From the IMG/VR virus record IMGVR_UViG_3300045009_000228, positions 1-30,212 of that record: a DNA stretch of 30,212 nt, one strand, 5' to 3'. The DNA is from a virus. This document shows positions 1 to 30,212 of the stretch, one piece after another; position 1 is the stretch's first letter, and each line of letters opens with the position of its first letter. Position numbers and translations under genes: made by a program. Below the pieces are notes generated by a model. The model did no database searches. It was not told where the DNA came from and worked only from the letters and a program-made list of their open reading frames with translations.

Positions 1-12
1 AGTAGTTTTCAT
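1..12 (-). CDS. Start of a further leftward gene (only 4 codons inside the window)
   Basis: An ATG on the minus strand at bases 12-10 begins M-K-T-T and leaves the window at base 1. It is preceded by GAAAGGATAAATAGTCAT, an AGGA-type Shine-Dalgarno at workable spacing that overlaps the end of uvsW. In T4-like cyanophages uvsW is often followed by the late sigma factor gene 55, so gp55 is a positional guess. Four residues cannot identify the product. Confidence 0.4.
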
Positions 13-28
13 ATGACTATTTATCCTT

Positions 29-1501
29 TCAGAGATCTATAGGGACTAATTTATAATTGAAAGATTCGTTTTCGTAAATTTTAATTCGTTCAAGAAAATG
101 ATTAAATGCGTGATTTTGGTATTTTTTGTGACGAAGATCATCAACTAAATCGTAAATCATCACATGATCTTTTGTTTCTGACATTCGAAGGCCACGACCA
201 ATTGACTGTAGAACACGAACTATTGATTTTGAAGGATGCAGAAATACGATATTGTGTATATTTTTAATATTTATACCAGTGCTGCATGTTCCGTATGAAG
301 CAACAAGAATCGAATCGGTAGACTTATCAACAATCTTACGAATCTGTTCTCTATCTTCTACATCCGTCATTCCAGAAATAAAATATACTTTCTTATCTGT
401 GCATCTTTTCTGAAGAGATTCGTAGAATGGAAGACCGTGCTTTTGTACTTGCGAGAAAAGAACAAGAGTATTTCCTTGAAGAGAAGAGCAAAGTTTTTCT
501 GCAACCTTGTTTCTTCTTTCATGTGAAATAATATACTCAATTTCTTCTTGATATGTTTTGCGCTTCATTGAATCGCATTCTTCTTTTGCATATTTCATCT
601 GAATACAATTGATGTCTAGTTGCGAAAGAACTTTGTTATCGATCAGATTCTTTGTGCTTGTGACGCGAATAGGTGGGCCAAATAGACCTTCAAGTACAAG
701 TTTATGAACTTGGATATTATCTAATGTACCAGTAGTACCTACGCGAATGTGACAGTTTCTTAGCTTGTTCATCAGTTTGACTAATGACTTTGCTTTGAAC
801 AAATGGCATTCATCGCCTATTACTGCATCATAATCTGCAAATGTTTTCTCTGGTAATTCATATACGCTTTGCCAAGTAGAAATGACTATTGGCTTAGTAG
901 TTTCTTTCTCTTTGCCTGCGTAGATTATATGAATATTCTTTTCAGCATTCCATTCCTTTCCAGCATACTCAATGAAGTCCGATCTCATTTGATGAACCAG
1001 GCTTGTGGTAGGAACTAGAATAAGAACTCTTTTGTTCTTACTAAGAAGATAGCGAAGAATACAGTAGATGATCAGAGACTTACCGCTACCTGTTGGAGAT
1101 ATCAGTAGACTACGCTTATGATCAAGAGCCATTTCCACAGCCCTTCTCTGATAGTCTCTAAGCTGGATTTCGTCAGAATCTGAGTATAGATGTAGGTCAT
1201 CAAGATAAGACTTATAATCCTCAAAAAACTCCTCCTTGAAATTTTCAAACTTGCATTCGTAGTTTCTGTCAAGACAAAACTGAATTACTTTGTTTCTAAG
1301 ACCTGTATAGATCTTGCGAGTGAAGTAATTGAACAGACGAATCTGACCATCCCAAATTCTACGCTTGAATGCTGGTGAGTATTGAGAGTTAGGGACCTTG
1401 AATGTGAAGTAATCAGATATCTCTTTTGCTACTGAATTTTCGCAATGAATCTTGATGAATGTACCATCAATTTTTTCTATTTTTACTTCTTCACTGCCCA
1501 T
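29..1501 (-). CDS. uvsW: UvsW-type superfamily 2 helicase
   Basis: ATP-dependent DNA helicase/annealing enzyme of T4-type recombination-dependent replication. In T4, UvsW unwinds R-loops and branched intermediates and helps shift replication from origin-dependent to recombination-dependent mode. The 490 residues are close to T4 UvsW (about 500). An N-terminal accessory region of about 110 residues precedes a Q-like LRDYQ at 114-118, Walker A SPTGSGKS at 135-142, DECH at 230-233 (motif II), TTGTL at 256-260 (motif III), and QSIGRGLR at 432-439 (motif VI with its arginine finger). Its ATG lies inside the 3' end of uvsY (11-bp overlap), so the two are translationally linked. All helicase motifs look intact. 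The family is certain; the UvsW assignment rests on length, N-terminal region and pairing with uvsY. Confidence 0.93.
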   Translation of the reverse strand: MGSEEVKIEKIDGTFIKIHCENSVAKEISDYFTFKVPNSQYSPAFKRRIWDGQIRLFNYFTRKIYTGLRNKVIQFCLDRNYECKFENFKEEFFEDYKSYLDDLHLYSDSDEIQLRDYQRRAVEMALDHKRSLLISPTGSGKSLIIYCILRYLLSKNKRVLILVPTTSLVHQMRSDFIEYAGKEWNAEKNIHIIYAGKEKETTKPIVISTWQSVYELPEKTFADYDAVIGDECHLFKAKSLVKLMNKLRNCHIRVGTTGTLDNIQVHKLVLEGLFGPPIRVTSTKNLIDNKVLSQLDINCIQMKYAKEECDSMKRKTYQEEIEYIISHERRNKVAEKLCSSLQGNTLVLFSQVQKHGLPFYESLQKRCTDKKVYFISGMTDVEDREQIRKIVDKSTDSILVASYGTCSTGINIKNIHNIVFLHPSKSIVRVLQSIGRGLRMSETKDHVMIYDLVDDLRHKKYQNHAFNHFLERIKIYENESFNYKLVPIDL

Positions 1502-1925
1502 GACTGAATTTGATCCATTCGATGGCTGATCGTATATTCCATTGTCTGTTTCCTACGATCTTTACGACACCATCCAAATAATTTACTAGTTCTTTCTTTT
1601 CAGTAATCTGTTTTTCAAGACGAATGACATCATCATCCGCATCAATGAACCGATCAACATCGGTCTTGAGAATATTTAGATCAAACGGCTCCCACTTAAA
1701 ACGGTCTAGTTCCTCTTTAGACAACTTTCCTGTATAATACAGCCACTTGTACTTCCGCATGACACGGAGCGTTCTCTCGTCCTCTGCTAGGGCTTCCTTG
1801 TGCTTCTTGAGAAATAGAAGATACTTGTTATGGATCTGTGGAGTATTAACCGATTCTATTGCTAGTTCGGTGAAATCAATCTTCAGATCTTCTTGGACTT
1901 GTTGTTTTAGTTCATCAAAATTCAT
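1491..1925 (-). CDS. uvsY: UvsY-like recombination mediator
   Basis: Recombination mediator that, in T4, loads the UvsX recombinase onto gp32-coated single-stranded DNA as a hexamer. The chosen ATG gives 144 residues (T4 UvsY has 137). The N-terminus MNFDELKQQVQEDLKID lines up with T4 UvsY's opening MRLEDLQEELKKD. A central YKWLYYTGKLS resembles the T4 segment around LDYYSGR, and the protein is highly charged and helical throughout. A GTG five codons upstream (1940-1938) is in frame, but the ATG fits the family start better; neither has a good Shine-Dalgarno. The stop overlaps the uvsW start. The gene order capsid - small tail protein - uvsY - uvsW is that of T4-like cyanophages. Confidence 0.85.
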   Translation of the reverse strand: MNFDELKQQVQEDLKIDFTELAIESVNTPQIHNKYLLFLKKHKEALAEDERTLRVMRKYKWLYYTGKLSKEELDRFKWEPFDLNILKTDVDRFIDADDDVIRLEKQITEKKELVNYLDGVVKIVGNRQWNIRSAIEWIKFSHGQ

Positions 1926-1954
1926 AATATAATTATACACATTATTCTATTAAA

Positions 1955-2464
1955 TCAATTTGTTATATTACCGGGATCGGGATCAAACGAATAGTAAGTA
2001 TATGCAAAAGATACTGTTGCCTTTTGAACAGAATTTGCTGGAGAGTCAGTCATAAATTTTAATCCTGTTAAAGCTACTGGAAATACTTCATGGAATATAA
2101 CCTTTAAATTGTCATTGTATGTTCCCTTAGTTAAATACAAATATGCTTTAGTTTGCCATGATTCAAATGGCAATTCATTATTGTCAGTATCAGTATTAAT
2201 ATTTCCTAAATGGCGCATCCATCTATAAATTTCTAACCAGTTGGTCATTTTTTCGTCAACTAGAAAACTTAAAGTTAAATTTTCAAATCTATAAGCACCT
2301 ATTGGTCTTTTAACTGGTATGCCTAATGTGGTAGGTTGATCTTGTGCTTCAAGAATCAAATTAGGTAAAGTAGTTTCCTGTGTGTAATATTGAACAGTTG
2401 GAAGTCTTGAGATTTCGAACCGAAAATAGTTCTGACCTAATGTAGAAATTTCTGTTAAAGACAT
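1955..2464 (-). CDS. Tail-tube-fold protein at the gp3 position
   Basis: Small (169 aa) structural protein, probably a ring or cap of the tail tube. The segment FENLTLSFLVDEKMTNWLEI (residues about 60-79) followed by YRWMRHLG has the pattern 'basic beta-strand, F-L-V-D-E, aromatic, E-I-x-x-W' seen in gp19-like tube and tube-initiator proteins. The C-terminal FAYTYYSFDPD resembles the last beta-strand of tubes. In cyanophages the slot between gene 23 and uvsY holds gene 3 (tail completion protein), so a tube-terminating role is plausible by position. The sequence itself looks more like a tube protein than T4 gp3. No clear Shine-Dalgarno precedes its ATG, which lies just after the gp23 terminator, so expression may depend on read-through or an unseen promoter. 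Confidence 0.55.
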   Translation of the reverse strand: MSLTEISTLGQNYFRFEISRLPTVQYYTQETTLPNLILEAQDQPTTLGIPVKRPIGAYRFENLTLSFLVDEKMTNWLEIYRWMRHLGNINTDTDNNELPFESWQTKAYLYLTKGTYNDNLKVIFHEVFPVALTGLKFMTDSPANSVQKATVSFAYTYYSFDPDPGNITN

Positions 2465-2470
2465 AAACTA

Positions 2471-2510
2471 TGTAGAAAAGAAAACGGGAGCCATTTCTGG
2501 CTCCCGTTTT
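2471..2510 (-). terminator. Strong intrinsic terminator after gene 23
   Basis: A perfect 13-bp inverted repeat (arms 2481-2493 and 2498-2510) encloses a 4-nt loop that reads GAAA on the transcribed strand, a GNRA-type tetraloop. The GC core is CGGGAGCCA. In the leftward transcript the stem ends in UUUU and continues CUUUUCU, giving an interrupted U-tract. It lies 22 bases past the gp23 stop and before the next gene, matching the need to isolate the very abundant capsid mRNA. Confidence 0.93.
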
Positions 2511-2531
2511 CAAAGAGTTAGATACTACTTA

Positions 2532-3941
2532 TCAGTTAGTGTTACCGTGGAGATTAACAACACGGAAGATACGGTAGTACTGGTTGATATTGGCGGTCAT
2601 GCTTTCGCCGTCTAAGGTTCCATCGCTCTTGATGACGAATGGGTTAGCAACCATGCCGTAACGGGTCTTGAAGCCGATCTTTGGCTGGAAGGTATTAGGA
2701 TCGACTGCACGGACCATCTGGAGTGGGACGTATGGGCAGTAGAACAAGCCAGCGTCGTAGGGGCTTGCACCACGGTAGCCGACGCAGACGAAATCTACGC
2801 CCGACTTGACGTAAGGATCGATGTAAACGCGCATCTTGCCATTGAGTACGCCAGCAAAAGTATTTCCAGTGTCATCAATTTCAAGCTGGTTGTTTAGAGC
2901 GGGGCTGATGTTTAGCCATCCACCCATGGCGAGGGCTGAAGCAACATCTGACGAGCAGATGATGAAGTTACCCTTACCACGACGAGTTTCCTTAGCAATC
3001 TGGTTGGCTTCGCGTTCGATCTGGAACATGAGGCCACGGAAGCGTTCAGCTGACCAACGACCGTCTGAGTCGGTGAGGAGGTCATAAACACCACCACCAA
3101 AGCTGTTGGAGCTTAGATCGGTTTGAGTTGCACCAATCTTAGCAACATGGTAGATGCCACGAACGACTTCGCGGTTGATTTCAGCAAGAATTTCAGTGCT
3201 GAGAATGTTAGCTAGTTCGGTTTCAGCATCAAGTCCATGAACAGCCTTGAGGTCCTGAGCAAGCTCAGTGGTGTAGTCGGCCTTTAGAGCACGGGTCTTA
3301 GCCTGAACAGCAACCTTGTCGATGGTGAAAGCCATTTCTTGGAATTGCTTGTCTCCACCAAGACCTTCAGCTTCGCCTACAAGCATACCCTTGAAGTTTC
3401 CGCTGTAGAATGCACCTCTAGTTGCACCAGTTAATCCACCGAATAGAGTTAGACCATAATCGGTGCTGTAGGCGGCTCCGTTGAGGTAATCGGCATAGGT
3501 GTCTCCCTGACCACCAGTGCCACCTGAACCTGCGAAGGGAACAAATGGTTCCTGGAACATGGCTTCCTTACGGGTTCCGCCATTGGGATCGTACTTGGGA
3601 CGCATTGCGAAAATGAGTCCGGTTGGGGCGGTCATTGGCTGAACGCCGCAGATGTCGTAAGCAATGAGGTTTGGCATTGCGCGACGAACTAGGCTGATTA
3701 GGATTGGGTCATAACCAGCGATTGAGGTTGAAGAGGGGCTAGCAACGTTGCTGATGACTCCACCGAGGGTGTTGTCTTCAGTTAGTCTCTGAGAGCGCAT
3801 GGCCTGCTCTTGGTTCTCAAGAAGAACAGCAGTTACTTTGTTCTTGTAGCTATCTTCAATCTGTGGGAGTGCATCGTGCTTCAAAACTGGCTCCCACTTC
3901 TCAGTTAGAATATCGTATGGTGTTGTATCGTCAAAATTCAT
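2532..3941 (-). CDS. 23: Major capsid protein gp23
   Basis: Precursor of the hexameric shell protein of the T4-type head (HK97 fold). The 469 residues compare with 521 in T4. The hallmark block LVRRAMPNLIAYDICGVQPM (residues 84-103) followed by PTGLIFAMR is nearly the same as in T4 gp23. A gp21 protease site of the L-x-E type is visible as LTE|DNTLGG after residue 55, matching T4 FLTE|AEIGG after residue 65. Removal of this 55-residue propeptide would accompany head maturation. The ATG has a strong Shine-Dalgarno (AGGAGAT, about 5 nt away) and a consensus late promoter directly upstream; a strong terminator follows. Its base composition is visibly richer in G+C than the neighbouring tail genes, consistent with high expression. 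Confidence 0.98.
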   Translation of the reverse strand: MNFDDTTPYDILTEKWEPVLKHDALPQIEDSYKNKVTAVLLENQEQAMRSQRLTEDNTLGGVISNVASPSSTSIAGYDPILISLVRRAMPNLIAYDICGVQPMTAPTGLIFAMRPKYDPNGGTRKEAMFQEPFVPFAGSGGTGGQGDTYADYLNGAAYSTDYGLTLFGGLTGATRGAFYSGNFKGMLVGEAEGLGGDKQFQEMAFTIDKVAVQAKTRALKADYTTELAQDLKAVHGLDAETELANILSTEILAEINREVVRGIYHVAKIGATQTDLSSNSFGGGVYDLLTDSDGRWSAERFRGLMFQIEREANQIAKETRRGKGNFIICSSDVASALAMGGWLNISPALNNQLEIDDTGNTFAGVLNGKMRVYIDPYVKSGVDFVCVGYRGASPYDAGLFYCPYVPLQMVRAVDPNTFQPKIGFKTRYGMVANPFVIKSDGTLDGESMTANINQYYRIFRVVNLHGNTN

Positions 3942-3959
3942 GTGTATCTCCTAATATTT

Positions 3960-3967
3960 TATTTATA
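3960..3967 (-). promoter_or_regulatory. T4-type late promoter for gene 23
   Basis: Exact TATAAATA on the minus strand, 18 nt before the gp23 ATG, with the strong AGGAGAT ribosome-binding site between them. TATAAATA is the T4 late promoter consensus read by the phage sigma gp55. Gene 23 is served by a late promoter in T4 as well. Confidence 0.8.
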
Positions 3968-3971
3968 AAAT

Positions 3972-4916
3972 TTATTTCTTTATGTGTCTACTAATAGCTC
4001 TTCTGTAAATATCCATTCCCTCGCTAATCATTTCAGGCTCAGATGATGTATCAAGAATGTCTACCTTTGGAGCAAATCTTGGCATTGCTGCTTGAGCTGA
4101 TTGTGGTTGGACATTTCCATTTCCAAAATAACTTTCCTTTAGAATTTGAATCTTTCCTCTGAACTGTTCTACATCGTCATATTCGATACCTTCAGCTAGA
4201 TTAGCCAGTTTTTCAACCTGAGTCTGAGCAAGACCCCGGGTTTCCTGAGCAAAAACGCTCACGGCGGCAGATTCAAGTAATTTCTTTCTTAGATCAATAT
4301 TTTCGTTCATTGAATTATTCAATTGATCTTCCTGTTGCTCAATCTTGGTGTATAGTTCGTCTAAAACATCATATTTTTCATTTGGAACATCAATGAAGTT
4401 GCTCTCAAATAGTTTCTTTAGTCCAAAGATGAAATTTTCGGCTAGTTCTACCTTAATTCCTCTTTCGATTTGGAGCTTATTTTCATTAATCCATTCCTCA
4501 ACAACATAGGTTAAATAATCATCAATCTTTTCAGTGAGTCCATTTACAGTTTCAGTGAGAGCATTGGTATACTGGGCTTTGTAAGCTTCATTGATGCGAG
4601 TTGCAATCTCGTTTGATTTTTCATTTACTGCGGCAACAAAGATGGTCTTTGCCTTTTCGACAAAATTTTCTGAAAGGTTAGCATTTGCAAAAAGTGCAGC
4701 TAAATGCTCCTTTAAGCTTTCTTCAGTTGATTCTTCTTCTTCGCCTTCAACTGGTATTTGTTCTTGTTGTTGACCCATTGGCCCCTGAACAGTTCTCATG
4801 TTCATTTGGGCTAAACCTTCGGCTGGGGGATTCTGTGTCTGAAGCATAAATCCCTTTCCTTCGGCATCAAGTGATGTTTTACCTAAAAAATCCATTTCTA
4901 CTGATGTATCGTTCAT
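3972..4916 (-). CDS. 22: Prohead core scaffold protein gp22
   Basis: Main component of the assembly scaffold inside the prohead, later degraded by gp21. The 314 residues are close to T4 gp22 (269). An acidic N-terminal stretch (EGEEEESTEESLKEHL, from about residue 57) leads into a long, almost wholly helical region, then a second helical segment with YTKIEQQEDQLNNSMNE and a conserved-looking LAEGIEYDDVEQF near residues 237-249. It lies just upstream of gene 23, as in all T4 relatives. The ATG has a GGAG Shine-Dalgarno. Scaffold sequences diverge fast, so identification rests on composition, helical character, size and position together. Confidence 0.88.
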   Translation of the reverse strand: MNDTSVEMDFLGKTSLDAEGKGFMLQTQNPPAEGLAQMNMRTVQGPMGQQQEQIPVEGEEEESTEESLKEHLAALFANANLSENFVEKAKTIFVAAVNEKSNEIATRINEAYKAQYTNALTETVNGLTEKIDDYLTYVVEEWINENKLQIERGIKVELAENFIFGLKKLFESNFIDVPNEKYDVLDELYTKIEQQEDQLNNSMNENIDLRKKLLESAAVSVFAQETRGLAQTQVEKLANLAEGIEYDDVEQFRGKIQILKESYFGNGNVQPQSAQAAMPRFAPKVDILDTSSEPEMISEGMDIYRRAISRHIKK

Positions 4917-4933
4917 TTGTTAACTCTCCGTTT

Positions 4934-4941
4934 TATATATA
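4934..4941 (-). promoter_or_regulatory. Possible late-promoter variant before gene 22
   Basis: TATATATA lies 17 nt before the gp22 ATG, with a CGGAGAG ribosome-binding site between. The same palindromic octamer occurs in the divergent gap at 27796-27803. It departs from TATAAATA at one position, and AT-rich runs are common here, so this is tentative. Confidence 0.3.
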
Positions 4942-4942
4942 T

Positions 4943-5383
4943 TTAAATTTCTGTTCGACCATATTGTATATTTGCATGTGGTGTGCCTCTGCCCATTCTT
5001 CTCAAATTGATTGCTGCACTTGCATTTAAAGCTTGTGGAGCTAGTTTAAATGGGGCAAGCATAGTGTTAATTCCAGCTTCTTTATATTCAGCACCTAATC
5101 TACCAAGTGGACCTTGAGCTAATTGATTAGCTAAGTAATCTTGCCAAGCCCTTTGTTCCTGAGCCCAGGCTGCTCCTGCATATGAACCAGCAGCAACTGC
5201 ATTTAAAACTTTATCGCTATATCTGCGATTTTTAGATCCACCAGCCAGAAACGAAAATCCTCTTTTTGCTTTTCCCAAAATATTGGCAACATTCAAACCC
5301 AAAGTTTTTTCATTCAATGAAACAAAATCAATATTTCTATTAGATTCTGATAAGAAATAAAAATTTTTTAATTTTTGATTCAT
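4943..5383 (-). CDS. Unknown head-cluster protein with Ala-rich helix
   Basis: No confident family. The 146-residue protein is coded between protease gp21 and scaffold gp22, with its ATG overlapping the gp21 stop (ATGA), so it is probably a head or internal protein. It is basic at both ends of the middle section (GKAKRGF at 37-43, KNRRYSDK at 51-58). An Ala-rich amphipathic helix spans about 60-98, followed by YKEAGINTMLAPF at 100-112. That last motif resembles the 'KAAGINPML' segment of microvirus DNA-pilot proteins. FLSE|SNR near residue 13 fits the L-x-E cleavage rule of gp21, hinting at processing in the prohead. Packaging and ejection with DNA is an inference; a scaffold accessory (gp68-like) is the alternative. 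Confidence 0.6.
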   Translation of the reverse strand: MNQKLKNFYFLSESNRNIDFVSLNEKTLGLNVANILGKAKRGFSFLAGGSKNRRYSDKVLNAVAAGSYAGAAWAQEQRAWQDYLANQLAQGPLGRLGAEYKEAGINTMLAPFKLAPQALNASAAINLRRMGRGTPHANIQYGRTEI

Positions 5384-6020
5384 TTAATTTTTCTCAAGAA
5401 ATCAGCAAAAAGTTTAATTGATTCTGCTTGTAGTTTTTTAGAGGGAGTTTTCTTTATGGTGTTTCTATATTCAGTAATTTGCTGTTCCTTTAGAAGACCA
5501 TTATCCCAAACCCACTCTTTACCTTCCATGATTCCATTTACGAAAGCATTTGGTGCTGATGGATCTGCAACAATATCGATAGCAGCAAGCATGAAGTCCT
5601 CTTTCACAACATTTATTCCACCTCGTTTTTCCAAAGAACCCATTCCACGGGTTGAGACTCCAAGCTTGACACCTTCACTCATTAGATTCTTTACAATCTG
5701 ACCACACGGAGTATCAAGAATCTTGGCTTTACCATAGAAATCATTGTTATTCTCGTAAAGCCAGGTGACTTTGTGAGAAACACGATCAAGATTTACTGAA
5801 GGACCAGTTGGGTGATTTAATTCACCAAGAGCGCGATTCTTATTCACATATTCAGTAACATAGCGATTGGCTTCTTTGACAAGAATTTGTTTTGGATAAA
5901 CTCTGCCATTTTTATTTTTTTGATCAGCCTGCATGAAAACGCCTTCGATGAAATATTGCTTTTCACCGTCTTTGTTTTCAGTTAGGTATGCTACTTCTTC
6001 AACTGTTTCGGTAATTAATT

Positions 6021-6024
<4 letters not shown>
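5380..6024 (-). CDS. 21: Prohead core protease gp21
   Basis: Serine protease of the T4 prohead (peptidase family S77, herpesvirus-assemblin-like fold). It cleaves capsid and core proteins after L/I-x-E and then destroys itself. The chosen ATG gives 214 residues (T4 gp21 has 212). The motif GELNHPTGP holds candidate catalytic His71, and GVSTRGMGS holds candidate nucleophile Ser124; IDIVADPSAP (149-158) is the typical segment after the catalytic core. A longer frame starts at a TTG six codons upstream, but the ATG at 6024 has an AAGGCGAAG ribosome-binding site and forms an ATGA overlap with the upstream gene, so it is preferred. Its own stop overlaps the next start the same way. Confidence 0.93.
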
Positions 6025-6350
<326 letters not shown>

Positions 6351-6365
6351 AGTTTTTTCCTTTGT

Positions 6366-6373
6366 TATTTATA
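6366..6373 (-). promoter_or_regulatory. T4-type late promoter before the gp67-like gene
   Basis: Exact TATAAATA on the minus strand, 15 nt before the gp67-like ATG, with AAAGGA between. It lies in the short gap after gene 20 and would drive the head cluster 67-21-22. Confidence 0.72.
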
Positions 6374-6379
6374 TTTTTA

Positions 6380-7909
6380 TTATTCTGGCTGTTCTTGTGC
6401 CATTTGCATTTGTGCCAATTGTTCTTGCTGCTGCTTTGCTATATCTACAGCCATTTCGCTGTTTAATTGTTCTATTTCTTCATCACTTTGCTTCAAAATA
6501 TTCTTTTTGATGTACATGGAAGAGAAATATTTACCTATCATTGGCTCCATTTGAGTGGCCAATTCCATTCTAGCAGATAAAATTTCAGCATCTTTTAAAT
6601 CAGTAAAATAAGAATCTTTATTAAACGAGAAGTTAATAGTATAATTAATTTCTTCCCAGTCATTCTGAGTTATGATCCCCTTAAGAACCAATTGAATTCT
6701 AAGCAATTGCATGAATACTTGGGCAAACTTATTACGCAATCTTTCAATAAATTTATAGAATTTAACTTCATCTCTCGTAATTTCAGCCGATCTTCCTAGA
6801 TTGAAGCCATTTTCTCCAACCAATCTTGACGGTGGAATATTCAAAGCATAATATAATTTTCTCTTGAAATACTCAACATCGGTCAATTCGCCTAGATTCT
6901 GTCCGCCATCTAGAGTTGAGATTTCTGTCCCTCTACCACCTTCACGACGAGGTAGCCAGTAATCTTCAATCATTGCCATTTGATTTCTGTCGTCTTTGAT
7001 TTCTCCAGTTGTCTGGTTATAAATCATTCGATTACGATATTTGTTCATAAGCTCACGAACATACTGTTCGGCTTTTTGCTTTGGTAAATTACCGACATCA
7101 ATATAAAAAATACGACGTTCTGGAGCGCGTGAGATTCGATATACGACGATAGCATCTTCGATCTGGCGCAACATGTTAAGAGGTCTAATGGCCTTATGGA
7201 GATAACCAACAACTCTCTTTGAGTTCATATCGACCATACCTGAATGGCAATATGCTATAGAGTCTGTAGAAATCTTAAGACCAGATGTAGGAGTTCCAAT
7301 TACAGAATTTTTATCTGTATTTGTATATACAAAATATTCTTCAATATCTTTTATTAAAGAAATATTAGCACCATCTTGTTTTGTGTTTTTTGTTTTTACT
7401 TTTCTAACTTTTTTGACTTTTGTTGCGTCAAGAGGAATTAACTGCTTGATTCCATCTGATGGATTTTCAGAGTCGATTGAAATATAATAATATAGTTTTG
7501 AATCTACATACCATCTTCTGAAGATTTCATATCCTTTATCCTGAAAATCTAAAAGCTTTAGAATGTTATCAAATTCAGTATAGATTTTACTTTTAATATT
7601 ATCAGAAAATGCAATTTTTGATAAATCAAGCTTTATTGGTTTTTTATCATTGCCAGTTACTATAGATTCATTTGTAATTTCATCGATGGCTGTATCTACT
7701 TCTGGAAACAAAGACATGGCTCTGTATTGAGCCATAAGTGCTTGTTCATCCTTAACTGAACCCATGAAATCGATAAAAGTGCCATATACACCAGCACCTT
7801 CAACTGTATATGCTCCATCAAATTCTTCTGGAGTAGCAAAATTTTGAAGAGATAATTTATCTTCTTCATCTTTAGATCTGACGGTAAAACCGAATAGTTT
7901 ATAAGCCAT
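6380..7909 (-). CDS. 20: Portal vertex protein gp20
   Basis: Dodecameric portal at the unique vertex of the head, through which DNA is packaged and ejected and on which the prohead is nucleated. The 509 residues compare with 524 in T4. Typical blocks are VDTAIDEITNESIV (71-84), FRRWYVDSKLYYY (130-142), RISRAPERRIFYIDVGNLP (258-276), LPRREGGRGTEISTLDGG (319-336) and YFKRKLYYALNIPPSRL (347-363); the last two are signatures of T4-type portals. The C-terminus is Gln-rich. Start supported by an AAGGAT ribosome-binding site. It follows the tail-tube genes, as in T4 (19-20). Confidence 0.97.
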   Translation of the reverse strand: MAYKLFGFTVRSKDEEDKLSLQNFATPEEFDGAYTVEGAGVYGTFIDFMGSVKDEQALMAQYRAMSLFPEVDTAIDEITNESIVTGNDKKPIKLDLSKIAFSDNIKSKIYTEFDNILKLLDFQDKGYEIFRRWYVDSKLYYYISIDSENPSDGIKQLIPLDATKVKKVRKVKTKNTKQDGANISLIKDIEEYFVYTNTDKNSVIGTPTSGLKISTDSIAYCHSGMVDMNSKRVVGYLHKAIRPLNMLRQIEDAIVVYRISRAPERRIFYIDVGNLPKQKAEQYVRELMNKYRNRMIYNQTTGEIKDDRNQMAMIEDYWLPRREGGRGTEISTLDGGQNLGELTDVEYFKRKLYYALNIPPSRLVGENGFNLGRSAEITRDEVKFYKFIERLRNKFAQVFMQLLRIQLVLKGIITQNDWEEINYTINFSFNKDSYFTDLKDAEILSARMELATQMEPMIGKYFSSMYIKKNILKQSDEEIEQLNSEMAVDIAKQQQEQLAQMQMAQEQPE

Positions 7910-7930
7910 TATATAAAATCCTTGTCAAGT

Positions 7931-7963
7931 ATATAGTTGATTTTTTTTAAACACAAACTATAT
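7931..7963. repeat. Short inverted repeat in the tube-portal gap
   Basis: Eight-base arms ATATAGTT (7931-7938) and AACTATAT (7956-7963) flank a 17-nt spacer containing a T8 run, in the 53-bp gap between the last tube gene and gene 20. The stem is AT-only apart from one pair, and no U-tract follows it in the leftward transcript, so it is not a convincing terminator. Confidence 0.4.
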
Positions 7964-8589
7964 TAACCAGTAGAGGTAGTGGAGTCACCAGGGTTACTGA
8001 TACCCCCTTCACCAGATCCATCGATACCCCCTGCATCAAGACCATCTAGATCTTGATATTCAATATATTTGAAACAAATTGTTACATCAAAAGAGTTATA
8101 TTGATCTCTAGCCTGCATTTCCATCTCAATTGGACCAACCGATTTAGGCCAACAACCAAATAATTTAGCTCTTTTTATTACACCGGCATTTCCCCCTGTT
8201 TCGTTTAAATTCAATTGTTCAACAGTTATTGTTGCATCTGTAAAATTTACTGTATTTCCAGTATTTGTATCGTGTCCATTGATTTTATTGCTCCAAGCAT
8301 GAAAATTTTTCCAAATATTATTAGTTCCAGTATCATCCAATACAGTCATAGTCCAAACATTGAATCCATCGGCACTATAAATTCTATCTCCTGGATATAA
8401 AATTTTTCTACCCTGATAGTCGATAGGATTAGTAGTTATAATTGAGGCAGGCATTGCTGCTGCTTGAATATGGAAATCATCAACTGATCTATCTGTATTG
8501 GAATCAGGAGAACCAGATAGTTTAACTCTAAATCTATTTTTTCTAGTTCCGCCATTAAAATTATCAATGAAATCTTGAATTCCTGCCAT
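7963..8589 (-). CDS. 19: Tail tube protein paralog A (gp19 family)
   Basis: Subunit of the inner tail tube through which DNA leaves the virion. The 208 residues compare with 163 in T4 gp19. The N-terminal arm reads FIDNFNGGTRKNRFRVKL (7-24). The core includes QAAAMPASIITTNPIDYQGR and ILYPGDRIYSADGFNVW, and a tube-like last strand YNSFDVTICFKYIEYQDLD. After that a Gly/Ser/Asp-rich tail of about 25 residues is unique to this copy. It is the last of three tandem tube genes, 11 bp after paralog B, and shares long identical DNA blocks with it. Ribosome-binding site AAAGGATAAAAC. Which of the three forms the bulk of the tube cannot be told from sequence. Confidence 0.88.
   Translation of the reverse strand: MAGIQDFIDNFNGGTRKNRFRVKLSGSPDSNTDRSVDDFHIQAAAMPASIITTNPIDYQGRKILYPGDRIYSADGFNVWTMTVLDDTGTNNIWKNFHAWSNKINGHDTNTGNTVNFTDATITVEQLNLNETGGNAGVIKRAKLFGCWPKSVGPIEMEMQARDQYNSFDVTICFKYIEYQDLDGLDAGGIDGSGEGGISNPGDSTTSTG
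8351..8463. repeat. 113-bp block identical to 8914-9026
   Basis: Direct repeat within tube paralog A, exactly matching 8914-9026 in paralog B over 113 bases. A second identical 44-base block pairs 8081-8124 with 8641-8684. The intervening DNA of the two genes differs widely, a mosaic typical of gene conversion or very strong constraint. Confidence 0.93.
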
Positions 8590-8600
8590 TGTTTTATCCT

Positions 8601-9221
8601 TTAATCTAAACTTTCGTATTTAACATATTTAAAACAGAACGTTACATCAAAAGAGTTATATTGATCTCTAGCCTGCATTTCCATATTTACTTGACCAACA
8701 GATTGTGGCCATGCCTTTTTCAAAACAGCTCTTTTTAAAACAGCGGTTCCATTTAAATTTAATTGTTCTACTGTTATGTCTGCTTCAGATGCAGATGTAG
8801 TATTTCCAATATTATTATTGTTGGAGTTAATACCATTGCACCATATGTGCAATTTGGACCATAAATTGTTTGTAGAACTAGGTCCTCCACTTATATCATC
8901 TTGAATAGTGACTGTCCAAACATTGAATCCATCGGCACTATAAATTCTATCTCCTGGATATAAAATTTTTCTACCCTGATAGTCGATAGGATTAGTAGTT
9001 ATAATTGAGGCAGGCATTGCTGCTGCCAAAACGTGAAAATCATCAAATCCACCTCCTTGGTTTGGCTGTCCAGCTGCAGCTGAGGGTACAGAAACTGGCG
9101 TAGTATTGGGAGTAGTACCAGTAACTTGTGGAATTGAAAATCCAGGTATATTACAAAATACACGAAATCTATTTTTTCGTGTTCCACCATTAAAATTCGT
9201 AATAAAGTTCTGTACTGACAT
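8601..9221 (-). CDS. Tail tube protein paralog B (gp19 family)
   Basis: Second tube-family protein, 206 aa, middle of the tandem trio. It has the same N-terminal arm (NGGTRKNRFRV at 11-21) and the same AAAMPASIITTNPIDYQGR core as paralog A, and ends at the last strand YNSFDVTFCFKYVKYESLD without A's Gly-rich tail. It differs by a Pro/Thr/Ser-rich insertion at about residues 31-58 (TGTTPNTTPVSVPSAAAGQP), probably a surface loop. It lies 12 bp from its neighbours' coding ends and has only a weak ribosome-binding site. Two blocks of its DNA are identical to paralog A. Confidence 0.88.
   Translation of the reverse strand: MSVQNFITNFNGGTRKNRFRVFCNIPGFSIPQVTGTTPNTTPVSVPSAAAGQPNQGGGFDDFHVLAAAMPASIITTNPIDYQGRKILYPGDRIYSADGFNVWTVTIQDDISGGPSSTNNLWSKLHIWCNGINSNNNNIGNTTSASEADITVEQLNLNGTAVLKRAVLKKAWPQSVGQVNMEMQARDQYNSFDVTFCFKYVKYESLD
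8914..9026. repeat. 113-bp block identical to 8351-8463
   Basis: Partner of the repeat in tube paralog A. It codes the conserved tube core from the AAAMPASI segment to FNVWT. Confidence 0.93.
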
Positions 9222-9233
9222 AATTATTACTTA

Positions 9234-9791
9234 TTAAGGTAAATTTACTCCATCAATATTAATATAATTATAATTTAATCTTACAGCAAATGAATTGAAT
9301 CCGGTATCTGCCATATTAAATTGAAGTGGACTGATGAATCCTGGCCAACAAGATCTAAGAGTAATAGTTTTAATTTTTACTCCTGCTAAATTAAGTTGAT
9401 GGATTTTCCAAGTATTATTTTGAATGGCATCCGCATTTCCTTGGAACCAACTATCATTAGTTCCATAGGCATGAGTGTTTGTTTCTTGATTATTAATCTT
9501 TTCGCTCCATGCCTGAAATGCTTTATACAGGCCAGAACCTCTATCGTCTAATACCAAAACATCCCACGGCTCATAAATTCTATCTCCAACATAAGGAATT
9601 AATCTTCCTCTATATGGGAAATTTACAATCCCAAGGGTTGAGCTTGGAAGAGAAGCGGAAAGAACGTGATATTTCAATTTTAAAAAAGCATCCCCACCTG
9701 TATTGACAGGAAATTTTCCTTCTACCTCAAAGCGATTTTTTCTAGTACCGCCTTTAAATCCATTTATGAAGTCATCTATTTTATTTGCCAT
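9234..9791 (-). CDS. Tail tube protein paralog C (gp19 family)
   Basis: Third tube-family protein, 185 aa, first transcribed of the trio. The N-terminal arm FINGFKGGTRKNRFEV (8-23) and the pattern LSASLPSS...YRGRLIPYVGDRIYEPWDV match paralogs A and B, but the rest is clearly diverged, with no long identical DNA. The last strand is FNSFAVRLNYNYINIDG. It shares with A and B the HQLNLAG / EQLNLN and SCWP elements. Ribosome-binding site GAGGTAATTCG. It follows the sheath genes as expected for 18-19 order. It may be the ancestral tube protein or a specialised ring. Confidence 0.85.
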   Translation of the reverse strand: MANKIDDFINGFKGGTRKNRFEVEGKFPVNTGGDAFLKLKYHVLSASLPSSTLGIVNFPYRGRLIPYVGDRIYEPWDVLVLDDRGSGLYKAFQAWSEKINNQETNTHAYGTNDSWFQGNADAIQNNTWKIHQLNLAGVKIKTITLRSCWPGFISPLQFNMADTGFNSFAVRLNYNYINIDGVNLP

Positions 9792-9812
9792 CGAATTACC
9801 TCAAATTCTTTA

Positions 9813-11108
9813 TTATATAGTAAAATTAAGAATTATTGTTGAAGGGCTTTGTATAGGTTTAAATGATATATCAACAACTATTATATTTTGAGCTATAGAT
9901 GATTCGGAGTTATTCGATTCGTTGCAAATAACTCCATAAGAGTCTATTCCACCATCTAGCTGCACATTTTCGAGTAAAACATTTAATCTATTAGTTATTA
10001 ATTCTCTATTTTCTGGAGAATTTAATTCAAATCTGAATTCGTTCAAAATAAATTTACTATTTCTTACGATATAAGAATATGTGTTAGCATAAGTAAATGT
10101 TTGTTTTATTGTGTTTGAGGAAGCTGTATTTCCAGAAAAATCAGTTGATAAGAAATACTCTTTTCCATTTGGACCAGATACATTTAATATACAGTTTATT
10201 CCTCTATTTTGAGCAATCTTAAGTTCTGTTCCAGAATTAAATGTTATATCGACTGGTGTTTGTGGAATTATAGTTTCTGTAAATTTAATATTCGGTAAAT
10301 TTATTTTTGTAAAAATTTGATTTAAGACTTTACCATTTCTAAATCCAGCTGGGCTATTCCATGGATAATAAGAATAACTTCTTGCCATCATACCAGCTGC
10401 ATCACTTAGTAATGATACTAAAACATATGGACTATTACTGTATTCGGTGTCATCATTAATATTTTCATCGCCATAATATCTTTTTAATCTTTTAACTCCT
10501 CCTATTGTAAAAGTTAATTGATTGAAATCGGCATCGCTCAATTCTGTTCTAGCGTAAAAATCATCAAATTTATAATTTATATTTGTCTGATTATTTAAAA
10601 TATATAAATTTTCTAATGATCTAAATGAATTTTGATCGATAGACGCATTTAATAAAATTGGTATTTGTTTAAGTTTTATTTCTGAAATTAAATCCGAAGA
10701 AATTGTTGTCTTAATAGGATCATATACTAAATAATCCAAATCATATTTGGAAAAAACATCATAAATGTTACTTTCGGTAGAAGCATTTATCAAATAAATG
10801 TTATAATTATAATGAAGAGCATCTAAAATATAATTAAAATAAAAATCTATTTTTCTTATATTTGTTTTAGATGCTGTCGAAGATGTGTTATTTAATTCTT
10901 TAAGAAATACTTCTGAATCAGTTACCGACGCTCCTAGTTGGGTATAATCGGCATTGTTTATTAAATTTGTAAAATCGCTCACAGACTCCAAAATAACATG
11001 AGTGCTGGTTATTCCTAAAACATTGAATAAAAGAGAGTCGTAGATGAGAAATCCCCCATCTACGACTTTCTTTGAATCTATTTGCTTTATGGAATATGTA
11101 AAAGCCAT
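9813..11108 (-). CDS. Tail sheath protein paralog 1 (gp18 family)
   Basis: Contractile sheath protein, 431 aa, shorter than T4 gp18 (659). The sheath hallmarks are YPWNSPAGFRNGKVLN (around residues 248-263), equivalent to the PW-x-x-PAG-x-x-x-G motif of sheaths, and a C-terminal domain with the long helix ENRELITNRLNVLLENVQLD, then SYGVICNESNN and the exchange strand IIVVDISFKPIQ. The N-terminal half has no T4-like insertion domains. Its ATG overlaps the stop of the other sheath gene (TAATG), so the two are coupled and may be made in a fixed ratio. Compared with paralog 2 it has lost the usual N-terminal arm sequence and is more Asn- and Ile-rich. Confidence 0.82.
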   Translation of the reverse strand: MAFTYSIKQIDSKKVVDGGFLIYDSLLFNVLGITSTHVILESVSDFTNLINNADYTQLGASVTDSEVFLKELNNTSSTASKTNIRKIDFYFNYILDALHYNYNIYLINASTESNIYDVFSKYDLDYLVYDPIKTTISSDLISEIKLKQIPILLNASIDQNSFRSLENLYILNNQTNINYKFDDFYARTELSDADFNQLTFTIGGVKRLKRYYGDENINDDTEYSNSPYVLVSLLSDAAGMMARSYSYYPWNSPAGFRNGKVLNQIFTKINLPNIKFTETIIPQTPVDITFNSGTELKIAQNRGINCILNVSGPNGKEYFLSTDFSGNTASSNTIKQTFTYANTYSYIVRNSKFILNEFRFELNSPENRELITNRLNVLLENVQLDGGIDSYGVICNESNNSESSIAQNIIVVDISFKPIQSPSTIILNFTI

Positions 11109-12277
11109 TAAGCTTGAGTGAGGACAAATCTAAATGTAACTGTTTCAATTGTGTAATATGGTACGAATGAAATATCAATTATCAATTGTTTAGCATTGAT
11201 TACTGTATCTGTATTGTTTGTTTCATTGCATACTACAGTAAAGCTTCTAATTCCACTTCTAGATCTAATTCTATCTAAAATATTAACTACACTATTTGAT
11301 AGTGCTGTTCTAGTAGAAGAATTATTAACTTCAAACAATACTCCCTGTAGTAATGGTTTGATCGCTCTCTTGATGTGTAGAATTAGTCTTGAAATGCCTA
11401 TGTGCATTCTATCCGAATCTACTTGTTCTAAGGATGAATCTCCCATGACGAAGACTCTATCCGGATAACCATAGACTCCGCTCAAACTATTGATTCCATA
11501 GGTATCATTTAAAGAATCAATATTTGTTTCACTGAGTTTGGGTTCAAAGTTAGTGAAAGATAAGATTTCTCCCTTTCTAATTCCAGCTGGAGGATTCCAC
11601 GGGCCATATAGATTGTCCGATACAGCCATTAGACCAGAAACATCAGAACCTAAAAGTAAAGAAATTGTTCCGCTTGCTCCGTACATTCTATCTCTAGTTT
11701 TTCTTCCAATTATGCTGAAGAAATTCTCATCAATGCTTGTAGCTCCAGTGATTCCGGTGATACCATACATTGAATAGATTGCCAAGGTATTTGTTGGGTA
11801 TGAAGCAGAAATACCGCTATGATATTCAGCCGAAGATCCTAGAATACCAACACAATCTTGTCTCATTGCAACTAGACTAATTACGTCATTAAATTTGGAA
11901 TTATCTTCGCAGAAAACGCTATCAATTGATAGATTTGTGTTGTTTAGAGCAGTGGCTCCAGTAGCAGCAACCAAAATGCCACCATATTGCAAGTAATTTA
12001 GAGCTGAGTGTAATTCTCTGTCGTGAATAGTTCCACCACTAAAACCAGCACCGGAAGCAAATCCGGAGGAAACTCCACTCAAAACTGTAATATCAAATGT
12101 TGATAGAAGTTCATTTGGATTATTAAATATTTTGTAACCCAATTGAGTAGTGTCTGCCTGGGTAATTTTGTGGTACAATGAATATCCGCAAATAAAGGCT
12201 GATAGATGAGATGAAGCCTCTGCTTCAATTCCTGCTATGATAGGCGTTGAGTTTTCGAAAATGTTAATTGATGGCAT
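11108..12277 (-). CDS. 18: Tail sheath protein paralog 2 (gp18 family)
   Basis: Contractile sheath protein, 389 aa, first transcribed of two tandem sheath genes. It shows a typical sheath start (MPSINIFENSTPIIAGIEAE), the motif GPWNPPAGIRKGEILSF (residues about 227-243), the helix TALSNSVVNILDRIRSRSGI and the C-terminal strand QLIIDISFVPYYTIETVTF that makes the inter-subunit mesh. It is nearer the canonical sheath than paralog 1. It follows gene 17 by 6 bp with a GAGGAAT ribosome-binding site; a TATAAATA in the end of gene 17 may be its late promoter, as in the T4 17-18 arrangement. Whether both sheath proteins enter the same tail is unknown. Confidence 0.87.
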   Translation of the reverse strand: MPSINIFENSTPIIAGIEAEASSHLSAFICGYSLYHKITQADTTQLGYKIFNNPNELLSTFDITVLSGVSSGFASGAGFSGGTIHDRELHSALNYLQYGGILVAATGATALNNTNLSIDSVFCEDNSKFNDVISLVAMRQDCVGILGSSAEYHSGISASYPTNTLAIYSMYGITGITGATSIDENFFSIIGRKTRDRMYGASGTISLLLGSDVSGLMAVSDNLYGPWNPPAGIRKGEILSFTNFEPKLSETNIDSLNDTYGINSLSGVYGYPDRVFVMGDSSLEQVDSDRMHIGISRLILHIKRAIKPLLQGVLFEVNNSSTRTALSNSVVNILDRIRSRSGIRSFTVVCNETNNTDTVINAKQLIIDISFVPYYTIETVTFRFVLTQA

Positions 12278-12283
12278 ATTTTT

Positions 12284-13933
12284 TTATTCCTCGGTAAACC
12301 AAAGAGAATTACCTTCTTTGAATGTGTTTTCTATATCAAATTCCCGCGAACCCATAAAAAAAGTAGTGTTCTCTTCCTCCTCTTTCTCTGCTGTATTTAT
12401 AATTTTTTTTCTCTGTATGTCTATGATCTCTTCAAAGTAGCCCTGTCGAGTGAGCCATCCAAATAAAACCAAGCACATAACCAAATCGTCTGTATATCCA
12501 TCATCCGCACAAAATGTTTGATGTTTGGAAATAAAAGTCATCAATTCCTGAATGATGTCATAATCTCTAACAAGTAATTTATCTTGCTCAATTAGGGTTT
12601 TTAGAACAGCACACCCCAGTTTTTTGACTGCTGCGCTGGTTCTTACCCCTCTTTGTTTAGTTCCACGACCGAAGCCTAAAGAAACTTTTTGTCCAGCTCT
12701 GCCCATCATTGTGGTTTGAATGATGTTTTCATATTCAAACTCTTCGTGCATTACATCCGCAATCTGACCACCAATGTCGTTTACTTCGATAAGCAAGTGA
12801 GCGTTATTATATTTTGTAGCCAAAGCAAACAATTCAGGAGGAACGTCGAAGGGAGAAATTGTGTTGTTCCGGTATCTTGCCACAACCCTATGAGGCTTTT
12901 CTGTAGAGTCTATGACAACCATGGCCGTGTAATCCCTACCCTGACCTCTCGCCGTATCTACCATAATAAAATAGGCGTGTTCGTCCTTCGGTTCGTCGTA
13001 AATGTAAAGACCACCAGGATCTCTTACAAGAGGTTTATCAAATTGCAACAAATTTAGTTTGCTGGTACTAATCAAAGTATTCGAAGAGCCAAGGAATGAG
13101 CATTCGAATTCTTGCTCAAATTGCTGTTCGCTGGTTTGAGCGATCATCTGCTGCTTCCATTCCTCGTCTCTCAGAGGCCCCCCAGCGTACTTAGGAACCT
13201 GTCTCCACGATACCTCTATAGGGACATACTCGTTCTTTCCCTCGTCCCCAGGCTTCCGTGTAGCCCCCTTCCAGAAGTTGTAGAACATATTCAGGCCGTT
13301 GGGGGTAGATACCATGAAGACCTTGGTGGTCTGGCCTGATGTAATTGTGGGGTAAACCGAGCTAAAGAACTCTTCGGCCACATTCTGAGGAACGTGAGCG
13401 AACTCGTCCAAGAAGATTAGATTGAACGAACCACCACGAACAGCAGACGATGAGGTAGCAGATGCCATAACCTTGGATCCGTTCTCCAAGTGAATAGATG
13501 TCTTATTCCATTCGATGATGCCCTGCTGAAGCCACTTGGGAAGATACTCATAGGCTAGGCGAAGTCTGCCAAGAATTTCTCTGGCAGTATTCATCTTATT
13601 GGCCAGAATACCCACGCTCATGCTTTGGTTGAACAGAATATAATGCAGAATGAAGGCTACAATCGTGGTGCTTTTACCAGACTGACGAGGAAGCTTGGCA
13701 ATGATATAACGATTATCATGCATCTTCTTAACCATGTCTTCCTGATAATCGTATAATCCAAATGGAACTAGACCCTTATCCAGAGACACAACTTTCACAT
13801 ACTTCTTGATGAAGTAGATTGGATCTTGGGAGCAACGAACATACTCCCGAATCTGTTCTTCGGTGAAGTCAATCTTTACTCCAGCTTCTTTTAGGTTTGG
13901 ATTACCTAAGTAACCTTTAAATTTCCTCGACAT
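12284..13933 (-). CDS. 17: Terminase large subunit gp17
   Basis: Packaging motor ATPase and headful nuclease that docks on the portal. The 549 residues compare with 610 in T4. The ATPase domain has Walker A PRQSGKST (82-89), Walker B NLIFLDEF (171-178, with D176 and E177), and the coupling motif STPNG (209-213). The nuclease domain has candidate metal ligands D326 (in VDTARG), E384 (in LLIEVND) and D483/D484 (in YTDDLVM). All key residues are present. The ATG lies within the 3' end of gene 16 (17-bp overlap) with a GGAAG ribosome-binding site. The central part is richer in G+C than the surrounding tail genes. Confidence 0.98.
   Translation of the reverse strand: MSRKFKGYLGNPNLKEAGVKIDFTEEQIREYVRCSQDPIYFIKKYVKVVSLDKGLVPFGLYDYQEDMVKKMHDNRYIIAKLPRQSGKSTTIVAFILHYILFNQSMSVGILANKMNTAREILGRLRLAYEYLPKWLQQGIIEWNKTSIHLENGSKVMASATSSSAVRGGSFNLIFLDEFAHVPQNVAEEFFSSVYPTITSGQTTKVFMVSTPNGLNMFYNFWKGATRKPGDEGKNEYVPIEVSWRQVPKYAGGPLRDEEWKQQMIAQTSEQQFEQEFECSFLGSSNTLISTSKLNLLQFDKPLVRDPGGLYIYDEPKDEHAYFIMVDTARGQGRDYTAMVVIDSTEKPHRVVARYRNNTISPFDVPPELFALATKYNNAHLLIEVNDIGGQIADVMHEEFEYENIIQTTMMGRAGQKVSLGFGRGTKQRGVRTSAAVKKLGCAVLKTLIEQDKLLVRDYDIIQELMTFISKHQTFCADDGYTDDLVMCLVLFGWLTRQGYFEEIIDIQRKKIINTAEKEEEENTTFFMGSREFDIENTFKEGNSLWFTEE
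12394..12401 (-). promoter_or_regulatory. Candidate late promoter inside the end of gene 17
   Basis: Exact TATAAATA on the minus strand, 116 nt before the first sheath gene, within the gp17 C-terminal coding sequence. In T4 the sheath gene is also served from the end of gene 17. The position supports it, but a chance hit in AT-rich coding DNA is possible. Confidence 0.45.
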
Positions 13934-14339
13934 TCTTCACTTCCGCATCAATTATATCTAGAGCCTTTTTCTTGCTCCGTTCCGGATTGATTAGATCCTG
14001 AAGATCACTTGTTGAACCAATAAAGAACGAATTGTTTGTAGTTGTCTTTATCGTGGTCTTATTTGCTTCGTTCTTGATCTTCTCCAGATCAATAAGATCT
14101 TTATTGATCTCGGACATGGTTTTCAACATTTGAGTCACGACTTCATATGCTCTTGGTGAATCTCCCTCAGAGGCAACCTTCATGATTCCCTCAAGAGCAA
14201 CTTTTGATTTTTGAATTATGTCATACAAATTTTCTCTGGCATATTCATAATCATTTTCAGATGATTTCTGAATTTCATTGTTAGCTGTTTTTCCAGCAGA
14301 TTCTATTTCAAAAAAATCATTTAATTTATTTACTAACAT
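13917..14339 (-). CDS. 16: Terminase small subunit gp16
   Basis: Recognises viral DNA and regulates the gp17 motor. The chosen ATG gives 140 residues (T4 gp16 has 164). The core helical region reads YARENLYDIIQKSKVALEGI, then DSPRAYEVVTQMLKTMSEIN and KDLIDLEK, matching the gp16 pattern 'ARENL...PRAYEV...L...NKDLL.L'. A Thr/Asn linker and a charged C-terminus follow. A TTG four codons upstream also opens the frame, but the ATG gives the natural start; neither has a strong ribosome-binding site. It overlaps the ends of genes 15 and 17, so translation is probably coupled. Confidence 0.9.
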   Translation of the reverse strand: MLVNKLNDFFEIESAGKTANNEIQKSSENDYEYARENLYDIIQKSKVALEGIMKVASEGDSPRAYEVVTQMLKTMSEINKDLIDLEKIKNEANKTTIKTTTNNSFFIGSTSDLQDLINPERSKKKALDIIDAEVKNVEEI

Positions 14340-15379
14340 ACTGTAGTACAATCCATTACTGCTTTAAAGTTTTTTTGAGCCACGGTTGTTCCATTTTGGA
14401 TTTTTAAAACTAACTTTCTTTGTGTTCCATCATCAATTCCACATAAATTAAACTCTTCACAAATAGCTTTTATTATACTAGTAGTCTGTGTTATCGTAAG
14501 GGCCAAAGTTCCAGCAGGAATTATTTGCGTATAAACGACTCTATTTGTTGTAGTTAAAATACTAACAACAGTATTTAGATTAAAAACACTGGTTTCTGTC
14601 CAAGTTAAATTATTTGTAAATTCATTTTGACCAAATGGTAAGAAATAAGTATTAACTCCAAAACTTGGACTTATTTGTATAGATGTAATTGGTACAGGAT
14701 CTTCATCAAGATCAAGATTTGGATCTGGAACAGTATCGTCAAACACATCTTCAATAAGGGTGGTTGGCTTTATTTCACCAAAGACATACGAGGAAGCTAC
14801 AAAAGATATTACTCCAATCATCATTCGGCGTGATTGTAAAGATCCTTCATAATCATCAATTATTTTAAAATCTCTATAAGCAATTGGTATATTTACATTT
14901 TTAAATATTTTATTGAAATTGATTCTAATATTAAATTCTGGATTAAAATAAGGAAGTATTTGTTCTAATACTTGGAATAATTCATTCAAACTTCTAGAAT
15001 AAAAATAAAGATTGAAGGCTACATTAATTGGAGTTTCTGAGAATGTTTTATAGCTTTCAGAAATACTACCATCCGCAGCTGTAACAGCCTCATTAGTTGT
15101 TAATAGTTTATTTCTTTTCCTACCGAAGTCATATACAATATTTGAAACCTCAAAACTTAAATAGGGAATATTTATCTGTGTTTTTACATTATCGGTTATG
15201 GAGGAATTTGATTCTAATCTGCGTAGAAACTTTTCCTTCGAAGAAAATGTAATAGGAACTTTTACTTTTTCTATTACCGATGTTGTATCATTTTTTCTTG
15301 AAACATAAATTTCATCAAATAATGAACCAAAGGCAATTACCAGTTTTCTTATAGATTGGTTATCATACGAATTAAACAT
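14333..15379 (-). CDS. 15: Tail sheath stabiliser / tail terminator gp15
   Basis: Forms the hexameric ring that ends the tail and joins it to the neck. T4 gp15 has 272 residues and this protein 348. Matching elements are the opening MFNSYDNQSIRK (T4 MFGYFYNSSFRR), KVPITFSSKEKFLRRL (40-54), the strand-helix pair NVAFNLYFYSRSLNELF followed by QVLEQILPYFNPEFN (137-150), and SRRMMIGVISF (183-193). Residues from about 215 onward form an extra, Thr-rich, beta-strand-like C-terminal region (to residue 348) not expected in T4, possibly a contact with the modified sheath or neck. One-base overlap with gene 14 and a GAGGGT ribosome-binding site. Confidence 0.92.
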   Translation of the reverse strand: MFNSYDNQSIRKLVIAFGSLFDEIYVSRKNDTTSVIEKVKVPITFSSKEKFLRRLESNSSITDNVKTQINIPYLSFEVSNIVYDFGRKRNKLLTTNEAVTAADGSISESYKTFSETPINVAFNLYFYSRSLNELFQVLEQILPYFNPEFNIRINFNKIFKNVNIPIAYRDFKIIDDYEGSLQSRRMMIGVISFVASSYVFGEIKPTTLIEDVFDDTVPDPNLDLDEDPVPITSIQISPSFGVNTYFLPFGQNEFTNNLTWTETSVFNLNTVVSILTTTNRVVYTQIIPAGTLALTITQTTSIIKAICEEFNLCGIDDGTQRKLVLKIQNGTTVAQKNFKAVMDCTTVC

Positions 15380-16317
15380 TAGTAATTACCCTCGGAGAAC
15401 GGATCAGTTTCACTGAAATTGACTATAGGAGTATCTATTTTGCTTCCGCTTCCTGTGAAGCCTCGTTGATAATCTAGAGGCTGTATTTCTCCAGATAAAT
15501 CTTCCAGTATAGGATTGATTGTGACTATATCGTTTGTCGAAGATACTGATAGAATCTTGAATGTTGCACCAGATACAGAGCTGGTGAGAACCGTTGGATT
15601 GAGGAAGGTAATTCCATCTATGGATGCTAGCTTGCTAGTCATCTGCGTTCCAGATAGATCGTAATCAAGCATACGGAAGTATGATGTAGTTCCAGAGACA
15701 GAGCCAGGAACATAATACTGTTCTCCACGAACTGCCTTATTGTAAGCAGCTGTAAATCCGGAGAAGGTAGCACCTATGGTAAAATTGTAAATTCCTTGCT
15801 TCGTATCGGCCAAAGAATCCATATCCGTATTTCCAGTTTCGAATTCTTCCGCAGAGTAAACAAAAGTTTCACAATTCAATGTAAACACATAATTTTTATC
15901 TAGTTGATAAAATGGTAATTCGTGTTCAACAAAGTTTATTTCAAATAATGTTTTAGTTAGTGGAAAGAATATAAGATCTCCTTCACGCGGTCTTATAATG
16001 GTAGAATTTTTAGTAGTTACTTCGTTGGTGAATCGCTTTTTACTAACTACAAGATTTACTCTATCCTTTACTTCTAAACCAAATTTAGTTATAACATCAG
16101 TGCCCTCAAAACCAGCTGAAGAAGCAACGTACATTTCAATCTGATAAGCTTTTGTAAATCGATTGAGCTGATCTTCTCCAAATAATCTATCCAAGTTCAC
16201 ATTTTCTCTTGGAATATACCAAACATTTTTACCCATCATACGAATAATTTCAATGATGTTGTCTTCAACAACATTTTGTTCTGTATTTTGGAATCTAAAG
16301 TAAGGATTTAAAGCCAT
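15379..16317 (-). CDS. 14: Neck protein gp14
   Basis: Head-to-tail neck protein that with gp13 closes the filled head and forms the docking site for the tail. The 312 residues compare with 256 in T4. Typical opening MALNPYFRFQNTEQNVVEDN, IEIIRMMGKNVWYIPRE (23-39), then EMYVASSAGFEGTDVITKFG, PREGDLIFFPLTKTLFEINF and FYQLDKNYVFTLNCETF; this chain of motifs is characteristic of T4-type gp14. The C-terminal third contains a longer, beta-rich region than T4 before the end SETDPFSEGNY. It starts 1 bp after the gp13 stop region and overlaps gene 15 by one base. Confidence 0.94.
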   Translation of the reverse strand: MALNPYFRFQNTEQNVVEDNIIEIIRMMGKNVWYIPRENVNLDRLFGEDQLNRFTKAYQIEMYVASSAGFEGTDVITKFGLEVKDRVNLVVSKKRFTNEVTTKNSTIIRPREGDLIFFPLTKTLFEINFVEHELPFYQLDKNYVFTLNCETFVYSAEEFETGNTDMDSLADTKQGIYNFTIGATFSGFTAAYNKAVRGEQYYVPGSVSGTTSYFRMLDYDLSGTQMTSKLASIDGITFLNPTVLTSSVSGATFKILSVSSTNDIVTINPILEDLSGEIQPLDYQRGFTGSGSKIDTPIVNFSETDPFSEGNY

Positions 16318-16318
16318 A

Positions 16319-17122
16319 TTATCCAGTCATCATATCTGGCGGTAATTCATATGCGGAAATAATTTGATCCTCAAGAACTGCAATTTCTTGAACGGCCTCT
16401 GCTAGTATTTGTCCCCCTCTTAAGGCAACTCCACCGGGCAATGACACTCCATCAAATTTTGAAAGATTCGCTCCCCATTGTTTCTTTATTAATGCAGTAA
16501 AATATTTTTTAAGCATTCTATCATTGTAAATTTCTGGGTATGTATCTGGATCAAGATTAACATAACCCTCAATAGCCAAGAATGTTCCTGCCTTGAGTGT
16601 GCTCCAATCGGTTTCAATATAAAGTTTATTGGTTACTTTATTGAATCTAATTGTTCTTTCTGGATCAAACATCATTTCGATCATTCTAATATAACGTTTT
16701 GTTATATCAAAATTTGCTATTGGGGCAGAATTAACAAATCCAAGATTTGTGTTTACTCCATAAACATCATTTAATGCCATTTGATATCTTACATCAAATA
16801 ATTCATTTGCATTTAAAGAACCAAACGGAAATACTCGTATAATTGATAAAATATCATATCCATTTGGATCGCTGCCAGATGCACCAACAATTGGTCCAAA
16901 TGAATTAGTATTGATATACTTATTTTGTATATCTGTATCTGTTACCTGATAACTAAAATATGCTCTCTCGACCCCATCAAAATGACGCTCTGCAAAAAAT
17001 TGCAAAGCGTCATCAAGACGGTCATTAGCTTGCTCGTAATCTACATTAATTTCAATTACTGGAGCACCTAGCTGCCTGTAAGCATATTGTATTATTGAAT
17101 CTCTTGAATTTGGTTGTGCCAT
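16319..17122 (-). CDS. 13: Neck protein gp13
   Basis: Forms the neck ring under the portal with gp14. The 267 residues compare with 309 in T4. Recognisable elements are the start NSRDSIIQYAYRQLGAPVIE, DYEQANDRLDDALQFFAERH (28-47), YFSYQVTDTDIQNKYI, and RMIEMMFDPERTIRFNKVTN followed by LYIETDW. The C-terminal half (LKKYFTALIKKQWGANLSKF, then LPGG) is the conserved connector region. No Shine-Dalgarno is visible; instead CATAAATA ends 6 nt before the ATG. It is first in the packaging/neck run 13-14-15-16-17. Confidence 0.94.
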   Translation of the reverse strand: MAQPNSRDSIIQYAYRQLGAPVIEINVDYEQANDRLDDALQFFAERHFDGVERAYFSYQVTDTDIQNKYINTNSFGPIVGASGSDPNGYDILSIIRVFPFGSLNANELFDVRYQMALNDVYGVNTNLGFVNSAPIANFDITKRYIRMIEMMFDPERTIRFNKVTNKLYIETDWSTLKAGTFLAIEGYVNLDPDTYPEIYNDRMLKKYFTALIKKQWGANLSKFDGVSLPGGVALRGGQILAEAVQEIAVLEDQIISAYELPPDMMTG

Positions 17123-17128
17123 TGCAAA

Positions 17129-17136
17129 TATTTATG
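17129..17136 (-). promoter_or_regulatory. Late-promoter-like octamer adjoining the gp13 start
   Basis: CATAAATA on the minus strand with 6 nt between it and the gp13 ATG, in a 30-bp gap. If it works as a T4-type late promoter (start about 6 nt downstream), the mRNA would begin at or next to AUG. No Shine-Dalgarno competes for the space. Confidence 0.45.
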
Positions 17137-17152
17137 CACAACAAAACTCATA

Positions 17153-17731
17153 TTATTTTGGAAGCTGCTCAGAATTTTTAGTTTCTTCCATTTTTTCCTT
17201 TATTTTATCCAAAATATCAGAAATTTCTTTTGGAGTATCTGGCATGGTAACTTCTACATTTTGAACAGAATTAAACTCAAGATTTTCTATATAGTGCTTT
17301 CTAGATTCTGGTTCTTGAGCCTCTTGTGGTAAACTCATCGTATAATTACTAAATCCTGGCATTGATAGAGGACACGAAACATTTGGATAATCTAGTTTAC
17401 TATATTCCTCTTCTTTTCCATTTAACCAAGTATTTTTTCTATCTCCGCAGCCGCATGCACCGCAGTAAAATTTACCATCAGTAGAAGATTTTTTAAGATG
17501 TGCACAAGGAGGTAGTATACCGCCACTGTGTTCATTTCCGAAGCAACTTAAAACTCTTAGTTGCTTTACAGTCTTATCTACTCTTTTATCCTTCAATCCT
17601 CTTGAAGCTACAGCAGTAGCATAACTTTGAATCATACTCAAAGCTTTTTTTACTGCTGGTTCTTTATTAGGTAGAGGAGAATCCGAGAATTTTTTCTTTT
17701 TACATCCACAATCTTTTTTGGGTTCACTCAT
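17153..17731 (-). CDS. Cys-rich protein of unknown function in the tail-neck region
   Basis: Not recognised. The 192 residues contain a Lys-rich CxC start (C8, C10), then C63, C76, H78, C90, C93, C95 and C120. The order is CFGNEHSGGILPPCAHLK, FYCGACGCGDRKNTWL and VSCPLSMPGFSNY. The middle set resembles a zinc-ribbon or iron-sulfur site, with knuckles CxxCxC and Cx12C. Residues 135-192 are acidic and helical (EISDILDKIKEKMEETKN), possibly a coiled coil or interaction tail. Its place between fibre/baseplate genes and gp13, in the same orientation and with a GAGGT ribosome-binding site, suggests a late assembly factor or minor virion protein. Metal binding is inferred from the cysteines alone. 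Confidence 0.75.
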   Translation of the reverse strand: MSEPKKDCGCKKKKFSDSPLPNKEPAVKKALSMIQSYATAVASRGLKDKRVDKTVKQLRVLSCFGNEHSGGILPPCAHLKKSSTDGKFYCGACGCGDRKNTWLNGKEEEYSKLDYPNVSCPLSMPGFSNYTMSLPQEAQEPESRKHYIENLEFNSVQNVEVTMPDTPKEISDILDKIKEKMEETKNSEQLPK

Positions 17732-17742
17732 AAATTAATACC

Positions 17743-18450
17743 TCAAATAGTCAAACCATTGATATATTTTACTCCTAAAGTAGATCCTGTCAAGGTAATA
17801 GAAAGAACTTTATTAAACCTGGTGTCATTAAATCCAGATGCACCAGTGATTTCTACAGCTGTAAATGTCAATTGATGGCGATCAGCTCCACAGATAGAAA
17901 GTGCGGGAGATCCGCTTGATGTATCGTATAATGTAGAATCTTCTGAGCAATCTACATAATTATCGGCAAATGAAATTCCAGCATAATAAACGGTAGATGC
18001 ACTAGGATTTATAAATGCTGTTTGACCAGCATTCAAGTGGAACCACTGCTTTAGTCCGGATGAAAGAGTGAGCAAATACCATCCAGCATTAAAAGATAGT
18101 GTGATACCAGTACCATTGACGAAAGTATATCCTATTAGTTTATCGTATGTTCCGCCTAGAGGGTGAGACTTTGGAAAAAGAGGCATTGCCCCCTCCCAAG
18201 CTGGACCACTTGCAGTTTTTCCTAAAAGCTCATTGAACCATTCTCTCATAGAAGTTAATGTCAATGTTTGCTGGAGCATGAAATTTTCTTGTATTTCATT
18301 AAGCTCAGATGCTTGCAATTTAGATCCTGGTTTGAATCCCACAGAAGTATAATTCTTCTTTGGATCTAAATTTTCATTATTACTCCATGTTCTACTTGAA
18401 TATGGATAGTTCGTTAATGGAAATTGGTTATTGTCTAGTGGATATGTCAT
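17743..18450 (-). CDS. Small baseplate/fibre connector-like structural protein
   Basis: 235 aa. The segment TSVGFKPGSKLQASELNEIQ (35-54) resembles the 'F-x-PG-x-x-LQA-x-ELNE-Q' opening of phage fibre or baseplate connector proteins (DUF4815-like). The rest is Gly/Ser/Thr-rich and predicted beta (FVNGTGITLSFNAGWYLLTL, then TGSTLGVKYINGLTI), as in fibre-attached domains. Two cysteines (around 164 and 184) could pair. Its ATG overlaps the gp8-like stop (ATGA), so it is coupled to a baseplate gene. It may attach short or long fibres to the baseplate, in the role of gp9 or gp10 in T4, but no direct homology to those was recognised. Confidence 0.62.
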   Translation of the reverse strand: MTYPLDNNQFPLTNYPYSSRTWSNNENLDPKKNYTSVGFKPGSKLQASELNEIQENFMLQQTLTLTSMREWFNELLGKTASGPAWEGAMPLFPKSHPLGGTYDKLIGYTFVNGTGITLSFNAGWYLLTLSSGLKQWFHLNAGQTAFINPSASTVYYAGISFADNYVDCSEDSTLYDTSSGSPALSICGADRHQLTFTAVEITGASGFNDTRFNKVLSITLTGSTLGVKYINGLTI

Positions 18451-20285
18451 GATATATCAAATATTGATGTTATTGTATATGTAGACGATGAACTGTTAAC
18501 ATCAGTATCGGCTGCAAAAATTATTTCGCAGCCATCAAATGTATATGGTGCTTTAGTTAAAGCTGTAATAGTGATTGATCCACTGCTTTTATCTGTATTA
18601 GAATAATCTAATGTTATTCCCCCTGTAAGAGAAGTTGCGGCATTATATGAAGAAATCAAAAACTCAGTTCCACCAAAATTTGTTATTTTATATGCGGATA
18701 AAGGATTTGCTGGTTCAACAGCATCTGCTGAATATTTTGATGTCTTTGTTCTATTTAATTTATTTGCAAAATAATTAGAAGATGCCGAAACAGAATCGTG
18801 AATAAAACTAGCCTCACTAACTGTACCAATATCATAAACAGTAGCAGTAGCTGCTGTCTTATTTAAAGATGGAGTATATGCTCTATTTACTAAAGGAGAC
18901 AATTTTCTTCCATCTGGATATTTTATTCCTTTTGATATAAAAACAGAATCTAATTGAAATGTTGGGGATGGAGATGTCGGTGTTAATTGCTGCAATTCTG
19001 ATTTTGTTAATAAATGTTCTATTGCAATTTTAGACGGTCTTAGTAAACCATAAACATTTAGATAATTTCCATCAGATTCTGGAGTAAATCCAAATTCTAT
19101 CTGGGCCAAGCATTCAGAAAAATCTCCATTTGGGCTTGATCCTACTACGCCAGCTTCTAAAGCAATTGGTTCTATATAAACACAATTTTGAACATCTAAA
19201 GCATTGCTCCACTTAACGCCAATTACTTTATATCCTAGATTGGAACCAACATATTCGGTTTTTAAATATGCTTTAAAATTTCCTATTGTTCCATCATAAT
19301 CTAAAACAAGTTCTGGATCTTCTTTGCTTACATAGAAAGCTTTTGTCGGGTCATCCCACCAGACAACATTTAGAAGTCCTCCAGATTTAAAATTAGTAGA
19401 TTGTGTCTCGTAATTTATTCTAAATGGATTTGATGTAGAATATTGTGAAACTACATCACCATAAACCTCAAATACTGTCACGCTAGAAGCTGTTTCGTTG
19501 CATGGAGTACATCCGGCTGTACCAGAGTAATTAAAGAATCCTCCACACACACCCAACAAAGAATCTTTGAATACTGAATGTAAATCAAGGAGAGTTCCAA
19601 AAATTTCGCATGTTATTTTATTTGGAACTGTGAACGCTTGGACTATAGCACCTTTATTTAAACACACACCATTTATATCAATTGCCCGTTTAGCATATAG
19701 GCAGCATGTACCAGCACTTAGTCCTGTTGCTCCCCCACCACCAGTTGTTCCTGTAGGGCTTGCAGAATCGGCGGTAGCCCCCTTAAATTGGATCATAGTA
19801 TCAATACCACGGATACGAGTATAATCAGTTATATAATTGTTTAACTGATCTTTTGCTATTAATACCCATTGATATCCGTCAGAATACTCTAAAATAACTC
19901 CAGCTGAACCAGATGGTTTATATCTTGATTTTTCTGAACCAAAGGAACTTTGTTTATTGTTACTTCCATCCTTCAAACAAAGATATAGACCAGCATCCGC
20001 ACTATTAAAGCAAATACTGTTTTTTATATCTACTGCTGGATTATAAGGGATATAAGATTTTGATTCCCAGTCTTTACGTTCAATAACTGCTGTTATGCTA
20101 TTTGGTAATACTCTTTTTCCAAAAATTGCGTTATTGGCGACAACTTTTGATAATTTGTTTGTATATTTTTCATATCCAACTTTACCAATACCAAAGCCGA
20201 TATAATAGTCTTCCTTAAACACAGATTTGATGAATTCTTCTGCACTTGAAGAGTAAAGTTTTTCAGATTTATTTGCGTTTGTCAT
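18447..20285 (-). CDS. 8: Baseplate wedge protein, gp8-like with long extension
   Basis: The first 150 residues follow T4 gp8: YYIGFGIGK (27-35, like gp8 FITFGRSEPW), a spacer, then LPNSITAVIERKDWESKSYI (60-79, like gp8 LPSMLDAVIPRRDW), a Y-x-x-Y pair, ICFNSADAGLYLCLKDG (like gp8 IVVCNS...YRCLD) and YSDGYQWVLIAK (134-145, like gp8 GDGYVWEYLFEI). gp8 is a dimeric wedge subunit. T4 gp8 has 334 residues and this protein 612. The extra length includes a Gly/Thr-rich insertion (about 174-190), a Cys-containing segment (CGGFFNYSGTAGCTPC) and an added C-terminal beta-rich domain from about 450. It lies directly after gp6 and the gp7-slot protein, the T4 6-7-8 order. CATAAATA adjoins the start. Confidence 0.75.
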   Translation of the reverse strand: MTNANKSEKLYSSSAEEFIKSVFKEDYYIGFGIGKVGYEKYTNKLSKVVANNAIFGKRVLPNSITAVIERKDWESKSYIPYNPAVDIKNSICFNSADAGLYLCLKDGSNNKQSSFGSEKSRYKPSGSAGVILEYSDGYQWVLIAKDQLNNYITDYTRIRGIDTMIQFKGATADSASPTGTTGGGGATGLSAGTCCLYAKRAIDINGVCLNKGAIVQAFTVPNKITCEIFGTLLDLHSVFKDSLLGVCGGFFNYSGTAGCTPCNETASSVTVFEVYGDVVSQYSTSNPFRINYETQSTNFKSGGLLNVVWWDDPTKAFYVSKEDPELVLDYDGTIGNFKAYLKTEYVGSNLGYKVIGVKWSNALDVQNCVYIEPIALEAGVVGSSPNGDFSECLAQIEFGFTPESDGNYLNVYGLLRPSKIAIEHLLTKSELQQLTPTSPSPTFQLDSVFISKGIKYPDGRKLSPLVNRAYTPSLNKTAATATVYDIGTVSEASFIHDSVSASSNYFANKLNRTKTSKYSADAVEPANPLSAYKITNFGGTEFLISSYNAATSLTGGITLDYSNTDKSSGSITITALTKAPYTFDGCEIIFAADTDVNSSSSTYTITSIFDIS

Positions 20286-20291
20286 ACTGTT

Positions 20292-20299
20292 TATTTATG
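20292..20299 (-). promoter_or_regulatory. Late-promoter-like octamer adjoining the gp8-like start
   Basis: CATAAATA on the minus strand, 6 nt before the gp8-like ATG, in the 20-bp gap after the preceding gene. The spacing equals that at gp13. No Shine-Dalgarno is present. Confidence 0.42.
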
Positions 20300-20305
20300 A
20301 TAAAA

Positions 20306-21061
20306 TTAGGATATGGTAATTGCAAATGGGTTATTCTTGCTTACGGAAGAAAGCATCGTGTTGAAAGTAATTGGAGATTCCTTTAGATTCATATAAAAAC
20401 CTACTGGTTTTAGCATAGAAATAAAGTCATCCTGATATTTTTCATCTATGGATGCCTCTATTTTAATAGAATATTCCTGTAAATCTGTACCATCTGTAAA
20501 GCTATTTTCATTCATTTCCGAAGTATTTAATACAAAAGTATCATCTATTCCTTTGCTAAGTTGATATTGGATTGATGCAAATAAACTATCCAAAAAGTAT
20601 TCATATGACTTTTGCATACCTTTATTTGCTATGAATCTACTTTTATTTGATATCAAAAATTCTCTAAGTTCATCTTCTTTCGAAGTTATAAAATCGTCAA
20701 AATCAAAGTCAAAAAATAAGGAAGAATATATCTGCCTAAGTCCATCTTGATTTGAGAAAAATACACTCTGAATATGTTCATAATTGGGATAAAGATTTAA
20801 GCCATTCTTAGAAAAATAAAAATTATAAAATTCCTGAATTAGATCAATAATTTTTACATCAGAATTTGTCTTTGATTGATCTACTATCCATTGTGGAAAT
20901 TGATTCTCGACATAATATCTAAAATTTAGATCATCTCTAAAAATTTTATTAAAATCGTAAAGTTGTTTTAATTGATTAATTGCATATTCAGCTCCAACTG
21001 TCATATTCATTCCGGTTGGTCCGATTGACTGAGATGATGTTGGATTGAAGAATAAAATCAT
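20306..21061 (-). CDS. Baseplate wedge protein in the gp7/gpI slot
   Basis: 251 aa, not assignable by motif. It lies between gp6 and gp8-like, where T4 has the very large gp7 (1032 aa) and P2-type phages have small gpI, which clamps the gpJ/gp6 dimer. The protein is Phe/Tyr/Asp-rich and helical: YAINQLKQLYDFNKIFRDDL (26-45), FPQWIVDQSK, LIQEFYNFYFSKNGL and FITSKEDELREFLISNKSR. A C-terminal beta segment follows (EYSIKIEASIDEKYQDDFI...GFYMNLKESPI). The size and order 25-6-this match the W-J-I order of P2. Its ATG overlaps the gp6 stop by 4 bp, arguing for coupled synthesis of partners. Confidence 0.55.
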   Translation of the reverse strand: MILFFNPTSSQSIGPTGMNMTVGAEYAINQLKQLYDFNKIFRDDLNFRYYVENQFPQWIVDQSKTNSDVKIIDLIQEFYNFYFSKNGLNLYPNYEHIQSVFFSNQDGLRQIYSSLFFDFDFDDFITSKEDELREFLISNKSRFIANKGMQKSYEYFLDSLFASIQYQLSKGIDDTFVLNTSEMNENSFTDGTDLQEYSIKIEASIDEKYQDDFISMLKPVGFYMNLKESPITFNTMLSSVSKNNPFAITIS

Positions 21062-22773
21062 GTTATTGTAATACTTGAGATTGTGTAATCCACTGCCATA
21101 TTTTGAACTGGTGTAATCTGATCTGTATTTGGAGTTATAGTCATATCAAACTCATCAGCAACGGTTAATCCATCATAGAATAGTACAAATCCTGTAGTTG
21201 GACTAAATACTCCAATTTTAGATTTTACGGTAGTCCCGTTTGATAAAACAGCATCAATATATTTAAACGCATTAAGTTCTGGAACACTTGTGGAAGTTGA
21301 AACAAATTTAACAGAACTTGTGGAAAGATTAGATGATACAAGATCTGTAGTTATACTTGATATTGAATTATAGAAATAAACAGTCTTATTTTCTGTGAGA
21401 TTAATTGCTTTTGTAAATGTAAAAAATATATTAGAATCCTTTACTACAAGTCCGGGGCTGACTTCTGTAGCCAATGTTATTAAAGCAGATTTTGAGATTG
21501 AATTATTAAACTTTAAAGTACCATAATTATTTTCTATGGCATTTTCAAGTTCATTTCTCAATTGGCCAGTTGTCTTTGTAGTTTTGGAAGCATCTCTTGT
21601 ACAAGCCATTGTTATGTTTCCAGTGAAATTTTCACTTGCTTTATAAACAACATTAAGACCATATACAGCTTTTGCTTGTAGTATATCTGTTATAGTCTGA
21701 ATCGTGGCATCACCAACATTATAACCAATTATAGAATAATAAATTTTTCCATAATTATTATTATGATTTTGTCCATCAAAAACAGCTATTTTGTTTACAA
21801 TATCTGTATAGCTTGATAGATATCCGGATGAGGCTATTGCTGCTTCATAATCAGATTTTGTTATTAAACCATTGTAACCATAATATCTTGGCCCAATATA
21901 TTTTAAGTAATTTAGATCTGGTGTATCATACCCCCCGCTTGATAAAGTGGATGATATTAAAACCACAGGAATAGTTTTTGTTCCATTTGAAACCAATTCT
22001 GTTATTTTTACATTATTTCCCACAGTTCCAGAAGAAATCACATAACTTAAAGTAACAATATCTGAACCAGTTATAGATTTTCCTATGGAATTTATATCCT
22101 GGCTTTGTAGATTTTTTCCAAATTTTAGGTAATAACACTTTCCCTTTTTAATGACGAAAAATATTTGAGAATTTTCATCAGTATCTTGAAGTGGATTATT
22201 GGTATAATTAGTCCAGAATGTAGAATTTACAGAAACGCGAATAGTTCTAATATCCACGTTCTCATTTTCTATTTTGTATTCTTGATTATCTAAATCAATT
22301 TTTATAGGTATTTGTTTTACTAATCCAGTTCCAGCATAAAATGGCAAAGTTGTTTTATTGTCTAGTGTCTTTAGATCATCAAGATAATAAAAATTTTGTA
22401 GGGAGTTATTTGCATTTCTACCTTTTACAACTGCAAATCTATCAATTTGAGCTAAACTTGCATTTGTTTTTGCAAAAGTTACTAAAGAAAATGCTGAATT
22501 TTTGTTGTTTAGGGTAAATCCTACAGTCTGTAATAGCTTAGATAAAGAATCTGTTCTCTGTGCAGTAGATATAAATGATTCCTTATTGACATAATGTAAA
22601 TAATGTAGCCATATTAGGGTGTTATAGCTAAATAAATCCACTAACATCTTGATAGCTGTGCCATCGGTATCTAAGTCATATTGTTTACCTACCTCTGTAG
22701 TTTTTAGGTAGGTTATTAGATTTTGTTTTAAAGAATCTTTATCCAGATCTACAAGATTTATTTCATAATTCAT
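21058..22773 (-). CDS. 6: Baseplate wedge protein gp6 (gpJ family)
   Basis: Core wedge protein; gp6 dimers form the inner ring of the baseplate that changes shape to trigger contraction. The 571 residues compare with 660 in T4. The N-terminal block KQNLITYLKTTEVGKQYDLD, then GTAIKMLVDLFSYNTL (38-53) and ESFISTAQRTDSLSKLLQTVG (65-85), matches T4 gp6 (KQNLIEWL...LNVLCDLLAYNTL...YESFMRTANLRSS). The segment GPRYYGYNGLITKSDYEAAI (near 289-308) is the baseplate_J-type signature 'R-x-x-x-GL-T-x-x-DYE'. The C-terminal part is a beta-rich addition. No Shine-Dalgarno; CATAAATA ends 5 nt before the ATG and overlaps the preceding stop codon. Confidence 0.9.
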   Translation of the reverse strand: MNYEINLVDLDKDSLKQNLITYLKTTEVGKQYDLDTDGTAIKMLVDLFSYNTLIWLHYLHYVNKESFISTAQRTDSLSKLLQTVGFTLNNKNSAFSLVTFAKTNASLAQIDRFAVVKGRNANNSLQNFYYLDDLKTLDNKTTLPFYAGTGLVKQIPIKIDLDNQEYKIENENVDIRTIRVSVNSTFWTNYTNNPLQDTDENSQIFFVIKKGKCYYLKFGKNLQSQDINSIGKSITGSDIVTLSYVISSGTVGNNVKITELVSNGTKTIPVVLISSTLSSGGYDTPDLNYLKYIGPRYYGYNGLITKSDYEAAIASSGYLSSYTDIVNKIAVFDGQNHNNNYGKIYYSIIGYNVGDATIQTITDILQAKAVYGLNVVYKASENFTGNITMACTRDASKTTKTTGQLRNELENAIENNYGTLKFNNSISKSALITLATEVSPGLVVKDSNIFFTFTKAINLTENKTVYFYNSISSITTDLVSSNLSTSSVKFVSTSTSVPELNAFKYIDAVLSNGTTVKSKIGVFSPTTGFVLFYDGLTVADEFDMTITPNTDQITPVQNMAVDYTISSITIT

Positions 22774-22777
22774 GAAA

Positions 22778-23155
22778 TTATTTATGTATTGTAAACTTAA
22801 AGGTAGATGTCTGTAGATTTTTAGATATAGAATCTTCTATTTGGTAAGAAATATCGAAAGTTACTGTTTTTTCGCTTCTTAAAGGAATTATTTTGATATC
22901 TTTTACTTGAGGCAATTTGTGCATGACTCTGGCCATAAGAGAAGATAAAGATACGCTATCGTACCCATAATCTGTTGAAAATTTAAAAGAGTCAATAGTG
23001 AATTCGTATTTTTCTTCTGTCAGTCTAGCATCGCCAAATTTTAAATTTATCAAATTCTTTACTATTTGATTAGTAAAGGCCATTTTTGATACTTTAGCTA
23101 CATCTCCCTTTGCATCAATATAACCAAAGATGTTTATATCTTTTAAATACATCAT
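22778..23155 (-). CDS. 25: Baseplate wedge protein, gp25-like
   Basis: 125 aa (T4 gp25 has 132). gp25 forms a ring joining baseplate wedges to the sheath and nucleates sheath assembly. The pattern fits the family: FTNQIVKNLINLKFGDARLT (27-46), a middle TDYGYDSVSLSSLMARVMHK helix, then LPQVKDIKIIPLRSEKTVTFDISYQ in the place of gp25 'EPRIDKL-V-V-P...L-V-I-F'. The strict E-P-R motif is replaced by L-P-Q-V. It lies directly upstream of gp6, the W-J order of contractile tails. Two consecutive ATGs (23155 and 23152) open the frame; the second overlaps the preceding stop. TATAAATA ends 7 nt before the first. Confidence 0.65.
   Translation of the reverse strand: MMYLKDINIFGYIDAKGDVAKVSKMAFTNQIVKNLINLKFGDARLTEEKYEFTIDSFKFSTDYGYDSVSLSSLMARVMHKLPQVKDIKIIPLRSEKTVTFDISYQIEDSISKNLQTSTFKFTIHK
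22779..22786 (-). promoter_or_regulatory. Late-promoter-like octamer adjoining the gp6 start
   Basis: CATAAATA on the minus strand, 5 nt before the gp6 ATG. It overlaps the last codons and stop of the gp25-like gene (His-Lys-stop). Confidence 0.4.
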
Positions 23156-23961
23156 CTCTGTATATTTATAATTGGTGTAAGATTAGAGTCAGCTGTGCTA
23201 GTATTTTGTGCATTAGAGCTGGTATAATCTCTAACAAGCGTTAATGTTGTTTCTTGGTGTCTATCTTTAAATATTCTATGATTAATATTCAATACAATCC
23301 AATCTCCGTGTAATTTTCCAACAGTATTACCAGAATATTCTCTTGGAATATCATTAATGTTTACTTTATACCCTGGTCGTATAGCAAATGTACCATCTAT
23401 TGTAACTTGTACCTTTGTAGCATTTAATAGTGCAATGAATGCTCTTCTTGCCATTGGACTTTCAAAGGGCGTACCCCAGAATGTACTATTTTTAAGTGCT
23501 GCTGTTAGCAATTTTGGAAAATCTTTTCCAAACTTTGGACAATCGCAACTAAATGGGGCATTTGGTTCTGAGTAAAAACAGCCTAAAAATGTATCACCTA
23601 TTTTTTTAGAAATATCGTCACACATCTTAGTTTCAGTAAAAGCACAGGTTAAAGTACAACCATCTGGTTCTGGTATTTCTTCCCAAGTATCAATTCCTGT
23701 TGGGTTTCCGTCTCCGTCAACACCACTAGCTGTTTTTTTAGATGGTCTTAACTTACCCACCATAGCAATCATGCTTGCTTCAGAAGTGTATCCAGGAAAA
23801 AATTTTTCTAAACATTCAGCTGTAGTTCTGGGTGGTGCTCCATATATTGCCAGCGGATTTGCACAGACATATTCCTTAGCTTCGATGTGTTCTTCATCGA
23901 TTTGGTTTGTTTGTACAGCGTTTGTTGCTATTACTTTATTTAAAAATACATTTTTAGACAT
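23152..23961 (-). CDS. Baseplate hub protein, C-terminal gp27/gpD-like, Cys-rich
   Basis: 269 aa from the ATG at 23961, which overlaps the stop of the upstream gene (TAATG) and has an AGAGGAAC ribosome-binding site; a longer frame reaching 23988 lacks an equally good start. The C-terminal third, IRPGYKVNINDIPREYSGNTV (194-214) followed by GKLHGDWIVLNINHRIFKDRHQETTLTLVRD with intervening residues, fits the last barrel of gp27/gpD-type hub proteins ('PG-x-x-I/V... G-x-W-x-V-x-x-x-x-H... L-x-L-VRD'). The middle holds eight cysteines (C33, C50, C102, C106, C114, C128, C139, C141), unusual for a hub. With the next-upstream 759-aa gene it may form a hub divided over two chains. The hub supports the spike and starts the tube. 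Confidence 0.65.
   Translation of the reverse strand: MSKNVFLNKVIATNAVQTNQIDEEHIEAKEYVCANPLAIYGAPPRTTAECLEKFFPGYTSEASMIAMVGKLRPSKKTASGVDGDGNPTGIDTWEEIPEPDGCTLTCAFTETKMCDDISKKIGDTFLGCFYSEPNAPFSCDCPKFGKDFPKLLTAALKNSTFWGTPFESPMARRAFIALLNATKVQVTIDGTFAIRPGYKVNINDIPREYSGNTVGKLHGDWIVLNINHRIFKDRHQETTLTLVRDYTSSNAQNTSTADSNLTPIINIQR
23163..23170 (-). promoter_or_regulatory. Late-promoter-like octamer adjoining the gp25-like start
   Basis: Exact TATAAATA on the minus strand, 7 nt before the first ATG of the gp25-like gene. It lies within the end of the hub gene, where it codes Ile-Ile-Asn, so a chance match cannot be excluded. Confidence 0.42.
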
Positions 23962-26240
23962 TATGGTTCCTCTGGACACTCTTCGCACTGTCCTTCAACT
24001 GCATTTTGTACATCGAAAACGTATATTACAGGAGCAGCTTTAAGATCATTATCTGATAAATTTAATCCTTGCATATTTTTCGTAGGAATTTGTTGCATTT
24101 TTACAATTTGACCGTGAAATTGATGTTTACAAGGATCATCAAATGATGGCATATAACCTACTGGAATTAATTTATTTCCTTTTGGGAATGTTTCTAAATT
24201 AGCATTTATACCAGGTCCTATGTATTTGTTGGCATCTCCATTTTCGGTCCATTCATAATTTGTAAATTCATTAATATTGAATGCAGGAAAATAAGGTACA
24301 ACCTGAGAATTTATAAATGTTGGACCAGCTTCGGCAAAGAAAGTAAATCCTGTTGTTATGCCAGAAAATCCACCAGATCTTGCTCCATGTGGAAGAAAAA
24401 TATCAAATGCAGGCCATGCCTGAGAAAAAGTTACACCAGTAATACCAGCAGCCAACGATAATCCTGTAGGAATTCCACATGTACATCCAGACGTATTTCC
24501 CGAACCTCCAAATTCAGGATAAACAAAAACTACAGAATCGCCAGAAATTCCCTCATATGCTTTTGGTATGAATTGTACTTCTTTCCAAGCATATTTAAAT
24601 GCTTTAGATTTTGTTGGTATAGGATCTACTTCAAATTCACCAGAAGATTCATATGCTGTAGCACCTAAAATTAATGCATAAAAAGAATCACTTGTATCAT
24701 TAACACAACAGACAACATACTTAAATATATTCCATCTTTCTTTTAATTCTCTTAGTTTATAATATTTGTCTCTTTCCTCAGAGATACCTTTGCGTATATT
24801 GATATATTCTTTAATAAAATTTACATTTTGGAATGAAGCACCCGAAGGATTTTCTTTAGTAACTTCGGATTCAATATACAAAGTTGTACCAGAAATTGGA
24901 CCAATTTCTTCTATATCAAACATGCTCTGCCACATGTAACCAGATAATCTATTTGTACCTTCGTACTCAAACGTATTTCCCTGATTGGTGTATAGACTAT
25001 AAGTTTGTTCTGGCATAGAACTGTTAAAGTATCCAGAATCATAACTTCCCCATTGGCCATCATCATAAAATCTTCTAGAAGTTACTTTTGGTTTTGATGG
25101 ATTCTCTGGATCAAAATTATTAAAAATATCTGTTTCTATATTTTCAATTTCTTCTGGATTTACCACTCCTTTTATGCCAAGATTAACAGCAGTTAAACCA
25201 AATAATTTACCACCTAATCTAAATTCTTCTCCAAGAGAATATTGAACTAAAAACTTTGTATATCCCTTTGAAACATCACTAAATGAAAAATATGGATTTT
25301 CAAAATCCGGATCTATTCTTTCATAGTAAGATGAAAATGCTCCATTATTTTCTAATTCCATTAAAGATAAATTAGTAATTTCATTAATAGAATTTATCTT
25401 TATTGGCTGACTACCACCTTGTAATCCATATAGTGCATCTACAAGTCCAGTGGTTAAAAATACAGACGGATTTAAAGAAGACATCGTTGAATAGCTTATG
25501 AAGTTAAAGCTATTCAAATCTTTCCAACAGAAAAAATTTGGAACATTATTTTCATCTACTGCATTGGTGGCCAAGTAGTTCAATAAAGATAAGAAATTAT
25601 CCGTATCTATTTTTCTTCCACTTGGATATATTTGATGTTTTTCTTTTAACCAAGCATAATTTTTAGAAGAATCAATAAAATATTCTGAGTCTGCTCCAGG
25701 AGTTCCAGTTTTGGCAAATTTTGCAAATATTTCATTTACCCATGCAGTCTCTTCTTGAACTGATTCTGCTCCATCGCCTCCTCCTGTACCATCTGTTGGT
25801 TCAGGTTGAGGATGTTGTTTTGATATTTTCTTAATGTCTTCTTCGTATAAAAATGGTCTTCGTTGGTTATAAAAATAAAGAGGATCAATGAATTTCAAAG
25901 CAACGATTCTAGATTGATTTCTATCAGAATAATCTGTTGCGTGAACTACCTGATAGATTATAAAATATAAAGTTTTTGTTTCTCCAGAATTATTGTCTAC
26001 CGTATCATTAATTACTACCTTTAATCCATCTCTACCAGTAAAGTTAAAATTTTTCAGAACATCTGAGTGATCTCTTATCAGTAAAGTACCACTACAAAGA
26101 ATCTGTTCTATTCCTTCATCAAATGATATTTGCTCAAAATAACCACTTGAATACTCACCATTTACAAGTGTCCAAGTTTGATCGCTTCTACCGTGAGTAA
26201 TCTCAATACTCACTATATTTTTAATATTGGCTACTGACAT
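23961..26240 (-). CDS. Large baseplate hub protein (gp27/gpD-like N-terminal part)
   Basis: 759 aa, the largest gene here. The N-terminus, SYDI-like in other hubs, reads IVSIEITHGRSDQTWTLVNG, then FEQISFDEGIEQILCSGTLL (35-54) and IRDHSDVLKNFNFTGRDGLKV, the 'I-x-ES-... G-x-L-x-I-x-D... L-N-F-x-G-x-E' pattern of T4 gp27 and cyanophage hubs. A low-complexity Pro/Gly linker (QHPQPEPTDGTGGGD) follows near residue 145. The middle is beta-rich. A late Gly/Phe-rich section has CTCG, and the C-terminus ends QCEECPEEP. It is much longer than T4 gp27 (391), so extra domains are present. The start has GGAGATATAAT and overlaps the preceding gene by 20 bp. Confidence 0.62.
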   Translation of the reverse strand: MSVANIKNIVSIEITHGRSDQTWTLVNGEYSSGYFEQISFDEGIEQILCSGTLLIRDHSDVLKNFNFTGRDGLKVVINDTVDNNSGETKTLYFIIYQVVHATDYSDRNQSRIVALKFIDPLYFYNQRRPFLYEEDIKKISKQHPQPEPTDGTGGGDGAESVQEETAWVNEIFAKFAKTGTPGADSEYFIDSSKNYAWLKEKHQIYPSGRKIDTDNFLSLLNYLATNAVDENNVPNFFCWKDLNSFNFISYSTMSSLNPSVFLTTGLVDALYGLQGGSQPIKINSINEITNLSLMELENNGAFSSYYERIDPDFENPYFSFSDVSKGYTKFLVQYSLGEEFRLGGKLFGLTAVNLGIKGVVNPEEIENIETDIFNNFDPENPSKPKVTSRRFYDDGQWGSYDSGYFNSSMPEQTYSLYTNQGNTFEYEGTNRLSGYMWQSMFDIEEIGPISGTTLYIESEVTKENPSGASFQNVNFIKEYINIRKGISEERDKYYKLRELKERWNIFKYVVCCVNDTSDSFYALILGATAYESSGEFEVDPIPTKSKAFKYAWKEVQFIPKAYEGISGDSVVFVYPEFGGSGNTSGCTCGIPTGLSLAAGITGVTFSQAWPAFDIFLPHGARSGGFSGITTGFTFFAEAGPTFINSQVVPYFPAFNINEFTNYEWTENGDANKYIGPGINANLETFPKGNKLIPVGYMPSFDDPCKHQFHGQIVKMQQIPTKNMQGLNLSDNDLKAAPVIYVFDVQNAVEGQCEECPEEP

Positions 26241-27003
26241 TAATTATATCTCCAACAGTTTTTAGTTGTGATATAATTGGAATATTAATCATATTTTTAT
26301 TTCCAATAAAATCACTAATTTCCGTTATGGATATGTATCCACCAGTTGGTGTTCCACCAGTATATCCAGCGGTAGAAAAACTTTTTGTAATTATTTCATA
26401 TTCATTTATAAATGAAGTAGGAGAATTTGAGTAATTTTCCAATTGAACATTATTTAAAACAAATCCAGTAAGTAAAGGTTCAGTTATTGGATTCCATGTA
26501 TTATTTGTTTTTCGTAAAATTCTGTATCCGGATGGAACCGTAATACCCTTACTCAAAACTTTAAGTTTGTTTAATTCGTAATCAACTTCAGAAACATATG
26601 CAAAATTATTTGTAGTGTTGAAATCTGCATCGTAAGATACATTAAATTGGACTACTAAATCTCCTGGTTCAACTCTAGCTGCGGTTTGACCTCCAGTTGC
26701 GGTAAAATTAACTGAATTAGAAAATAAAGATTTAAATGTACTTAATTCATTTTCTATTTGTTCTGTAGATGGAGGCAGTTCTATAAATGGATTTAATATT
26801 TCTCCAGTGTATAATGGAATATAATAGTTGGAAGAATCTTTAAAAGTTTTTAAAGAAAAACTATCAAGCAATTCATCATCATTTATTTTTTCAGTATAAA
26901 ACGAAGATTCAATAGCCGAAAAATCAAAATCGATATTAAATGATACAATTGTTCTTTTTGTACCATCAAAATCATAAAAAATTTTTTGATAATTATTAAA
27001 CAT
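26221..27003 (-). CDS. 53: Baseplate wedge protein, gp53-like
   Basis: 260 aa (T4 gp53 has 196). The region ELLDSFSLKTFKDSSNYYIP (44-63) then LYTGEILNPFIELPPS resembles gp53 'ELANAIYGNPQLYWVLLMCNDNYDPYY' in its order: helix, short turn, Tyr-Tyr/Trp, L-x-N/E-x-I-x-x-P-F. A VEPGDLVVQFN (around 111-121) recalls the LysM-like part of some wedge proteins. The C-terminal region ends with a long hydrophobic-polar segment (NKNMINIPIISQLKTVGDII). gp53 joins neighbouring wedges around the hub. The gene lies between the tube-cap and hub genes, in the same operon, 2 bp after its upstream neighbour. No Shine-Dalgarno; translation may be coupled. Confidence 0.55.
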   Translation of the reverse strand: MFNNYQKIFYDFDGTKRTIVSFNIDFDFSAIESSFYTEKINDDELLDSFSLKTFKDSSNYYIPLYTGEILNPFIELPPSTEQIENELSTFKSLFSNSVNFTATGGQTAARVEPGDLVVQFNVSYDADFNTTNNFAYVSEVDYELNKLKVLSKGITVPSGYRILRKTNNTWNPITEPLLTGFVLNNVQLENYSNSPTSFINEYEIITKSFSTAGYTGGTPTGGYISITEISDFIGNKNMINIPIISQLKTVGDIINVSSQY

Positions 27004-27005
27004 TA

Positions 27006-27782
27006 TTATAGTAGTGTTGCTGCTGCTGCCTCAGATTTACTAATAACAAATCCACTATCTCCAACTGCTCCAGTCTCAAACTCTTTAAATACTACACTCA
27101 ATGCTGTAGCAAACGGTTGTCCGTTTGTAAAAAACGTAGGTCTATTCGAATCTAAAGGAACTTTATTTACTGAAATTGATGCTAATACACAAGGCATAGG
27201 ATCTCCTAACCAATCTCTAGTAAGACCTAAATCATCGCCGTCAAATCCTGCAATCCTCAAAACCCATATTGGAGGGGGATAGATTCTTTCTGGGACTCCA
27301 GCATATACTGGGTATGAAGCCTCTCTTAACACATTACATATATCTGCAACTGCCTTAGCTTCAGTTGCATTTTTTGGTATTAATAACCACCCAAATGCAA
27401 ATTCTCTTCTAGCTTCAGACTTTAAAGATAATTCTGTTATATTGGAATACATTTGTTGTGTGGTTGTAGAACTAATATTACTAAAATATGTAAACATGGG
27501 ATCCACAAAGACCCTTTTTAATAAATTTGTAGTTCCTCCGCTATTCAATGCCCCAGCAGCAGTAAGCATTGGTCCAACAGGATTTGCTTCTTCTGAATAA
27601 CCATGTTGGGTTTGAGTTATTAAATTTCCTGGTATTGGTAATGTGATAGTATTAAATGGATTTGCCGCAATATAAATTCTAGTTCTTTCAGTTGCACGAA
27701 CACTATAGTCGCTACAATACATTCTAATACTATAGCCTTGTTCTCCGACATAAGACTCAGATGGAAATTGCCATATTGTCAT
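27006..27782 (-). CDS. Baseplate tail-tube cap/initiator, gp48/gp54-like
   Basis: 258 aa. Matches the general layout of proteins that sit on the hub and start tube growth (T4 gp48 and gp54, both with tube-like folds). The most family-like segment is the C-terminus: MPCVLASISVNKVPLDSNRP then FTNGQPFATALSVVFKEFETG, the 'P-x-x-L-x-x-I-x-V-... G-x-P-x-x-x-x-L-x-x-x-F-x-E' pattern. FGWLLIPKNATEAKAVADIC (about 125-144) and PPPIWVLRIAGFDGDD are also typical. Whether it is the gp48 or gp54 equivalent is unresolved. It is first in the leftward tail operon, starting 25 bp from the divergent gp4 gene, with TATATATA and a weak CGGAAT in front. Confidence 0.6.
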   Translation of the reverse strand: MTIWQFPSESYVGEQGYSIRMYCSDYSVRATERTRIYIAANPFNTITLPIPGNLITQTQHGYSEEANPVGPMLTAAGALNSGGTTNLLKRVFVDPMFTYFSNISSTTTQQMYSNITELSLKSEARREFAFGWLLIPKNATEAKAVADICNVLREASYPVYAGVPERIYPPPIWVLRIAGFDGDDLGLTRDWLGDPMPCVLASISVNKVPLDSNRPTFFTNGQPFATALSVVFKEFETGAVGDSGFVISKSEAAAATLL

Positions 27783-27795
27783 ATTTTTATTCCGT

Positions 27796-27803
27796 TATAT
27801 ATA
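27796..27803. promoter_or_regulatory. Palindromic TATATATA in the divergent gp4 / tube-cap gap
   Basis: The only gap between the leftward tail operon and the rightward gp4 operon is 25 bp (27783-27807). It contains TATATATA, which reads the same on both strands and differs from the late consensus at one position. It ends 4 nt before the gp4 GTG on the plus strand and 13 nt before the tube-cap ATG on the minus strand. It could act as a bidirectional late promoter. Confidence 0.4.
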
Positions 27804-27807
27804 TTCA

Positions 27808-28236
27808 GTGCCGTATAAAACAAAATTTTTACCAGAGCACATAGAAAAATATGTTGGAAATTCATCAAAAATATTATGCAAATCCTTATGGGAAAGAAAA
27901 CTTTGCAAGTATTTTGATGATAACGACTCCGTTATAAATTGGTGCTATGAGTGTTTAAAAATACCTTATCTGTCTCCAATAGACGAAAAAGTTCATATGT
28001 ATTTTCCAGATTTTGTTGTTAAGTTAAAAGATAAAAATGGAAAAGAACAAACGCTGATAGTGGAAGTAAAACCTTATAAACAAACTATTCTTCCAAAAAA
28101 TAAAAAAACAAAATCATTCAAAGAAGAAACTGCTAGATATTTGATAAATGAATCAAAATGGAAAGCTGCACAAAAATTATGCGAAGAAAATAAATGGCAG
28201 TTTAAATTATTAACAGAAAAAAATATATTCAAATGA
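27808..28236 (+). CDS. 4: Head completion protein gp4
   Basis: Needed in T4 to make packaged heads competent for tail joining. 142 aa (T4 gp4 has 150). It aligns along its length: MPYKTKFLPEHIEKYVGNSS (T4 MAYSGKWVPKNISKYRGDPK), SLWERKL, INWCYECLKIPY (T4 IAWGSETAVIPY), YFPDF, LIVEVKPYKQTILPK (T4 FFIEIKPKKETQPP) and ESKWKAAQKLCEENKWQFKLL (T4 TDKWKAAQSLAEKRGIKFRIL). E29, D68 and E86-x-K88 are spaced like a PD-(D/E)XK nuclease active site. The start is GTG, fixed by this alignment; there is no Shine-Dalgarno, and TATATATA lies 4 nt upstream. First gene of the rightward operon. Confidence 0.95.
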   Translation: MPYKTKFLPEHIEKYVGNSSKILCKSLWERKLCKYFDDNDSVINWCYECLKIPYLSPIDEKVHMYFPDFVVKLKDKNGKEQTLIVEVKPYKQTILPKNKKTKSFKEETARYLINESKWKAAQKLCEENKWQFKLLTEKNIFK

Positions 28237-28784
28237 CTCCAGAAGAATTAATACAAAAAATTTCTGATCATAATGGTATCCAAAGAAAAAATAGATTTTC
28301 TGTGAATTTTTCCTCAACTTGTGGAGGTGAAGATATTACTAGTAATGGCGCAGTGCCTGCAATATATGCCACCTTTGGACAAAGGGGAGTTGAATTAACT
28401 CCTGACAGAAACACCGGACCAGGAATTGGAAGAAATATTCCAACAAATCCAACATATGAAAGCGATAACGGATTATTAATAAGATTCCCGGTAGAACAAG
28501 ACTGGGCAACATATAAGATTATACAGGAATGGTTTAATAACTTAAGTTCTTTAAATGCTGGATTAAGCGGTAGAGTTACAGCCATTAAATTTTATGATGA
28601 TTGTGCTAAAAAAGGAAAAGTAATTCTTAACGCATTGACATACAATGGGAATGTAGCATGTAAGTTTACATTCAACGAAGCATTTCCAGCAGTTGTTCTC
28701 CCATTAGAATTTGACTCAGAACCTAATTCTGGGAACTCAACATATGATGTTATTTTTAATTTTAGGAAATATGTCGTGGAGTAA
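28233..28784 (+). CDS. Tail-tube-like protein in the gp4 operon
   Basis: 183 aa. The N-terminus LIQKISDHNGIQRKNRFSVN (6-25) carries the same RKNRF-x-V arm as the three tandem tubes. RFPVEQDWATYKIIQEWFNN occupies the place of 'F-V-D-E-x-x-x-x-Y-K-x-I-x-x-W', and the C-terminal VVLPLEFDSEPNSGNSTYDV then FNFRKYVV is a tube-like last strand pair. It is more distant than the trio and rightward, overlapping the gp4 stop (ATGA) and followed by a gp26-like gene. It may form a specialised ring, for example a baseplate-proximal tube initiator equivalent to gp54, while 27006-27782 would be gp48. That division is an inference. Confidence 0.65.
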   Translation: MTPEELIQKISDHNGIQRKNRFSVNFSSTCGGEDITSNGAVPAIYATFGQRGVELTPDRNTGPGIGRNIPTNPTYESDNGLLIRFPVEQDWATYKIIQEWFNNLSSLNAGLSGRVTAIKFYDDCAKKGKVILNALTYNGNVACKFTFNEAFPAVVLPLEFDSEPNSGNSTYDVIFNFRKYVVE

Positions 28785-28810
28785 AGCCAAATGTTGGAAG
28801 CGAGGTAATT

Positions 28811-29497
28811 ATGAATTTTAAACGAAGATATCCAGAATATTCTTGTGTGTTACCAAGTAAAAATAAAGAAGTTTTCTTCAGACCATTTTTAGTATCAGAC
28901 GAAAAATCTTTACTATTAATTAAAGAAGAAAAAAATACCAGAATAATTTTTAGAACAATTTTGGATTTATTAGAAAATTGTTTTAAAAATATAGATTCAA
29001 AAGAATTGACTTTACAAGATATGGAATATCTTTTCTGTAGTCTTAGATCGAAGTCAATAGGAGAAACAGTTAAAGTAAACTTTACATGTCCTTCAACAAA
29101 AGAAAATATAGAAACAAAAGTTGATCTATCAAAAATAGCAATTGTAGCTGGAATCAAAGAAAAAGAAATATCTTTGGATGAATCTACAAAAATTATATTA
29201 AAAGAGCCAAAAGTATATAAAATTTTAGAAATGAATGGAGATTTTGATACAAAACATTTCCTAAAAGCATCGATATCTAAAATTTATACAGAAGAAAATG
29301 TTCTTGGATGTGATGATATTAGTGAAGAGATTGTAGATCAACTTTTATCAAATTTAACAATTTTTGAATACGAAAAAATAAAATTATTTGTCAATGGATT
29401 ACCAAAAATAACATCAATAATTAGATATTACACAAAAGATGGAATAGAAAAAAGCACAAAATTGGAGGGTATTCTCAATTTTTTTACACATGCCTGA
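28811..29497 (+). CDS. 26: Baseplate hub/assembly chaperone, gp26-like (short product)
   Basis: 228 aa (T4 gp26 has 208). Looks like the T4_baseplate family (gp26): MNFKRRYPEYSCVLPSKNKE opening with the 'F-x-P-x-x-x-x-S/D-E-K-x-L-L' piece FRPFLVSDEKSLLLIKEE (23-40), a helix with DLLENCFKN, LTLQDMEYLFCSLRSKSIGE (66-85), and VNFTCPSTKENIETKVDLSK. The protein is helical and charged, as expected for a chaperone rather than a structural ring. Good GAGGTAATT ribosome-binding site. Its last codons contain a T7 slippery run, and the downstream -1 frame encodes a conserved-looking extension, so this is probably the unshifted product of a frameshifted gene. Confidence 0.82.
   Translation: MNFKRRYPEYSCVLPSKNKEVFFRPFLVSDEKSLLLIKEEKNTRIIFRTILDLLENCFKNIDSKELTLQDMEYLFCSLRSKSIGETVKVNFTCPSTKENIETKVDLSKIAIVAGIKEKEISLDESTKIILKEPKVYKILEMNGDFDTKHFLKASISKIYTEENVLGCDDISEEIVDQLLSNLTIFEYEKIKLFVNGLPKITSIIRYYTKDGIEKSTKLEGILNFFTHA
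29479..29485 (+). promoter_or_regulatory. T_TTT_TTT slippery heptamer (-1 frameshift site)
   Basis: Seven T's placed in the gp26 frame as AAT-TTT-TTT, so the phase T_TTT_TTT is exactly that of a simultaneous-slippage -1 site. The gp26 stop is 9 nt further on. A weak bulged hairpin (GTTA/TAAC and CTTT/AAAG pairs, 29509-29531) follows about 23 nt after the heptamer. No strong stimulator is visible. Confidence 0.65.
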
Positions 29498-29688
29498 CTC
29501 ACAATAATGTTATTTCTTTTTACAAAGTAACACATTTTTTGAGCACAGGCGCAAATATTTCTATAAGCGAATTAGAATCATTAATACCATGGGAAAAAGA
29601 TGTTTATATGCTACAGCATAAGATTTGGTTAGAAGATCAAGAAAAGAAAGCAAATGAAAGACGAAACACCCAACATAAACTATACTAA
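29485..29688 (+). CDS. -1-frame extension of the gp26-like gene (tail-assembly-chaperone fusion)
   Basis: Sixty-seven codons open in the -1 frame relative to gp26, with no ATG or supported start until far inside and no Shine-Dalgarno. Read after slippage at the T7 run, the fusion would be about 292 aa. The extension begins YTCLTHNNVISFYKVTHFLS and contains ISISELESLIPWEKDVYML (25-43), then a charged helix WLEDQEKKANERR. The 'L-x-x-x-IPWE-x-x-x-Y' motif is typical of the C-terminal part of tail-assembly chaperones and of T4-like gp26/gp51-region proteins in related phages. It overlaps the next start by 35 bp. A sequencing error in the T-run is the alternative: it would make this simply the C-terminus of gp26. 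Confidence 0.65.
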   Translation, partial: YTCLTHNNVISFYKVTHFLSTGANISISELESLIPWEKDVYMLQHKIWLEDQEKKANERRNTQHKLY

Positions 29689-30212
29689 TTTTGACTTTTT
29701 TAATATTGATTTTATGGTTCCAGCTCCAGTTCCAACGGGATCAAACGAATATTCTGATTTTTTAGAATCTTCTTCCCAAACAGATTTAAATAATAATCCA
29801 GAAGAACAAACACAAGAAATTGAAACTGTAGATATACCAGATACAAATTATTCTAGCCTAACTACAATAGAAACAAAAAACTCAGAAGAACAATCCAATA
29901 GTAATACAATAGAATCGGCTGTAGATCTTTTACCGCCACAAGAAAATGAAAGTGAACAACCTTCTACTATTGATTTGTTACCCCAAGAAGATAGTCAGGA
30001 AGTAGAACAAGTTTCTACAGTAGATCTACTTCCACAAGAAGATAGTCAGGAAGTAGAACAAGTTTCTATTATTGATTTGTTACCCCAAGAAGATAGTCAG
30101 GAAGTAGAACAAGTTTCTATTATTGATTTGTTACCCCAAGAAGATAGTCAGGAAGTAGAACAAGTTTCTATTATTGATTTGTTACCCCAAGAAGATAGTC
30201 AGGAAGTAGAAC
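29654..30212 (+). CDS. Acidic repeat protein, 5' part; candidate tape-measure position
   Basis: The frame opens at ATG 29654 after a purine-rich AAGAAAG and is still open at the window end (186 codons). It starts MKDETPNINYTNFDFFNIDF, with an acidic, Gln/Ser/Asn-rich stretch up to about residue 85, then 17-residue repeats of the type IDLLPQEDSQEVEQVSI. No known domain is visible. After a frameshifted tail chaperone, tailed phages usually code the tape-measure protein (T4 gp29 equivalent), so this is a positional candidate. An acidic repeat array is not typical of tape measures, so an unrelated virion or decoy protein is equally possible. It overlaps the preceding reading frame by 35 bp. Confidence 0.65.
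   Translation, partial: MKDETPNINYTNFDFFNIDFMVPAPVPTGSNEYSDFLESSSQTDLNNNPEEQTQEIETVDIPDTNYSSLTTIETKNSEEQSNSNTIESAVDLLPPQENESEQPSTIDLLPQEDSQEVEQVSTVDLLPQEDSQEVEQVSIIDLLPQEDSQEVEQVSIIDLLPQEDSQEVEQVSIIDLLPQEDSQEVE
29921..30212 (+). repeat. 51-bp tandem repeat array running off the window
   Basis: Units start at 29969, 30020, 30071, 30122 and 30173 (last cut by the window end). A degenerate 48-bp unit at 29921-29968 precedes them. The three last units are identical where visible; the second (30020) differs at a few synonymous-looking positions. The period of 17 codons keeps the reading frame. Confidence 0.96.

Follow-up and report, generated by a model that had tools for sequence, protein, structure and literature searches.

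The window, by which we mean the whole stretch of DNA analysed here, covers positions 1-30,212 of IMG/VR record IMGVR_UViG_3300045009_000228, a 30-kb fragment of an uncultured T4-like phage. Directly downstream of a tail-tube-like gene (Table 1), it encodes a gp26-like protein that accounts for the one PF12322 match within these 30212 bases. The match (E=1.2e-43, 149.8 bits against a curated cut-off of 24.5) aligns residues 8-225 of the protein with positions 2-218 of the 219-position profile, and residues 6-226 match phrog_150 (E=3.5e-44). The open reading frame (ORF) ends in AAT TTT TTT ACA CAT GCC TGA, with the stop codon TGA at 29495-29497. As the preliminary description had stated, this end contains a T_TTT_TTT heptamer in slippery phase 9 nt upstream of the stop codon. 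The -1 frame, already open from 29425, indeed continues for 67 codons past the slip to a stop codon at 29686-29688, so that the predicted fusion is 292 aa long.

Table 1. Features in and around the gp26-like gene of the window.
Feature	Position	Strand	Basis
Tail-tube-like gene, directly upstream of the gp26-like gene	28233-28784	+	phrog_45 tail tube, E=8.9e-14
gp26-like gene, short form (TAC-N), 228 aa	28811-29497	+	PF12322, phrog_150, fold
GGAGG, Shine-Dalgarno-like, ends 10 nt 5' of the heptamer	29464-29468	+	spacing and codon bias
Slippery heptamer T_TTT_TTT	29479-29485	+	X_XXY_YYZ phase; conserved
-1 extension with stop codon, 67 residues past the slip; gp51-like C-terminal domain (TAC-C)	29485-29688	+	phrog_634
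Stem-loop, starting 6 nt 3' of the heptamer	29492-29550	+	z=-3.95, pairing in nearer relatives

A search with the -1 frame gave a match to phrog_634, annotated as 'baseplate hub assembly catalyst' (gp51), with E=1.2e-14 over positions 53-119 of 121, and a weak one to the C-terminus of phrog_150 (E=0.0028). The IPWE-x-x-x-Y motif described for the extension is present as IPWEKDVY. The extension was also said to have no credible start of its own, and in the window we found only a TTG at 29539 and an ATG at 29608 when searching for ATG, GTG and TTG, both of them inside the conserved domain.

A chance test was made with 32 of the 58 ORFs of the window, short, overlapping and antisense ORFs and the cut ORF at 29654 being omitted. 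In the 9644 codon pairs of these 32 ORFs we counted 94 X_XXY_YYZ heptamers in phase, with A or T as Y, and at two of the 94 the -1 frame outlasts the stop codon by at least 30 codons. One of the two is in the gp26-like gene. The other is an AAAAAAT three codons before the stop of a gp4-like head-closure gene (27808-28236), where the -1 frame enters the next gene, and is probably due to chance.

Conservation of the heptamer and the open -1 frame

A DNA-level search of phage records with the extension gave no match, and relatives were therefore compared at the protein level. The gp26 of the window matched 588 phage records, the best-ranked named phage being 34.1% identical to it across 96% of its length. 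We compared 131 loci: 23 of the window group (the window included), 80 contigs resembling cyanophage P-SSM2 and 28 others. The 23 window-group records represent 15 distinct genes, with identities down to 48-50%. Of 570 confirmed P-SSM2-like contigs the best 80 were used; at 74-100% identity to P-SSM2 gp26, they form a narrow sample. The 28 others are one further locus (L122) and 27 named phage records, hand-picked for diversity from sets of 588, 514 and 732 matching records. A partial locus covering 63 residues (L008) was omitted from all counts, and a protein query from Vibrio phage D527 yielded no confirmed relative.

An in-phase T_TTT_TTN combined with an open -1 frame was found in all 23 loci of the window group, all 80 P-SSM2-like contigs and 26 of the 28 others, 129 of 131 in total, so the alignment across T4-like relatives proposed in the preliminary description shows both features to be conserved. 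The heptamer lies 0-3 codons upstream of the stop codon, and the -1 frame runs off the contig in three of the 80 P-SSM2-like cases. Phage RL2RES retains T_TTT_TTG although its second Phe has become Leu, showing that the heptamer survives an amino acid change. Furthermore, the T run is kept at loci with 50-53% GC (RL2RES, DLP6, Mendera and phiM7).

The 15 distinct window-group genes have no synonymous divergence (0.00) at codons -1, 0 and +1 and a value of 0.01 at codon -5, compared with 0.48-0.65 for codons -4 to -2 and an upstream mean of 0.28. In the P-SSM2-like set codons -1, 0, +1 and -5 have values of 0.06, 0.00, 0.00 and 0.08; codons -4 to -2 are at 0.49-0.76, and the mean is 0.35. The latter set is the better test, since it is larger and several other codons of the window group are also at 0.00.

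The canonical heptamer is missing from Klebsiella phage 0507-KN2-1 and Vibrio phage D503 (loci L140 and L142). At the corresponding place these read ATT TTC and CTT TTC, respectively, and their -1 frames run 54 and 59 codons past the stop codon as an open extension with a PWH motif. As neither has an X_XXY_YYZ heptamer, any shift there must use another site.

Elements flanking the slippery site

The GGAGG is found at the same 10-nt spacing in 13 of the 15 distinct window-group genes, the other two having neither GGAGG nor GAGG. Codon -5 is GAG in 13/13 of the distinct window-group genes with Glu at that position, whereas only 16 of the 298 other Glu codons of these genes are GAG. The distinct P-SSM2-like genes have GAG at codon -5 in 71 of 74 cases, against 392 of 1606 Glu codons elsewhere. 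GGAGG or GAGG is present in 71/74 distinct P-SSM2-like genes and in 7 of 25 other distinct genes, and absent from the remaining 18. A passage in PMC5009743 gives 9-14 nt as the spacing at which Shine-Dalgarno (SD) sequences stimulate -1 frameshifting, and an element at 10 nt is thus within that range. These data fit a role of the GGAGG as a frameshift stimulator, a role that is supported in part of the loci and is not universal.

Downstream of the heptamer, positions 29492-29496 of the window pair with 29546-29550, and 29498-29501 with 29540-29543. Eight of the ten distinct window-group sequences form 8-9 of these nine pairs, whereas the two most distant ones (seven records, L034-L040) form four. 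The pair count covers 16 of the 23 window-group records (eight distinct sequences), without L034-L040, and on these same sequences, from which the structure was derived, 98.6% of cells are paired, compared with 20.8-52.8% when the structure is slid. Two stem pairs have changed on both sides, and the covariation score was reached by 20 of 500 shuffles. Fold z-scores, which cover 32 of the 51 loci of the first locus list, have a mean of -2.07, with 14 loci below -2 and 18 at -2 or above. A P-SSM2-type hairpin pairs in 93.6% of cells over 36 distinct sequences (26.9-49.8% when slid); since one pair only has changed on both sides, its support is weak. The stem-loop of the nearer window-group relatives fits a frameshift signal, again supported and not universal.

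An upstream SD, a heptamer and a downstream stem-loop are also combined in Escherichia coli dnaX, as outlined in PMC5009743. The two differ in outcome and in sequence: the shift in dnaX leads to early termination, whereas in the window it would give a longer protein, and the slippery bases are A in dnaX and T in the window. The GGAGG, the stem-loop and the two-gene arrangement of T4 described below go beyond the preliminary description.

Origin of the extension

The arrangement strongly suggests that one gene gives rise to a TAC-N/TAC-NC pair by -1 ribosomal frameshifting, a reading that we consider very probable from the sequences. The majority of ribosomes would stop at the TGA and release the 228-aa TAC-N (gp26), and a minority would slip on T_TTT_TTT and continue to the 292-aa TAC-NC, in which gp26 carries the gp51 C-terminal domain. 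The slip would be aided by pairing of the GGAGG with 16S rRNA 10 nt upstream and by the stem-loop 6 nt downstream. The slippage itself, its efficiency and the binding partners of the products are what we infer from this arrangement. At the sequence level, both the -1 frameshift architecture and the assignment to gp26/gp51 put forward in the preliminary description hold, given the PF12322 and phrog_634 matches and the 129 of 131 loci.

The extension could instead be a separate small gene, gp51, with a start of its own and translational coupling at the gp26 stop; we regard this as unlikely, and it is the best of the alternatives. The preliminary description had taken a separate gene with its own start in related phages as evidence against a frameshift. 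On this point annotation went against a frameshift, as 21 of the 27 named records give the extension a small ORF of its own (gp51 or baseplate hub assembly in 13, hypothetical in 8). The slippery site spoke for a frameshift: 25 of the 27 have T_TTT_TTN ahead of the extension, which would be reached by the same -1 shift. Candidate starts do exist in relatives. Among the P-SSM2-like contigs the first start is an ATG at +8 past the heptamer in 74 of 80 and a GTG at +2 in the other six, and the ATG at +8 in the -1 frame recurs in 6 of the 28 other loci. SD sequences near gene ends can also serve coupling, according to a passage in PMC5009743.

The position of the starts argues against a separate gene. 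The first ATG, GTG or TTG of the -1 frame lies anywhere from +17 to +122 past the heptamer in the 23 window-group records, with the heptamer constant, and separate initiation is therefore very unlikely in this group. It lies between +2 and +56 in the 26 other heptamer-bearing loci, save for Nitratidesulfovibrio phage SRB7757 (L141), whose extension has no ATG, GTG or TTG at all and is a clean case against separate initiation. The first candidate in the window is the TTG, 53 nt past the heptamer, followed by the ATG, and use of either would cost at least 17 residues of the conserved domain. The distance from the GGAGG, about 25 nt for the +8 ATG and 70 nt for the window TTG, is large for initiation, and in P-SSM2 the +8 ATG sits within the predicted stem. 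Moreover, a separate piece would not yield a full-length form such as T4 gp51. As the separate starts found in many relatives have no constant place, the frameshift reading stands. In the P-SSM2-like phages, with their ATG at +8, separate initiation may occur.

The small ORFs named 'gp51' or hypothetical in public records of cyanophages and of Vibrio, Stenotrophomonas and rhizobial phages are annotated with differing starts, and in some records, for example those of S-CAM1 and Aeh1, the extension is unannotated. These ORFs resemble frameshift extensions that have been left unjoined.

Transcriptional slippage on the T run would produce mixed mRNAs, with the -1 frame read by standard decoding. 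The homopolymer of seven T's in the window group would suit such slippage, but in the 80 P-SSM2-like loci the run consists of six T's and then a C, with the slippery phase kept, and a polymerase needs neither an SD-like element at ribosomal spacing nor a downstream stem-loop. We consider this highly improbable. A sequencing or assembly error that splits one long ORF, for which only the general risk at homopolymers speaks, is refuted: the check on T-run length that the preliminary description had suggested found exactly seven T's in 23/23 window-group records, which are separate metagenome contigs, isolate genomes, P-SSM2 and S-SM1 among them, have a matching site, and the heptamer with its -1 frame recurs in 23/23, 80/80 and 26/28 loci of the three sets.

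Relation to T4 genes 26 and 51 and to tail assembly chaperones

T4 gp51 matches phrog_150 at positions 13-280 as well as phrog_634 at 2-103, whereas T4 gp26 matches phrog_150 at no more than positions 14-235. We aligned the fusion with the proteins of three T4-type phages, namely T4, Klebsiella phage VAC36 and Aeromonas phage AhFM11. T4 gp26 ends just past the FF of the shift site, and gp51 of all three phages aligns on through the extension. T4 gp51 is homologous over the whole fusion, its C-terminus aligning with the extension of the window. Gp26 of T4 and VAC36 reads GAG TTC TTT at the shift site, with no heptamer, and in AhFM11 the ORF at the gp26 position lacks a terminal FF. In these three phages the slip site is thus lost where the long gene is separate, which agrees with the prediction of the frameshift model. 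T4 gp26 is the counterpart of the short form and gp51 that of the long form; T4 differs in that genes 26 and 51 are separate and divergent, the slippery codons have been lost and gene 25 occupies the -1 frame behind gp26.

An AlphaFold model of the gp26-like protein (24 sequences, mean pLDDT 87.1) was compared with known structures. VIA-align ranked 3fgx first (Z 8.2, residues 4-93), a structure which we take to be a phage tail assembly chaperone (TAC), followed by the HK97 tail assembly chaperone 2ob9 over residues 1-84 (Z 6.7, under 8; rmsd 3.6, 80 aligned), and Z fell to 4.0 in the next row. A Foldseek search against the PDB returned nothing significant (best E 0.36), and one against BFVD returned 56 matches with E <=0.001, the best named among the matches listed being baseplate hub proteins. 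In the model the N-terminal domain resembles the TAC fold, as in 2ob9, and the protein differs from those of lambda and HK97 by an extra domain past residue ~85. Sequence comparison establishes the frame, the slippery site, their conservation, the homology to T4 gp26 and gp51 and the TAC-like N-terminal fold. The poly-T slippery sequence is unlike that of lambda, which is GGGAAAG. A short protein with a -1 frameshift extension is shared with lambda gpG/gpGT, of which PMC5009743 states that both forms bind the tape measure protein, are absent from mature virions and occur in a crucial ratio. By analogy with this lambda pair, TAC-N would cover the tape measure protein, and the C-terminal domain of the less abundant TAC-NC would serve to bring in tail tube subunits.

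Passages in PMC3004832 count both gp26 and gp51 among the hub assembly chaperones and describe gp51 as required for assembly and not present in the particle, which fits the chaperone reading. The same source places gp26 in the T4 hub from genetic studies; this does not fit a pure chaperone, unlike the virion-absent gpG. Gp51 of cyanophages and marine vibriophages lacking the first ~200 residues was noted by Sullivan et al. 2010 (PMC3037559), without an explanation in the passages concerned.

The idea that gp26/gp51 are the counterpart of the tail chaperones of long-tailed phages, raised in the preliminary description, is right and is not new. Frameshifting is reportedly conserved in several T4-like groups, T4 itself being said to use genes 26 and 51. 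PolyT -1 signals in T4-like TAC-N genes are mentioned in PMC12846349, which cites Vladimirov, Gautam and Davidson (2022, Virology 566:9-15), and PMC10885494, citing the same work, mentions that in some T4-like phages a short TAC gene is accompanied by a long, fused one. The strategy is extended in PMC12846349 to Vandenendeviridae and, by motif, to Andersonviridae. As the central idea was published in 2022, the surprise is limited. The window group follows the strategy of the TAC-N/TAC-NC genes attributed to Vladimirov et al. 2022 in these sources and differs in being uncultured, with a best-ranked named phage as distant as given above. Among the titles and abstract openings listed, nothing was found on frameshifting in cyanophage gp26. 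The window is an additional uncultured phage with the known T4-like TAC frameshifting, and the SD-like element and stem-loop may be new detail on it.

We lean slightly towards the speculation that a dnaX-like cassette, consisting of an SD 10 nt upstream, T_TTT_TTN and a stem-loop 5-6 nt downstream, occurs in several lineages outside the T4 group, is selected at the nucleotide level and sets the TAC-N:TAC-NC ratio, the T4 branch having instead undergone gene duplication and loss of the slippery codons. The short cyanophage 'gp51' ORFs would then be the unjoined ends of a long gp26. The data suggest joining the gp26 and gp51 entries in many public phage records. Furthermore, they add an uncultured T4-like group to the phages with chaperones made by frameshifting and provide a ready test set for what determines the ratio of short to long form, T4 with its two genes being the natural comparison.

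The end of the -1 frame is overlapped by ORF 29654-30212, which runs off the window and occupies a place that would suit a tape measure gene. It gave no useful family match and is not recognisable as a tape measure protein. The ORF contains 5.2 copies of a 51-bp tandem repeat, encoding a 17-aa DLLPQE repeat. Its homologue in locus L144 is 441 aa long (10844-12169), and the equivalent position in locus L160 holds a 224-aa gene without DLLPQE repeats. Both the L144 homologue and the L160 gene encode SPPxWR near the C-terminus.
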